This document shows positions 1 to 64,000 of a stretch of 64,000 bases of DNA, in pieces (position 1 is the stretch's first letter; every line of letters starts with the position of its first letter). A program made the translations under genes and the position numbers. The stretch lies in contig CASIAW010000001.1 of NCBI GenBank assembly GCA_949372875.1, forward strand, positions 186,001-250,000. Direction: 5' to 3'. The notes under the pieces were generated by a model that saw nothing but the letters and a program-made list of their open reading frames with translations, searched no databases and had not been told where the DNA came from. This stretch comes from Candidatus Poseidoniaceae archaeon. Its GTDB lineage: Archaea > Thermoplasmatota > Poseidoniia > Poseidoniales > Poseidoniaceae.

Positions 1-609
1 AATGATAATCGCACTTTCAAATATAGGGGGGCGAACAAAGGTGACCTCACTGTTACTTTTTTGCTAAGTAATTGGAACAGTGGATTGAGAGGTCAAGATG
101 CAGACTTCGCATTCACTGGAGGACAATTTGATGGAACCTATAATGACCTTTCCAAATATACTCGTGATCTTAATTTTACCGTTCCGCAGTGGGCTGACAA
201 AGTTGAGATTGTAGCAACAATTACGGGACATGGATTTGGCCAAGATAATGCCAATTGTGCTGAATTTTGTGACCATCAGCATCACTACTCACTCAATGGA
301 TTTACCACGTATGAATGGCACCCAATTGTCTCCTCAAGCGAAGGCTGTGAAAATGAAGTCCGCAATGGGGTAGTCGCCAATCAATTTGGCTCGTGGCCAT
401 TTGGAAGAGCCGGATGGTGCGCTGGTCAAGATGTGAAGCAGTGGAAGTATGACATCACCAGTTGGAGCGATTTGAACGGAGGAGTTAACCACCTCACATA
501 TAGAGGGCTCTTCAATGGCCAGGAGTATGTTCCATCAGATGGAATTGGAAACGGGCAGCGTAACATTCACGCTGAAATTTGGGTTGTATATTACAACGCT
601 ACAACATAG
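1..609 (+). CDS. PNGase F-like peptide-N-glycosidase, C-terminal part (5' truncated by window edge)
   Basis: Frame is open from base 1. Motifs ITGHGFG..NCAEFCDHQHHYSLNG...GCENE...FGRAGWCAG match the C-terminal half of PNGase F (ISGWGHA..GCAEWC.RTH...GC..N...DRAGWCPG). Confidence 0.85.
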   Translation, partial: NDNRTFKYRGANKGDLTVTFLLSNWNSGLRGQDADFAFTGGQFDGTYNDLSKYTRDLNFTVPQWADKVEIVATITGHGFGQDNANCAEFCDHQHHYSLNGFTTYEWHPIVSSSEGCENEVRNGVVANQFGSWPFGRAGWCAGQDVKQWKYDITSWSDLNGGVNHLTYRGLFNGQEYVPSDGIGNGQRNIHAEIWVVYYNATT

Positions 610-616
610 GCAAGTC

Positions 617-1801
617 TCAGACTTGCATTGGCGGCGGAGATTTGAGCTCTTTTGCGGGTGTGCCCTTGAGTGGGGTTTCAAGGAATACATAGTTGCTATC
701 ACGCCGTTGAGGGACGAAGCCAGCGCGTAAAATTACGTCTTGCAACTCTCGCTCTGATGCTTGAAACTTTGTTGTTCCAGATGCAGAAACGACATTCTCC
801 TCCATCATGGTCGAGCCAACATCATTTGCACCACCAAAGAGGGCAAGTTGTGCCGTCTTAATCCCCATCGTAGGCCAAGAAGACTGAATACTTGGGACAC
901 TATCAAGGAACAACCTTGATACTGCGACGTGGCGAAGATACTCCGTTGAACCTGAACCCAATTCCACTTTGTTTTGTCCTCGGTTACGCCGGCCGAAACT
1001 GTTGACTTCAAGTTGGACAGGCCATGCAATGAAAGATGTGAATCCTTTCGAATGTTGTTCAAGAGAACGGTCTTGTAGATCCCTAATTCGCCGCATGTGT
1101 TCGACGCGTTGTTCCAAAGACTCTCCAAATCCAATAACGTTGGTCGCACTTGTTGTGAGGCCAAGAGATTGAGCTTCTTCCATTACACGTAACCAGTTTA
1201 CTGGTGAACCCTTTTTTGGAGAAACGTCTTTTCGAACTTTCTCGACAAGCATTTCTGCTCCGCCTCCTGGTAAACCATGCATTCCTGCAGCCTTCAAACG
1301 TGTCAATACTTCAAGAGTGGATAGACCGCTCACTTCGGCAATTCCTTCAATTTCAATAGGACTGAAACAATCTATTGCAATTGTAGGATGACGAGTAGTT
1401 AATTCGCGAATCAAATTTTCATACCATTCAAATTCTAAATCAGGATTGACGCCCCCTTGCATCAAAATTCGAACACCTTCAATATCTTCAAGTTCTCGTA
1501 TGCGTTGAGAAATCTCGTCAGTTGTTTGAGTATAGGTCTCTTCATGGCCTGGTGGGCGGTAGAAGGAACAAAATTGACAATTAATTGTACAGACATTCGT
1601 GTAATTGATATTTCTATCGATGAGATATGTGACTTTCTCGGTCCCATGCATTGCATTGCGCCTTTGAAGAGCAGCACTCATCAATTGGTGGAGAGGAGCG
1701 TTTGTGTACAGTTCTACAGCCTCCTCCTCAGAGAGACGATACTCAAGGTAGTACGCAGATTGCCACGAGGCTTGTCGCTCGAGAATTAATTCCCATCCCA
1801 T
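617..1801 (-). CDS. mqnC: Cyclic dehypoxanthinyl futalosine synthase (radical SAM, MqnC-like)
   Basis: DRNINYTNVCTINCQFCSFYR radical SAM cluster, ILMQGGVNPDLE, LPGGGAEMLVEKVR, GFTSFIAWPVQ, FGANDVGSTMMEENVV-type C-terminus. Confidence 0.85.
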   Translation of the reverse strand: MGWELILERQASWQSAYYLEYRLSEEEAVELYTNAPLHQLMSAALQRRNAMHGTEKVTYLIDRNINYTNVCTINCQFCSFYRPPGHEETYTQTTDEISQRIRELEDIEGVRILMQGGVNPDLEFEWYENLIRELTTRHPTIAIDCFSPIEIEGIAEVSGLSTLEVLTRLKAAGMHGLPGGGAEMLVEKVRKDVSPKKGSPVNWLRVMEEAQSLGLTTSATNVIGFGESLEQRVEHMRRIRDLQDRSLEQHSKGFTSFIAWPVQLEVNSFGRRNRGQNKVELGSGSTEYLRHVAVSRLFLDSVPSIQSSWPTMGIKTAQLALFGGANDVGSTMMEENVVSASGTTKFQASERELQDVILRAGFVPQRRDSNYVFLETPLKGTPAKELKSPPPMQV

Positions 1802-1810
1802 GTAATCACT

Positions 1811-3181
1811 TCAGAAAGATTTTCCAGTAATTGACTCTATCTCTTCAATTGTTTTCGGACACGCAGATGTAAGCACATCGGGTTCGCTCGAAGTAACGAG
1901 AACATCATCCTCAATTCGGATTCCCAAATTTGCATATCGTTCGGGACAGTCAACATCAGGCCGCCAAGCACCGAAATATAATCCAGGTTCCACTGTAAGA
2001 CACATTCCTTCTTCAAGCAGTCGCGGTTCTCCGTTTGGTTTGTAGATTCCAACATCATGAACATCAAGTCCAATCCAATGACTTGTATTGTGCATATACC
2101 ACTTTCGAAGATCTCCGTTTTCAGTATCGAGAGCCTCATCAAGACTTTGCTCAATAATTCCCAAATTGATGAGACCTTCTGCGAGCACTCTTCGAGCTGC
2201 CTCATGTGGTGCTGTGTAAGGTTGTCCAACACGGCAGCAATCAATCGCTGCCAACTGGGCATCCAAAACCAGTTGGTAAATCTCTTTTTGAGCCTCGGTA
2301 AATTTACCGTTAATCGGCCATGAACGTGTTATATCTGCAGCATAACCACGATATTCAGCACCAGCATCAATCAAAATAACCTCACCGTCTTCGCAAACGT
2401 CGTCATTGACCTTGTAATGAAGAACCGTTGCGTTATCTCCACAACCGACAATTGATGGGTAAGCCCATCCAGACGTCCCAGCGTAGACAAAGAACCCCTC
2501 AATGGTGGATTGAAACTGATACTCCATTCGGCCAGGTTTAGAATGTCGCATAGCAGCAATGTGAGCATAACTGCTGACATCTGATGCAAAGCGCATTTGT
2601 TTAATTTCAGCAGAAGATTTTCTTAGACGTAGTTCAGCGATTCGTGCACTTGGGTCTTCGATAGAAACTGGGCCGCTGCCAAAATGTTGGCGAGCACGGT
2701 CACGTCGGTCTATTGCAAGACGTATCAAGCCATCCACATCGTCGCGAACACCGGTTCTTAACAAAATTCTGTGGGATGAATCGATGTATGATGAAAGAAC
2801 ATCCCTCATTTCATCGATTGAATGCGCCTCGTCGATAGGCCATTTAGCTAATGCACCTTCAACACCAGGTCTACGCCCCTCCCAAATTTCCTTGAGTGTG
2901 TCTTTTGGTTGAACAAACAGAGATGATTTCCAAGAACCATCAACACAACGTAGACAAAAAACTGCTTCCGGCTCACTCCATCCTACAAAATACAGCATAT
3001 CGCTCATGGTTCTGTAAGGATAGTGAACATCGTTGGAATGAGTCGCTTCTTCAGCAGCACACAAGATGAGAACATCATCAGGCCTGAGTTGAGAAGTAAG
3101 TCGGTTTTGACGTGCCTTGAACTCATCCTGTGAAATGGCCGAAGGTTGGGGTCCGATGTGACGCATTGCTGCTTCGTTCAT
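1811..3181 (-). CDS. pepP: Xaa-Pro aminopeptidase (M24B family)
   Basis: M24 metal-ligand motifs VILIDAGAEYRGYAADITRSWP, HNTSHWIGLDVHDVG, CLTVEPGLYF, IRIEDDVLVT. Confidence 0.9.
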   Translation of the reverse strand: MNEAAMRHIGPQPSAISQDEFKARQNRLTSQLRPDDVLILCAAEEATHSNDVHYPYRTMSDMLYFVGWSEPEAVFCLRCVDGSWKSSLFVQPKDTLKEIWEGRRPGVEGALAKWPIDEAHSIDEMRDVLSSYIDSSHRILLRTGVRDDVDGLIRLAIDRRDRARQHFGSGPVSIEDPSARIAELRLRKSSAEIKQMRFASDVSSYAHIAAMRHSKPGRMEYQFQSTIEGFFVYAGTSGWAYPSIVGCGDNATVLHYKVNDDVCEDGEVILIDAGAEYRGYAADITRSWPINGKFTEAQKEIYQLVLDAQLAAIDCCRVGQPYTAPHEAARRVLAEGLINLGIIEQSLDEALDTENGDLRKWYMHNTSHWIGLDVHDVGIYKPNGEPRLLEEGMCLTVEPGLYFGAWRPDVDCPERYANLGIRIEDDVLVTSSEPDVLTSACPKTIEEIESITGKSF

Positions 3182-3235
3182 GTTAATCCCAACCGTTCTA
3201 CAGTATTCAATAATTGCATTGGAAACAATACAGTC

Positions 3236-4801
3236 TTATCTGTTGTTCTCGCCATCATTCAAAGAAGAATCGTTTGAAATCCACTTCGGAACGCTTGTTT
3301 GATTTGACTGCTTTCGCGAAGAGGCGACAATGTATCCAACAGATAATGAGAGGAACAAAAGAATGGATATTGAGGCAAAAATGAGTTGTGAACTCAGAGT
3401 ATCGGACTCAATAGATTCGGAAATCTGTACCTGAAATGAAACTTCACTCGTCGCACCATTATCGTCTTCAACAACGAGAAGAATCTCATAAGTCCCAGTG
3501 CCTGTGAAGTCTGACGAGGAAAGAGTCTGCTTACCAGTCACATGTGTATTGCCATTCACATACCATGTGTGGATGAGTCCTAAGTGATCATTCGCAGTAT
3601 CCGAACTTTGACTACTGTTGAGTTCCCATGATTCTCCGTTTGAAAGGGAAACAGTTGCCCCATCATTAACGACAAAAGAGTCAAGTTCCAGTAGTGCGAC
3701 TGGCGCCCTATTTTCAACAGTAAAATCGATTGAGGAATGAGACAGCCAACCAACGGTATCTCTAACAAGAAGTTCTACAGTCCATGTTCCTGGGAAATCA
3801 GGGTTGAGAGAAATGAGAGTTGGCGATACCTGCTCGCTTTCATGGAGGGCGCGGCGTGAACCATCGGGCAGCACAAGGGTCCAAGTTAGAATATTTTCAC
3901 CGCCAACATAACCATCGTCCACAGTCGCTGAGAACGAAATTGGAGAATTCTCGTCCACTGGAAGAATAATCGAAGTCGTCTCCGACGAAGAAACAGATGA
4001 TTCTGTTGAATCTACATCACATGACAAAGTAACTGAAGGCAGGTTTTGGTCGATGAGAATCAAAAAGCGCTCGGTGTTCGAAGATCGTAACAAAGCATCC
4101 GAAATAGTGATGTTAAACAACCAAAATCCGTCATCCAAATTCATACTCAATCGATCAAACTCAAGAACGAGAGCACCATTAAGCAAACTCGAATTGAAGA
4201 AACCGAAATCAACCATTTCGCTTAGACAAATTCCATTGGGTGCAGGACAGACTCCCATGTTCACAAATGCCTCTTGGCTACCAGATGATTGAACTATGAG
4301 CGGTATTTCGACAAGAAGATTGGAATCGGAGAGAAGGTAATGTGGCTTATCGATATTTTGGCCACCAATTGCGGATATAGGGAGAATGTGAGGTCGATGG
4401 TTTTCAGAGCCGAGGTAAACCACTATCGAAGCATGGGGATGATGATTGTTTGAATTCAGATTCGACAAGAGTATCTTACAGGTACAGTCATATGTTGATA
4501 TATTGACTTCTAACTCCCAATCCCAAAGTCCATCGCTAACTGCCGTAACTGAAGTAAGTTTTCCGGAATCAAGCGGCGAGTGTGGTCGGTCCAGCGAAAC
4601 CAACACCCATTGGTATTCAACCAGCGAATGGGTTGAGCTGCCGTTGAGATAGAGCGTATGGGTGAAGGTAATGCCGTTCTCTTGAAAAATTGATGGTTCA
4701 GTATCGTTTTTAGAAGGAAGAGCCGATGCGTGAGACAACGGAAGAACTGGCAAAACGAGGCAAATCAAAACGAACAGAACGTATCGCTTTGGGTCTCCCA
4801 T
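3236..4801 (-). CDS. Secreted, C-terminally membrane-anchored protein with PKD/Ig-like repeats
   Basis: N-terminal signal peptide, PKD/Ig-like beta repeats (RAPVALLELDSF..; TYEILLVVEDDNGATSEVSF), C-terminal TM helix and short basic tail; GGTGA 10 nt before ATG. Confidence 0.7.
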   Translation of the reverse strand: MGDPKRYVLFVLICLVLPVLPLSHASALPSKNDTEPSIFQENGITFTHTLYLNGSSTHSLVEYQWVLVSLDRPHSPLDSGKLTSVTAVSDGLWDWELEVNISTYDCTCKILLSNLNSNNHHPHASIVVYLGSENHRPHILPISAIGGQNIDKPHYLLSDSNLLVEIPLIVQSSGSQEAFVNMGVCPAPNGICLSEMVDFGFFNSSLLNGALVLEFDRLSMNLDDGFWLFNITISDALLRSSNTERFLILIDQNLPSVTLSCDVDSTESSVSSSETTSIILPVDENSPISFSATVDDGYVGGENILTWTLVLPDGSRRALHESEQVSPTLISLNPDFPGTWTVELLVRDTVGWLSHSSIDFTVENRAPVALLELDSFVVNDGATVSLSNGESWELNSSQSSDTANDHLGLIHTWYVNGNTHVTGKQTLSSSDFTGTGTYEILLVVEDDNGATSEVSFQVQISESIESDTLSSQLIFASISILLFLSLSVGYIVASSRKQSNQTSVPKWISNDSSLNDGENNR

Positions 4802-4863
4802 GATTTCAACTCACCATCAACCAACATCAATGTTCGGACGATATGCTTGGAATAATGCCTGAA

Positions 4864-7800
4864 TCATTGGGCAAATGGGTCACACAATTCACCCTGGCCA
4901 GGGAAACTGGTAGGGTTTCTTGGGTTTGTGTCCCATTTGAATTCACAGTAATTGACGTGACCATCACCATCGGTATCGATCATGCGGTCTGCAGGGTCGA
5001 ATGGATCGAACTGGAAGTGGTATTCCCAGCCAGTTGCCATACCATCATCGTCATGGTCTTGATAATACACCTCAGGCCCGTCATTCCATCCGTCACTGTC
5101 GGTATCGTTCGTAATTGGATTCGTTCCATTTTGCTTTTCTTCAAAGTTGGTATAGTTCTCAAGGTTATCATAAAATCGCTTACCATCTGGTGTATCAGGG
5201 TCGATATTACAATCCGAATTGGTCGTATCATTGTAACCAGAACAATACTTTTTGATCAGTCCGGACCGATTCAATCCATCATTGTCCGGGTCTTCTTCGC
5301 CATCCATAATCCCATCCAAGTCACTGTCTGGCATAGAAGGGTCCATCACTCCGCGAGCTCCAAATGCATCAGTACTGCCGTTATCGACCAAACCATTCTC
5401 GATAGCAAGTCCTGAGTAATAGACTTCCCAACCATCAGGAAGATTGTCAGAATCCGTGTCGTCATCAACAGGATTTGTATTCCATTTATCGGGTGCCTCA
5501 GCGCCGTTTGCAAGAGAGTCATTGTCGATGTCAAAAGTATCATCTTTCAGTGAATCAAGTGAAGGGTCAAGCGCCCATCGTCCGTTACAATTACAGAAAT
5601 CATTCAGAGGAACGACAAAGCCAGTTAGATTCATCTCTGAGACACTATATTTCTTCTCATTGACGAAACCACCAAGATTGTTTTGCCAAACATAGCCGCC
5701 TGCTTCCATGCTGCAATCGTTGTTCTGAGAAGAAACACAACCAGGGCGTTGCCAAGAAGAAGTAGCCACCCACAAACTGTGTGAGTTGGTATTATCCTCA
5801 GTAGACTTGACTTGCATTTCCCAGCCATCAAGCATCCCATCTGAATCAGTATCGTTGAGCAATGGATTTGTCGGGTTTTGGTATGGGCGTGGTACGAAAA
5901 GAACTTCATTGCCGTCAAGAAGACTGTCGTTATCGGTGTCAGAGTTGTTAGCGTGCGTGAGGAAATTATCCTTTCCAGCTATGACTTCTTCACCATCTTC
6001 AAGTCCATCATTGTCGGTGTCAAACATGCAGGGGCTGGTGAAGTAAGCCACACCTTCCCACGAATATCCTGTCAATGCCTCGGTTTGATCAAGTTCACCA
6101 TCACCATCTGTATCAGGATTTGAAGCGTTTGAACCACCTGCACATACATTTGCAAATTCGTCGTAGTCTGAAAGGCCGTCTTCGTCAGTATCAAAGAGTC
6201 CAGGATCAGATGTGACCCAAGTCTTGATGACACCGTTGTTAACAACTAATATTTCCCAACCCATGACTTCGATTCCATCAAGGAGTCCATCACCATCTGT
6301 GTCGGAATTGAGCGGGTCTGTTGAACGACCGTCGATAATTCCATCTCCGTCACGGTCACGAGCATTGTATTCCATTAGATTGGTAAATTGTTCTTCTGGC
6401 TCAACGACTTCCATCCATTTGAACAGACGTGATTCAACAGATTGGCCGACTGCCACATTGATTTGGTAGACATAGCCTGAAACTGGAGCGAGCATAGCAA
6501 TGGTTTGCTTTTGACCACCAGCAAGAGTAATTTGACCTCGTGCTACAGTTGCATTTGCTTCGACCCACTGGTCTTGTAAAACGTCTATGCCAATTACAAT
6601 TGTGGTTGAATCAAGGGTTGTGTAGTAAACACCACCATCTCCGTCAACATCCCAGCCATCGTGGTCTGGATCTAAGTTTCCGTTTGCACCATCACGTGGG
6701 TGAAGGCCATTTGTCGATTCCCACCCATCTGGCATTCCATCAAGGTCGGTATCGAGTCTCCATGGAGATGTGAAATTGGTAGGACCAAAAAGATTGGCTA
6801 CTTGGTATTCTTCAAAGTTATTGAGCCCATCCTCATCCCAATCACCGTAACCGTCGGATGCGTTTGCTGGGTTCAAAACTTTCGAGATGTCGTTCAACGG
6901 GTGGTCGTTTACGTTTGAATAACAGAATTCAAATCCATCTGGCATTCCATCACCATCAGTATCCCAGTCGGATGGACCATTGAGAAGTCCATCATTGTCC
7001 ATGTCCATGAGGAACCAAGAATTATCAACACCAGCAAAAGGTGAAGAACGGATAATCGGGTCGAGTAGAGGGACGTTACAGTTCTCACCAACACCAGTTA
7101 GAAGTGTAGCAGTGAGGTTTCCTATTTCGACAATGTCGTCAAGCAAATCCATGTCTGAGTCTCGTGAAGTTGGATTTGTGCCATATGTTGCTTCAAGGAA
7201 ATTTGGAAGGCCATCTTCGTCCGTATCAAGAATCATGTCGCATGAGTGGGAACCCATTGCATTGGCTAACTCATCCCAGGATGGCAAGGTGTCATCTGAG
7301 TCATAGAAGGTCGTCAACGTATCTTCCATTGCTTGGTCGAGAAGAAGACAATCCCAATTACCGCTGAGGGGGTCAAAGAGGGTCACATCGCCACCAGGAG
7401 TTTGGACGGTTCGTGTGTACATTGATTCCCAAAGGTCGTTGAGATTATCATTATCGGTGTCAGCCCTCTGTGGGTCGGTGCCGAGTTCTTGCTCAGCTTG
7501 ATTCGTAAGTCCGTCATTATCCGGGTCACCATTTGGACCTTGAGAAGGGTCAGGCCATGAGTCTGTTTCGTTTTCGATATTCGCATCATCAGTTTCGTCC
7601 GCTTGCGAAGGGTCTTGAAGTAAATCTTCAGATTCGCCGTTGTCAAGAGGATTCAATCCGTGGTCGACTTCCCAACCATCACTCATTCCATCAAAATCGG
7701 TATCCGGCAGTTGTGGATCCGTTCCATATTGGGTTGCTTCAAGTAAATCTGATAATCCGTCACCGTCAGAATCAGTTGCAGCACTAATAGAGATTCCAGA

Positions 7801-7947
7801 CCCAATCAAATCTTCTTCAGCGGCACTTTCGAAACCGCCAATGGATTCACTTGTTTGGAAATAACCCGAAAAACCGACGAACAGAGAGCCAAAAATCAAC
7901 GTAGAGATGATTGCAGCATAGGCCATTTGATTGTGACTTAGAGACAT
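4864..7947 (-). CDS. Secreted thrombospondin type-3 (TSP3/calcium-binding) repeat protein
   Basis: Dozens of D.D.DG(L/M).D..E repeats (DTDGDGLLDGIEV, DSDMDLLDDIVE and others); N-terminal TM/signal; start at MSLSHNQ with upstream GGTG. Confidence 0.85.
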   Translation of the reverse strand: MSLSHNQMAYAAIISTLIFGSLFVGFSGYFQTSESIGGFESAAEEDLIGSGISISAATDSDGDGLSDLLEATQYGTDPQLPDTDFDGMSDGWEVDHGLNPLDNGESEDLLQDPSQADETDDANIENETDSWPDPSQGPNGDPDNDGLTNQAEQELGTDPQRADTDNDNLNDLWESMYTRTVQTPGGDVTLFDPLSGNWDCLLLDQAMEDTLTTFYDSDDTLPSWDELANAMGSHSCDMILDTDEDGLPNFLEATYGTNPTSRDSDMDLLDDIVEIGNLTATLLTGVGENCNVPLLDPIIRSSPFAGVDNSWFLMDMDNDGLLNGPSDWDTDGDGMPDGFEFCYSNVNDHPLNDISKVLNPANASDGYGDWDEDGLNNFEEYQVANLFGPTNFTSPWRLDTDLDGMPDGWESTNGLHPRDGANGNLDPDHDGWDVDGDGGVYYTTLDSTTIVIGIDVLQDQWVEANATVARGQITLAGGQKQTIAMLAPVSGYVYQINVAVGQSVESRLFKWMEVVEPEEQFTNLMEYNARDRDGDGIIDGRSTDPLNSDTDGDGLLDGIEVMGWEILVVNNGVIKTWVTSDPGLFDTDEDGLSDYDEFANVCAGGSNASNPDTDGDGELDQTEALTGYSWEGVAYFTSPCMFDTDNDGLEDGEEVIAGKDNFLTHANNSDTDNDSLLDGNEVLFVPRPYQNPTNPLLNDTDSDGMLDGWEMQVKSTEDNTNSHSLWVATSSWQRPGCVSSQNNDCSMEAGGYVWQNNLGGFVNEKKYSVSEMNLTGFVVPLNDFCNCNGRWALDPSLDSLKDDTFDIDNDSLANGAEAPDKWNTNPVDDDTDSDNLPDGWEVYYSGLAIENGLVDNGSTDAFGARGVMDPSMPDSDLDGIMDGEEDPDNDGLNRSGLIKKYCSGYNDTTNSDCNIDPDTPDGKRFYDNLENYTNFEEKQNGTNPITNDTDSDGWNDGPEVYYQDHDDDGMATGWEYHFQFDPFDPADRMIDTDGDGHVNYCEFKWDTNPRNPTSFPGQGELCDPFAQ

Positions 7948-8060
7948 TTTGAACACCGTGCACATCTGTGCAAAATTAGCGACTTGGTATTTCGGTTATA
8001 GACCTTAACTCTAGATGTTTTATCTCCGATGGCATAACAGAACCGAATATACCGTTAAAA

Positions 8061-9131
8061 TTACGAAGAATACGAGAGGAAAGAGGTGATTTGACAAACA
8101 CATGTTTCATCACCAATATCAATGCAAACCCTTGCTTTTCGACCGATTCCCCTTTGCCAGAACGCAACAAGAAACCCAATGGTAAATGGAAGAATTGGTG
8201 AGGGTTGAAGAAGGAATTCCACGCCACCCTGTTCGTCAAGTGATGATGAATTGATGAACGAGCCATATCCAAATGGCTTCAAGTATGCATTCACTAGTTG
8301 CTCCCAACTGCCTAAATCTTGAATGTAAATCGGCCTCTCACTTAGCGAAATCATTTCGTCAACCGCAAGTGCTGCAAGGATAAGTGGCGTTGTAGTTTCA
8401 GGTCCAGAAATACCCTTAAATTCCCATTTATCCAAAATATCAGGCCGCAGAACCAGACCTTGCATTTGAACTGACTTGAACAATCTCTGAAAAAGACCTG
8501 ATGGCAAGAAGAACGAACGCTCACCGGATGAGGTCCAGCCGTATTCAACGAGTTGGAAATCGAGTTCTACGCTACGCTGTATTGCCCTCGCGGAGGCATT
8601 CGAATCCCAGGGAAATTGAGGTGGAGAGGGGGCTAGAGAGATAGACCGAACATCATCATTTGTCTCGAGTTGAATTTGAACATTCGATATTTGTCGCCAC
8701 TGTATTTTTTTCCTTTGGAATGTAGCCCCCTCATTTGCTGCGAGAGCGAACCCACTGACTACAGGTGCGAGGAGATATGAAAAAACGGTATCGGAATTCA
8801 TGACATACTGCCCCCATCCCATGTTCTGCCACCGATTAAACAAGGCTGAATGTATTCGCCTTTTCTTCATGAACCACCCCGTTACGAGGAGTGAACATTG
8901 ATCCAACTGGTATTCTTCTTCATCTGTAGCTGCATTCATCAACTTACGGCCAAGTGGGATACCGGCATGTGCTTCAAATGACAACCACCAACGTTGAAAA
9001 TCTACAACTTTCCAAACAAAAAAGCACTGTCCGTATGAATTCCGAAGAGAGCCATCTCCATGAATCGCAAATTCCTTTTGGATTGAAGTGAGTACTTTAC
9101 CTGAAGAATGAGAGTCTTCTTCTGGAAGCAT
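8061..9131 (-). CDS. Hypothetical protein
   Basis: Long ORF in tight tail-to-head spacing with glyA; no recognised motif. Confidence 0.65.
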   Translation of the reverse strand: MLPEEDSHSSGKVLTSIQKEFAIHGDGSLRNSYGQCFFVWKVVDFQRWWLSFEAHAGIPLGRKLMNAATDEEEYQLDQCSLLVTGWFMKKRRIHSALFNRWQNMGWGQYVMNSDTVFSYLLAPVVSGFALAANEGATFQRKKIQWRQISNVQIQLETNDDVRSISLAPSPPQFPWDSNASARAIQRSVELDFQLVEYGWTSSGERSFFLPSGLFQRLFKSVQMQGLVLRPDILDKWEFKGISGPETTTPLILAALAVDEMISLSERPIYIQDLGSWEQLVNAYLKPFGYGSFINSSSLDEQGGVEFLLQPSPILPFTIGFLVAFWQRGIGRKARVCIDIGDETCVCQITSFLSYSS

Positions 9132-9140
9132 TGTATCGCC

Positions 9141-10454
9141 TCAGAAGGGATATCCGTTCGCATTTTCCTCATTGAAACAATATCGAATCGTTTGGAAATT
9201 CGACTTGAGATGTGCCACGTCTTTCTTCACTGCATTTGGATTTTCAGAATGAATGAGAACTCGAGAGTATAATTTGGCGACTTCTTGCATCTCAAGAGGT
9301 CCCATCCCGACACGAGTCAGTTCTTGAACGCCAAGACGAAGTCCCGAAGGCGTCAATGCTTTGGTATCACCTGGGAGCATGTTCATGTTCGTAATAATGC
9401 CAGCGTCTTCAAGCAATTGCGCAGCTTTAGCACCTGCTCCAGAATCTGTATCACCGTGACGCGTTAGAACTTGGTGGGATGCGGTATAGCCACGAGATTC
9501 GGCGAGTACATCAAATCCTTCTGCGGCCATAGCTGAAGCAAAGGCTTGTGCATTTTTTACTATGTCGTGTGCATATGCAGCCCCATATTCTTCAAATTCG
9601 GCCAATGCAACGACCTTTCCTGCAACGTGGTGAAGGTGATAAGATGAACAAACGCCTGGGAAAATAGCAGTATTCAATTTACGTTGAAACGATGAATCTT
9701 CACTTGAAGAGAGGAGGAAACCGCCTTGGGGGCCGGGGAACGTTTTGTGAGAGGAACCCGTCATCAGGTCAGCACCTTCGCGAAGAGGATCTTGGAAACA
9801 ACCGCCAGCAATTAAGCCCAATACGTGAGCACCATCATACATGACTGATGCTCCAACTTCATGAGCAGCATCCGCAATTTCGCGAAGAGGGGTTGGGAAC
9901 AAAAAAACAGATTGGCCAACTAGAGCGACCTTCGGTTTCAATTCCCTTATGAGCGAACACGCTCCATCAATGTCGGGTTCCATTCGTTCTTCATTCCAAG
10001 GGTATGTCGATAAATCAAGGTCTCGAAGACCAACAGCACCCATTCGGGCGTGAGAAATGTGACCCCCATCTGCGGTTGACACTGCTGTGATTTTATCCCC
10101 AGGCTTTGCTAATGCTTTCAATGCCCCAATGTTGGATACGGTTCCTGAGACAGATTGGATGTTTGCAAAAGGGGCATTGAACACTTTTTGAGCCAATTCA
10201 ATACCAAGACTTTCAATTGTATCAAAATCATTGCATCCTTGGTAATATCGTTTACCTGGTAATCCCTCGGCATATCTGCCGTGAAGGTCACTCGATACTA
10301 TTTTTTGAACCATTGGAGAAACTATGTTTTCAGATGCAATCATACCGAGCCCATGGCGGTAAAGTTCACCACTTGCTGATGTAGCTTCAAGAACTGCATG
10401 TGCTTTTGAGAGAGTTGATTGGCTAGGTGACCATGTACCGCGTTCACGCTGCAT
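9141..10454 (-). CDS. glyA: Serine hydroxymethyltransferase
   Basis: ASENIVSP, RYAEGLPGKRYYQGC, GGHISHA, MYDGAHVLGLIAGG, TGSSHKTFPGPQGG (PLP lysine). Confidence 0.95.
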   Translation of the reverse strand: MQRERGTWSPSQSTLSKAHAVLEATSASGELYRHGLGMIASENIVSPMVQKIVSSDLHGRYAEGLPGKRYYQGCNDFDTIESLGIELAQKVFNAPFANIQSVSGTVSNIGALKALAKPGDKITAVSTADGGHISHARMGAVGLRDLDLSTYPWNEERMEPDIDGACSLIRELKPKVALVGQSVFLFPTPLREIADAAHEVGASVMYDGAHVLGLIAGGCFQDPLREGADLMTGSSHKTFPGPQGGFLLSSSEDSSFQRKLNTAIFPGVCSSYHLHHVAGKVVALAEFEEYGAAYAHDIVKNAQAFASAMAAEGFDVLAESRGYTASHQVLTRHGDTDSGAGAKAAQLLEDAGIITNMNMLPGDTKALTPSGLRLGVQELTRVGMGPLEMQEVAKLYSRVLIHSENPNAVKKDVAHLKSNFQTIRYCFNEENANGYPF

Positions 10455-10504
10455 AAATGATGTTTGTTAAGTCGGTCTTTGAACTCATTGATGAGATTGA
10501 ATGG

Positions 10505-13500
10505 TCAATCAAATGAGATATAATCACCATCATCATTATTTGATGCGTTACGAGTGCTTGAAGGGCGAACATTTGGCCCTGTTGCTTTACTTCCCACATT
10601 CACATTAGAACTAACAGGGGGTCGGCGTTTCGCACGTTCCGAAACACGGGTGTTTGTAGGAATACCACGCTTGTCTAGATTGATTTCAGAAACTGAACGA
10701 GGAGAGGGGCGTGATGATGATGTCCCCTTCGAGACTTTGCCTGACTTCTTCTGGATGTATTGCGGGCGTCCCCTGTATGCGACAGCACCAATGAGTCGTT
10801 CCAAAACTGGGACATCAGCTCCATCTTCTTTCGGACGCTTCAACCACCAGCCTTCACCAAGTGGTTGTAATCTTGGAGGACGAGATTTCGCCATTGATTT
10901 CGCCTGCCGCTTTAGGCGGGCTTTGACGGACTTCTCCGAGTCACGTGGCAAACGTTGCGTCATCCATCCGGGAAGTCCTACATCAAGAACAACACCGTTT
11001 ACGGTGACCAACATTCCGGAAAGTAGCAAATGGGTTCCAACAGGAATATTTTCTCGTTCCGGTTGGACTTTGAATCTCTTCATCCTCTTTGAATAAGCAA
11101 TCAAAGCCTTTTGGTCTCGATGCTTGATAACACGTTGCTGCTGTCGAGAGAAGCGCCTCCCACCAAACTGAATCATAAACAAAGTGATGACAACAAGAAT
11201 TCCTTGGGCTTGACCTACTTCTTGAGAAACATAGATTCCGAGAACTATCCAAGTTGGAATTAATACCAGAAATTGGAATATGGAGTTTAACGTACTTGCT
11301 CGATAAATTGGAGGCATTCCTCTACGCGTAGCCTCATGTGATGCAATGAGGACATTTGCATTAATTGCTTCATCCATCCCACCTCTGACCATAAGTCCAG
11401 CAATTGCATTAACTGGTGCTAAATTTATCCACTTTCTCATTTTCTTTCCTTCACCAACGGCGAGAGATACTTCCATCTCATTTTCGTCAACAACTTGGCC
11501 AAGAATACTGCTCAATGCTAAAACACGTGGGTCTTGGGGGTCACTTTCCTTTAATTCGGCTAAGATAGAGCGGGCACTGTGCCAATCACCTTTGTCAACA
11601 AGGCAGAGAGAAGCAGCAATACGGGGTCGAACTCCTGTTGGTTCCTCACGAACCAATTTAAGCGAAAGTTCGAGAGCATCATCGTGCTTACGTTGTGCAC
11701 GCATGAGAGAAATCATCGAGAGTTGAGCAACATGTGTCAAACGGTCGTTGTGAATCGTTTCGTCGCTCGGACTCGGTTGCCATCCACGAAGCATTCGCAT
11801 CAATGCTTGGAGATGATCGATACAAGAATTGTTCTCCCAGTCCCAGAAGTCATCCTCCGTAACCATGCCTTGCCATGGATCAAGCCATTCACAAACGAAA
11901 GCCAAAAGTTCAGGTTCATCATAGCCCTCAGGCTGTTGCAGACCGTGGAGAGCTTCACGTGCAGCATCCAGTCTTCGTGATGCCATGTATCCTACTGCGA
12001 TAATCATTCGAGCCACATCGTCTTCTCCACCTGCCTGAGCCAGCACTTTTCGAGCTTCTTCAATCGCCTTGGGCCACAAACCGCGTAGCGCAAGTTCCCA
12101 CATGTGAGCACGGGCTTTTTCATGGCGGACAAGGGCAGAATCTCCCTCAACCGATCGCCTTTGGAATTGTATCAATGCATCGAGGTCTTCATTGATTGCC
12201 GCATCATCGACCAGTTCTCGCATCCAATCTCCACCTGCAAATTTGACGGCACCTTCCCGACGTTCATCGGGATTAAGATCGAAACGCAGTTTGAGAAGAG
12301 GTGAATAGCGGATGATTGAAAGCAACCAAGTAAACAAAAAGACTGCTTGACCGAAGGCGATGAACATCCATGTAGTCAACAATCTGTTTCCTTCATCAAA
12401 TCCATTTTTTTCAAGAATGTCGGTGAATGGCATCAATTCCCCGAATTCTTTGTAACAAACCAAAACTAGCAACAGCACTGTATAGCCTGAAAAGCCTGCA
12501 AAGGCGAATGTCAACTGACGTGTTTGAGCTTTAACTTCTGTCCGAATCTCACGAGGTGAATCAAGCGTCACACCAAAGAGTCCACCAAATGTCTGACCAC
12601 CAAGAATCAAGTTTCGAGTCAATTCAAAAATGAACGCAAGCCCAACAATTGCGATATTAAGTGAAAGATAAAGAGATAAAAATTGAGGTAAGGCTTTGAT
12701 GAATTGCCAGTGGAATAACAATTCTGAGATAAGATCGATTCGTTGGTAGATAGAATGGCCAATAATTCCACCAAAGTTCAACACTTCAGTCGCATTATCT
12801 GGTTGATTAAAAAGCACATAGAAAACAGTTACAATACCGTTCAGTGCAGTGAGTGGCATGGTGATTAAGAACATCACTAAGAGAAGTGAGAACAGACGGT
12901 TCAGAAATCCGGGTTTGTCCGGGTCAATAGGGTTCGGACGTCCGTTTGAAGTCCGCCATTTATTGATAATCAACATGTTCCAGGAAGCGCCCATAATACG
13001 GCCATAAGCCATGATTGTAGGAGACATGAAAGTGAGCATTCCAGCAGCAAGCCAAATTGGTGAAAGAAGATTGTCGGGACTGCTCTGAATACCATACAGC
13101 AAAGTTGCAATCGTAGCACCGATTAGAATGGAAAGTGTCGTTAATCTACGTATGAGGTTCGTTAACCTTCGAGGCTTCAGTTTTTCTTTGCTCATCCCTA
13201 ATAACTGAGCATTCAGCGTTTCCCATGGAGAAATGAAGACTGGTATTGTGATTAAGATTCCAGTTGCGATAAGACTTGGCTGGAAATAAATTTCCGGATC
13301 GAACAATAATTCCATGATGAGAATCAAAATTCCAGTCATGCCCATCATGTAGAGCGTTATTCCGTATCCAACAGAGCCTTGTCGTAGGAGCGTGCGAGCA
13401 TCAGCTACACTCCCGGTAATTTTGTGAACTTCGTAAAGGTCATCATCAATCTCAAATGCAACTTGAAGATTTGCAAGTTGATTCGGTATAAATATCTTCC

Positions 13501-13663
13501 AAACCGGTATTGCAATTGCAAAAGCAACAACAATCGGTAGGAAATATTCAGCCTTCAATTGGTCGAGATCAGCAATTTCATTTGCAGACACTGGTCGGAC
13601 GAAAAATAAGGCCAGCAGAGATGATAAAAGTAGTATACGGAGTCTTACATCCGTCTTGCGCAT
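10505..13663 (-). CDS. Large polytopic membrane protein with cytoplasmic TPR-like region and basic disordered tail
   Basis: Signal, multiple TM helices, helical-repeat segment (LALRGLWPKAIEEARKVL..), a second TM pair, then a Lys/Arg/Ser-rich tail. Confidence 0.7.
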   Translation of the reverse strand: MRKTDVRLRILLLSSLLALFFVRPVSANEIADLDQLKAEYFLPIVVAFAIAIPVWKIFIPNQLANLQVAFEIDDDLYEVHKITGSVADARTLLRQGSVGYGITLYMMGMTGILILIMELLFDPEIYFQPSLIATGILITIPVFISPWETLNAQLLGMSKEKLKPRRLTNLIRRLTTLSILIGATIATLLYGIQSSPDNLLSPIWLAAGMLTFMSPTIMAYGRIMGASWNMLIINKWRTSNGRPNPIDPDKPGFLNRLFSLLLVMFLITMPLTALNGIVTVFYVLFNQPDNATEVLNFGGIIGHSIYQRIDLISELLFHWQFIKALPQFLSLYLSLNIAIVGLAFIFELTRNLILGGQTFGGLFGVTLDSPREIRTEVKAQTRQLTFAFAGFSGYTVLLLVLVCYKEFGELMPFTDILEKNGFDEGNRLLTTWMFIAFGQAVFLFTWLLSIIRYSPLLKLRFDLNPDERREGAVKFAGGDWMRELVDDAAINEDLDALIQFQRRSVEGDSALVRHEKARAHMWELALRGLWPKAIEEARKVLAQAGGEDDVARMIIAVGYMASRRLDAAREALHGLQQPEGYDEPELLAFVCEWLDPWQGMVTEDDFWDWENNSCIDHLQALMRMLRGWQPSPSDETIHNDRLTHVAQLSMISLMRAQRKHDDALELSLKLVREEPTGVRPRIAASLCLVDKGDWHSARSILAELKESDPQDPRVLALSSILGQVVDENEMEVSLAVGEGKKMRKWINLAPVNAIAGLMVRGGMDEAINANVLIASHEATRRGMPPIYRASTLNSIFQFLVLIPTWIVLGIYVSQEVGQAQGILVVITLFMIQFGGRRFSRQQQRVIKHRDQKALIAYSKRMKRFKVQPERENIPVGTHLLLSGMLVTVNGVVLDVGLPGWMTQRLPRDSEKSVKARLKRQAKSMAKSRPPRLQPLGEGWWLKRPKEDGADVPVLERLIGAVAYRGRPQYIQKKSGKVSKGTSSSRPSPRSVSEINLDKRGIPTNTRVSERAKRRPPVSSNVNVGSKATGPNVRPSSTRNASNNDDGDYISFD

Positions 13664-13711
13664 ATTTTACTCGACAGTGCACTAAGTCATCAAGGCATCG
13701 ACGAAAACAAC

Positions 13712-14944
13712 TCAATCAGTTGAGCGATGGCGAAGTAAAAACGATTCGATTCGATCAAAGGCATCATTGAGGACATCGACATTTGGAAGATACACGAGAC
13801 GGAAATGTCCCTTGCCTAAAGTTGGTGAGAATCCGCTTCCATGAACAACCAAAACATGCTCCTCATGCAACAAATCCAAAACAAATTGTTTGTCATCATT
13901 CGCCCATTTAGGGTCAGTCAATCGAACAAACATGTAGAATGCGCCGCCTGAAGATTGAACTTCTAAGCCTTCTATCTCAGAAATGCGTTCGATACATACA
14001 TCTCGTTGTCGAACAACTTTGTCAGAATATCCATGCATCCAAGAACGGTCGGATTCAAGACCCGCAAGGTATCCAAGTTGAGCAGGTGTCGAAGCACAAA
14101 GTCGTGAACGTAACATCCGTTCAATGCCGTCGCGTACATTCAATAATCGGCGAGTAGGGTCATGAATTGCCATGTAACCAATTCTCCAACCTGGGGCATA
14201 GTAGACTTTCGAGACCCCGTTGAGTGTAAATACTGGGACATCTGTTGATAGACTTGCTACACTTTTTTGCATACCAGTAAAATCAAGTCCATCATATATT
14301 TCATCTGCAACAATCATGCAATTTGGCCACTTACGAGCAATGGAAAGGAGTTGAGTGATTTCTTCTTCACCAGCAACGCTGCCACATGGATTATTTGGGT
14401 TAATCAATACTAGAAGACGAACTGAAGCATCCATTTTTGATTCAATGTCATCTAAATCGAGTTTCCAGCCATCATCAGGCCGCAGTTTGTATTCAACAGT
14501 GTGTGCGCCATACATTTGTGGATACGCCATATATGGAGGGTAATGAGGGCCTGGTGCTAGAACAGTATCGCCAGCAGAAAGCACTGATGCGAAAAGAATC
14601 TGCAAAGCTTCTGTAACTCCATGACACACATAAACATCTGAACCTTGAGCTTCCCATCCTTTTCTGCGCTCATCTTTGGCAATTGCATCACGAAGCTCGG
14701 GTATGCCATACGAGGGAGAATACCCATTACGCCCACTCTGTAATGCTTCGACATATGCATCAACCATGTGAGAAGGAGTTGGTAAACCCGGATAGGCAAT
14801 CGGGTCTCCAATGTTAAGTTTCAAGATTTGATGACCTTGAGCCTCAAGAGCAGTTGCTGGAACTACGACATCACGTATTGCATACTCAATGCTCGATGCT
14901 CGAGTAGCGACTGGAATCTGTTCATTCGACATTGCAACAACCAA
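13712..14944 (-). CDS. PLP-dependent class I/II aminotransferase (AlaA/AspC-like)
   Basis: LNIGDPIAYPGLPTP, GYSPSYGIPELRDAI, LVLINPNNPCGSV, IVADEIYDGLDF, NGVSKVYYAPGWRIGY (PLP Lys). Confidence 0.9.
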   Translation of the reverse strand: MVVAMSNEQIPVATRASSIEYAIRDVVVPATALEAQGHQILKLNIGDPIAYPGLPTPSHMVDAYVEALQSGRNGYSPSYGIPELRDAIAKDERRKGWEAQGSDVYVCHGVTEALQILFASVLSAGDTVLAPGPHYPPYMAYPQMYGAHTVEYKLRPDDGWKLDLDDIESKMDASVRLLVLINPNNPCGSVAGEEEITQLLSIARKWPNCMIVADEIYDGLDFTGMQKSVASLSTDVPVFTLNGVSKVYYAPGWRIGYMAIHDPTRRLLNVRDGIERMLRSRLCASTPAQLGYLAGLESDRSWMHGYSDKVVRQRDVCIERISEIEGLEVQSSGGAFYMFVRLTDPKWANDDKQFVLDLLHEEHVLVVHGSGFSPTLGKGHFRLVYLPNVDVLNDAFDRIESFLLRHRSTD

Positions 14945-14975
14945 TGCTAGTCAAAAACGCATTTGAAGTTTGACA

Positions 14976-15455
14976 TCATTCAAGTTGATGACGGGAAAGG
15001 CCACCCATTGCAAGAACGATATCGAAATCTGATTCCTCAACGGGTTGAACAGAGAGTCGTTGGCCTTTGCGAATGAGGAGCATATCTTCACAGGCGGGGT
15101 TATTACGAACTTCATCTAATGGAACGATTTTTTCAAAAACTTTGACTGCTTCAATATCGACCATCATCCATCGGGGGTTTTCAGGTGTCGCTTTGGGGTC
15201 GAAATAGTTTGAACTTGAATCTTGGGCAGTATGGTCTGGATACCCCTCCTTACAGACTCGAGCAACGCCAACGACGTGTGGTGGCTTGAAATTCGAGTGA
15301 TAAAACAAGACTAAATCTCCCATTTTCATATCATCACGCATCATATTGCGTGCTTGGTAATTGCGTACGCCATCCCAATGTGTGGAACCGTCCGCCACGA
15401 GTTGCTCAAAGGGATAGACATGAGGTTCAGACTTCATCAGCCAATAGTTGACCAT
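14976..15455 (-). CDS. EVE domain-containing protein
   Basis: NYWLMKSEPHVYPFEQL..THWDGVRNYQARNMMRD.MKMGDLVLFYHSN matches EVE/THYN1-like proteins. Confidence 0.88.
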   Translation of the reverse strand: MVNYWLMKSEPHVYPFEQLVADGSTHWDGVRNYQARNMMRDDMKMGDLVLFYHSNFKPPHVVGVARVCKEGYPDHTAQDSSSNYFDPKATPENPRWMMVDIEAVKVFEKIVPLDEVRNNPACEDMLLIRKGQRLSVQPVEESDFDIVLAMGGLSRHQLE

Positions 15456-15492
15456 GTTGAACCCACAACAAGGGGCTTCTTTGTATTGTTGC

Positions 15493-18400
15493 TCACCAAG
15501 CATCGATGACTTCGTCCACTAATGCTGCATCCAATACATCGACATCGAGCTTCTTTTGCTGACCAAGTCCAAGCCGACGAACCATTGCAGAACGTCCGCC
15601 GACAGCACCCATTCCAGCCTTCTCCATCGTAACAAATATCGCCGGTAAAAGAATCAGCGCGCTGGCAGCAGCGACCCAGAGTAAGATGAGAATAACGGTG
15701 ATGAACGGAGATATTGCGATAATTGGGATTTGGTATGCAGTGAACATACCTAAACTTGTTACAACTGCTGCCTCGAACAAAGACATCCCAGTACCGATTG
15801 CTGCGGTCCGAATTGCCTCAAGGCCTCCACCCAATTCGCGTATACGGTTGGATATGTGAATCGAAAAGTCAACGCCAACGCCAACCAAGATAGACCCAAT
15901 CATGACCGTTACAAGCGATAAATCAACTTCCATTCTCCACATGACAAGCCACTGCAAAGCAACAGTCGCAATCACAGGAGAGGTTGTTAGCAGTGAATAT
16001 TTGATATCCTTAAACACAATAGCAAGTGTGATCAAAGTGAGGATAACTGCAAATCCAAGCGATGTCCACTGTGAGCCAACAATCAACTCATTTACCTCAA
16101 TAGTTGTAGGGGCAACACCTGTCAATTTGGTTGCGTAATCTCCGGGTTCAGTCCCGTCGAAAGTCGATGTGAGTTGGTCGATAGATTCGACGCTCGCAAT
16201 CGTATCGGCGACTGGAAGGTATGGCATGTCAACCAAAATGAGGCTTCGATCGAAGTTTTCGCTGATAAATATGCCCCGTGTCTCATCGGTAATCGATGAA
16301 TAAAACACATTGAGGAGGAAAACTTCACTTTGGCGTGATGCGGGAAGTCCATACGCATCAGGAGAGGTCAATAAATCCCAAAACGAAGCACCTCCGGAAA
16401 CAGAACTGTCGAGTAAGACTGCTGCGGTATCCTTGACGTCTTGAGGGACTAAAGGCAGTCCCTGAACAAATTCGCTGCAACCTGTGCAAGCAACCGTTGG
16501 AGCGATACCGGAAGACTTCATCAAGAACACAATAGATACCGCAGAGGTATCTGGAACTTCATTCAACAAACTTTCAAGGGTATCAATTTGCCGTAAATTC
16601 TCAGCGGGGTCTTGTTGTGAAACTTCAATTGAAGTATCACCGGTCAAATTCGCTTGAACCAAAACCATACCGAGTTGGCCTGAATTAAAATCACCGCTGT
16701 ATGTCTTCATTGACTCAACAGATGGTTCATCAAATGGCGCCATTTCTAACATGTCGATGTTTTCTTTTACATTTGCTTGACCAAATGTCGCAGATATGAC
16801 AATTAGGAGAACAAAAAAGCCGATGACAGTACGATTGTATTTCATTGGCACATCGACAATCCGAACGAATAATTTCAGTGGAGGATGTTTTGGTTTTCTT
16901 AAGTCCAACAAAAGTGTAAGGTTTGGGACCATGAACATCGTAAGAACATACACGACAACTATACCCCCCGATAGAGCAATTCCCACTGTTTGAATAGGGG
17001 CCATTGGAGTGAATACAAGTGAGATGAAACCAATGACTGTTGTTACCGCTGACAAGAAGACGGCTTTACCAGTGGAGGAAAGCGCTCCTCGAATCTTTTC
17101 TTTTTTCGTACCGGCTTCTTCAGCATAACGGTTGGTAATGTGAAGCCCATAAGAAACCCCTAATGCCAATAAAATCGGACCGACGATAATCACCGTCATC
17201 GTGACTTCATAGTTCAGCCACCCAATGATTCCCAATGTCCAAAATACTGCACACAACGTTGGTAGGCCTGCGATAGTGACAACTTTCATTCCTTGCAACG
17301 GGCGAATTCCTGTAAGCCCCGTCTGCAATACATCGCAGTGGAAGACAAACAGACCTAAAGCTACCAAAACAATAGCCGTAGGGAAAATGTCCCAGAACAT
17401 GTTGAAGGTTCTTTCCGTAACTGCATTGGTAATTGGAACTGGTCCGGTTAGCGTCATAGAAAGACCGAAACTTTTCACGCCTCTTTCCTCTTGTTCCTCA
17501 GTGAGTTCGCCCCATATGCAAATACCTTCTTCAACGACTGCTTGACCATTTGCATCGAATAAGCATGGACGCTCATCCATGCTCATGTTCTGTAAGTCCT
17601 CTGTCGTCTTACGAATGACTTCCTTTGCTGAGACTGTATCTGAGACTGCAATTGCCATAATTGCTCGATCCAGTGTCCCATCAGGAACATCTGTCTCCCC
17701 TTCGAAACTGCAACCGGTTGGCCCGCATGAAATGTCTCGTGCTAATTTGTCGAGGCCCGGTGTTGGTGTGCCATCATCTTCATACATTTCGTTAATGACG
17801 AGATTGATCGTTGCTTGCGAAGGTATTTCATAGCCTCCACCGAATTGTTCATCGGTGAGAGCAAGCTGTTCGTTGAACGAACTAGCAGCCTGCGCAGACA
17901 AGCAATCATCTTGACCTAAACCGCAGCCGAGTTGGCCAAGTTCTGTGATGAATGCCTCACGAATCCGTGGAGCGCTGGAATTAACTTCTTTGAGAACTGT
18001 TGAGATGGACAAGAGATAGATGACATCATCAGTGAGGGGGTTTGACGAATTCTGAGGATTTTCACAAACAAAGGAAGAGATACAGGGATTCAGTGTGTTT
18101 TCCACATAACTGATTTCCTGAAGGATTCTTTGGTCAGTAATATTGTAATTACCATCATTGAGCTCGATGTAAACGACCATGACGTTCGTTGACCAATCCT
18201 CTTCAACTAAATCCAACAATTTACCAACTTCACTCCCTTCTGGAAGATAGACTTCGAGATCACCATTAACATTCAGATCTGTTTCATTCGGGTCATCATC
18301 AAATTGAGTCAAATACAAATCAAAAAATCCGGAGTGGCTGACAAAGAAAAGTGTTAGAACGAGAAAAACGATTACAGTTGCTAAAGGGAAACGAGTAATT

Positions 18401-18672
18401 GCCCCTATTGCTCCTGATTCTTCCCATTCACGCTTCAAGCGAACAGGTGCGTCTAAAACAGCATCAATCGCAGTTTTCGAGTCAAAATCTTTGACACGTG
18501 CAGACATGTCGATTGCACCACTTTGAAGACGTGATGCACCAGTTCGACTCAAGTTTGACAGTTTCGATGACAAACCGGACTTTACCCCTTGGTTTTCGGA
18601 GGAGTTCGATGAACCAGCCGAGCCCAAATTTCCGTCATTTCTAGAGGCTTTTTTTTGACTCTTTTCTACCAA
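15493..18672 (-). CDS. RND superfamily (MMPL-type) transporter
   Basis: Duplicated SSD/MMPL-type TM blocks (TMTVIIVGPILLALGVSYGLHITNRYAEE; VTVMIGSILVGVGVDFSIHISNRIRE) with large extracytoplasmic loops. TTG start. Confidence 0.85.
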   Translation of the reverse strand: MVEKSQKKASRNDGNLGSAGSSNSSENQGVKSGLSSKLSNLSRTGASRLQSGAIDMSARVKDFDSKTAIDAVLDAPVRLKREWEESGAIGAITRFPLATVIVFLVLTLFFVSHSGFFDLYLTQFDDDPNETDLNVNGDLEVYLPEGSEVGKLLDLVEEDWSTNVMVVYIELNDGNYNITDQRILQEISYVENTLNPCISSFVCENPQNSSNPLTDDVIYLLSISTVLKEVNSSAPRIREAFITELGQLGCGLGQDDCLSAQAASSFNEQLALTDEQFGGGYEIPSQATINLVINEMYEDDGTPTPGLDKLARDISCGPTGCSFEGETDVPDGTLDRAIMAIAVSDTVSAKEVIRKTTEDLQNMSMDERPCLFDANGQAVVEEGICIWGELTEEQEERGVKSFGLSMTLTGPVPITNAVTERTFNMFWDIFPTAIVLVALGLFVFHCDVLQTGLTGIRPLQGMKVVTIAGLPTLCAVFWTLGIIGWLNYEVTMTVIIVGPILLALGVSYGLHITNRYAEEAGTKKEKIRGALSSTGKAVFLSAVTTVIGFISLVFTPMAPIQTVGIALSGGIVVVYVLTMFMVPNLTLLLDLRKPKHPPLKLFVRIVDVPMKYNRTVIGFFVLLIVISATFGQANVKENIDMLEMAPFDEPSVESMKTYSGDFNSGQLGMVLVQANLTGDTSIEVSQQDPAENLRQIDTLESLLNEVPDTSAVSIVFLMKSSGIAPTVACTGCSEFVQGLPLVPQDVKDTAAVLLDSSVSGGASFWDLLTSPDAYGLPASRQSEVFLLNVFYSSITDETRGIFISENFDRSLILVDMPYLPVADTIASVESIDQLTSTFDGTEPGDYATKLTGVAPTTIEVNELIVGSQWTSLGFAVILTLITLAIVFKDIKYSLLTTSPVIATVALQWLVMWRMEVDLSLVTVMIGSILVGVGVDFSIHISNRIRELGGGLEAIRTAAIGTGMSLFEAAVVTSLGMFTAYQIPIIAISPFITVILILLWVAAASALILLPAIFVTMEKAGMGAVGGRSAMVRRLGLGQQKKLDVDVLDAALVDEVIDAW

Positions 18673-18856
18673 GAATTACGCCCCTGTGTGAATGTAACTG
18701 CTAGACCTTCAAATGTTTACCGATAGTTTGCGTTCTATTTGGTCAAATTACATACTCACAAAATAGAGCCAAAAACCACCCGTTGGTTTCAAAGGTGAAT
18801 CATCACAGCGCTGTTTGGACCCGCATCGTTCATGTGTGTGGGGCCAGGTGAGGCAC

Positions 18857-21349
18857 ATGCCAGCCCCGAAATTAAACGATAAACGATGGTCAATCGACCT
18901 AGAGAAGCGCATTCAAGAAGCCCATTCGGAAGACGCCGAGATTTATTCAAGGCGATATTCATTCAACCCAGACAGTGGGAAGGAAATTTTTGTTATTGAC
19001 ACACCCCCTCCATACCCCTCTGGAACATGGCACATTGGTGCAGTTGCCCAATATTCGATGATTGACGTCATTGCACGTTCTCAACGCTTACTCGGTAAAG
19101 AGGTCTACTTTCCTTGGGGTGTAGATCGAAATGGAATTAACATTGAATTCACCGTCGAAAAGAACACGAAAAGAAAGATGAAAACCTATGACCGTGCAGA
19201 ATTTTTGAAACTTTGTGAAGAAACAATTGAAACATTCACTCAAGCAATGAGAAAAACGGCACGAAGAGTCGGGCTATCATGCGATTATGACCGAGAATAT
19301 CTCACTGATTCACCTGCATATCGCACTGTAACCCAATCTATTTTCATTGAACTCTTCAAGAACGGAGCCATCGTTGAAGACCTGAGACCGAATATCTATG
19401 ACCCTGTTGAAGGAACGACCATTGCTGATGCTGAAGTTGAACGACTCTCAAGAAAAACGAGACTGGTCGATGTGAAATGGACCTGCGATGATGGAACTGA
19501 AATTGTTATTTCAACCACACGTCCGGAACTAATTTGTGCTTGTGGTGTTGTCGTCGTGCATCCAGATGACGAGCGCTACACGCACCTTATTGGCAAAACA
19601 ATCCAATTACCACTTCCGGTCGAAGGCCGTACGACTTCTGTAGAAATCCGAACGCATGCCTCTGTTAAATCTGATTTTGGATCTGGTGTGTTGATGGTGT
19701 GTTCTTTTGGCGACCAGAATGACGTTGCAATCTTCAGAGAACTTGGACTCACGCCATTTCAAGCAATCAACCTTGAAGGGAAACTAACTTCACTCGCAGG
19801 ACCGTTTGCTGATATGAAAGTGTATGATGCAAGAAATGCAGCGATCGAATACTTGGAAGAAAATGGGAAATTGGTCGATATCGTTGAACGTGAACAAGAA
19901 ATTCCAGTGTCCGAACGTGGCAAGAACCCAGTTGAAATAATTCTCTTGAAAGAATGGTATGTTCAGCAAACACACGCTCAAGACCGAATGCGGGAGCATA
20001 TCGAAGAAATCGAGTTTCATCCACCTCGGAATAAACAGTTTTTACTCGACTGGATGGATAATATTAGCATTGACTGGCCAATTTCACGACGACGCTGGTA
20101 CCACACAGAGATACCAATATGGTACAGTGAGGATGGAACCAAAATTGTCGTCCCCCCTACAGGGACATATGTCCAACCATGGTGCCAATCGCCGCCAGAA
20201 GGAAGCCAAGTATTAGCACGGGAGACTCGAGAAGAACTCGGTTCGTTTGAATCAATGAAAACTGAACTCGGAACACTCGTTGGTGAAGAAAAAGTATTCG
20301 ATACTTGGATGGATTCCTCCAATTCGAACCTCTTCGTGAGTGGCTACCTCAACCAGCCAGAAGTTTTTGAAAAGGCGTTCCCAACTGCTCTACGTCCTCA
20401 AGGAAAAGAAATCGTCCGCACATGGCTCTACTACACACTTCTCAAATCGAACCTCTTGCTTGACAAGCCAGGATTCAAACATGTTTGGATTGACGGGCTT
20501 GGAATGGACCCTTGGGGTCGTAAAATGAGTAAATCACTTGGAAATGGTATTGATGCAGATTCTGTTCTTGAATGTGGGGCAGGAGGCCGTACTGGTTCGT
20601 GGAAGGTGAAAGGTCCAGAAAAAACTGTAAGTCTTCGTGCAAACAAAATTGGCAGTGAATGTTTCCGACTTTGGAAAGCCTGTGATGCGCAAGTCGGTGA
20701 TGATTTCCACATTAATCCTGAAGAAATCGAAAAGAAGTACTTTGGAGTGCTGACAAAGTTGTTCAACGTAGCTCGTTTTGCATCACAATTTGAAATTCCT
20801 GACGACCTTGAAAATGCTCCCGAAGATTTAGCGATCGAAGACAAATGGATCTTGGCTGAATTTAACGAAACAATGGAGACTGTGAAATCATCTTGGGAAA
20901 ACCTCGACATCTACACCGCAACTCAAGCCCTCAAAACCTTTGGAACCGGAGTCTTGCCAAGTCACTATTTAGAGATGGTTAAATCACGTCTTTATGATGA
21001 TGACATGGCTGCTTCATGGACACTTCATCGGGTTGTTCGTGACTTCATGGCTGCATTCACACCAGTCTGCCCATTTTTCACCCACCACATTTCTGAAACC
21101 CTCTATAATCAATCAGCAGTTGAAGTTGATTCATTCCCGGCATCCGCCGACTCCTCTGTTGAAATGGGGACGGAAGAAGGTGACAGACTTCGTGCACTTT
21201 CCTCTTTGGTTCAAACCTTCAATGGAGATACTTGGAACGCTAAGAAGGAACAAGGCATTTCGTTGAACCAACCTGTGTCAGGCATTGAAATACCAAACGA
21301 ACTGGAAGACTTTACTGCAATTCTTACACGAATGCACCATCTCGAGTAA
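18857..21349 (+). CDS. valS: Valyl-tRNA synthetase
   Basis: PPPYPSGTWHIG, STTRPELICACGVVVVHPDD, DWPISRRRWYHTEIPIWY, DTWMDSSNS, GRKMSKSLGNGID. GGTGAGG precedes the ATG; an alternative TTG start is at 18815. Confidence 0.92.
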   Translation: MPAPKLNDKRWSIDLEKRIQEAHSEDAEIYSRRYSFNPDSGKEIFVIDTPPPYPSGTWHIGAVAQYSMIDVIARSQRLLGKEVYFPWGVDRNGINIEFTVEKNTKRKMKTYDRAEFLKLCEETIETFTQAMRKTARRVGLSCDYDREYLTDSPAYRTVTQSIFIELFKNGAIVEDLRPNIYDPVEGTTIADAEVERLSRKTRLVDVKWTCDDGTEIVISTTRPELICACGVVVVHPDDERYTHLIGKTIQLPLPVEGRTTSVEIRTHASVKSDFGSGVLMVCSFGDQNDVAIFRELGLTPFQAINLEGKLTSLAGPFADMKVYDARNAAIEYLEENGKLVDIVEREQEIPVSERGKNPVEIILLKEWYVQQTHAQDRMREHIEEIEFHPPRNKQFLLDWMDNISIDWPISRRRWYHTEIPIWYSEDGTKIVVPPTGTYVQPWCQSPPEGSQVLARETREELGSFESMKTELGTLVGEEKVFDTWMDSSNSNLFVSGYLNQPEVFEKAFPTALRPQGKEIVRTWLYYTLLKSNLLLDKPGFKHVWIDGLGMDPWGRKMSKSLGNGIDADSVLECGAGGRTGSWKVKGPEKTVSLRANKIGSECFRLWKACDAQVGDDFHINPEEIEKKYFGVLTKLFNVARFASQFEIPDDLENAPEDLAIEDKWILAEFNETMETVKSSWENLDIYTATQALKTFGTGVLPSHYLEMVKSRLYDDDMAASWTLHRVVRDFMAAFTPVCPFFTHHISETLYNQSAVEVDSFPASADSSVEMGTEEGDRLRALSSLVQTFNGDTWNAKKEQGISLNQPVSGIEIPNELEDFTAILTRMHHLE

Positions 21350-22729
21350 TCACTCTTCTTCACTGAGGAGAAGCATCGATTGTCGCGTTGGCGGCATATC
21401 CAGTTGCCCTAACCTAAATCCGACTAAGCGCAAACCTCGGTTGTGCTGAACATTGGTAGCGAAAAGATAGTCTGCAAGTCGAAGAAATACATCAGGCTCA
21501 TCCATAGCAACCGGTATAGAACGGCCATGCGTATGTGTTTCAAAACCAGTATAGCGTATCTTCACTTCCGCAAGACGTCCTGAAATGCCCATTTCTTTCG
21601 AGCGTTTCAAAACCCGTTCAGTCAGGGAGCGAAGTACTTCGAGAACAGCCTCATGGTCGGTTTGATCGGTGGAGAAGGTTTGTTCTTTACCTATTGACTT
21701 CCGACTCCGAAGTTGGCTGACTTCTGAACTCGTATTCCCATCAACCACACGCATCAGCCATGCAGCAAATCGTTCTCCTGCCATCCTCCCTAAGGCGAGC
21801 TCTCCCAACACATAGGCTTCATCGACAGTCACGAAACCCCATTCGGCAAGTTGCGTGGCCCGTTTCGGCCCTATTCCGGGGACTTCGCGCAATGACCTAC
21901 CCTCAAAAAAGTCGGCGATTTCATCTGGTAAAATTCGAAAGATTCCCTTTGGCTTATTCACCTCACTCGACATTTTGGCTAAAATACGAGTTGGAGCAAT
22001 ACCAAAGGATGCTGTGAGTCCAACCTTCTCTTCAATTAAATCTTGCAAAGTCCGACACAGTGCAAAAGCAGCATCCCAATCGCCTTGAACGTGCTCAGTG
22101 ACATCCAGATAAGCTTCATCAATACTTGCTTTCTCAAAGTGTTCAGCAGGCTCTTGAAGTATTTTCATCACTTGTCGAGAGGCCCGACTGTAGAGCCCTC
22201 GACTTCCCCGAATGTAGTGGCCAGGCCCAAATGGATGCCCAGGGCATCGCCGCCAAGCTTCACTTACCGGCATCGCAGAACGTATCCCAAAGGCTCGGGC
22301 TGCATAGTTGCACGTCGAGACAATACCACGCCCTCTGCCGCCTTGGGGGTCAGAACCAATGATCAAAGGTTTTTCTGGGTCCAGGTCATGATGAAGGATT
22401 TCAACAGCAGCAAAGAATGCATCAAGGTCACAATGAACCAAAATACGCTCCTTGGAAGAATCGGTTGAACCAATAGACGATGGTTCATCCTCTCCCGACA
22501 TGCTTGAACAATGTTGGCCGCGGTGCTTGAAGTTGATGTATTCTTCACAGACATGTATCTCGAGATGTGGAGTGAGATAGACCAATTTTTCAAATGGCTG
22601 AAATTCTCTTGGAAGGTCTTCAAGGGGTTGTGAAAAGAGTTTTTTTAGGTGTCGAGTTGGAAATATGGGAAGCCGCATACCTTCGATTTTTCGCGTAAGG
22701 ACATCTATGTTTGATGTGACCCACGGCAA
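21350..22729 (-). CDS. dinB: DNA polymerase IV (Y family); alternative start at 22501
   Basis: HCDLDAFFAAVE, CNYAARAFGIRSAMP, YSRASRQVM, SIDEAYLDVT, GIAPTRILAKMSSEVNKPKG. Confidence 0.9.
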   Translation of the reverse strand: MPWVTSNIDVLTRKIEGMRLPIFPTRHLKKLFSQPLEDLPREFQPFEKLVYLTPHLEIHVCEEYINFKHRGQHCSSMSGEDEPSSIGSTDSSKERILVHCDLDAFFAAVEILHHDLDPEKPLIIGSDPQGGRGRGIVSTCNYAARAFGIRSAMPVSEAWRRCPGHPFGPGHYIRGSRGLYSRASRQVMKILQEPAEHFEKASIDEAYLDVTEHVQGDWDAAFALCRTLQDLIEEKVGLTASFGIAPTRILAKMSSEVNKPKGIFRILPDEIADFFEGRSLREVPGIGPKRATQLAEWGFVTVDEAYVLGELALGRMAGERFAAWLMRVVDGNTSSEVSQLRSRKSIGKEQTFSTDQTDHEAVLEVLRSLTERVLKRSKEMGISGRLAEVKIRYTGFETHTHGRSIPVAMDEPDVFLRLADYLFATNVQHNRGLRLVGFRLGQLDMPPTRQSMLLLSEEE

Positions 22730-22744
22730 ACCGAAGTGAAAGTA

Positions 22745-23731
22745 TCACTTGAGTAAATGTGAATTGACTGTCGTTTCAGCCTGCCCTCCGTCAAGGACCG
22801 TCATTACTGCATGAGCGATGTCTCGGCCAACGCGTGCTTGGGCTTCCAAGGTGGCTGCACCGATGTGCGGCGTACCGTGGAAATTCGGGTGTTGAACGAG
22901 TTTATTACCTTCTGGGATTGGCTCTGTTTCAAAGACATCAAGGGCCGCAGATGCAAGTTCACCAGATTCAAGTGCTCTCAAAAGTGCGTCTTCATCCACA
23001 ATTCCACCGCGTGCACAATTAACAATATGATTGCCGCAATGTATCCCATCAGGAGACTTACCAGGCATGAGAGCAATACGTTCTGCATTCACAAGATGGT
23101 GTGTTTCCTCGTTGTAGTTGCAGTGAATCGAAATGTGAGTGCAGGTTTGGAATAATGTGTCTACTTTCTTGTGCAATGTTGTGTTTTGCGCTTTGGCAAC
23201 TTTCGACGGTAAATACGGGTCATACGTGTGAACTTCCATACCGAATAGTTGCGCAAGTGCCCCAACACCTTGAGCGATTCTTCCGAATCCAATAAGGCCC
23301 AAGTTCTTACCGAATAATTCAGTACCTTTCATGGATTTCTTTTCCCATTTGTCTTGGCGCATTCCACGATCTGCTCGAGGAATATGGCGAAGGCAAGAAA
23401 GCAAGTGACCAACGGTAAGTTCAATCACTGATTGTGTCGATGCGCGAGGTGCGTTGACAACAGGAATACCTGCTGCTGCGGCTGCTTTGATATCGATGTT
23501 ATCAACACCAACACCTGCGCGGGCAATAACTTTCAAGCGGTCGCCCGAATGTTCGATAACTTCCTGAGGAATCTTTGTGGCACTACGAACAATAATAGCA
23601 TCAAAATCTGAAAGTGCACCTGAAAGTAAAGCTTCGGCTTCGATAAAATCGAGAACCACTTCATGCCCTGCGCGTTCAAGTAAAACAACTGCATCTTTTG
23701 CCATGCCATCCGTAACAGCAATTCTCGCCAT
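22745..23731 (-). CDS. serA: D-3-phosphoglycerate dehydrogenase (short form)
   Basis: VIARAGVGVDNIDIKAA, LGLIGFGRIAQGVG, NCARGGIVDEDAL, ALDVFETEP, TPHIGAATLEAQ. Confidence 0.88.
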   Translation of the reverse strand: MARIAVTDGMAKDAVVLLERAGHEVVLDFIEAEALLSGALSDFDAIIVRSATKIPQEVIEHSGDRLKVIARAGVGVDNIDIKAAAAAGIPVVNAPRASTQSVIELTVGHLLSCLRHIPRADRGMRQDKWEKKSMKGTELFGKNLGLIGFGRIAQGVGALAQLFGMEVHTYDPYLPSKVAKAQNTTLHKKVDTLFQTCTHISIHCNYNEETHHLVNAERIALMPGKSPDGIHCGNHIVNCARGGIVDEDALLRALESGELASAALDVFETEPIPEGNKLVQHPNFHGTPHIGAATLEAQARVGRDIAHAVMTVLDGGQAETTVNSHLLK

Positions 23732-23830
23732 GAACACCGGTTTCAACACCAAGGCCATCAACCTTAGCCAAACAGAATCGGTGAACCCTATGTTTGAAAC
23801 ACTCCAGCATTGTGGGCGAAGTGATACAAC

Positions 23831-24976
23831 ATGGCAAGCGTTGATTCCAGCACATTGATTTGGGCGGCAGGTTTGCTGTCAATACCAATACTCCTGGCAT
23901 TACCAATGCGCCTCGGGTGGAGATTATTCATTGGGGTCGAGCATGAATCATCCCAATACCGAAATACCGTCTTACAAATCATCGATGCAGGTCGGCAAGT
24001 CGCCCCTTTTCGGGCCACTCTCGATGATGTGGCTCGAAGCCTCCACATACGCCCAAGTCACCAACGGCTCATCGAAGCCGACCTTTTTCATCCATTGACA
24101 GTCTCGCATTTTCTCTTATTGCCAGCCATCATCATTTTCCCACTGGCAGTGATTATGGCGCTCCCTGTGATCCTCATTGGCTTCCCAGTTTTACTGGTCA
24201 TAGAATACGTATTCATTCGGAAAGGGATGCTCGTTCGTGGCCTCAAAAAAATCGAACAAATCATGCATTGGCAGATTATTCACATCCCAAAACCACATCG
24301 TGGTTTAGCCGAGGACAAAGCCAAAATGAATGAGTTTTCTCAACATGTCATACACTTCAACCATGTCCCCCAGGGTGCGTTCTTAGGGCTCTTTGCTTGG
24401 TTGATGGTTCACTGGACTTTTAATTTGGATTCATGGGGGATTGAAATCCTCATTTCAACTGTACTTTACATCATTTTACTCGGAGCACTTGGGGTGCTCA
24501 ATGCTGCATTTGAGTCCGACTTGGTCTTTGTCGACCCATCCAAGGGTCGCTTGGTACCGGTTGACCAATGGCTGGAAAGTATTCTCAAACCATTAGTGGG
24601 TATTGGATTGGTTTTCCTCATTGGGAGGAATTTGTTGGATGAAGCAAGGGATGGAAATGCTGTACTCTTTGCGCTCACTGTATTGACCCTCTTGTATGGC
24701 GCTGCAGTAGTTGGAATTGCATTCAGATGGGGGTATTCGATCTGGAGAGGTTCACATGTTCGAGACGAGTTTGGAGCACAAGTCATTGAAACCCTAAACC
24801 CACTCTCCTATGATTTGACTCGGACAAAAGGGCGTATAGAATTCCATGTTCGAATGGTGATGAAAGAGCGGATAAATAAACTGAATGAAGCGCCGATAGT
24901 ACAACTCAGTTTTGCAGACTTGCAAGAACTTCCTTCAAGTGAAAACCGAGGTAAGATTCCGGAAAACCCGCTCTGA
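23831..24976 (+). CDS. Hypothetical polytopic membrane protein
   Basis: Several strongly hydrophobic segments; no recognised family. Confidence 0.65.
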   Translation: MASVDSSTLIWAAGLLSIPILLALPMRLGWRLFIGVEHESSQYRNTVLQIIDAGRQVAPFRATLDDVARSLHIRPSHQRLIEADLFHPLTVSHFLLLPAIIIFPLAVIMALPVILIGFPVLLVIEYVFIRKGMLVRGLKKIEQIMHWQIIHIPKPHRGLAEDKAKMNEFSQHVIHFNHVPQGAFLGLFAWLMVHWTFNLDSWGIEILISTVLYIILLGALGVLNAAFESDLVFVDPSKGRLVPVDQWLESILKPLVGIGLVFLIGRNLLDEARDGNAVLFALTVLTLLYGAAVVGIAFRWGYSIWRGSHVRDEFGAQVIETLNPLSYDLTRTKGRIEFHVRMVMKERINKLNEAPIVQLSFADLQELPSSENRGKIPENPL

Positions 24977-27505
24977 CTAAGCATCTAATTCTGCATCGAT
25001 TGTATCGCCATCCTCAGGTCGGTCTGGATTGATGTTATACAATGTGTAACTGGCACCAAGACCGCAGAGGAGGAAGAATACGAGCATCAATGCTGTGACA
25101 CCTTTGTATTCTGCAAACACACTCGAAAGATCGGAAAAGAATCCTTCAGTTGATTCCTCTTGCACAACCTTTGGAACGATTTCCATCATTAATGACTCTT
25201 GATTGTAAGCCTCACGCGTGAACGTGAGTTGTCCAATGAATGAATCATCCCATGCATCAGATGGAGTTGTTGGGTCTAAGTCTGAATAAAAGTCTGGGCG
25301 ATGAGGAATGGAAATATCAACAGGTGTCGACAAGTCAAGGGTCAACACAACATCCACAGTGTAAGGAATACTTGATTCAAAGAACTCCGGGTCATCTGCA
25401 ATGCCAAAGAGCGTAGCTGCTTGCCCAGTCACGTCAAAGTGCGCCCATGAGTTCCAATGCTCTGGACTAACATCAAGGTCGTAAATCCACGTATCAGATA
25501 CACGAGTCCCTGAACCTTGAGCATCGTTGGAGCCGTCTTCAGCCAAGTCTATCTCCATTTGCAAACTACCAAACTGTGCAGTTTCAAGATCGACTTCTGT
25601 AGGTGAGAAGTAAGCCAAGAGATTATTTGTTCCGTTGGGAATCCAAACATAGTGAGAATCCTCAGTGTAATACACTGCGCCTGAGGCACCATTGTTGAAA
25701 TGATTCCAATCCCCCTTCCATGCATGACGAACACGGTCGGTATCAACAGGGAGTGTTTCGACCGTCATCAACGATGTGTAAATCTCATGTGCATCCCAAA
25801 CGGTATATTCTGGATGGTCGACAATTCCATCGTTGTTTTGATCACGCATAAGTTGCAAAGTTCGAGCAAGAGCAACGGCATGATCGACATTTGTAAGCCC
25901 ATGGCCTATTCTCCAGTCATGGCATTCACCAGTTGCACTTCGGTAACAATCAGTCGGAATATCATTGCAGGAATCGTCATCGTTTCCACTTTCACATGAA
26001 TTTGCCATTCCTTCATACTGCGCAGTTAATTCTAAAATCAATTCAAGTTCATGAACACGAGAAAAATTAGCGGATTGCCAATCTTCGAACTGGCCATAGG
26101 CTGCTGACCCTTCACCACCGACCAGAGAGGAACCCTCGTCGTGGTCATCTCGATGGTAGTCTGCAACCCCTAACGAAGGTGCTACATTGAGAATTAATCC
26201 AGCCATGCCACCCACGTGAGGAGTGGCCATACTGGTTCCGGAAATCGACATGTAATACAGATCACCTTGCAATTTTGTCGATGCATCGATAGCCGTTCCT
26301 CGAGGGGCAGTCGCCCATATATCTCGGCCGGGCGCTCCAACATCCGGCCATGTGTGCATTTGAACCATACAACCTCGTGACGAAAATGAAGTCACTGCTG
26401 TCCCATCATGAGTCAATGCGGCAACTGAGATTGCAGCAGGGGTATTAGCGTAGACATTGGTTTTCAAGCCTCCAGCACACTCTCCTCCGTTACCCCCTGA
26501 GTTCGATGCAGCAAAAATAACCGCAACGCCGTGATCATAGGTCAACATCTCAGTCAACTGTGCAACTGCACCATTGGGGTCATAATCTCCATCGGTACCC
26601 CAAGAGTTGGATACGACGCGAATATGGTATTCGTTCTGACCAGGAATAGAATGTTGATATGTCCATTCAAGTCCTTGTTCTGCGGCAAAAATAGATGCTC
26701 CGTCGCCTGTGCCCAATGCAATAAGTTGCCCGCCTTTAGCAACTCCCGCACGACGTCCAGATGAGGCATCACCATTTCCTGCGATTGTACCCCCAACGTG
26801 AGTTCCGTGTCCAGAGGACGTGTCAGAATTACGAGTTTCAGTCCAGACTCCATCCCACTTTGCTGAGTAGAGTGTCTTTTCTCCAGTCCAAGGTTCAAGA
26901 TAATCATAATCCGGGTGACCAGCATCAACTCCAGTATCCAAGTCGACAATGGCCGTTCCATCGCCATCCCACTCTGTAAATCCGAGATCCATGTCGTAAT
27001 CGACGGTTCCGTCCGGATTGATGATTGCTCGATGCCAAGAGGTCGTTGCATTGACCACGTGTGTTGTTTCGTGCATGAGAGCGCCAACATCGGGGTTTGG
27101 TTCACCGCCAAATTCTGCTGGTAGGTAGAAGAACTCAAGTTCACGATTCAACTCAAGGTATTCGACACGTTCCCACATACTGATTTTTCGTATATTGAGC
27201 GCAGAAGCTTCGATTAAGCCACCATCGATAAGTGGGGCGTCGCCGAGCAATTCCGCATCAAAGTTATCGAATTCTAATCGGTCATCAGCAGTGACTGCAC
27301 TTTGGAGTTGGAAGATGACAGAAAGGAGAGTAACGTCATCAACAAGACTCAATTCATCTTCAAGCGATGCATCCATCCGTTCAAAATCTCCAAGTGGATT
27401 GAGACCTGATGCCAGCGGTGCTGCTGAGACGCCTACAAGCAGGAATTGTAAAGCGCAGACAATAAGAATACTACGGGCCGAACTTTGTTGCATGATGTGG
27501 GGCAT
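24977..27505 (-). CDS. Subtilisin-like serine protease (S8) with C-terminal TM anchor
   Basis: IVDLDTGVDAGHPDYD, SGHGTHVGGTIAGN, RVVSNSWG, FAASNSGGNGG, SGTSMATPHVGGMAGL; terminal TM helix. ORF can extend to 27553. Confidence 0.92.
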   Translation of the reverse strand: MPHIMQQSSARSILIVCALQFLLVGVSAAPLASGLNPLGDFERMDASLEDELSLVDDVTLLSVIFQLQSAVTADDRLEFDNFDAELLGDAPLIDGGLIEASALNIRKISMWERVEYLELNRELEFFYLPAEFGGEPNPDVGALMHETTHVVNATTSWHRAIINPDGTVDYDMDLGFTEWDGDGTAIVDLDTGVDAGHPDYDYLEPWTGEKTLYSAKWDGVWTETRNSDTSSGHGTHVGGTIAGNGDASSGRRAGVAKGGQLIALGTGDGASIFAAEQGLEWTYQHSIPGQNEYHIRVVSNSWGTDGDYDPNGAVAQLTEMLTYDHGVAVIFAASNSGGNGGECAGGLKTNVYANTPAAISVAALTHDGTAVTSFSSRGCMVQMHTWPDVGAPGRDIWATAPRGTAIDASTKLQGDLYYMSISGTSMATPHVGGMAGLILNVAPSLGVADYHRDDHDEGSSLVGGEGSAAYGQFEDWQSANFSRVHELELILELTAQYEGMANSCESGNDDDSCNDIPTDCYRSATGECHDWRIGHGLTNVDHAVALARTLQLMRDQNNDGIVDHPEYTVWDAHEIYTSLMTVETLPVDTDRVRHAWKGDWNHFNNGASGAVYYTEDSHYVWIPNGTNNLLAYFSPTEVDLETAQFGSLQMEIDLAEDGSNDAQGSGTRVSDTWIYDLDVSPEHWNSWAHFDVTGQAATLFGIADDPEFFESSIPYTVDVVLTLDLSTPVDISIPHRPDFYSDLDPTTPSDAWDDSFIGQLTFTREAYNQESLMMEIVPKVVQEESTEGFFSDLSSVFAEYKGVTALMLVFFLLCGLGASYTLYNINPDRPEDGDTIDAELDA

Positions 27506-27540
27506 GTGCGCATATACTAAGCCCTTCGCATCGTTTGAGT

Positions 27541-28251
27541 CTAATTCATCCAAGGTATTTCATCTGGAATTTCTGCAAAAAGGTTAGCAGGAAGGGCTGT
27601 TTTAATTTTCGATACAGACCCCAATCCTGCAGTAACTTTCAATTGCCACGCTTCGTATTCTGCATAAGAATTCATAGAGAGAAGTGGGTTATTTTTACGG
27701 TTCCAATCAAGGGTTTGAAACTCAGTCCCAGGTGGCTCATGTCCAGTACAAACGAGTAAGTCCCCATCAAGAGAAACTAATTTTTGAAGCGATTCCCAAT
27801 GTGCATGTAATCGGCCACTGGGTAAATCGTCACGTCCGGCACCGCCTTCGCCGGTAAAGAGGAAATCACCAGTGAAAAGATGCATCGGAGATTCAAGAAG
27901 AACATGGTCATTGGTATGCCCTGGAACGTGGTGGGCCTTGATTGGAATTGAGCCAATCATGAGAACCTCATCCTCGTCAATATAACGGGAGACTCCAAGG
28001 CAGGCAGTATCCCTCCACATCACATACTCACAGCCGGTTTTTTCACGCAATGAATAACATGCAGTGATGTGATCAGCATGCGTGTGAGTCGCAAAAGCAA
28101 CTTGCAGTGAAAGCCCTCGGTCTTTCAAGAGGGTGAGATAGTCTTCCATGAAATCAAAAACCGGATCTATCAAAGCGGCTACTTTCTTTTCCAAATCAGC
28201 CAAGAGGTAGGTTTTGGCCCAACCTGTCTGATTGAGTTGTTCAAAGTCCAT
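27541..28251 (-). CDS. Metallo-beta-lactamase fold hydrolase (ETHE1/persulfide dioxygenase- or glyoxalase II-like)
   Basis: THTHADHITACYSLREKTG, HVPGHTNDHV, LFTGDFLFTGEGGAGRDDLPSG, CTGHEPPG. ORF can extend to 28290. Confidence 0.82.
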   Translation of the reverse strand: MDFEQLNQTGWAKTYLLADLEKKVAALIDPVFDFMEDYLTLLKDRGLSLQVAFATHTHADHITACYSLREKTGCEYVMWRDTACLGVSRYIDEDEVLMIGSIPIKAHHVPGHTNDHVLLESPMHLFTGDFLFTGEGGAGRDDLPSGRLHAHWESLQKLVSLDGDLLVCTGHEPPGTEFQTLDWNRKNNPLLSMNSYAEYEAWQLKVTAGLGSVSKIKTALPANLFAEIPDEIPWMN

Positions 28252-28346
28252 GACAAACCCATTGAGCACATCTACTTGAAGAATACCCACCCATGCGAGT
28301 TAAACACCATACGAGCATTGATGAAACATGAGGGAAACCGGTAAGC

Positions 28347-29063
28347 ATGCATCCCGTTGAAGTGGTTCACCTTGAACACGATGGGAAAGTATTGCTCGTG
28401 GATGATGCAGGTAATGGACCGCAACTCCCCGTGCAAGGCCGACAGGATGATTCCAAACCGTTACGCCTACCTACATCTGACGAAATCGAAAAGATGGGAA
28501 TAAAGTGGAAAGCGATGAGAGAAACTCGTCTGCTTTTTGGAACTCTTGTTTTTCGCGTCGTCAAAGGCTATCCCAAAATTGAGTGGCCTGAGCACTGGGC
28601 TTGGAAGGATGATATGATTTCTGATAATGCTGTTCATCCAGTGGCTCGAGAGGCAATATATCGATCAATACATCGGCTTGTATCAAAAGTAATGATTTGT
28701 AATGATGCTGGAAAGGTACTACTAGCCAAAGTAGAGCGAGGGCACTTCAGAGGGTTTTGGACTCTACCAGGCGGCTATATGGACCATGATGAGCATCCGA
28801 GTATAGGTTGCGTTCGTGAAACGCTTGAAGAGATTGGCTTGAGCATTGTATTACAAAAAACCCAACCTGTTATCACACAAAAAATATTCACAGATGAAGG
28901 AATTTCATTTGTCTCATTCACCTATCGCTCGGCTTGGGATGGAGATATCACCACGCTCAAATTACAGACAGAAGAGATTTCTGAAGTCAAATGGTTTTCT
29001 CCTTCAGATGCGAGAGATGTAGCAGTATCGCACTTCGATAAAGAAGCATTACGAAGTTTGTAG
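28347..29063 (+). CDS. NUDIX hydrolase with N-terminal extension
   Basis: Exact Nudix box GYMDHDEHPSIGCVRETLEEIGL. Confidence 0.88.
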   Translation: MHPVEVVHLEHDGKVLLVDDAGNGPQLPVQGRQDDSKPLRLPTSDEIEKMGIKWKAMRETRLLFGTLVFRVVKGYPKIEWPEHWAWKDDMISDNAVHPVAREAIYRSIHRLVSKVMICNDAGKVLLAKVERGHFRGFWTLPGGYMDHDEHPSIGCVRETLEEIGLSIVLQKTQPVITQKIFTDEGISFVSFTYRSAWDGDITTLKLQTEEISEVKWFSPSDARDVAVSHFDKEALRSL

Positions 29064-29096
29064 CTAACGCGAACGACGCAAGTGCAGAGACTGAAT

Positions 29097-31946
29097 CTAT
29101 GCGCCGACGCTTTTGCGTGCTGCTTCAAGTGCATCATCCAGCCCCTCAGGATGAGAACCACCGCCTTGAGCAAGAGTTGGCCTGCCGCCACCTCCACCCT
29201 TGATATGGGGGGCTATTTCTCGTAGCAGTTGAACAGCATCATAGCGCTCACTGGCAACCGTATTTTCGGTCACAGCAATCATCAATTTACCGCCGCCTTC
29301 CTTTGAGCCAAGAACCGCCAAAGTTGGTTGAGATGCGTCAAGAGTAAGTTCTTTGAGCATCTTTGTCATTTTCTTGAGATCACCTGTGACTTCCATGATT
29401 GCAATCCGAACACCCTCTATTTCTGAAGAATCCGAACCACCTCCAGATGTTCGCAATCGAACAATTTCTGCCTCAAGCTGTTCTATTGTCTTACGTTGTT
29501 CCTTCCACTCAGAATAGAATCGTTCTGTTGTCTTCGGTAAATCATTGGACGGGATACCAAAAATATCACTGGCCTTTCTCAATAAAGCGTCTTGATTTCG
29601 AGCATAGTCGAGTGCGGCCTGACCTGCAACAATGTGAAGCCGCTCAACACCGTCTTGGACAGCTGCAGAACGAACAATCCGAATCGAACCAATTTGCCCT
29701 GGCTCATCATGGTGTGTTCCACCACATGCCTGTATATCGTGGTCAGAAATTCGAAGAATCCGAATGGAATTACCTTTGGGTGCACCGCCTTGGTACAAAT
29801 CAAAACCATATTTTTTGTCGGCATCTTTACGATTTAACTCGGTTTTCTCGGTACGTTGAACTTGCCCTAAGACTTCATTGGCCAAAGATTCGATCGCATC
29901 CAGATCATCTCGATTGAGGCGGTTAAAGTGCGTAATGTCAAGCCGACCTGAATCGACAGACTTGTTCGCTCCAGCCTGATAGATATGAGGACCAAGAATG
30001 CGCCGTGCTGCACCACCTACAATGTGAACCGCTGTATGATGATCCATCAGTTGCTTACGTCGTTTCCAGTCGATGCTACCGTGAACCAAATCGCCGGTTT
30101 CAAACGAACCTCCAACAAAGTGAAGAATGTGAGAACCTACTTTTTGCGTATCAAAAACTACGTGATGAATCGAATCGGTTGACAAGCGTCCATAGTCACC
30201 TTCTTGACCGCCACCTTCAGGATAGAAACATGTTTTATCGAGTAGAATTGCATGAGTTGCACCGTCTGGTAAATCATCTCCGATAAGGGGAAGACAGGCA
30301 AGTACACTTGCATCAAATTCTTTTTGTTGGACATCGTCATAATACAACGCGTGTGTTGCCGGTAAAGCCGGAATATGTTCAACGAATGGTTTCGCCTCAA
30401 CGGATTGAGCTGCTTGCTTGGCTATGCGTGCATGGCGCTCTGCCATTTCAGCAGCAAAGCCAGTACGAATCTGTACTTTTTTCCAACCAGCATTCTTGGC
30501 CAGAGTAACAACCATGTCAGGAGCAAGCCCATGTGAATCATTGAGGTTGAAAAGAAGCTCATCAGGAAGATATTCTGTATCTCTCGGTATATCTTTGAAT
30601 TGAGTGGTAATTACGTGACCGCCCTTGCGAATCATTTCACCATAACGGTCTTCTTCAAGTTGAAGAATCCTGAGTAAACCATCATGTGTTTGTTTCATCG
30701 CTTGACCATCTAAGTTCACGGATATGTGATGTTGTGCGAGTTCTGAAAGTGAAATCTCAAGGCCTAAGTCATCGCGAAGGCGCAGTGTTCGTCGTGCGAG
30801 CATTCGGGCAAGATAACCTGCCTTGGCATTTGAAGGAACCAATCCATCACCGAGCATATTACTCAGTGCATGAAGGTGGTCTGGAATCGCATATATTTTT
30901 GACAATGGTTCAGTAACTGCGGTGAATTGTTCGGGTGTTACAACCACACCGCGTTCATCCAATCGACGAAGGAACGTGGTTCGAAGTTCTTCAGCATCAA
31001 CGCCAGGTTCAATGTTCATAATGCCGTTGAGTCGACTCATCTCACCGAGAAGTGAATCTAAATCAAGATCGGGCCATTGAGAAGTGATTGATGAAAAACC
31101 AACCAATTCCTTTAGCCATGAAACAGTTTCAGGATAAATTGCTTCATAGATTGTGGGGGTTCCTGCTGCAGCCCAACAGAAACGCTCCAATCCATATCCA
31201 GTATCGATTATTTGCAAAGGCATTTCTCGATATGTATCACCTTTGAGTTCAATGTCCCCTTTGGGGTGTTCCTCAAGATTCATGAAGACTAAAGTTGCGA
31301 GTTCCAAGCCACCAACAATTACCTCCACTGCTGCACCTGCATTGCCTCCACCACACCACGGATTTTCCACGTAGGTAATTTCTTTGGATGAAATATTGAA
31401 TGTCTTTGTCATGAGATCATGGCAATACTGAACACATTCTTCCATCCAGTAGTACATTTTTCCTTCATCGGGGCGGTTAAAAACGTGGTGAGCCATCATT
31501 TCAAAGGTGGTTAAATGCCGGCCTGAGCGACCAACTGCATCGACATCGGTTAAACGAATACAAGGTTGAGAAATCGTCAAAGGATTTGCTGGTGGTTCAA
31601 CTTCACCTGAAGTGACGTGCGGTTGAAAATCTGCAATTGATGCAATCGTCAGATGAATATCATCACGCCATCGAGCCAAAACCGGATAGGGTTCAACACG
31701 CGTGTGCTCAATATTTTCAAAGAACGATAAGAAAGCCTCCCTCATGGAATCTTTGAGGGCTTTTCCACGCATTGAATAGCCTTCAATTAAGGGTGCCCCG
31801 ATGAATGTGTATTCATCTTCTGCAGTATCACCACATGTATCTCTTGTGGGGTCTGTTGTCCAAAACCAAAGGGCGGTAATTCTACATTGGTTGCGAACAT
31901 AACCTTCATTCTTGAACACGGCTAAATCAATCGGTGGTAATCCCAT
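29097..31946 (-). CDS. alaS: Alanyl-tRNA synthetase (archaeal type)
   Basis: QPCIRLTDVDAVGRSGRHLTTFEMMAHH, NPWCGGGNAG, FYPEGGGQEGDYG, HTAVHIVGGAARRILG, ACGGTHHDEPGQIG, GGGGGRPTLAQGGG. Confidence 0.95.
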   Translation of the reverse strand: MGLPPIDLAVFKNEGYVRNQCRITALWFWTTDPTRDTCGDTAEDEYTFIGAPLIEGYSMRGKALKDSMREAFLSFFENIEHTRVEPYPVLARWRDDIHLTIASIADFQPHVTSGEVEPPANPLTISQPCIRLTDVDAVGRSGRHLTTFEMMAHHVFNRPDEGKMYYWMEECVQYCHDLMTKTFNISSKEITYVENPWCGGGNAGAAVEVIVGGLELATLVFMNLEEHPKGDIELKGDTYREMPLQIIDTGYGLERFCWAAAGTPTIYEAIYPETVSWLKELVGFSSITSQWPDLDLDSLLGEMSRLNGIMNIEPGVDAEELRTTFLRRLDERGVVVTPEQFTAVTEPLSKIYAIPDHLHALSNMLGDGLVPSNAKAGYLARMLARRTLRLRDDLGLEISLSELAQHHISVNLDGQAMKQTHDGLLRILQLEEDRYGEMIRKGGHVITTQFKDIPRDTEYLPDELLFNLNDSHGLAPDMVVTLAKNAGWKKVQIRTGFAAEMAERHARIAKQAAQSVEAKPFVEHIPALPATHALYYDDVQQKEFDASVLACLPLIGDDLPDGATHAILLDKTCFYPEGGGQEGDYGRLSTDSIHHVVFDTQKVGSHILHFVGGSFETGDLVHGSIDWKRRKQLMDHHTAVHIVGGAARRILGPHIYQAGANKSVDSGRLDITHFNRLNRDDLDAIESLANEVLGQVQRTEKTELNRKDADKKYGFDLYQGGAPKGNSIRILRISDHDIQACGGTHHDEPGQIGSIRIVRSAAVQDGVERLHIVAGQAALDYARNQDALLRKASDIFGIPSNDLPKTTERFYSEWKEQRKTIEQLEAEIVRLRTSGGGSDSSEIEGVRIAIMEVTGDLKKMTKMLKELTLDASQPTLAVLGSKEGGGKLMIAVTENTVASERYDAVQLLREIAPHIKGGGGGRPTLAQGGGSHPEGLDDALEAARKSVGA

Positions 31947-32064
31947 ATGACTTATCCCTCCCAAGGTATAACTCGCCGACCGTGCGACACCCCTTGAAAC
32001 CTATGGATATTTTTTGTCTGAAATGAAGAACAATGCTCAAAGGTGAATCGCACGAGCAGCACCT

Positions 32065-33540
32065 ATGGCCGATGATTGGCGTCACTATCTCTCCGATGAA
32101 GGAGACGGGACGATGCGCATCAAAGCTCACGGCCGAATGAAAGTCGATGCCCGTTTGGTTACTGACCAGGTGCATCTCCAGAAACATGGTGATGACAGAG
32201 GTCCCGAGCAACTGATTAATGCCGCAAGTCTTCCCGGAATTGTCGGCGAAGCTTGGGGAATGGCTGACTGGCATTTTGGCTATGGTTTACCGATTGGGGG
32301 TGTGGTAGCAACCGATACCGAGCATGGCGACTTTGGAGGTGCTATTTCACCTGGGGGAGTCGGTTTTGACATTAATTGTGGCGTACGAATGCTCGCTTTA
32401 GACGCAACAGAAAAAGACATCCCTAACATCAAAAAACTTGCAGGAAGATTAGCAGGTCGAATACCAGCAGGGGCGTCTGGCAAAGGTGGACTTGACATTA
32501 CGATGAGAGACCTGGATAATCTGATTCAGGGTGGAGCATCTGCAGCGATTGAACTCGGATTTGGATTTGATGAAGATTTGAAACATCTTGAATCCGGTGG
32601 AATACTGAAATCGGAACATGCCGACATCTCTCAAAGAGCGAAAGAAAGAGGGTTGCGGGCACTCGGAACTTTGGGCAGCGGGAACCACTTTCTAGAGCTT
32701 CAAACAGTTGGAAAGACCGTCGATGCTGAAACTGCGGAGGAATGGGGCCTATATGAGGGCCAACTTGTCGCAATGATTCACTCAGGTTCAAGAGGACTTG
32801 GCCACCAAGTCTGTAGCGACCATGTAAGAGCACTCGAAAGGCGTTACAAACAACGAGGTGATGTGTGGGTCGATGATGAATGGGGATACGAAATTGCCGA
32901 CCGTCAACTTGCATCTGCTCCATTCCACTCCCCCCAAGGCCAAGCCTACTACGATGCGATGAACGCTGCGGCAAATTTTGCCTTTGCGAATCGAAGTGCT
33001 CTGGCACACCGCCTACGAGAAGTGTTGCGATTAGAACTCGGCGTGGATGGAGAGGCGTCAACATTGTATGACGTAGCTCACAATATTGCGAAAGTCGAAG
33101 TTCATGAGATACATGGAAAAGATTGCACGTGTTGTGTTCATAGAAAAGGGGCAACCCGTGCATTTAGTGGTGACAGTCACGACATGAAAAGTTCGGAGCA
33201 TTTACTCGGCCAACCCGTACTGATTCCCGGTGATATGGGGACTGGCTCATGGGTCATGGCGGGCCCTAAAATTGGCCAAAATGTAGCATTCGGTTCTTCG
33301 TGCCATGGCGCTGGAAGAGCCCTATCCCGTAGTAAAGCAAAACAAACAATCGACGGTAAAGCACTCAAGAAGGAACTTGAGAGTAGGGGGATTCGAGTCC
33401 ACGCATCGACTCCTAATGTCCTGTCGGAAGAAGCACCGGATGCCTACAAAGATGTCGATAATGTCATTGAACTGACGAAAAATGCTGGGTTAGCACGTCC
33501 TGTTGTGCGACTCAATCCACTGGCCGTCATCAAAGGATAA
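32065..33540 (+). CDS. rtcB: tRNA-splicing ligase RtcB
   Basis: GMADWHFGYGLPIGGVVAT, GGVGFDINCGVRML, LGTLGSGNHFLELQ, MIHSGSRGLGHQV, GDMGTGSWVM, SSCHGAGRALSRSKA. No intein. Confidence 0.95.
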   Translation: MADDWRHYLSDEGDGTMRIKAHGRMKVDARLVTDQVHLQKHGDDRGPEQLINAASLPGIVGEAWGMADWHFGYGLPIGGVVATDTEHGDFGGAISPGGVGFDINCGVRMLALDATEKDIPNIKKLAGRLAGRIPAGASGKGGLDITMRDLDNLIQGGASAAIELGFGFDEDLKHLESGGILKSEHADISQRAKERGLRALGTLGSGNHFLELQTVGKTVDAETAEEWGLYEGQLVAMIHSGSRGLGHQVCSDHVRALERRYKQRGDVWVDDEWGYEIADRQLASAPFHSPQGQAYYDAMNAAANFAFANRSALAHRLREVLRLELGVDGEASTLYDVAHNIAKVEVHEIHGKDCTCCVHRKGATRAFSGDSHDMKSSEHLLGQPVLIPGDMGTGSWVMAGPKIGQNVAFGSSCHGAGRALSRSKAKQTIDGKALKKELESRGIRVHASTPNVLSEEAPDAYKDVDNVIELTKNAGLARPVVRLNPLAVIKG

Positions 33541-33726
33541 TCACATGCAGTAATTGGTAGCAGGTTGGCCCGGAATTGTCGGTGCAGCACCACTGTGCAC
33601 CCCGTCCGGTTCTTCGCAAATGACGCTTAGCAACGTATTCACGAGGTCTTTCAATTCATCAACTTGGCTCTGAAGATCACGAACTCGTTGTCGCATCTCC
33701 ACTTTATTTTCTTGCTCTCGCTCCAT
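33541..33726 (-). CDS. Small coiled-coil hypothetical protein (61 aa)
   Basis: MEREQENKVEMRQRVRDLQSQVDELKDLVNTLL heptad pattern; stop codon abuts the rtcB stop. Confidence 0.5.
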   Translation of the reverse strand: MEREQENKVEMRQRVRDLQSQVDELKDLVNTLLSVICEEPDGVHSGAAPTIPGQPATNYCM

Positions 33727-33846
33727 ATTATCCCATCCAGAGAAGTTGCCTTCTCCAAAAGAATATTTGTAAAAATCACCTTATAGCCTTTGAGGGGGAG
33801 AAGGAGTTGAAACGGTCTTTTACTCATGTCGTCGATGACGCGAAGC

Positions 33847-33855
33847 GGTTATAAT
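33847..33855 (+). promoter_or_regulatory. Putative archaeal TATA box (ggTTATAATcc) for tRNA-Thr
   Basis: TTATAAT centred about 30 nt upstream of the tRNA 5' end. Confidence 0.45.
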
Positions 33856-33880
33856 CCAAGTATTGGTCGCCGTCTTTACT

Positions 33881-33952
33881 GCCACCGTGGCTTAGCGGTA
33901 TAGCACCTCATTGGTAATGAGGAGGTCGCGAGTTCAATTCTCGCCGGTGGCT
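33881..33952 (+). tRNA. tRNA-Thr(GGT)
   Basis: Cloverleaf: acceptor GCCACCG/CGGTGGC, anticodon arm CCTCA-TTGGTAA-TGAGG, T arm GCGAG-TTCAATT-CTCGC; no encoded CCA. Confidence 0.95.
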
Positions 33953-34017
33953 CTTGATTAGGCGCTTTACTGTAGAGCAGTTTGGTGGAAATTAGCGAAC
34001 AAAATCAGAGAACAAGG

Positions 34018-34100
34018 CGCCGAGAGAGAGATTTGAACTCCCGAATCCAAAGGAAACACGATTTCCAGTCGCGCGCAATACCAGGCTATGCGATCTCGGC
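34018..34100 (-). tRNA. tRNA-Ser(GGA)
   Basis: Minus-strand cloverleaf: acceptor GCCGAGA/TCTCGGC, anticodon arm CGCGA-CTGGAAA-TCGTG, long variable arm, T arm GGGAG-TTCAAAT-CTCTC. Confidence 0.93.
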
Positions 34101-34210
34101 TTATATCCCGGCGACTTAGCATCACCGTTTAACGCTCACCCATGAAAAGTTAGGTAGAATCCAAGGTTTTTATTCCGAAACAATTCAAAGGTGAAGCGCC
34201 TACCGAGGTC

Positions 34211-35344
34211 ATGAGCGAAGGAGGTGCGACTCCGTTGTCAGACGATGATGAACAACTCGTTCTCCCGTTCCGCTTGCGCGATGTCGAACCTTTATTTTCC
34301 TTTTCAGAAATACATCCGGTTGGGAAATCACTTGATACAATACAAGTTGAATTAAGATTCCAATCCAAATTAGCTGTTCGCGAATGGAGAGTAGAACATT
34401 GGGTGACACTTGGAATTGGGATTTTAGCCTTCCTTCTTGGCTCCATTTCTACCGAAACACTCAGTGGCGGCGATGCAACAAAAACTGGAGTTGATGGGCT
34501 AAACTCAATAAGCGGGTTTGGATATTTCCAAATGTTGATTTCTCTCGTTCTTTGGGGATGGTTTGCGATGCAGATTTGGAGGCTATTCCCTATCATGCGG
34601 GTGCATGCTCTTTCACTACTGTTTTTTTGGAATATTACTGTCATTGCCCAAATACTGTTCCATAAAACGCAAGTCAACTTCCCCGCCGGTGCGAGTCTTG
34701 GAGGAATGATGGAGGGAACACTTGCGATGCTTGTCGTCATGTTCTTCATCTACTATTTTGGTAGGGCTGTATCAGAAACCCGAGATTACCATGTTGAAGA
34801 ATATCACGTTCACGAAGATGTTCGCTTAATGGAACTCGAAATGGCTGAACACTCTCTTCGAGGATGGGGGGTTGTTCTTACTCTATGGTTTGTATTGATT
34901 ACATTGTCTGCTTGGTCCGGTGCGCACTTTGTAGCGGAGAGGGGGGCAGAACGATTCGGCTCTTTAGTCACTCATCTCATCTCAGGTAGTGTCTCGATTC
35001 CATTGTTCATGGTGCTCATTTGGTATCCTCAACGCATGTTAGGGACCGGGACTCAAGTTCTCACACGGGCAGCAATTAATGCACAACTTGAATTAGATGG
35101 CATACCTGTTGATGTTAAGATGAATGAGTCTCAATGCCCAGAGTGCGAAGAGTCAGTCGACATTACCAGAAACGATGATGGCGCAATCGTAGTGCCATGC
35201 ATCACCGAAGGTTGTTCGACAAAGAATGTTGTTGGAACAACCTGTAACCTCTGTTCTCAAATGACACCTGCGCGCTTTGACTGCCCACACTGTGGAGTAA
35301 ATGCACCTGCTCTTGACTACCTTTCTGACGTGGAGGCTTGGTAA
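34211..35344 (+). CDS. Membrane protein with C-terminal double zinc ribbon
   Basis: About 4-5 TM helices, then CPECEESVDI..CITEGC and CNLCSQ..FDCPHCGVNAP. Confidence 0.75.
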   Translation: MSEGGATPLSDDDEQLVLPFRLRDVEPLFSFSEIHPVGKSLDTIQVELRFQSKLAVREWRVEHWVTLGIGILAFLLGSISTETLSGGDATKTGVDGLNSISGFGYFQMLISLVLWGWFAMQIWRLFPIMRVHALSLLFFWNITVIAQILFHKTQVNFPAGASLGGMMEGTLAMLVVMFFIYYFGRAVSETRDYHVEEYHVHEDVRLMELEMAEHSLRGWGVVLTLWFVLITLSAWSGAHFVAERGAERFGSLVTHLISGSVSIPLFMVLIWYPQRMLGTGTQVLTRAAINAQLELDGIPVDVKMNESQCPECEESVDITRNDDGAIVVPCITEGCSTKNVVGTTCNLCSQMTPARFDCPHCGVNAPALDYLSDVEAW

Positions 35345-36561
35345 TGGATTTCAAAAAACTTCGACAAGACTTCCCGACACTGCGTGCCGATGATGCACCA
35401 GCATACCTCGACAATGCATGTGTAACACTGAAACCTGATTCTGTCATTGATATGATTCACGAGTATTATACCAAAACGCCAGGTTGCGGTGGACGCTCAG
35501 TCCACAGGTACGGAACCAAAGTGTCACAATCGACCACCCATGCACGGAGCAAGTTACAAAAATACATTAACGCTGAAACTGCGAAGGAAATGGTGTTTAC
35601 TCGAAATGCAACACACTCATTGAATCAAGTGGCGCATGGAATCTCATGGTCAAAGGGAGATGTCGTTTTAACAACCGACCGTGAGCATAATTCAAACCTT
35701 GTCCCTTGGCTGCAACTTGAGCAAGAACAAGGTATCGATCATCGTGTTGTCACATCGAATGACGATAATACATTCGACATTGAGGCTTTTGAGGAAGCAT
35801 GCGGCAATGCTGGCTCTAAATTGAAAATGGTTTCAATGAGCCATGTTGGTAATCTTGATGGCGTCAAAATACCGATTAAAGAAATCAGTAAAATTGCTCA
35901 TGATCACGGCGCATTGGTTTGTGTTGATGGAGCCCAGTCAACTCCTCACATGAAGGTCGATGTTCAAGAATTGGACATCGACTTCCTCGCTTTCTCCATT
36001 CACAAGATGTGTGGCCCTTCTGGAATGGGTGGGCTATGGGGGCGCTATGAATTGTTAGAGGGATTGAGAACAATTCAGCCCGGAGGGCAGACTGTAAAAA
36101 CATCCACATATGATTCTTTAGAATGGGCGAATCCACCGGCTCGTTTTGAAGGTGGACTTGGGAATTTTTCAGGTATGATGGCAACAGGTGCAGCCATTGA
36201 TTATCTTTCTAGGATAGACATGGATGCAGTAAATCAGCACGAAATCCGGATAAATTCGATTATGACTGATGGAATCAAGGATCTCCCCGGAATTGAGATT
36301 ATTGGACCACTTGATGCAAAACAGCGTGGAGGAATCTGCTCAATTCTCATGAATGATTTACCATCACATGATATTGCTTTACTCCTCGACGAGGCTGAAG
36401 GAGTAATGGTCCGTAGTGGACAACATTGCGTTCACTCATGGTTCAATGACAGAGGCCATCAAAATGGTTCACTACGAGCATCTGCTTATCTCTACAATAC
36501 AGAAGAAGAAGCAAAACTCTTTGCAGAGACTTTCAGCGAAGCCGTACAAGCATTCAGCTAA
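35344..36561 (+). CDS. Cysteine desulfurase, SufS/CsdA-like class V aminotransferase
   Basis: YLDNACVTLKP, FTRNATHSLN, TDREHNSNLVPW, VCVDGAQSTPHMKVDVQ, FSIHKMCGPSGMGGLWG (PLP Lys), RSGQHCVHSW (catalytic Cys). Confidence 0.88.
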   Translation: MDFKKLRQDFPTLRADDAPAYLDNACVTLKPDSVIDMIHEYYTKTPGCGGRSVHRYGTKVSQSTTHARSKLQKYINAETAKEMVFTRNATHSLNQVAHGISWSKGDVVLTTDREHNSNLVPWLQLEQEQGIDHRVVTSNDDNTFDIEAFEEACGNAGSKLKMVSMSHVGNLDGVKIPIKEISKIAHDHGALVCVDGAQSTPHMKVDVQELDIDFLAFSIHKMCGPSGMGGLWGRYELLEGLRTIQPGGQTVKTSTYDSLEWANPPARFEGGLGNFSGMMATGAAIDYLSRIDMDAVNQHEIRINSIMTDGIKDLPGIEIIGPLDAKQRGGICSILMNDLPSHDIALLLDEAEGVMVRSGQHCVHSWFNDRGHQNGSLRASAYLYNTEEEAKLFAETFSEAVQAFS

Positions 36562-36575
36562 CTGGAGGTGAAGAT

Positions 36576-37709
36576 GTGGAAGACGAACCAATCCCTCAAT
36601 CCACTGTTTGGGAACAAGCAGAACAAGGCCCAGAGGAGAATCTCGTATTGGTTCAAAGGGGTCTTGCCCTTGGAGTCACATTACTCATCATCACTTCTAT
36701 GATTTACATAGGATTCATTGTGTTGGGAGAAAATGGACTAGTCACATATCGACCGGGCCAACAAGCACTGGAATCACAAGAGATATACTCTGATTTAATT
36801 GATTTTTCAGGCGTTAAATCGAATGGCGAAGGAATTCGAGTTTGTATCGTTGATTCTGGTATCATGCTGGACCATGTAGACCTTGAGTCTGCAAATATTG
36901 TATTATGGAAAGATTTCATCGATAACAGAGCAACTGCCTACGATGATCACGGGCATGGAACGAGCATGGCAGGTATACTCGTGGCTGATGGCTGGATGAA
37001 AGGCATCGCACCTGGTGTCGAATTACTCGTAGCCAAAGCATTAGCAGATGATGGTTCTGGAGCGGACTCTCTTGTTGCTGAAGCAATTGATTGGTGTGCC
37101 AGTAATAATGCTGATATCATTTCTCTCTCACTCGGTGGAGCGCCTGACATCTTACCCTTTGATATTGGTTCAGAACGAGGGTCTGATGAAGCTACTAATG
37201 ATGCAATCAATCAAGGAATTTTGGTCGTAGCTGCAGCGGGAAATGATGGTGGCGAGGGCGACGATGGTGATGTCTCAAATCCATGCGGTGAGCGGTTAGT
37301 CATATGCGTTGGTGGCGTAACGCAAACAGGCGAGCATTGGATTGGATCTTCAACAGGTGATAATAATGGTAGAATAATTCCGCTACCACTTCTTGCACCA
37401 CGTAGTGACCCTCACAAAAAGCCGGAATTAGTGGCTCCAGCGCAAGGAGTTGCTGTTGTGAATTACGGAGGTACTTGGTCGATGGTAGATGGTACAAGCG
37501 CAGCAACTGTGTATGTTACTGGTGCGCTTGCATTGCTCTTACAAGAAAATCCACAGTTAGCAGATTCGACTTCTTCCGCAAACACTGAACAAGTGAAAGA
37601 ATGGATTCAACAGACTTCAGCACCAAGGGAGGGGCAAAGTGGCCATGACGATAATTATGGATACGGGTTGCTGAAGATACAAGCCCTCCTTGATGCAGCA
37701 AGTGCATAG
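36576..37709 (+). CDS. Membrane-anchored subtilisin-like protease (S8), N-terminal TM
   Basis: VCIVDSGIMLDHVDLE (Asp), DDHGHGTSMAGI (His), VVAAAGNDGG (oxyanion Asn), VDGTSAATVYVTGALALL (Ser). GTG start with GGAGGTGA SD. Confidence 0.88.
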   Translation: MEDEPIPQSTVWEQAEQGPEENLVLVQRGLALGVTLLIITSMIYIGFIVLGENGLVTYRPGQQALESQEIYSDLIDFSGVKSNGEGIRVCIVDSGIMLDHVDLESANIVLWKDFIDNRATAYDDHGHGTSMAGILVADGWMKGIAPGVELLVAKALADDGSGADSLVAEAIDWCASNNADIISLSLGGAPDILPFDIGSERGSDEATNDAINQGILVVAAAGNDGGEGDDGDVSNPCGERLVICVGGVTQTGEHWIGSSTGDNNGRIIPLPLLAPRSDPHKKPELVAPAQGVAVVNYGGTWSMVDGTSAATVYVTGALALLLQENPQLADSTSSANTEQVKEWIQQTSAPREGQSGHDDNYGYGLLKIQALLDAASA

Positions 37710-37716
37710 TGCTGGT

Positions 37717-38460
37717 TCACTTTTTCGTCAAAGCAACAAGTGTTCCGCCAAACAGAGGCATGAAAGCAATATGGTGAGATTCATTTGCTGATTTTATGAA
37801 TTCCATCCACTGATTAAATCCATCAACAACAAGCATTCCTTCTTTGTCGTCTTCCTCAACATTACCCAACGGCATATCTGGTTCAACTGTGAACAAGACA
37901 CCACTTGGTGAGAGAAATGGAAGCAAGGCTTCTACATTTCGAGCACGGTTTTCAGAGATGCCATCAACAATAATAGCATCATGACTCGACTCGAGAGGTG
38001 GATTACCGACTTCAAGACCCGTAGATGATGCAGCGTGCCATGCATTTGTCTCAGCAACAAGAGCATCCAGGTTGCCGACAACAATAGAGGTGTATGATTC
38101 TGCATCGTGGCGTAGCATTAAACGGCGAAGAATGACGGAGAACTTCGCACCATCTTCAACCATTTGGAAGCGTTTAGGTGTTGAACCATCAGAGGAAAAG
38201 AGATCATAAATCCATGCACTTCGATGTCCAATACCTGCTCCAACTTCCAATATTGATTCTGGTTTGAGTCGCCCAATAGCATCACGTAGCCTGCGTAAAA
38301 TAGAAATGGACCAAGTGCTCAAACCCATGTGCTTGAGTTGAACACCAATGTTAGTAGCTATCTCTGGTTCATCGCGTGAGCGGGAATCGTCAGGCGACAG
38401 TAAATGTGCTAAGACGTGGGCCTTTCCGATTTCCGAATCAGCACCCTCTGGTTCCGACAT
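37717..38460 (-). CDS. Class I SAM-dependent methyltransferase-like protein
   Basis: SILEVGAGIGHRSAWIYDLF motif I, HDAIIVDGISENRARNVEALLPFLSPSGVLF. Confidence 0.65.
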   Translation of the reverse strand: MSEPEGADSEIGKAHVLAHLLSPDDSRSRDEPEIATNIGVQLKHMGLSTWSISILRRLRDAIGRLKPESILEVGAGIGHRSAWIYDLFSSDGSTPKRFQMVEDGAKFSVILRRLMLRHDAESYTSIVVGNLDALVAETNAWHAASSTGLEVGNPPLESSHDAIIVDGISENRARNVEALLPFLSPSGVLFTVEPDMPLGNVEEDDKEGMLVVDGFNQWMEFIKSANESHHIAFMPLFGGTLVALTKK

Positions 38461-38550
38461 GATGGTGCCTTTCGGCGGAATGACTTCAAGCCTCGCTTAT
38501 GCTACTGAGCCGGTACCTTCAAACGGGAGAGGCTTAGCGCATAGACAGGG

Positions 38551-39336
38551 ATGTCCATGGATGACAACGTCGAAGAGCAAGAATTCATCGATGAAGATGA
38601 AATAATGCTTGAAAATGCTGTACTCTGCCCAGCATGCAACGATGTGATGGGTCACATTATTCTCAAAGAAAACGCAAAGGGCCGTGGAACGGACTATTTG
38701 GTGAAATGTGAAGAGTGTGAAAAAGTACACACAGTCCATATCAGACCACCCCCCGTCGTTAAGATTCCATTTATCCTTACAGAAGGACCATCTTCGATGA
38801 CCAAAGTCATTGAAATCGATGCAGATGAGATTCTAGAACTTGAGGACGTTTTTGAAGAAGATGAAAAATTGTGGTCCATCAATCAGATTGAGATGAAAGA
38901 TGAACGGTATGTGAAGCATTGTGAAGCTAGCCTCATCGTTCGGGCCTCTGCTCTACGTTGCGATATGGTTCGAGTGAAACTTACAATGACACGTGGTGAA
39001 GATTCCTCGTCTGATGTATTAATTGTACCGGCAGAAACGACTTACACAGCCGGACACCTCATTGATTTGGAAGGACAAACATGGCGTATTCGAGCAATTC
39101 ATATGGGACGAGCTCGGACTCTTCGTGGAACTGTCGAAGCACGAGAAATTAAGCGAATGTATCTTCACGAACCTCCAAATCCTGAACACTTTGCACCTCG
39201 CACCCCACGTGAACGCCGTCAAGCATGGAAAGAAGGAAAACTCGGATTCAATCCCGAACCAATTCTACCAAAAGAAATAGTCAAGAAAGGCGTAACACCA
39301 TCAAACAAGCGAAAGCAGAAGAGACCACGTAATTGA
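38551..39336 (+). CDS. HVO_0476-like zinc finger protein
   Basis: CPACNDVMGHIILKENAKGRGTDYLVKCEECEKVHTVHI followed by the family-like C-terminal domain. Confidence 0.8.
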   Translation: MSMDDNVEEQEFIDEDEIMLENAVLCPACNDVMGHIILKENAKGRGTDYLVKCEECEKVHTVHIRPPPVVKIPFILTEGPSSMTKVIEIDADEILELEDVFEEDEKLWSINQIEMKDERYVKHCEASLIVRASALRCDMVRVKLTMTRGEDSSSDVLIVPAETTYTAGHLIDLEGQTWRIRAIHMGRARTLRGTVEAREIKRMYLHEPPNPEHFAPRTPRERRQAWKEGKLGFNPEPILPKEIVKKGVTPSNKRKQKRPRN

Positions 39337-40314
39337 TTATGGCCTGTTTGTCCATGGCATAAGGAATGCTTTTGCATATTGCGTACCAAGTGTCGGATTC
39401 TCTTGCAATCTTCGAATACTGTATTCATACCATTTCTCACCATATGGCACATAGACTCGAGTTCGATGTCCATTCTTCGCTAATTTACGGCGTAAAGGCC
39501 CCCGGACTCCAAGGAGCATTTGAAATTCATAACCCGGGCCTTTCGCATTACGGAGAGGGGCTGCATTCGGTCTTGGATCTGGAATATTTGGTCCCATCCC
39601 ATGTGATTCCAATGCGGATTTAGCATATTCTATGACTGGAATGTCGTGGCTTGCAATTGAACAGTATGAACCTGCCTCAAGCATCCGATCAATGCAAGCA
39701 TTGGTTGAATCAACTATGTCTTGGTAGGATGTGAAGGCAATATCCTCTGATTCAAGGTAAATACCTTTACAAATTCGATAATCTGCTGCAGGACCCAATT
39801 CCATTTCCAGATGATTGATGTCATCAAGGGTGCGGAAAAGCCGACCTTGTAGAACTGTCCCGACATTTGTCAATCCCTGTTTGTGAAGGTCAAGAACAAC
39901 TTGGATAGTGGCCGTTGTCACGCGATAATCTTCCATATCTAAGCGTACAAAAAGGTCCTGTTCGTTCGCCATTCTTACCAACGTTTCAATATTTTTCATG
40001 CCCTGTTTTTCATCGATAAGAAGCCCGAAAGCCGTCGGCTTAATTGAGAGGTTTGCGTCAAGATTATTTTCACGAATTGCTTCAATGACAGCGAGGTATT
40101 CGTCGAGAAAGAATTGAGCTTCTTCAAGTGAAGTTATTTCTTCACCAAGAACATCAACAGTAAAGCAAGCATTTTCTTTGGAAAGACGATTCATTATTTT
40201 GACTGCGTCGTTCAAACTGGGGCCTGCAACATATCGGCGGGATACCCAACCTACAAACCATTTCGGCATGCGAATTGTCAAAGCGACAATCGACTTAGAA
40301 AACCAACTGACCAT
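39337..40314 (-). CDS. Proline dehydrogenase
   Basis: SIKPTAFGL, VRLDMEDYRVT, GTVLQGRLFRTLDD, RICKGIYLE, SHDIPVIEYA, EFQMLLGVRGPLRRKL, RVYVPYGEKWYEYSIRRL. Confidence 0.9.
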   Translation of the reverse strand: MVSWFSKSIVALTIRMPKWFVGWVSRRYVAGPSLNDAVKIMNRLSKENACFTVDVLGEEITSLEEAQFFLDEYLAVIEAIRENNLDANLSIKPTAFGLLIDEKQGMKNIETLVRMANEQDLFVRLDMEDYRVTTATIQVVLDLHKQGLTNVGTVLQGRLFRTLDDINHLEMELGPAADYRICKGIYLESEDIAFTSYQDIVDSTNACIDRMLEAGSYCSIASHDIPVIEYAKSALESHGMGPNIPDPRPNAAPLRNAKGPGYEFQMLLGVRGPLRRKLAKNGHRTRVYVPYGEKWYEYSIRRLQENPTLGTQYAKAFLMPWTNRP

Positions 40315-40361
40315 GCGCCCACCCAAACTATTCTCAGCGCAGGAGACTCTTGAGGCTTACC

Positions 40362-41345
40362 TCAATTTGACTTGCTGAAATCAACATCGAGGAGTGAACG
40401 TATAGCCTTCGAAGTCAACAGTGGGGTGGAAAGTGATTCAAGATGATTACGAATCGCTTGGCGCTGCCAACCTTTGAATGCCTTCTTGTCCATAGAAAAT
40501 ATGATTTTACCACCTGGGAATGCTCGCTTTGTCGATTCAAATGCAGCATTAATCGATTGTTTCCAATTTCCTTGTGGCTCCTCTCCTTCAATCTGAGGTG
40601 CAATGAAAGGAAGAGCATATGTTGCAAGCATGTGACCAATCCGCAAACTCGGATGCAATCCGAGATTATTGGCCCGAGGTGCATAATGACCTCCTCCAAG
40701 AGTAATCAATACGGGTTGGCCTTTATTCTTCACAGCATCCCATGAACCAAACCCTGGACCTCCATCGAGTCCAAGTCCACGGTGAATAATGTCTGCAAGG
40801 AGTTCAGCAGCACCTTCATGGCCCCATGTATCGGCGGTTGAACCGACTTCAATGAAGAGAGAGGGTACTTCGAGCCAAGGACCGTGATGTGTCACTTCCA
40901 ACGAAGTATCAAAGTCATCTCCGAGGTCTGCATGTTCAGACTTTCGGACCAATTCTTGCCACCAAGATGCGAGACGAGTTGAAGGTGGAGGGGCATCGCC
41001 CGCTTTACCACCATAAGGAGGGGTTTCGTCCTCATTCAGTTGCATCACTCCAATAGGATGCAAGGTAAGTGATGGGCGGCCACTTGCCGCAGAGTGGCGT
41101 GATGGAAAAATAATTTCATCGACCATTTCCCCCGTAGCCTGCATCCAGCGACGACCGAGAAAGTCTTCTCGAAGCACGCTTCCCGGGAGAATCCAGATGC
41201 GGGCATTCAATCGTTTGAACGTTGGTTGCCCCTCAACCAAATCCATCGGCTCCCATTGAGCCATTTTCATGAGTGAATCAGATTGATTTGTCGAGGCAAT
41301 ATCTGTGGCACTTACCGCAATGAGTATCACACTTTCCTCGCCCAT
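40362..41345 (-). CDS. dtdA: D-aminoacyl-tRNA deacylase (archaeal DtdA/GEK1 family)
   Basis: LEVTHHGPWLEVPSLFIEVGSTADTWGHEGAAELLAD, TLGGGHYAPRANNLGL. ORF can extend to 41423. Confidence 0.82.
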   Translation of the reverse strand: MGEESVILIAVSATDIASTNQSDSLMKMAQWEPMDLVEGQPTFKRLNARIWILPGSVLREDFLGRRWMQATGEMVDEIIFPSRHSAASGRPSLTLHPIGVMQLNEDETPPYGGKAGDAPPPSTRLASWWQELVRKSEHADLGDDFDTSLEVTHHGPWLEVPSLFIEVGSTADTWGHEGAAELLADIIHRGLGLDGGPGFGSWDAVKNKGQPVLITLGGGHYAPRANNLGLHPSLRIGHMLATYALPFIAPQIEGEEPQGNWKQSINAAFESTKRAFPGGKIIFSMDKKAFKGWQRQAIRNHLESLSTPLLTSKAIRSLLDVDFSKSN

Positions 41346-41421
41346 GCAATACGCAAGGGGAATGAACTTTTCATATCTTGTACATGCGAGTATTGACAAA
41401 GAGGCACTGTAAGCACCACCC

Positions 41422-42375
41422 ATGGCCCCCGGTTCAAAGGTAGACTCTTTACCGTTCCATCCTGCGAAGATTCTTTCGTGGAAATCTGGTTACGTCGGAG
41501 TTGGGATTGATGGGGAGTTCCTTGCACTCGATTTGAATTTGGAAAAGATAGGAGAGGTGAAAAAGCCATTTCCATGCCCTGCCCAGCAAGTTACTGTTCT
41601 TGACAATCAATTGATTGCGACATGGGTTGACCATGAATTAATGCTGGCCAGAATGGCTTCTTTTGCACTCGCTGAGCCATTCGAAAATGGACCTGAACGA
41701 GGCGAACTGAGGGTGCGAACCACCATCGATGCAGCACTTCATCCAGCCCAGAACATATGGTCGCATGTCCTCGATTCTGAACCACTCACACTTTGTTCAA
41801 ATGATGAGCAATTTGTATTTATTCTTTGGAAGAAAGGAATCTATGCCATGGGGAAAGGCACTGGCGAAGAGTGGAGAAAACCTGAACCCTTGTGGCCTGA
41901 ACTTGAAAAATTACCAAATGCGGAAAGCATTGTTTCTTCATCGATTCAAGGACAACAACTCCATGTTTGGTCGAAAGGTGGTGGCCATAAAATATACCAA
42001 TGCCAAACTGGAGAATCACTTCTCTCTGAAATTGTTCCGTTCGATGATATTCTCGAATCAGTTCACAGTGACGGAGATAACCACTTGCTTTGCTACCAAA
42101 GCGGCCAAGTTGCTTTGTACAACTCCAACGGCATACAGAAAACTGTCGAATTGAATGGGCCAGCTCAACATGCGCTTTGGAACAATGAACAACAATCGTG
42201 GCATATTGCTGGGTGGAGAGAAGAAGCACGCATCTCTCTAGGTGAACATCACAGCACACCGATAAATGAAATCCCAGTGCAAATAGTACAACACAAGGGT
42301 TCAACCCTGTTACTGCTGAATGATGGCTCCTTTTCTGAGTCGTCATATCCAATCAGTTCGCAAGCCGAAGTATAA
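41422..42375 (+). CDS. Hypothetical protein, possibly beta-propeller-like
   Basis: Long ORF; repeated beta-strand/turn pattern with W/G spacing; no confident family. Confidence 0.6.
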   Translation: MAPGSKVDSLPFHPAKILSWKSGYVGVGIDGEFLALDLNLEKIGEVKKPFPCPAQQVTVLDNQLIATWVDHELMLARMASFALAEPFENGPERGELRVRTTIDAALHPAQNIWSHVLDSEPLTLCSNDEQFVFILWKKGIYAMGKGTGEEWRKPEPLWPELEKLPNAESIVSSSIQGQQLHVWSKGGGHKIYQCQTGESLLSEIVPFDDILESVHSDGDNHLLCYQSGQVALYNSNGIQKTVELNGPAQHALWNNEQQSWHIAGWREEARISLGEHHSTPINEIPVQIVQHKGSTLLLLNDGSFSESSYPISSQAEV

Positions 42376-42395
42376 CTGATACAGTATAGACCAAG

Positions 42396-42404
42396 CATTA
42401 TATG
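42396..42404 (+). promoter_or_regulatory. Putative TATA box (attATATGcc) about 26 nt before ATG; leaderless transcript possible
   Basis: AT-rich TATA-like element centred about -26 from ATG 42427, with no SD visible. Confidence 0.35.
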
Positions 42405-42426
42405 CCATTGCAGGAATTTTTAAAAC

Positions 42427-45348
42427 ATGGATACGAAAATACTGGTTGTCAGCGGCGTTCTAGCACTGCTTATGGTGAGTTCAGGTTTTGTACTCATGAT
42501 CGATGAGACCAGTAATGATGAGGACACTCAAAATATGGAGCAGCAACAGGATTTAACTCCGGATGAAAATGTACCACCACAATTGTTTAATTCGGATCAA
42601 TATACGCACGCTTGGGACAACCAAAATGCGAGTATTGAAGGTTTTATTCTCGATGAAGAGAGTTCAACTGCAACTGTTAATGTCATCATTTTGGATTCAA
42701 ACACACTCCAAGAGATAGGTGAAGTACGTTCGATAAGTCCCTCAAGAGACGGAGAATGGTCACTGCTGACCGAATTTGCACAGCCAGGAACATGGCTTGT
42801 TCAGATTCAAGCGATAGATTCTTCCGGCTTAAGCAGTGAAGTCTCAATGGCACAGTTAACTGTTGAGGCACCGCAGGAAGAAGATGTCGTTCTGTCAACA
42901 CTTTGGATTCAACCCGAGGAAAATTCAAGCATCGGTACGCTTCAAGGATTGATGTTGCACATGTTCCCCTCTACCTGTTCTATTGAATTCCACCCCCTTG
43001 GACAAAGTCCTGCTCGTCTTATTGACGGTGACGAAAATTCAACGACTGGAGAATACAGCATGTTCGTCAATACATCCTATCACAATACAATCGGTGATTT
43101 AATTGCCTCATGCGGACTGTTTTCTCAATCAACCTCGACAATCAGACTCAACCTTCCAGTACCACCTGAGACTGAAACTGACTTGGACAGTGACGGCGTG
43201 CTTGATGATGCTGACGATTGTGATTCTACTCCTGAAGGAGAACCAGTCTATGCCACTGGATGTTCTGACTCAGAAACCGATGGAGACCTGGACGGTGTCA
43301 TGAATGATATGGACGTTTGTCCAAACACACCGACGTCAGAAACAGTCGATAACCAAGGGTGTGCTGAATCTCAGAAAGATGAAGATACAGATGGCGTGAA
43401 TAACGTTCTTGATTTGTGCCCCAATACTCCTGTTACAGAATCTGTAGATACTTCTGGCTGTTCAGCCTCGCAAAAAGACGACGATGGTGACGGAGTGACG
43501 AACGATATCGATGAATGTCCCACTACACCGGCAGGTGAGGCTGTTGATGCCGTAGGATGTGCGATAACCCCCCCGACTCCCACATCGATGAAAATCCTCG
43601 CACTTCACGGAGGTGGCGACTCAGCTTCAGGATTAGCATCACAACAAGGAATGCAAGACCTTGTAGATGCCTTGCCTGAATTTGAATTTATATTTGCAAG
43701 TACTCCGGAAAGTGGAAATGTTTGGTATCAAGACCCGCCAGGTGGCAAAGGTGAGCCAACAACAGACCCAGATTGGGCTGATTTGTCCATTGCATATCTT
43801 GACCAAATGGTTTTAGATAATGGACCATTTTATGGTTTGATTGGCTACTCACAAGGATCAGCAATGATCCCCGTCTATCTTGCAAATACTCAGAACACCT
43901 TTGACAGAGTCATGCTTTACAACGGTTACTTGCCAACAACGCATCACGGCTTGATGGACACGATTGATGATGCAGCACCATTTTCGACTCCTGCAATGAT
44001 TTTTTCAGGTGAAAATGACGGGGCTTTCAAAGACCTTGCACCTGCCCTTGCCCAGAAGTTTAGTGGCTCGCTTGATTTGCACAGCCAAACCGCTGGGCAC
44101 CACTTGCCTTACGAAACTGACCAACATTTCGACCAAATTCTTACCTTCATTCGTGCAGGAATTGAGACCTTTGACCCTGTTGATTCATGGTATTGTCAAG
44201 ATGGTTCTGGCCCATGGATCAAGGACTATAACGGTGATGGAAACGGATACACCGCGAACTCAAATGGCGTAAGCAGTGCTGGTGGAAGTGGTTCAGGCCC
44301 TTGGTTCCAATGTCAAGTCTCGGTGACCGTTCAAAATGATGAGATGATTGTTGTGAGTAATGGAATACCAAATCATGATTTCTTGAGTACAATGGGTTGT
44401 TGCGCACCAGAGATGGATTACACAACCACTTTCCCACTTAATCCAGTTAACGACACATCAGGAGGTCACGACACGTCAAACTGTCCTGCTTCTGCAGGCC
44501 GATGGGAATGCGTCCCCGACAGAGGAACAGTTGCCATGTCGGTGAATGGAGCACCAATATTTGGTCCTGAAGAAGGACCTGGAGGGGATGCAGTTGCTCT
44601 TCACTTTGATTATTTTAACGAAGACCGGCAACCGATTGTTCTTGGATGGTGCACGGGTCACTCTGCCGGACCGAATGGATACCACTACCACTATGATGCA
44701 AACTGTGTCTATTGGGAGCCAGAATCCGGAGAGACTATGGAAGACTATGATCCCTCTAAAATTAAGAGCGATGAACACAGTCCAATTATTGGATGGGCAT
44801 TCGATGGCTACCCGATTTATGGGATGTATGGATACAATGAGGACCAATCCACATTGAAAGCAATTACTTCTTCTTACGGAATTGAGAGAACACAAGAGGG
44901 TGGAGACCAAGGATACAACGGAATCGATGATTGGAATTACATTGATGGTTCCGGTGATTTAGACGAATGCAACGGAAGATTCGGGCCAACACCTGAATAT
45001 CCGGATGGAATTTACCATTACGTTAGCACCCCACTCTCAGGATCACCAACAATGGTAACTGACACAAATGGTCAAACAGTTGGCATGATTGGTTTCCCTT
45101 ATTTCCTCCTCTGCTACCACGGTATCGCTGATGTCGCTGGGCAAGATGTCGGTGGCGGCCAAGGTGGCGGCGGAGGCGGAGGCCCTCCTGGTGGTAATGC
45201 AGCACAAACTCTGTATTCACATATGCCTGAACTCATTGATTCGGATGAAGAGAGAAACAATTTGCAAGCAGTGCTTTGGAACTCGACTTGGATTCTTTTC
45301 ATTCTCATCGGAGCTGCTTTTTACCGTGGTTATCGAAAAAGAGACTGA
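42427..45348 (+). CDS. Surface protein: signal + Ig-like region + TSP3/OmpA-type repeats + FSH1-type serine hydrolase + YHYH domain + Gly-rich linker + C-terminal TM
   Basis: Repeats D.DGDGVTNDIDECPTTPAGEAVDAVGC; hydrolase MKILALHGGG..GLIGYSQGSA..SGENDGAF..AGHHLPYE; YHYH motifs GYHYHYDANC, SPIIGWAFDGYPIYGMYGY, LDECNGRFGPTPEYPDGIYHYV. Confidence 0.88.
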   Translation: MDTKILVVSGVLALLMVSSGFVLMIDETSNDEDTQNMEQQQDLTPDENVPPQLFNSDQYTHAWDNQNASIEGFILDEESSTATVNVIILDSNTLQEIGEVRSISPSRDGEWSLLTEFAQPGTWLVQIQAIDSSGLSSEVSMAQLTVEAPQEEDVVLSTLWIQPEENSSIGTLQGLMLHMFPSTCSIEFHPLGQSPARLIDGDENSTTGEYSMFVNTSYHNTIGDLIASCGLFSQSTSTIRLNLPVPPETETDLDSDGVLDDADDCDSTPEGEPVYATGCSDSETDGDLDGVMNDMDVCPNTPTSETVDNQGCAESQKDEDTDGVNNVLDLCPNTPVTESVDTSGCSASQKDDDGDGVTNDIDECPTTPAGEAVDAVGCAITPPTPTSMKILALHGGGDSASGLASQQGMQDLVDALPEFEFIFASTPESGNVWYQDPPGGKGEPTTDPDWADLSIAYLDQMVLDNGPFYGLIGYSQGSAMIPVYLANTQNTFDRVMLYNGYLPTTHHGLMDTIDDAAPFSTPAMIFSGENDGAFKDLAPALAQKFSGSLDLHSQTAGHHLPYETDQHFDQILTFIRAGIETFDPVDSWYCQDGSGPWIKDYNGDGNGYTANSNGVSSAGGSGSGPWFQCQVSVTVQNDEMIVVSNGIPNHDFLSTMGCCAPEMDYTTTFPLNPVNDTSGGHDTSNCPASAGRWECVPDRGTVAMSVNGAPIFGPEEGPGGDAVALHFDYFNEDRQPIVLGWCTGHSAGPNGYHYHYDANCVYWEPESGETMEDYDPSKIKSDEHSPIIGWAFDGYPIYGMYGYNEDQSTLKAITSSYGIERTQEGGDQGYNGIDDWNYIDGSGDLDECNGRFGPTPEYPDGIYHYVSTPLSGSPTMVTDTNGQTVGMIGFPYFLLCYHGIADVAGQDVGGGQGGGGGGGPPGGNAAQTLYSHMPELIDSDEERNNLQAVLWNSTWILFILIGAAFYRGYRKRD

Positions 45349-45357
45349 GGGTTTGAA

Positions 45358-45987
45358 GTGGACAAACTCATCTTTGTCGTCGCCGTCCTGATGCTCAATG
45401 CTGGATGCTTGAGTCCACAGGAAATCGATATTTTCGAAGGCCAAGATGTCAATCCTGCTCAGCCTTACCGCGTCTTTGATTTACAAGATAACAACGACTC
45501 ACGATTTAATTCGTCTGTGTTGAATGGAAATATTGTGGTGTTTGGCTTTATCTATACGAATTGTCCAAATTATTGTCCAACGACAACTGCGGATATGAAG
45601 TGGATTCAATCCCAGTTGAGTGAGCAAGAACGTTCCAATACCAGTTTCATATCTGTAACGGTCGATCCGTGGCGTGATGGTCCATTCGGTCTTACTCAGT
45701 ACATGGATGAATACAACGTGACTTGGCCACACTTGACAACAACGGTTGAAACACTCGAAAGCCTTTCGCATATCGAAAGAGTCTGGACTGATTTCTCGAT
45801 TGGACTCATTCTCACTGAAGCGAATAACAGTACTGATTTAGGAAGAGGGCATTCTTTGTATTACGACATCGAACATACCAACGGATTAGTTTTGGTCGAT
45901 GAAACGGGTCTGCAGCGAGTGCGCTGGACGCATGACAATTGGAGTCCCGAAGGAATCTTAAGCGATTTACGTTCACTGATGAACTAA
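45358..45987 (+). CDS. SCO1/SenC family copper-binding lipoprotein
   Basis: Lipobox LMLNAGC; VFGFIYTNCPNYCPTTTADM (CxxxC), ITVDPWRDGP, YDIEHTNGLVLVDETG (distal His). GTG start. Confidence 0.88.
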   Translation: MDKLIFVVAVLMLNAGCLSPQEIDIFEGQDVNPAQPYRVFDLQDNNDSRFNSSVLNGNIVVFGFIYTNCPNYCPTTTADMKWIQSQLSEQERSNTSFISVTVDPWRDGPFGLTQYMDEYNVTWPHLTTTVETLESLSHIERVWTDFSIGLILTEANNSTDLGRGHSLYYDIEHTNGLVLVDETGLQRVRWTHDNWSPEGILSDLRSLMN

Positions 45988-45990
45988 AAA

Positions 45991-46173
45991 TCATTCATTA
46001 TTGACTGTGTATCCACATCGACCGCAGGACTTGCGATCTTTGTGAACAGCGAGGAATACACCAGGACCACATCCAGGGTCTGGACAGAACTCAGCATTAC
46101 GAGTCAAGGTTCCGTCTTCATTGACGGTATACTTGGACCACTTTGCGCCAGGTTTTGGACCGTCACCCATCAC
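45991..46173 (-). CDS. rps27ae: 30S ribosomal protein S27ae
   Basis: [46 protein letters not shown] zinc-binding signature. Confidence 0.93.
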
Positions 46174-46502
46174 TCGTCACCTCCGTTGTCTGATGATGCT
46201 TCTTGGGCTGGAGCACCGGAATTTGAACGGAATTGTTCGTGCCGCTTGTGAATAAACTCAGGTTCAACCTTCATTGAAAGAGCATCAGCATAGATGAATG
46301 CCTTTCCGGTAGTAAGTGGTTGTCCAAAGCGTGTGTTACATTCTTTCACGACGACGCAATCAGGATTTGAACCCGGTTCAAGTGTTTTTACAAGGTCCAT
46401 AACCGCTTTGCGGGATGGAGTTGCTTGGCCTTCATGCTGCCAGCGGAAATTAATTTCCACTCGGTTGAGTAATTTGTTTTCTTTACGTGATACTATTTCC
46501 AT
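46170..46502 (-). CDS. rps24e: 30S ribosomal protein S24e
   Basis: [43 protein letters not shown]; 4-nt overlap with rps27ae. Confidence 0.93.
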
Positions 46503-46516
46503 TTCCTTCATCTCCT

Positions 46517-46720
46517 TCAACGGATGCTTACTTTGAGGGCATACTTCCCTGGTCGGTCAATCTTCAATCGCTTTGCAATTTCAGAGCGATTAGGATTCAT
46601 AATGATGACATATCCTTGGTGTTCCATTGAAACACGAGCAGTAGGACAACGGGAGCACATTTCGACTCCATCTTCGAGAACGAGGTGACATTCACCGCAT
46701 GCAAAAGGAACTTTAGCCAT
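46517..46720 (-). CDS. spt4: Transcription elongation factor Spt4 / RNAP subunit E''
   Basis: MAKVPFACGECHLVLEDGVEMCSRC...YVIIMNPNRSEIAKRLKIDRPGKYALKV; GAGGTGA SD. Confidence 0.93.
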   Translation of the reverse strand: MAKVPFACGECHLVLEDGVEMCSRCPTARVSMEHQGYVIIMNPNRSEIAKRLKIDRPGKYALKVSIR

Positions 46721-46730
46721 ACTTGTCACC

Positions 46731-47285
46731 TCACTGGTTGTCGTCTTCTCCGAGCCAATCGTGGCATCCAAGACCTGGTTGTTTACTGGTCAGACCAATC
46801 TTCGAGCGTCGAGGGTCGGATGTGTCTGGTGAAAGTGAAACAATTCGTGCACGAACAGAGTCGCCAACACCGATACTTCGTTCGGACTTACGACCTTGGA
46901 TAACACCAGCTCCGACGTTAGCCTCAACTTGGTCTTCCATGATTTGGGACTTGTGAAGGAGTGCTTCCATTGGGCCAATTCGAACGAAAGCGCCGAATTC
47001 ATTGACTTCAGAAACTGCGCCTTCGACAACTTCGTAATCATCCATGCAAAACAGAACTGCATCAAATCGAACACGTTGGTAAATTGCTCCATCGCCGTGT
47101 ATGATTCGCCCACGGCCGAGAGGTTCGTGGTTTGAGGTTACAAGAATGAAGCGGTTATCGTCATCAAATCGACCTTCAAAGGCAGTCATTGAGAGCCGGT
47201 CGATATGGTCGTTAAGGGATGCTCCCTTACGCATGTACTCAGCTGGAATGCGAATCGTGTCTTCCTTTGTGACAATTTTATACAT
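46731..47285 (-). CDS. rpo7: DNA-directed RNA polymerase subunit E' (Rpo7)
   Basis: MYKIVTKEDTIRIPAEYM..., GDGAIYQRVRFDAVLF, S1 domain EGAVSEVNEFGAFVRIGPMEALLHKSQI; GAGGTGA SD. Confidence 0.94.
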   Translation of the reverse strand: MYKIVTKEDTIRIPAEYMRKGASLNDHIDRLSMTAFEGRFDDDNRFILVTSNHEPLGRGRIIHGDGAIYQRVRFDAVLFCMDDYEVVEGAVSEVNEFGAFVRIGPMEALLHKSQIMEDQVEANVGAGVIQGRKSERSIGVGDSVRARIVSLSPDTSDPRRSKIGLTSKQPGLGCHDWLGEDDNQ

Positions 47286-47561
47286 GGGGTTCACCTCTAG
47301 CCGTTCTCAAAAAAAGCATAGATGAAGAAGGAGTGGGAAACCCATTCCGTCCTTCACCGGCGTATGCCTCGGGAGAGAAGTCGACCGTAGTCATTCTCGC
47401 CACTGACGACCCCTATTTAATGCACTCGCATAAGAAAGGGTTGACTGCGAATAAAAAATCCATCCAGTATCTCGCTATGAGGATATGGAAAAAGCCTCTG
47501 AATCACTGATTTTTAACTCACATCGCCATAAGCCATAACAACCCCCCGATGCCCCTTCAAT

Positions 47562-50500
47562 GTGATGACCAGTAAGCGAATGCAGCGCACGGGCAAAATA
47601 GCCTACGCAATAGTGCCACTGCTTCTGCTTATACTCGCGTCAGTTTCCCCAGTCCTATTGAGCACAATTCAGTCAGAGAAATCACTCAATGAGACTCCAC
47701 AGTTGATGCAAACATCAGGTAATGAATCGTGGCTTGGTGATACACAGCCATGGGGCCAATATGCCCGAACGCCGACACGCAATGGCACCATGCCAGCACA
47801 TGGTCCGGATGGTGGACCTGGAGAAGGCAGTGTAGATGATGTGACAATCTACGGAATCATTGACAGTCCGACTGTTAACTGGGTCGGACGTGATGGTGGA
47901 GGCGATTCATATGGTTCGATCATTGCTGATTTCTCACAAAGTGTGACTGCCCCTAATGCCGCAATAGAACGGTGTGGAAAAGACGAATTGTTTGCCGTTA
48001 CAGTTTACAACGACGGGACCGAAAGTTATCTGACGATACTTTCAGGTGACGATGCAAAAACTGCATGGGAAGTGAATCTTGGTCAGACCAATGAGGTACG
48101 TTCAACGCCCATTGTTCATGATATCGACGCCGATGGAAAACCAGAAATTATCGTTGTTTACGACACTTCCAGCGCATTACAGATAGAAATGTGGTCCCCT
48201 GAGTTATCGTGTACGGAATCAGGGTGGCAAAAATCTGGCCACAGCAATGAGAAAGTTTGGAGTTACAGTGACAGCGACTACCGAATTGGCATATCCAGCC
48301 CCCATACACCCTCCAGCCAAACGAATCATCGCTCTGTAACGCAACCGCTTCTTGCTGACTTGGAACTCGATGGTACCCCTGAATTGGTGCTCGCAGTCGT
48401 AGATGAAAGTTCAGAAGACCCGACAGTTCTGTCGTTCTCACTTACCACCAGTGTCCCATCAGACCCAGACTGGGATGTCTCCCTTGATCGAGGAACCCAC
48501 CCCTCGGACCCCACATGGGCGGCACTGGATAGTTCAACAACAGCGATTGTTTTAACCACGATTGACTCAAACTCAGGAAACATGTGGGTTTGGCGTATAG
48601 ATGGGGCATCTGGCTCTCTTGATTGGGAACGAGTAGCATTGCAAGGAACAGACTCCGATTCAGATTCACCACGCCTCCGACTACCAGGTCCAGTCATTGT
48701 TCAACTGGACAACGATGATGCGCCAGAGATGATTCTAACCGTGCCAACTGACTCGAACGGCGCCACATCAGGTAGCGGAGCACGTTTCATTGGCATGGAG
48801 CTCACTTCAACCAGTGAAATTTTCAACTTTAGAGCACAAAACGGCTACGCTGATGCCCAACCGTTACCAATCGATACCTCGGGAGATGGACTCCATGACC
48901 GACTTTGTTGGGTCACATGGTATTCCGAATCGTCAATCAGTTTCAACCGCAAGGGTATGACTGGTTGTCATGACATCAGCTTGACAACTCCTCTGAAAGA
49001 ATGGACTCGGGACCTTCAGCGCGGCAACGGTAATGACAACGATGAAATTGCTGTATCTTCACCAATTTGGATGGACATCAACGGAGATGACAAACCAGAA
49101 ATCATCGTTGCTTTCGGACAAAGGCTCTGGGGATTTGATGGTGACACTGGAGCATCTGCAGATATCAATAATGCTTGGTCTTCACCTCTAGCAATGCCGC
49201 ACAGAGTGTGGGCAAGTCCTGCTGTAGCCGATATGGATGGCGACGGAATACTCGATATACTGGTCGGTGACATACTGGTCTCACAAAGTGATGCGGACTT
49301 TGCTCCACTCGCAGACCAGAGAGGAATTAGTTTCAATCCCACAGAACCCGACCCTGGCCAACAAGTAACGATCACCGGACAATTTTCGAACATTGGAACC
49401 ATCGAAAATGATGATGACTTAGATGTAGTGCTTATGCTCAACGGAAATGAAATCGCACGAGAAAGATTTGACGATGTAGAACCTGTATCGCCTTCTGGTG
49501 AAGGCGGGCCGCTAACGTTCAGTGCTGTCATCACTGCTGAACTAGGAATCCACAATGTTACAATGATACTCGACGTGAATGGCAACATTACCGAGTCTCG
49601 TGAAGACAATAACATGGCGACTACGGAGTTAACTATCGTTGAGCCATACGTTGCTCGCATTGACTTGCCTATCGACACACCCCGTATTTCACCTGGATCA
49701 ACAGAGGTGGTTTCTGTGGAGTTGCTCGCATTGGGCTCTAGAACTGCAGATTGGACCCTTTCATGGGATGACAGCGCCCTGCCGAGTGGGTGGACCTTTG
49801 ATCTCGCTAATGGTGCTGATATTCAACCAACATTAACTCCAAACACTCCAGTGAATATTGCCTTTAATGCCGGAATACCAAATGATGCTCTGGGAGACGA
49901 GAACAGTTTTATCGATTTTACGTTAACATTAGATCAGGACAGCACGATTACTACAGAAATCCAAATGCCGATTGAAGTCTTACGGACACGAGGTTTGTCG
50001 GTAACTGGACCATCTGGTCTCGGGATGAGCCAAGGATATGGACGCATTCAAGGTGTAGCCAATGCTTGGATGGTGGTAGAAAATCTTGGAAATGCCCAAG
50101 AGTCTACAACATCAATCGATTGGACTGCCCCATCATGGGGAGGTTCTCCTTCGCTACACAATGCTGAAGGCGACGAGATATTTGCATTGACGCTTAATCC
50201 AAAAGAGGATATTGAACTGTTTGCCCACTTGGATGTTCCCGTAAGCGCGAGTTTAGGTTCAACGACTTCGACCACACTTACACTCTGTATCGGCAGTGGA
50301 AGTGAGACGCTCTGTCAAGAATTGGAGATTCTTTTTACAGCCGTAACAACAACTGTTTCTCCCGTTCACTCCCGCAGCCTGCCAAATACTACATTGTCAT
50401 GGGAGATTCATGCTGACTTGCCAGAAAGTGGTATTCTTCAGTGGAATATGGTCGATGCGCAAATGGTCATGACAAATTGGCAATGGTCGACCTCCGGGGA

Positions 50501-53300
50501 CCTCTCCATGAACGGTTCGAACCTTGAATTGACCGGAACAAGTAGTGGCATTGGAGTCGGCACACTCTCACTCCAACTCCCCCCCAACACGGTACCTTAT
50601 CGACATGTTTTCTCTACAACAGATCTCCAAGAAAACCATTCAAATTTAACCTTCTCTCTCCAAGTTTTGCAGATTTATAGGTCACAAGCAACCCTGCTTG
50701 AGCCACTGCCAGCATCGCTTGGCGAGAGTGTTTCGATGAATGTTACAGAACCACAGAATATTCGATTGAAACTAGAGAATCCTGGAAACGGTATTGATGA
50801 GTTTATTCTTACTGCTCAAGCAAACCGGATATCTGGGGAAACGAATGCACCCCCTGTAACATTCAATTTCATATCACAAGAACAGCGTTCGCTTGGTCCA
50901 CTCGCCTACACAATTGCTACTGTAGAAGTAACATTAGGTGCTGATGTTCCTGCTCAGACGCCAATTCAACTGGAGTTCTACTGGACCTCACTGGGTGACA
51001 CATCCGTATCTGATATGGTGACCTTACTGGTCGAAGCAGAGCCAGACCATCGTTGGGACATTAATATCACATCAGGCTCAGAGTTACTGGTATCGCCTGA
51101 AGAAGTCGTCACAGTTGATTTTTCAGCAAAGAATACTGGAAATGCAAATGACACCCTGCGAATTATCCCGACCTTTACTCAGACGTATGCAGGGTCAGAC
51201 ACTTCTGTGTGGAGTGCCCCAATATTCGATGGCTTACCACTGGAAGTGAACGAAACAAACACATATTCGATGGAATTTAAAGTACCAGCAACCGCATGGG
51301 CTGAATCAACTGCGCAAATGCAATTTGGAGTCTATTCAGGTGACATTTGGATTGAAAACATTCAGTTGAACATTACTGTTCTCCACGAGTCCGGATGGAG
51401 ATTTAACCTCGCAAATACTTCGCTAACAATCGACCCTGCTGGCCAAAATTTGACGCTCACTGTCGATCAACTTGGAAATTCCCCAACTGCACCTTATTTT
51501 GCTAAAGCTGGAGCTGGATGGAACATAACATATCCCGAGAGTGGCGAAACAGTTCAGCCATTTGAGTCAAGTTCAGTTACAGTATTTGTCACCCCTCCAA
51601 TCGGGTCAGTAGCCGGTGAAATCGGTATCCTCAAACTGAGGATAAGTGATTCGAACGGGGCAGGTTCAACCATCCAAGAGATACCAGTTCGAGTCGGTAA
51701 TGCGCCAAATATTTCAATCGGACACAAAGGTATTTGGAAAATCAATGACCAAGGCGGAATGCCTACTGCCTGGGTTGAAAACAACGGTAATGACATAGCA
51801 GTACTTCAATTTGGCATTTCAGGTTTGCCAACAGGCTGGACGGTTGAGGGAGCAACTCAAATGGTAATTGCTCCGAATCAACTTACTGGAATCCCAATGA
51901 GTCTCATCCCAACCTCAGATTGGGATGGTGAGAGGTTCATTGCATCGCTTGAAGTTACACACCCGGTTCTTGGTCTGCAACTCTACGATATGGAAATTGA
52001 AAGGGGAATTCTTGCTTTTGCTTCCACGCCAGTATTACATGCCGCTTATGGCACACAGGTAAGCATTATACTCAATTCAAATGTGAGTGAAGATGGACTT
52101 TCGAGTACCGCTGTGTTCTCAATCAATGAGAATTCTATTACGACAACTATGGGAGATGAACGAAGCGAAATCATTCTGGTTTCGAGTATTGACTCGAGTG
52201 AGTCAATCTCACTCTATTTGGCGGGCTACCGGCTCCCAGATGTTGAGGCTGATTGCAACCTGGATGCGACAGCCTTCTCACTACTGGGATTAGAAGCGCT
52301 CAACGGACGAGTAGGTGAGTGCTCAATCACTTCGAATGAACAAGAAGTGCAAGCCACACTTATGTTGGTAAGTAACAGTGGTGAGCGAATTGAATTGCTG
52401 ACCAATTCGATTCATCTCGGTGCGTTGGAAAACGGCACATTCGAAGTGAATGTTTCAGATTGGACACCGGAGGCCGCCGGTGCCTTGGAAATTGAAGTCA
52501 TTGTGATAGATTCATACGGTAGAATTCTTGATTCTCAAACAGTCACTACAGTTTCAAGAAGCAGTGGCTGGAACATAGGAATCAATTCTTTTACATCTGA
52601 AAATGGTGAATTGGAAATAAGTATTCTGCGAACAGGATATCAACGGCTTGAAGACGTTACATGTCGTATCCAAATTCAAAGTCTTGACTCGGATTGGTCA
52701 ACGACTCGCATTGTCGATATTGTGACACCTGATTACACTCCGACATTTATCATTAAAGAGACAATGGGAATTAACATTGAATCGGATAACATACTCGAAT
52801 ACAGGCTCGAAGCAACTCTCTCATGCGACTCACCCTATGACATCGATGACAATCCAGATGATGATACTGCAACAGCTCGATACTCAAAGGACAGTCAATC
52901 TGTAGTTGAGCAAGGAGATATTTTGGTCAGCATCGTTGTGGCAAGTCTGTTACTCATCATCGCATTCTTTGGTGGAGCATTTACCAAAAATCCTTCTGAG
53001 ATTCTACCAACGAAGAAGGAAGAAGTAAAGCCTTTACCTAAAGTATCTGAAAAAGGGCCAGAAGAAGTTGATGAAATCGAAGATGAATTCTCGTTCGTAT
53101 TTGAAGAAGATTCTGTGATAGAAACAAAGAAAGTAGAGATGGTGGAAATTCCTAAGGAGGAAGTGATTATTGAAATCGATGAGGAAGAGGACTCAAGTGC
53201 GTCTGGCCGGCTTGCAGCACTCCGTAATGAGATGGACGGAGATACAAAAAACACTCAGAGTCTTGAAGATCGAATGAACAGATTCTTTGCAGACAAGTGA
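47562..53300 (+). CDS. Giant surface protein (about 1912 aa) with FG-GAP/VCBS-like repeats, CARDB domain, C-terminal TM and acidic tail
   Basis: IVHDIDADGKPEIIVVYD, WMDINGDDKPEIIVAFG, VADMDGDGILDILVGD; CARDB GQFSNIGTIENDDDLDVVLMLNG..VTMILDVNGNITESREDNNMAT; terminal TM then Glu-rich tail. Confidence 0.85.
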   Translation: MMTSKRMQRTGKIAYAIVPLLLLILASVSPVLLSTIQSEKSLNETPQLMQTSGNESWLGDTQPWGQYARTPTRNGTMPAHGPDGGPGEGSVDDVTIYGIIDSPTVNWVGRDGGGDSYGSIIADFSQSVTAPNAAIERCGKDELFAVTVYNDGTESYLTILSGDDAKTAWEVNLGQTNEVRSTPIVHDIDADGKPEIIVVYDTSSALQIEMWSPELSCTESGWQKSGHSNEKVWSYSDSDYRIGISSPHTPSSQTNHRSVTQPLLADLELDGTPELVLAVVDESSEDPTVLSFSLTTSVPSDPDWDVSLDRGTHPSDPTWAALDSSTTAIVLTTIDSNSGNMWVWRIDGASGSLDWERVALQGTDSDSDSPRLRLPGPVIVQLDNDDAPEMILTVPTDSNGATSGSGARFIGMELTSTSEIFNFRAQNGYADAQPLPIDTSGDGLHDRLCWVTWYSESSISFNRKGMTGCHDISLTTPLKEWTRDLQRGNGNDNDEIAVSSPIWMDINGDDKPEIIVAFGQRLWGFDGDTGASADINNAWSSPLAMPHRVWASPAVADMDGDGILDILVGDILVSQSDADFAPLADQRGISFNPTEPDPGQQVTITGQFSNIGTIENDDDLDVVLMLNGNEIARERFDDVEPVSPSGEGGPLTFSAVITAELGIHNVTMILDVNGNITESREDNNMATTELTIVEPYVARIDLPIDTPRISPGSTEVVSVELLALGSRTADWTLSWDDSALPSGWTFDLANGADIQPTLTPNTPVNIAFNAGIPNDALGDENSFIDFTLTLDQDSTITTEIQMPIEVLRTRGLSVTGPSGLGMSQGYGRIQGVANAWMVVENLGNAQESTTSIDWTAPSWGGSPSLHNAEGDEIFALTLNPKEDIELFAHLDVPVSASLGSTTSTTLTLCIGSGSETLCQELEILFTAVTTTVSPVHSRSLPNTTLSWEIHADLPESGILQWNMVDAQMVMTNWQWSTSGDLSMNGSNLELTGTSSGIGVGTLSLQLPPNTVPYRHVFSTTDLQENHSNLTFSLQVLQIYRSQATLLEPLPASLGESVSMNVTEPQNIRLKLENPGNGIDEFILTAQANRISGETNAPPVTFNFISQEQRSLGPLAYTIATVEVTLGADVPAQTPIQLEFYWTSLGDTSVSDMVTLLVEAEPDHRWDINITSGSELLVSPEEVVTVDFSAKNTGNANDTLRIIPTFTQTYAGSDTSVWSAPIFDGLPLEVNETNTYSMEFKVPATAWAESTAQMQFGVYSGDIWIENIQLNITVLHESGWRFNLANTSLTIDPAGQNLTLTVDQLGNSPTAPYFAKAGAGWNITYPESGETVQPFESSSVTVFVTPPIGSVAGEIGILKLRISDSNGAGSTIQEIPVRVGNAPNISIGHKGIWKINDQGGMPTAWVENNGNDIAVLQFGISGLPTGWTVEGATQMVIAPNQLTGIPMSLIPTSDWDGERFIASLEVTHPVLGLQLYDMEIERGILAFASTPVLHAAYGTQVSIILNSNVSEDGLSSTAVFSINENSITTTMGDERSEIILVSSIDSSESISLYLAGYRLPDVEADCNLDATAFSLLGLEALNGRVGECSITSNEQEVQATLMLVSNSGERIELLTNSIHLGALENGTFEVNVSDWTPEAAGALEIEVIVIDSYGRILDSQTVTTVSRSSGWNIGINSFTSENGELEISILRTGYQRLEDVTCRIQIQSLDSDWSTTRIVDIVTPDYTPTFIIKETMGINIESDNILEYRLEATLSCDSPYDIDDNPDDDTATARYSKDSQSVVEQGDILVSIVVASLLLIIAFFGGAFTKNPSEILPTKKEEVKPLPKVSEKGPEEVDEIEDEFSFVFEEDSVIETKKVEMVEIPKEEVIIEIDEEEDSSASGRLAALRNEMDGDTKNTQSLEDRMNRFFADK

Positions 53301-53313
53301 GAAGCAAGGGCTT

Positions 53314-54030
53314 ATGACAGAGTCACGATGGCAAGTCAATATGGACCTCAAGCAGTTTGATGGTGGGACCTCTCCGTTTATCACACTCGATGCTTGTAAT
53401 GGTGAACGTGCTGAATCGGTTCTCTATGCATTGGAGGCACACGCCAAGGGCGAAGTTGAACTATGGACCAAACTCATACAAAGAGACAATGTGTTGAAAT
53501 TGAGACTTTTAGATCAAGGCATAAGCAATCCCGAATTACGAGAAAACATACCCTGGGATGACGTTTCACTTCTGTTTACATCATCGGTCGAACTTTCCAA
53601 GGAAGGTTCACCCATGCCCATTGCAGATGCCATACTCAGAGAAAAAATTGGTCGTTTCCCATGGGGTGATGGATCACTCATCAATTACATGCATGAATTC
53701 ATACGTCCAAACGCTAACCGACCTAACGCAAAAGGCTCAGACGGATATGAAACGATTGTTCGACTTTTAGAAATACTATCTCAACGATGTGGACCTTCAA
53801 ACCTTGGCCATGATGGATATCAAAACGGAAAAGCCGGCTTAGACATTCGGGGTTTTCTTGACAGCGAACAAGTGAGAGACCTTCGGTTAGCACTCTCAGG
53901 TCGCTCTTGGAGCGTGACAGCAGAAGAAGCAATCGATGGAGGAATGCGTGACGTGAGTCGTAACCTCATTGCAATCTTACGTGCTGCAGAACGACGAGAT
54001 GTTGGCGTCATACTACGCTCGCATTCATAA
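53314..54030 (+). CDS. Hypothetical protein
   Basis: ORF just downstream of the giant surface protein on the same strand; no known motif. Confidence 0.65.
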   Translation: MTESRWQVNMDLKQFDGGTSPFITLDACNGERAESVLYALEAHAKGEVELWTKLIQRDNVLKLRLLDQGISNPELRENIPWDDVSLLFTSSVELSKEGSPMPIADAILREKIGRFPWGDGSLINYMHEFIRPNANRPNAKGSDGYETIVRLLEILSQRCGPSNLGHDGYQNGKAGLDIRGFLDSEQVRDLRLALSGRSWSVTAEEAIDGGMRDVSRNLIAILRAAERRDVGVILRSHS

Positions 54031-54936
54031 TCAGAACGATTGTGATGTGAGCCTCTCATACATTGAGGCATACAAACTCGCAGTTTGGTCAATGACTTCT
54101 TGCGGCAGTGCTGGAATAGGCGGGTCAGTCGTACCTGCATCACGGGCCACTTTCAAGACGGCTTGATGACCAGTTTCGATGTAATGTGTTCGAACAGATT
54201 CCTTTGACAGCTCAATACATTCACCATTTGCGTATGCTTCAGCGTCCCACCAGCGATCTTCATCAAGGGTTCCGAAGGTATCAACCAAGACCACTTTGCG
54301 ACCAGGCCCAAGTGCGAACTCCTTCTTACCATCAACATGGATAAGTCCGTTCTTAGCGGCTTCACGTTCAATGAGAGCATCGACTTTGAGAACAGCCTCA
54401 AAAATAGTTTCCAATTCTTCTTCAGTGATGTTTGAAATTTCAAGAGCCTCTTCATTCGTGATGTTTCGGTCATAGGCTTCGAATTTTGTCGTAACTTCAA
54501 GAAAAGGTTTGGAGAGTTTAGCACCATATTCACAATCTTCAGAAACACCCAATTGCTCAGCAGTCAATTCACCACGCTGGAAACGTCTCCAGGCTGAACC
54601 CGAGAGATAATGTCGGCAAATAATTTCTAATGGGACAAAGACCCATTCCATGTCGCGAGGAATCATCCCCGGTTCCTTGATGACTTCGACCTTGCGGACA
54701 AGACAACGGTCAGCAGCGTTAACTTCCACCAAGTGGGTACCGCAAATCCCTTCATTTTCAATCAATTTAAACCAGTGTGCAGTCGTTCTGTTGAGCGATT
54801 CACCCTTACGTGGAATAAGTGAAGGAATAATCTGGTCGAATACTGAAATCTGATTCGTAAACCGAAATTCGAGAATGTCGGGGTCGTCTGTCGACCAAAC
54901 TTGCTTGACTTTACCTTGATAGAGCATCTCTGCCAT
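54031..54936 (-). CDS. purC: Phosphoribosylaminoimidazole-succinocarboxamide synthase
   Basis: LYQGKVKQVWSTDDPDILEFRFTNQISVFDQIIPSLIPRKGESLNRTTAHWF, LSGSAWRRFQRGE, KFEAYDRNITNEEAL, LVDTFGTLDEDRWWD. Confidence 0.95.
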   Translation of the reverse strand: MAEMLYQGKVKQVWSTDDPDILEFRFTNQISVFDQIIPSLIPRKGESLNRTTAHWFKLIENEGICGTHLVEVNAADRCLVRKVEVIKEPGMIPRDMEWVFVPLEIICRHYLSGSAWRRFQRGELTAEQLGVSEDCEYGAKLSKPFLEVTTKFEAYDRNITNEEALEISNITEEELETIFEAVLKVDALIEREAAKNGLIHVDGKKEFALGPGRKVVLVDTFGTLDEDRWWDAEAYANGECIELSKESVRTHYIETGHQAVLKVARDAGTTDPPIPALPQEVIDQTASLYASMYERLTSQSF

Positions 54937-54987
54937 AAATCAAAACCAGAGTAATAGGTCTTTGAACGTTTCACAAGAATCCGCAGG

Positions 54988-55650
54988 TCAAATCAAACCG
55001 AGGGCGTCTTCCATTCGGTTTAATTCTGGACCTGTTGTTTCAGTCCCAGCCATAGCACCGTTGTTACTTGCACATACGCCAGCACCAACATAGGGCGAAC
55101 CGAAAGCCACGGTGCCTACCATAGGAGGAACGCCAAGTACCTCTTGGATGAGAAGCACTTCTTCAGGAGTAACGTCAGGATGAAGAAGAACACCTTGATC
55201 ATTGCATACACCAACGCTGCCTACGACATCTTGTCCAGCAACGGTCGATACGCCTACTTGAACACCCATAACATCAGCCATAATTTCGAGACCGTCAGTA
55301 GGAATACTTGGAGAAGCAATAGCACCTCGCTCATTGACTAAAAGGAGATTTCCAGCAGTGTTCACACCACCTTCCATAACCACAACGTCCCCAAAGGAAG
55401 TTAGCATGTCAATATCGGATTCTGTTGCAATATCTGCAACGGCCATTCCACGAGAATTACCGGCAACTAAAGCACCGATGAGGTTTGATCCACCAATTGA
55501 AACTGGATGACGTTCAAGTTGCAAAGTTGCATCAAGAATTTCCAGAACATGTTGAGGTAATTCAAGAGGATGAAGCAACACATTGCCAACTGCTGCAAGC
55601 TGAATTCCAACTTGGTCACTTCCAAAAATGTCTGCAGTATCGATTGGCAT
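54988..55650 (-). CDS. eif6: Translation initiation factor aIF-6
   Basis: IGGSNLIGALVAGNSRGMAVADIA, VMEGGVNTAGNLLLVNERGAIASP, GVSTVAGQDVVGSVGVCNDQGVLLHPDVT, GSPYVGAGVCASNNGAMAG. Start MPIDTAD preceded by GGAGG. Confidence 0.95.
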   Translation of the reverse strand: MPIDTADIFGSDQVGIQLAAVGNVLLHPLELPQHVLEILDATLQLERHPVSIGGSNLIGALVAGNSRGMAVADIATESDIDMLTSFGDVVVMEGGVNTAGNLLLVNERGAIASPSIPTDGLEIMADVMGVQVGVSTVAGQDVVGSVGVCNDQGVLLHPDVTPEEVLLIQEVLGVPPMVGTVAFGSPYVGAGVCASNNGAMAGTETTGPELNRMEDALGLI

Positions 55651-55704
55651 GAGGGTTCCTCCAAGCAGAGCGTGTTGAGTGTTGGTTATGGTTCTATTGA
55701 ACGC

Positions 55705-55737
55705 AAAAAAGGCCGGCACTCCAAAGGAGCACCGGCC
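55705..55737 (-). terminator. Intrinsic-terminator-like hairpin plus U6 after 5S rRNA
   Basis: Minus-strand RNA GGCCGGUGCUCC-UUU-GGAGUGCCGGCC-UUUUUU: 12 bp including a tandem U.G/G.U, followed by U6. Confidence 0.7.
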
Positions 55738-55742
55738 TAGCG

Positions 55743-55756
55743 CCCACCGAAGTGGG
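55743..55756 (-). other. Short C(UUCG)G tetraloop hairpin between 5S and terminator
   Basis: Minus strand CCCAC-UUCG-GUGGG. Confidence 0.7.
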
Positions 55757-55768
55757 ATTTTGAGGATA

Positions 55769-55924
55769 GATTCGAGGAGAAAGAAGAGGGGCACAGTGAC
55801 TTCCTTTCCCGTGGACTCTCGTACCACAGTATTGGGATAGACGCAGGCAGGCTTGACTTCTGGGTTCGGAATGGGACCAGGTAAACACTACCGCTGTGAC
55901 CGTGCACCCATCTTCCTTCGAATC
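55769..55924 (-). other. Predicted pre-5S processing helix (inverted repeats flanking 5S)
   Basis: GAUUCGA-AGGAAGA (55911-55924) pairs with UCUUCUU-(UCUCC bulge)-UCGAAUC (55769-55787). Confidence 0.7.
55788..55909 (-). rRNA. rrf: 5S ribosomal RNA
   Basis: Minus strand GGGUGCACGGUCACAGCGGUAGUGUUUACCUGGUCCCAUUCCGAACCCAGAAGUCAAGCC...; helix I GGGUGCAC...GUGCCCC. Confidence 0.93.
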
Positions 55925-55988
55925 GGATCTATGAGTACGACGATAAACGTCGCAATGAAATATGAATTGGCATGAATTATTAGACGAA

Positions 55989-56003
55989 GGGCACTCAAGG
56001 TGC
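55989..56003 (-). other. 3' strand of predicted pre-23S processing stem
   Basis: GCACC-UU-GAGUGCCC pairs with GGGCAUUC-UCC-GGUGC at 59053-59068; flanking AUAC/GUAU extends it by 4 bp. Confidence 0.65.
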
Positions 56004-56036
56004 GGATACATACGAAAAAAAGATGCTCGAACGTTA

Positions 56037-58873
<2,837 letters not shown>

Positions 58874-59052
58874 TGTATGTTATCACACACCATATGAGTA
58901 ACCCTTCGGTATCTAATTCATGCCAATTCGGCTTCCACAGAAAACCGCCTCCTCAGGGACGGTTCTCCTCTGCCCTTCCCCCGATACATGGCGTACCAGG
59001 GTGCTTAAGCATCCCCCCGACTTACCACCTCTATATCAACGAATCGGTATGA
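58874..59052 (-). ncRNA. Unassigned structured leader RNA upstream of mature 23S (possible ncRNA)
   Basis: Lies between the processing stem and 23S helix 1. Hairpins: GAGAACCGUC-CCUGAGGA-GGCGGUUUUC (10 bp), GGG-GA-UGC-UUAA-GCA-CCC, UGUGUG-AUAA-CAUACA. No conserved 5S, SRP or RNase P motif recognised. Confidence 0.45.
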
Positions 59053-59068
59053 GCACCGGAGAATGCCC
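59053..59068 (-). other. 5' strand of predicted pre-23S processing stem
   Basis: GGGCAUUC-UCC-GGUGC: 8 bp + 3x2 internal loop + 5 bp (+ UC/CC loop + 4 bp) with the 55989-56003 side. Confidence 0.65.
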
Positions 59069-59220
59069 GTAAAAAATGAACTGTAAAATGCACCATTGCT
59101 CTCCATTGAGTGAGTGAAAGTTTTCCTCAATCTCAAGCGAAAAATTAACCACTTATTTCACCTCAAAAGTAGATTGAAAAAGTCAGGAAATTAGGAATTT
59201 ACGCACTGAAAATCTGTAAA

Positions 59221-60606
59221 TTAAGAGGAGAGCTTAGAGATGTTCGAACGGATCGTTTCATCTTGAGGAACCATGTTGAGGACTTCCAAAGCCCGCCCAC
59301 TTTCACCAAGACTAACCAAGGATGCGGCTTCTAAATTTGCACTTTCGGGCGTTTTCGGATGACTTTTTTCATGCATATTGAGCAAATTAAGCGCTTTTTC
59401 TGCACGACCACTTACAAGGAGTGCGTGCGATAAGTTGAGCAAAATAGTAGAGTTCGTAGGTGATGCTTTGGCTGCCTCACGCAGTGCGAGAATTGATGAT
59501 TCAAATTGAGTTGAGGCGAGTTGTTGGACCTCTAAGTCAGCACTCTTCGCCATAACCAGTGCACGTTGTAAAAGTGCGAGTCCATAGTTGTTGAAAACTG
59601 CTGAATCACCCGGCATTTTAGCTGCCATTTTTTGGAAGGCTATTGCTGCTTGGGCCCAAGATTCTTGCCCAATTGCATAAAACCCTTCAGCCAATGTTTC
59701 TTCGAGTTCCGGAAGGCCGTCGAGATTCACACCGAGTGCCCGGGCTGGATGGAGGTCGAGTGAAATCACACCAGAATCGGGATGCAAATCTTCACTCCCA
59801 GTTGTGTGAAGGAAGGATTCACTTGGTTCATCAGAAGTGTGAACAACTTCGACTATTTGCTCTTCCATTGCATAGAGTAGTTCCATATCCACTGGAGAGG
59901 CATCAATTCTCCACATGTCTGGAACCTCCCCTAACTGAGAGTTTACAGGGGATGCTACTGAGGAAGATGCAGAGGATATTACTTCAGGTGTGACTCGTAA
60001 TGGTTCAGGTTCGAATGCCGGCAGAACCTGGTCTTCTTCGATGGTTACGGGAAGTTGAACCATCGGTGGCGTCTCCACAATGGGAGAGGGTATTGAAAGA
60101 GGTAAAGGTACTTCCAACGGACTCTGAGCGGGAGGAGATTCTCTTACGTTCTCTTCCACAAGAGGTATGTCCTCAACGGCTTCTGGAGAAGGGAGAGGTT
60201 CAGGGGCCACAACCGTTTTTGATTCGTTGTGTATGATTGCTTCTGTTGTGGCAACATCACTAACAAGGGGCAAAGCATCTTCTGAACCGTCAAACGGCAT
60301 ACCGCTCGAGTAACTACCGACACCAAATGGAAGTCGAGCGAGGTGTGTATTTGACTCGCCTGAGAATCCAAAGGGGAGACTTCCTTCGATAGATTTCGGC
60401 ACTTCTTCAATCTCCGCTTCGTTCGGCGGCTCAATACCTTCAAGTTCATACCAAGAAGCAACAGCCTCATCAAGGCCGGGTACTTCTGTCGGAAGTGAGG
60501 ATTCATCACCATCTTCGGCTGCTAAATCTACGAGGAGGAGACTACCACATGCAGGACATGCAGAGCCGCCAAGTGAAAGTAGCCCGCATATTTTACACTC
60601 AAACAT
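59221..60606 (-). CDS. Zinc-ribbon + disordered linker + TPR protein
   Basis: N-terminal MFECKICGLLSLGGSACPACGSLL, Pro/Glu/Val-rich middle, C-terminal TPRs (FYAIGQESWAQAAIAFQKMAAKMPGDSAVFNNYGLALLQRA). Confidence 0.75.
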   Translation of the reverse strand: MFECKICGLLSLGGSACPACGSLLLVDLAAEDGDESSLPTEVPGLDEAVASWYELEGIEPPNEAEIEEVPKSIEGSLPFGFSGESNTHLARLPFGVGSYSSGMPFDGSEDALPLVSDVATTEAIIHNESKTVVAPEPLPSPEAVEDIPLVEENVRESPPAQSPLEVPLPLSIPSPIVETPPMVQLPVTIEEDQVLPAFEPEPLRVTPEVISSASSSVASPVNSQLGEVPDMWRIDASPVDMELLYAMEEQIVEVVHTSDEPSESFLHTTGSEDLHPDSGVISLDLHPARALGVNLDGLPELEETLAEGFYAIGQESWAQAAIAFQKMAAKMPGDSAVFNNYGLALLQRALVMAKSADLEVQQLASTQFESSILALREAAKASPTNSTILLNLSHALLVSGRAEKALNLLNMHEKSHPKTPESANLEAASLVSLGESGRALEVLNMVPQDETIRSNISKLSS

Positions 60607-60661
60607 GCACTGCCTCGGTACAACTAACGGGGTTAAGCACTTCAAATCAACGCTTCTGAGT

Positions 60662-62452
60662 TCATTCTTCAGAGTCAGAACGACCAGGAACATGGCGTGC
60701 CACGAGTTCGACAAGATTGTCTACAGCATCCATAAATTCCTCCGCATCATTGTCAACCAAGGAATCTGCGAAGCTCTTACCCTTCGAGCGGCCTCGGGCT
60801 ACTTGCCAAATGATGCCAAACAGAGCCACTCCGATACAAACGAGTTTCCATGCTGTCGCACCACCATCGGCACCCACAACATAGACGAGAATCATATAGA
60901 AAGACACGATTGTCGTTGTCAAAATCATAATTGGGAATCCAGCTTTGAAAAATTCATTAAAGGAAATCGGGTAACCCGCTTCTTCAGCCATACCGGCAGT
61001 TACAACGTTTGCTGAAGCACCGATGAGCGTTCCATTACCTCCCAAACAAGCACCGAAGGCAAGCGCCCAAATCATTGGACCAAGGTCGATGTTGAGGTCG
61101 TAAGCAATTTGCATGACAACGGGTATCATCGTTGCCGTGTATGGGATATTATCGATGAAAGCAGATGCAATTGCAGAAACCCAAAGGATGATTAAAACCG
61201 CTGCAGCAAGACGAATGACATCTCCTTCAGCGTCGGTCCCAAACATTGCAATACCTTTTGTCACATTGTCACCAATGAAGGTGATGACCCCTAGGAATCC
61301 AAGAGCACCGATCAGAACAAACAGACCTGCAAAGAAGAGCAAGGTTGACCATTCAACGTGCTCAAGAGGTGCTTCCAATTCATGCCGATCTGTTGCGAGT
61401 AGCATGACCACAGCACCGACTAAAGCAATCCAAGAAACGGCAATATGAGTGATTGGATGGAGGAAGAAATTCACTACGACAAGGAACAAGATTGTTCCAC
61501 TGACCTTGAGCATTGCTGCGTCCTTAATCCCATACTTTGATTCCAGTTCTGCGATATCTCGAATACGGCTTCCGGAAAATTCTTCCGCATAAAACCACTT
61601 GAGAAACATGAAACTTGGAACAACGGTCATGAGAATACCTGGAGCCATTTCGATGATGAAATCATTGAAATTTACTCCTGCACTTACAAGGCTAGGATAA
61701 CCAGCTTTTTCTATTGCAGCGGCTGAAAGACCAGAACCAATCATGATATTTGGGGGGTCTCCAATCATTGTTGCTGCACCACCAATATTCGAAAACAAGA
61801 CTTCTGAAATGAGTAGAGGTATTGGCTTTAGATCAAGCACTTTAGCCAACTGAATAGTGACTGGAGTGAGCAGGAGCATCGTTGTCACGTTGTCTAGGAA
61901 TGCGGAAAGAACTGCAGTCACTGAACACAGAATTACCACGAGCGTCCAAACTGAACCGCCACTGCGTTTGTATGCTTGAACAGCAAACCATTCAAATAAA
62001 CCAGTATGTGAAAGTATTCCAACCATCACCATCATTCCGAGAAGAAGACCGATTGTTTCCCAATCGATGAGAGTCGTGGCTTCTCCAAGAGTGAAGGCTT
62101 GCTCCGAGTAAAACCCAAGAGCAATAATTGCAAGTAATCCACCAACTGCAGCGGCAAGTGTCCTGTGAACAATTTCAGTGATAATAAGTGCATACACGCC
62201 AAGTAAAATTCCTAAGCCGACCAGAACAGCTTGCGAATTTTCGATAGGTTGAAACGAAGCAGATGCCGAACCGCCACCGCCTGCCATAGAGGAGGTGGTA
62301 AACATCATAGTTCCAGTAAATGCTAGCAAGCCGAGCCCGATATATTGAGAGATATGCCGGCGGTTACTACCGAGTACAATACTTGCCTTCATGTCCACGC
62401 CTAATGAAATCATCATTTGAGTATTTCCTAGATAGCGCTTGCTTAACGCCAA
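60662..62452 (-). CDS. ArsB/NhaD (ion transporter superfamily) membrane transporter; start may be 62413
   Basis: ITEIVHRTLAAAVGGLLAI, WETIGLLLGMMVMVGILSHTGLFEW, AFLDNVTTMLLLTPV, NIGGAATMIGDPPNIMIG, AFIDNIPYTATMIPV, GGNGTLIGASANVV. Confidence 0.9.
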   Translation of the reverse strand: MALSKRYLGNTQMMISLGVDMKASIVLGSNRRHISQYIGLGLLAFTGTMMFTTSSMAGGGGSASASFQPIENSQAVLVGLGILLGVYALIITEIVHRTLAAAVGGLLAIIALGFYSEQAFTLGEATTLIDWETIGLLLGMMVMVGILSHTGLFEWFAVQAYKRSGGSVWTLVVILCSVTAVLSAFLDNVTTMLLLTPVTIQLAKVLDLKPIPLLISEVLFSNIGGAATMIGDPPNIMIGSGLSAAAIEKAGYPSLVSAGVNFNDFIIEMAPGILMTVVPSFMFLKWFYAEEFSGSRIRDIAELESKYGIKDAAMLKVSGTILFLVVVNFFLHPITHIAVSWIALVGAVVMLLATDRHELEAPLEHVEWSTLLFFAGLFVLIGALGFLGVITFIGDNVTKGIAMFGTDAEGDVIRLAAAVLIILWVSAIASAFIDNIPYTATMIPVVMQIAYDLNIDLGPMIWALAFGACLGGNGTLIGASANVVTAGMAEEAGYPISFNEFFKAGFPIMILTTTIVSFYMILVYVVGADGGATAWKLVCIGVALFGIIWQVARGRSKGKSFADSLVDNDAEEFMDAVDNLVELVARHVPGRSDSEE

Positions 62453-62706
62453 AGAACGCCAACATTTCCGCGAGCCAAAACAAGAACTGAATGTGTCCGT
62501 TCAGCCAAATGCGACCAGACTTCTGAAATATCTTTACGTTCAAATAATCCACGATTTAATTTAATTTTGACTAAACTACGCTTTTGCAACTGTGATTCAA
62601 TTTCAGAAACGAGAGTGTCGGTAATTCCAGATTTTCCCACGCGTATAGTAACTTGAAAATCACGAGACATCGCCTCTCTCCGAATAGATTCTGGTATGTC
62701 CTTGCC
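62443..62706 (-). CDS. YhbY/CRM-domain RNA-binding protein
   Basis: VTIRVGKSGITDTLVSEIESQLQKRSLVKIKLNRGLFERKDISEVWSHLAERTHSVLVLARGNVGVLW; GGAGGG SD before ATG 62706. Confidence 0.82.
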   Translation of the reverse strand, partial: GKDIPESIRREAMSRDFQVTIRVGKSGITDTLVSEIESQLQKRSLVKIKLNRGLFERKDISEVWSHLAERTHSVLVLARGNVGVLWR

Positions 62707-62765
62707 CATGATGTTCGACCCTCCGAAGTATCCCTTGTTCAAGTATGTGACCATTGAAAGCGCTC

Positions 62766-63116
62766 TCAAACTCTAGTGTCTCGTTGACGATGAGATTTAG
62801 GGCCACCACCATACCGACGCACAGAAGAGCATTCTAAACATGTGATAATCTTCATTCCTCCTGAGATTCGAATGCGAACGTTTTCTCCATATCGTGTAGG
62901 TACATGGCATTGGCGACAGAATAAGTGACGTGCACGTTGTGGAACTGGAAGTCGATGGCGTTGGGATATTTTGACCAGATGGTCTGCACTTGAACGCAAG
63001 ATTTTCTCGTCATAGAGTGATGGGTGCTCTAATATTTCAACCAAGCGAATTTGGCTGGAAAGAGCGATTTCCCGCCGATTTATCTTACTCTTTCGACGAT
63101 GCTTTCGCGAACTCAA
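62766..63116 (-). CDS. rnp4: Ribonuclease P protein component 4 (Rpp21/Rpr2 family)
   Basis: HLVKISQRHRLPVPQRARHLFCRQCHVPTRYGENVRIRI...ITCLECSSVRRYGGG. Confidence 0.85.
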   Translation of the reverse strand: MSSRKHRRKSKINRREIALSSQIRLVEILEHPSLYDEKILRSSADHLVKISQRHRLPVPQRARHLFCRQCHVPTRYGENVRIRISGGMKIITCLECSSVRRYGGGPKSHRQRDTRV

Positions 63117-63125
63117 GTCTCCACC

Positions 63126-63755
63126 TCACTTTTTTAGAGCGATTAAAATGTCACCGGTGATTTTGTCGATGGCTCGATCTCCATCGACGGAGTGAAAAAT
63201 ACCTTTTGAACGATACCAGTCTGCGAGAGGGGAGGTCTGTTCATGATAAGTGTTCAAACGGGACATAACGGTGGATTCATTGTCATCGGCACGACGCTTT
63301 TCTTCCAATGTTCCGCAAGGGCATCCATCCGGCCCTACTGGGTTGAACAGGTCATGGAACACGCGGCTACAGACCCCACATGAAAATCTACCACAAATTC
63401 TCTCTACTATTTTCCCATCCGGGACTTCAATAGCAATTACGTGGGTTACCGCTGTTATTTCAGCAAGAGCCTCTGCTTGAGGAATGGTTCGAGGAAATCC
63501 ATCAAACATTACTCCATTCTTTGCATCTGGCTCGAGAATCCTCTCCTTGATCAAATCAATAATTACCGAGTCAGGTACCAATTGTCCAGATTCCATGAAA
63601 CCTTTTGCAATCATTCCAGTCTCAGTTCCAGCCTTCACGGATGCACGCAACATATCGCCAGTCGAAACTTGAGGTAGACCTGTTTCCACCATGATTCTTT
63701 CAGCTTGTGTTCCTTTCCCGGCACCGGGAGGACCAAACAATACAATACTGCTCAT
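63126..63755 (-). CDS. adk: Adenylate kinase
   Basis: VLFGPPGAGKGTQAERI, STGDMLRASVKAGTETG, GVMFDGFPRTIPQAEAL, RICGRFSCGVC...CPCGTLEEKRRADDNE (zinc LID). Confidence 0.96.
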   Translation of the reverse strand: MSSIVLFGPPGAGKGTQAERIMVETGLPQVSTGDMLRASVKAGTETGMIAKGFMESGQLVPDSVIIDLIKERILEPDAKNGVMFDGFPRTIPQAEALAEITAVTHVIAIEVPDGKIVERICGRFSCGVCSRVFHDLFNPVGPDGCPCGTLEEKRRADDNESTVMSRLNTYHEQTSPLADWYRSKGIFHSVDGDRAIDKITGDILIALKK

Positions 63756-63800
63756 AACAAGCCCTAGTGGTGCATCGTATTAGAGATACGCCCCGGAATG

Positions 63801-64000
63801 TTACTGCCTATCAAGCCATTGTTGGCCATAATGTTGCCATTGCTCCATAGTCCAACCATCTGGTAATCCAGTCGCTGGCAATGGTGGACCAAGCACCGGT
63901 ATTGGTGCAGGAATTGAAGCCGGCATTGGAAGTGGGAGTGAAGGCAATGGCGTAGGAGGTAAGCCGACTGGAGGTAAACCGGATGGAATGGGCAAAGGTG
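63801..64000 (-). CDS. C-terminal end of a Pro-rich protein (truncated by window edge)
   Basis: Open reading frame continues to the right edge; Pro-rich stretch followed by LPDGWTMEQWQHYGQQWLDRQ. Confidence 0.55.
   Translation of the reverse strand, partial: PLPIPSGLPPVGLPPTPLPSLPLPMPASIPAPIPVLGPPLPATGLPDGWTMEQWQHYGQQWLDRQ

What the first reader, a model, noticed from the sequence alone, without database searches (positions are those of the whole stretch)
58874..59068. Unexplained structured RNA of about 180 nt inside the pre-23S, upstream of mature 23S
23S helix 1 (GUGAUGCU/AGCAUCAC) places the mature 5' end near 58873, but the strongest pairing to the 3' trailer (GGGCAUUC.UCC.GGUGC with GCACC.UU.GAGUGCCC) begins about 195 nt further upstream. 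The enclosed segment is rich in stems, including a 10-bp hairpin GAGAACCGUC[CCUGAGGA]GGCGGUUUUC and a UUAA-loop hairpin. I could not match it to SRP, RNase P, 5S or tRNA. It could be a lineage-specific LSU extension, a processing/chaperone leader, or an independent ncRNA excised from the pre-rRNA.
Basis: partly seen in the sequence, partly recalled or inferred. Interest (0 to 1): 0.68.

Follow-up and report, generated by a model that had tools for sequence, protein, structure and literature searches.

The report
Kink-turn leader of archaeal 23S precursor
The stretch in front of this marine archaeon's large ribosomal RNA gene is its promoter followed by a conserved folded leader that carries the splicing-type cut site which releases the ribosomal RNA, plus a kink-turn hairpin of the sort a ribosomal protein binds; the cut site is textbook, the kink-turn leader appears not to have been described for this group.

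Summary
The window is from Ca. Poseidoniaceae (Marine Group II archaea); 23S lies on the minus strand at 58875-56017. (1) 59068-59011 is promoter, not RNA: a TATA box lies 24.5 nt before the inferred start G59010 in 52 of 54 relatives, and the 16S gene shares the promoter. (2) 59010-58930 is a transcribed leader with two covarying hairpins. The second has a kink-turn (tandem G.A pairs, 3-nt bulge) in 53 of 54 Poseidoniales leaders, abutting the processing stem. (3) 58929-58902 is the 5' strand of the pre-23S bulge-helix-bulge (BHB) motif; its partner is at 55991-55964, and all 26 relatives with both flanks have it, with many compensatory changes. It is not an LSU extension, RNase P, SRP or any Rfam family. 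Most likely it is the 23S 5' external spacer, cut at the BHB by splicing endonuclease, with the kink-turn as an L7Ae site. BHB processing is known; a conserved kink-turn beside the 23S BHB seems undescribed. Start site, splicing and L7Ae binding are inferred from sequence only.

The parts
59032..59039 (-). TATA box TTGATATA of the 23S-5S transcription unit
   Evidence: Centre 24.5 nt before the start G in 52 of 54 relatives, the other two with TTATATA at the same place; same box and spacing at the 16S gene
59010..59010 (-). Inferred transcription start (G of the conserved WTGC box)
   Evidence: Constant TATA spacing and conserved TGC; not measured
58979..59001 (-). Leader hairpin SL1, CCCUGGUACG/UGUAUCGGGG
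   Evidence: Covariation in both families of the order
58930..58974 (-). Kink-turn hairpin: GGC-A-GA-[stem-loop]-GUG-GA-A-GCC (GA 58970-58969 and 58935-58934; bulge 58938-58936; basal stem 58974-58972 with 58932-58930)
   Evidence: 53 of 54 leaders, basal stem GGC:GCC, GGU:ACC, GAU:AUC, GGA:UCC; strict form 42 of 48 against 0.8 in shuffles
58902..58929 (-). 5' strand of the pre-23S processing stem with BHB: helix I 58929-58916, central 4 bp 58915-58912, bulge UAC 58911-58909, helix II 58908-58902
   Evidence: 26 of 26 species with both flanks; covariation
58876..58901 (-). Inner flank between BHB and mature 23S: short further pairings with the trailer (CUC/GAG, GGUG/CACC, ACAUAC/GUAUGU)
   Evidence: Read directly from the sequence; not tested for covariation
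56017..58875 (-). 23S rRNA
   Evidence: RF02540 full length
55964..55991 (-). 3' strand of the processing stem with BHB: helix II 55991-55985, central 55984-55981, bulge AUA 55980-55978, helix I 55977-55964
55788..55907 (-). 5S rRNA
   Evidence: RF00001

Best explanation
The segment is the promoter plus 5' external transcribed spacer of a 23S-5S transcription unit that appears unlinked from 16S. Transcription starts near G59010 (inferred). The leader folds into SL1 and a kink-turn hairpin that abuts helix I of the pre-23S processing stem (structure shown by covariation). The flanks of 23S pair into a canonical BHB (shown by covariation). The splicing endonuclease EndA should cut in both bulges, between 58910/58909 and 55979/55978, and RtcB should join the ends (inferred from known archaeal biochemistry). 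That gives a circular pre-23S of about 2931 nt and a leader-spacer-5S RNA of about 292 nt, from which 5S is matured. L7Ae, which this genome encodes, most likely binds the kink-turn, bends the leader against the processing stem, and helps it fold or protects the leader product (inferred).
For: BHB in 26 of 26 species with both flanks, 56 two-sided cell changes against 16.4 +/- 3.2 in shuffles. Leader hairpins covary in both families separately. A model built only from the other family finds this leader as the single hit in 64 kb, E = 4.5e-10. Kink-turn in 53 of 54 leaders, 42 of 48 strict against 0.8 by chance. Promoter spacing constant and shared with 16S. L7Ae-family genes in the genome. Thermoplasmatota have circular 23S in transcript data (PMC12918454). 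L7Ae binds kink-turns in many archaeal RNAs (PMC5539422).
Against: No RNA data: start site, cut sites, ligation and L7Ae binding are all inferred. In f1 the basal kink-turn stem never varies, so its covariation comes from f2 and from comparing families. A few leaders depart from the strict kink-turn (L056 UA, L069 AA, L083 not fitted), and many outgroups have UA or AA in place of one GA. The eL8 match is below its curated cut-off.
Confidence: 0.74

Rival explanations
1. The leader, or the leader-5S fusion left after splicing, is a stable RNA-protein particle with a function of its own in trans, like the 16S-D RNA reported for Archaeoglobus (from memory).
For: The leader is more conserved and structured than expected for a mere linker, has a kink-turn, and BHB splicing should ligate it to the spacer and 5S.
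Against: No free-standing copies: the model gives as a rule one place per genome, just 5' of 23S where 23S is known. No guide elements were recognised. No RNA data.
Confidence: 0.13
2. The leader hairpins serve transcription (initiation, elongation or antitermination of rRNA synthesis) and the kink-turn geometry is incidental or bound by another factor.
For: The 16S leader of the same genome starts with the same promoter and also has a kink-turn hairpin, so the shared feature follows the promoter.
Against: In outgroups with 16S-tRNA-23S order (L228, L229) the similar element sits in the internal spacer next to the 23S BHB, far from the promoter. Tandem GA pairs are conserved exactly.
Confidence: 0.1
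3. A lineage-specific extension of the mature 23S that begins near 59050, as one of the reader's options.
Against: The leader lies outside the BHB cut sites. RF02540 is complete without it.
Confidence: 0.03

Closest known systems
Archaeal pre-23S bulge-helix-bulge processing stem (EndA/RtcB pathway; PMC7038931, PMC7714728, PMC12918454)
   Same: Flanks of 23S pair; two 3-nt bulges on opposite strands flank a 4-bp helix.
   Different: Nothing essential; here in a 23S-5S unit that appears separate from 16S, with a kink-turn hairpin directly against the outer helix.
16S-D RNA of Archaeoglobus fulgidus (Tang et al. 2002, NAR 30:921; from memory, paper not held)
   Same: Leader of an rRNA precursor outside a BHB, with an L7Ae-type motif, expected to be ligated to downstream spacer.
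   Different: That one is from 16S; this is from 23S and would be fused to 5S. Stability and L7Ae binding are not shown here.
L7Ae kink-turns (SRP RNA, box C/D, RNase P, l7ae mRNA leader; PMC5539422)
   Same: Standard order: stem, 3-nt bulge, tandem G.A pairs, second stem.
   Different: Sits in a pre-rRNA leader; no box C (RUGAUGA), no guide; binding untested.
16S leader of the same order
   Same: Same promoter and start motif, and a conserved kink-turn hairpin (15 of 16 species).
   Different: Longer leader; sequence looks unrelated beyond the start; the trailer looks like a terminator and no 16S BHB was seen.

Membership tests
Archaeal pre-23S BHB processing stem | 5' and 3' flanks of 23S pair with each other | tested here: met
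   96.5% of cells paired, 12 of 22 pairs with two-sided change
Archaeal pre-23S BHB processing stem | Two 3-nt bulges on opposite strands separated by 4 bp | tested here: met
   All 26 species, with small departures: L034 has a 4-nt 5' bulge and L056 one A.C in the central helix
Archaeal pre-23S BHB processing stem | Cut by EndA and ligated by RtcB | not testable with these tools
   Needs RNA junction data or biochemistry; circular 23S is reported for Thermoplasmatota in PMC12918454
Kink-turn (L7Ae type) | Two stems joined by a 3-nt bulge and tandem G.A pairs | tested here: met
   53 of 54 leaders fitted, 45 of 47 distinct with GA/GA; chance 0.8 of 48
Kink-turn (L7Ae type) | Bound by L7Ae | not testable with these tools
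   L7Ae and L30e genes present; no binding data
Box C/D sRNA | Box C RUGAUGA and box D CUGA with guides between | tested here: not met
   No RUGAUGA seen in the leader alignment; no Rfam C/D family at gathering score
16S-D type religated spacer RNA | Stable ligated leader-spacer RNA that binds L7Ae | not testable with these tools
   Predicted from the BHB only; reference paper not held
RNase P, SRP, 5S, tRNA or any Rfam family | Covariance-model match at gathering score | tested here: not met
   No hit in the leader; RNase P and SRP RNAs found elsewhere
Lineage-specific LSU extension | Contained within the mature rRNA | tested here: inconclusive
   The leader lies outside the BHB, which argues against; ends were not mapped

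The most novel reading that the evidence does not exclude
A phylum-wide L7Ae/kink-turn module set directly against the 23S BHB couples a ribosomal protein to rRNA splicing, and splicing turns the leader into an abundant leader-5S ribonucleoprotein that brings 5S to the new large subunit.
Probability: 0.15. Interest if true: 0.68.

Novelty: new variant of a known kind. Interest (0 to 1): 0.42.

Why it matters
It gives one of the commonest groups of surface-ocean archaea, known mainly from environmental genomes, a concrete model of how its 23S precursor is cut, with exact junction sequences that can be looked for in existing ocean metatranscriptomes. If L7Ae binds the kink-turn, a ribosomal protein would sit at the first processing site of the RNA it later helps build into the ribosome, a possible link between protein supply and rRNA maturation. 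The structure could also be curated as an RNA family; Rfam 15 gave no match to it.

Tried and rejected
RNase P, SRP, 5S, tRNA and other Rfam families: rejected. Coding: ORFs across the leader are short and indels between relatives break any frame. Box C/D guide: no box C seen. A 10-nt resemblance of AUUAGAUACC to the 16S 790 loop (from memory) is within what chance would give; dropped. The first regular expressions for the trailer missed most species and were replaced. MAFFT on both families together (A1) shifted the kink-turn by one column, so the families were aligned separately (A2, A3) and a covariance model was used for the joint alignment (A4). Class- and phylum-wide RF02540 scans failed on the server and were replaced by a DNA search. 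The relaxed kink-turn finder used on outgroups is permissive and was cut short in some loci by a bad anchor (e.g. L231), so its outgroup counts are not used as statistics. A 16S leader-trailer duplex scan showed no consistent cognate excess and is uninformative about a 16S BHB. Tang et al. 2002 is not held, so its content is from memory.

Full report
Where it is. The 23S gene is on the minus strand at 58875-56017 (RF02540 full length), followed by 5S at 55907-55788. The single 16S found is on another contig of the draft assembly and its near downstream flank shows no 23S, so the two appear unlinked. An exact 20-mer of the leader recurs in 70 named records, nearly all Marine Group II / Ca. Poseidoniales or Poseidoniaceae, which identifies the source group. 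In the genome searches the window's family is called f1 and the other family of the order f2.

The first 58 bases are promoter. Upstream flanks of 54 relatives align poorly above a TATA-like box and well below it. The box centre lies 24.5 nt before the G of a conserved TGC in 52 of 54 species, and the other two have TTATATA at the same place. The 16S gene of the same genome has gttgatatatgggaggtaagtggcaaggttgcttgc against gttgatatagaggtggtaagtcggggggatgcttaag for 23S, with the same spacing. The start at G59010 is therefore inferred, not measured. Its pairing with the trailer is strong in the window, but across 26 species cognate duplexes are on the whole no better than non-cognate ones.

The real processing stem. 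Leader bases 58929-58902 and spacer bases 55991-55964 form GAAUUGGCAUGAAU / AUUCAUGCCAAUUC (14 bp), UAGA / UCUA (4 bp) with bulges UAC and AUA on opposite strands, and CGAAGGG / CCCUUCG (7 bp). This is a canonical bulge-helix-bulge. All 26 species with both flanks have it, with small departures in two; the other family reads, for example, GAAUUGAUAUGCC, UGGA, CAC, CAGAGG against CCUCUG, UCCA, ACA, GGCAUAUCAAUUC. On 20 distinct sequences 96.5% of cells pair, and 56 cells change on both sides against 16.4 +/- 3.2 in shuffles and at most 15 in slid controls.

The leader hairpins. Between start and BHB are two hairpins. SL1 (59001-58979) and the second hairpin (58974-58930) were tested within each family to avoid misalignment. 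In f2 (30 sequences) 96.9% of cells pair and 16 of 26 pairs change on both sides (81 cells against 21.0 +/- 3.8 shuffled, at most 25 slid). In f1 (15 sequences) 98.3% pair, with 22 such cells against 7.3 +/- 2.6. On the joint covariance-model alignment of 52 sequences the score is 0.657 against 0.261, with the caveat that this alignment was fitted to the structure. A model built from f2 alone finds the window's leader as its only hit in 64 kb, E = 4.5e-10.

A kink-turn. The second hairpin reads GGC-A-GA-[stem-loop]-GUG-GA-A-GCC in the window, and GGU-U-GA-[stem-loop]-UGA-GA-U-ACC or similar in f2. It fits 53 of 54 leaders. Among 47 distinct ones, 45 have GA on both strands, and the 3-bp basal stem is GGU:ACC (25), GGC:GCC (16), GAU:AUC (3), GGU:GCC, GGA:UCC or GGC:GUC. 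A strict definition fits 42 of 48 leaders against a mean of 0.8 and a maximum of 3 in dinucleotide shuffles. The hairpin lies 0 to about 6 nt from helix I of the BHB (0 nt in the window). The 16S leaders of the order carry a hairpin of the same kind, for example GGCGGC-U-GA-GUC-UUCG-GAC-GAU-GA-CU-GUCGCC, in 15 of 16 species by a relaxed finder.

How far it reaches. Thirty-one leaders from other Thermoplasmatota families often show the order UGCAC, hairpin, GGGGAAG, kink-turn-like hairpin, BHB-like flank, also where 23S follows a tRNA in what looks like a linked operon (L228, L229). Several are found by the f2 model at the right place (L233 E = 2.8e-5, L248 1.3e-4, L247 3.3e-4, L244 0.0045). 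In many of them one GA is UA or AA. In a scan of 243 genomes the model passed E <= 0.1 in only three genomes outside the order, so the phylum-wide claim rests mainly on position and architecture and is moderate. Archaea outside the phylum could not be searched.

Mechanism. Shown by conservation: pairing, BHB, kink-turn geometry and promoter spacing. Inferred from established knowledge: EndA cuts the bulges and RtcB ligates (PMC7038931; PMC7714728); Thermoplasmatota have circular 23S but no circular 16S in transcript data (PMC12918454). Cutting after the second bulge base would give a 2931-nt circle and a leader-spacer-5S RNA of about 292 nt. tRNase Z matures the 5S 5' end in Haloferax (PMC7714728). 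Inferred only: L7Ae binds the kink-turn. The genome has an L7Ae gene (Pfam above its cut-off; eL8 E = 3.7e-35 but below the curated cut-off) and an L30e gene. L7Ae binds such motifs generally (PMC5539422). From memory, the A. fulgidus 16S-D RNA, a religated 5' spacer, binds L7Ae; that paper is not held.

Verdict. The BHB stem is ordinary for archaea. What goes beyond the papers searched is the deeply conserved kink-turn leader placed against the 23S BHB. Nine literature searches found no description, but most subscription papers are not held, so novelty is provisional. Classed as a new variant of a known kind.

Noticed in passing
L032:1205-1300 and L095-L117 (16S leaders): The 16S gene shares the 23S promoter and start motif, and its leader also carries a conserved kink-turn hairpin (15 of 16 species by a relaxed finder).
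   Followed up: partly
window 59031-59013 (-): A GG.GGTAAGTCG-like stretch between TATA box and start is conserved across the order and at 16S; possibly an rRNA-specific promoter element.
   Followed up: partly
window 58889-58875 (-): A local hairpin GUGUGU-GAUA-ACAUAC just before mature 23S could compete with pairing to the trailer; some relatives have a GUAA loop.
   Followed up: no
window 55960-55930 (-): A hairpin GCGACG..CGUCG in the 23S-5S spacer recurs in f1 relatives.
   Followed up: no
L057, L147, G036, G057: Probable mix-ups in public genome bins: L057 has an unrelated, AT-rich 23S flank, L147 is a Poseidoniales leader in a bin labelled Rhodobiaceae, and G036 and G057 each hold two leader matches.
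   Followed up: no
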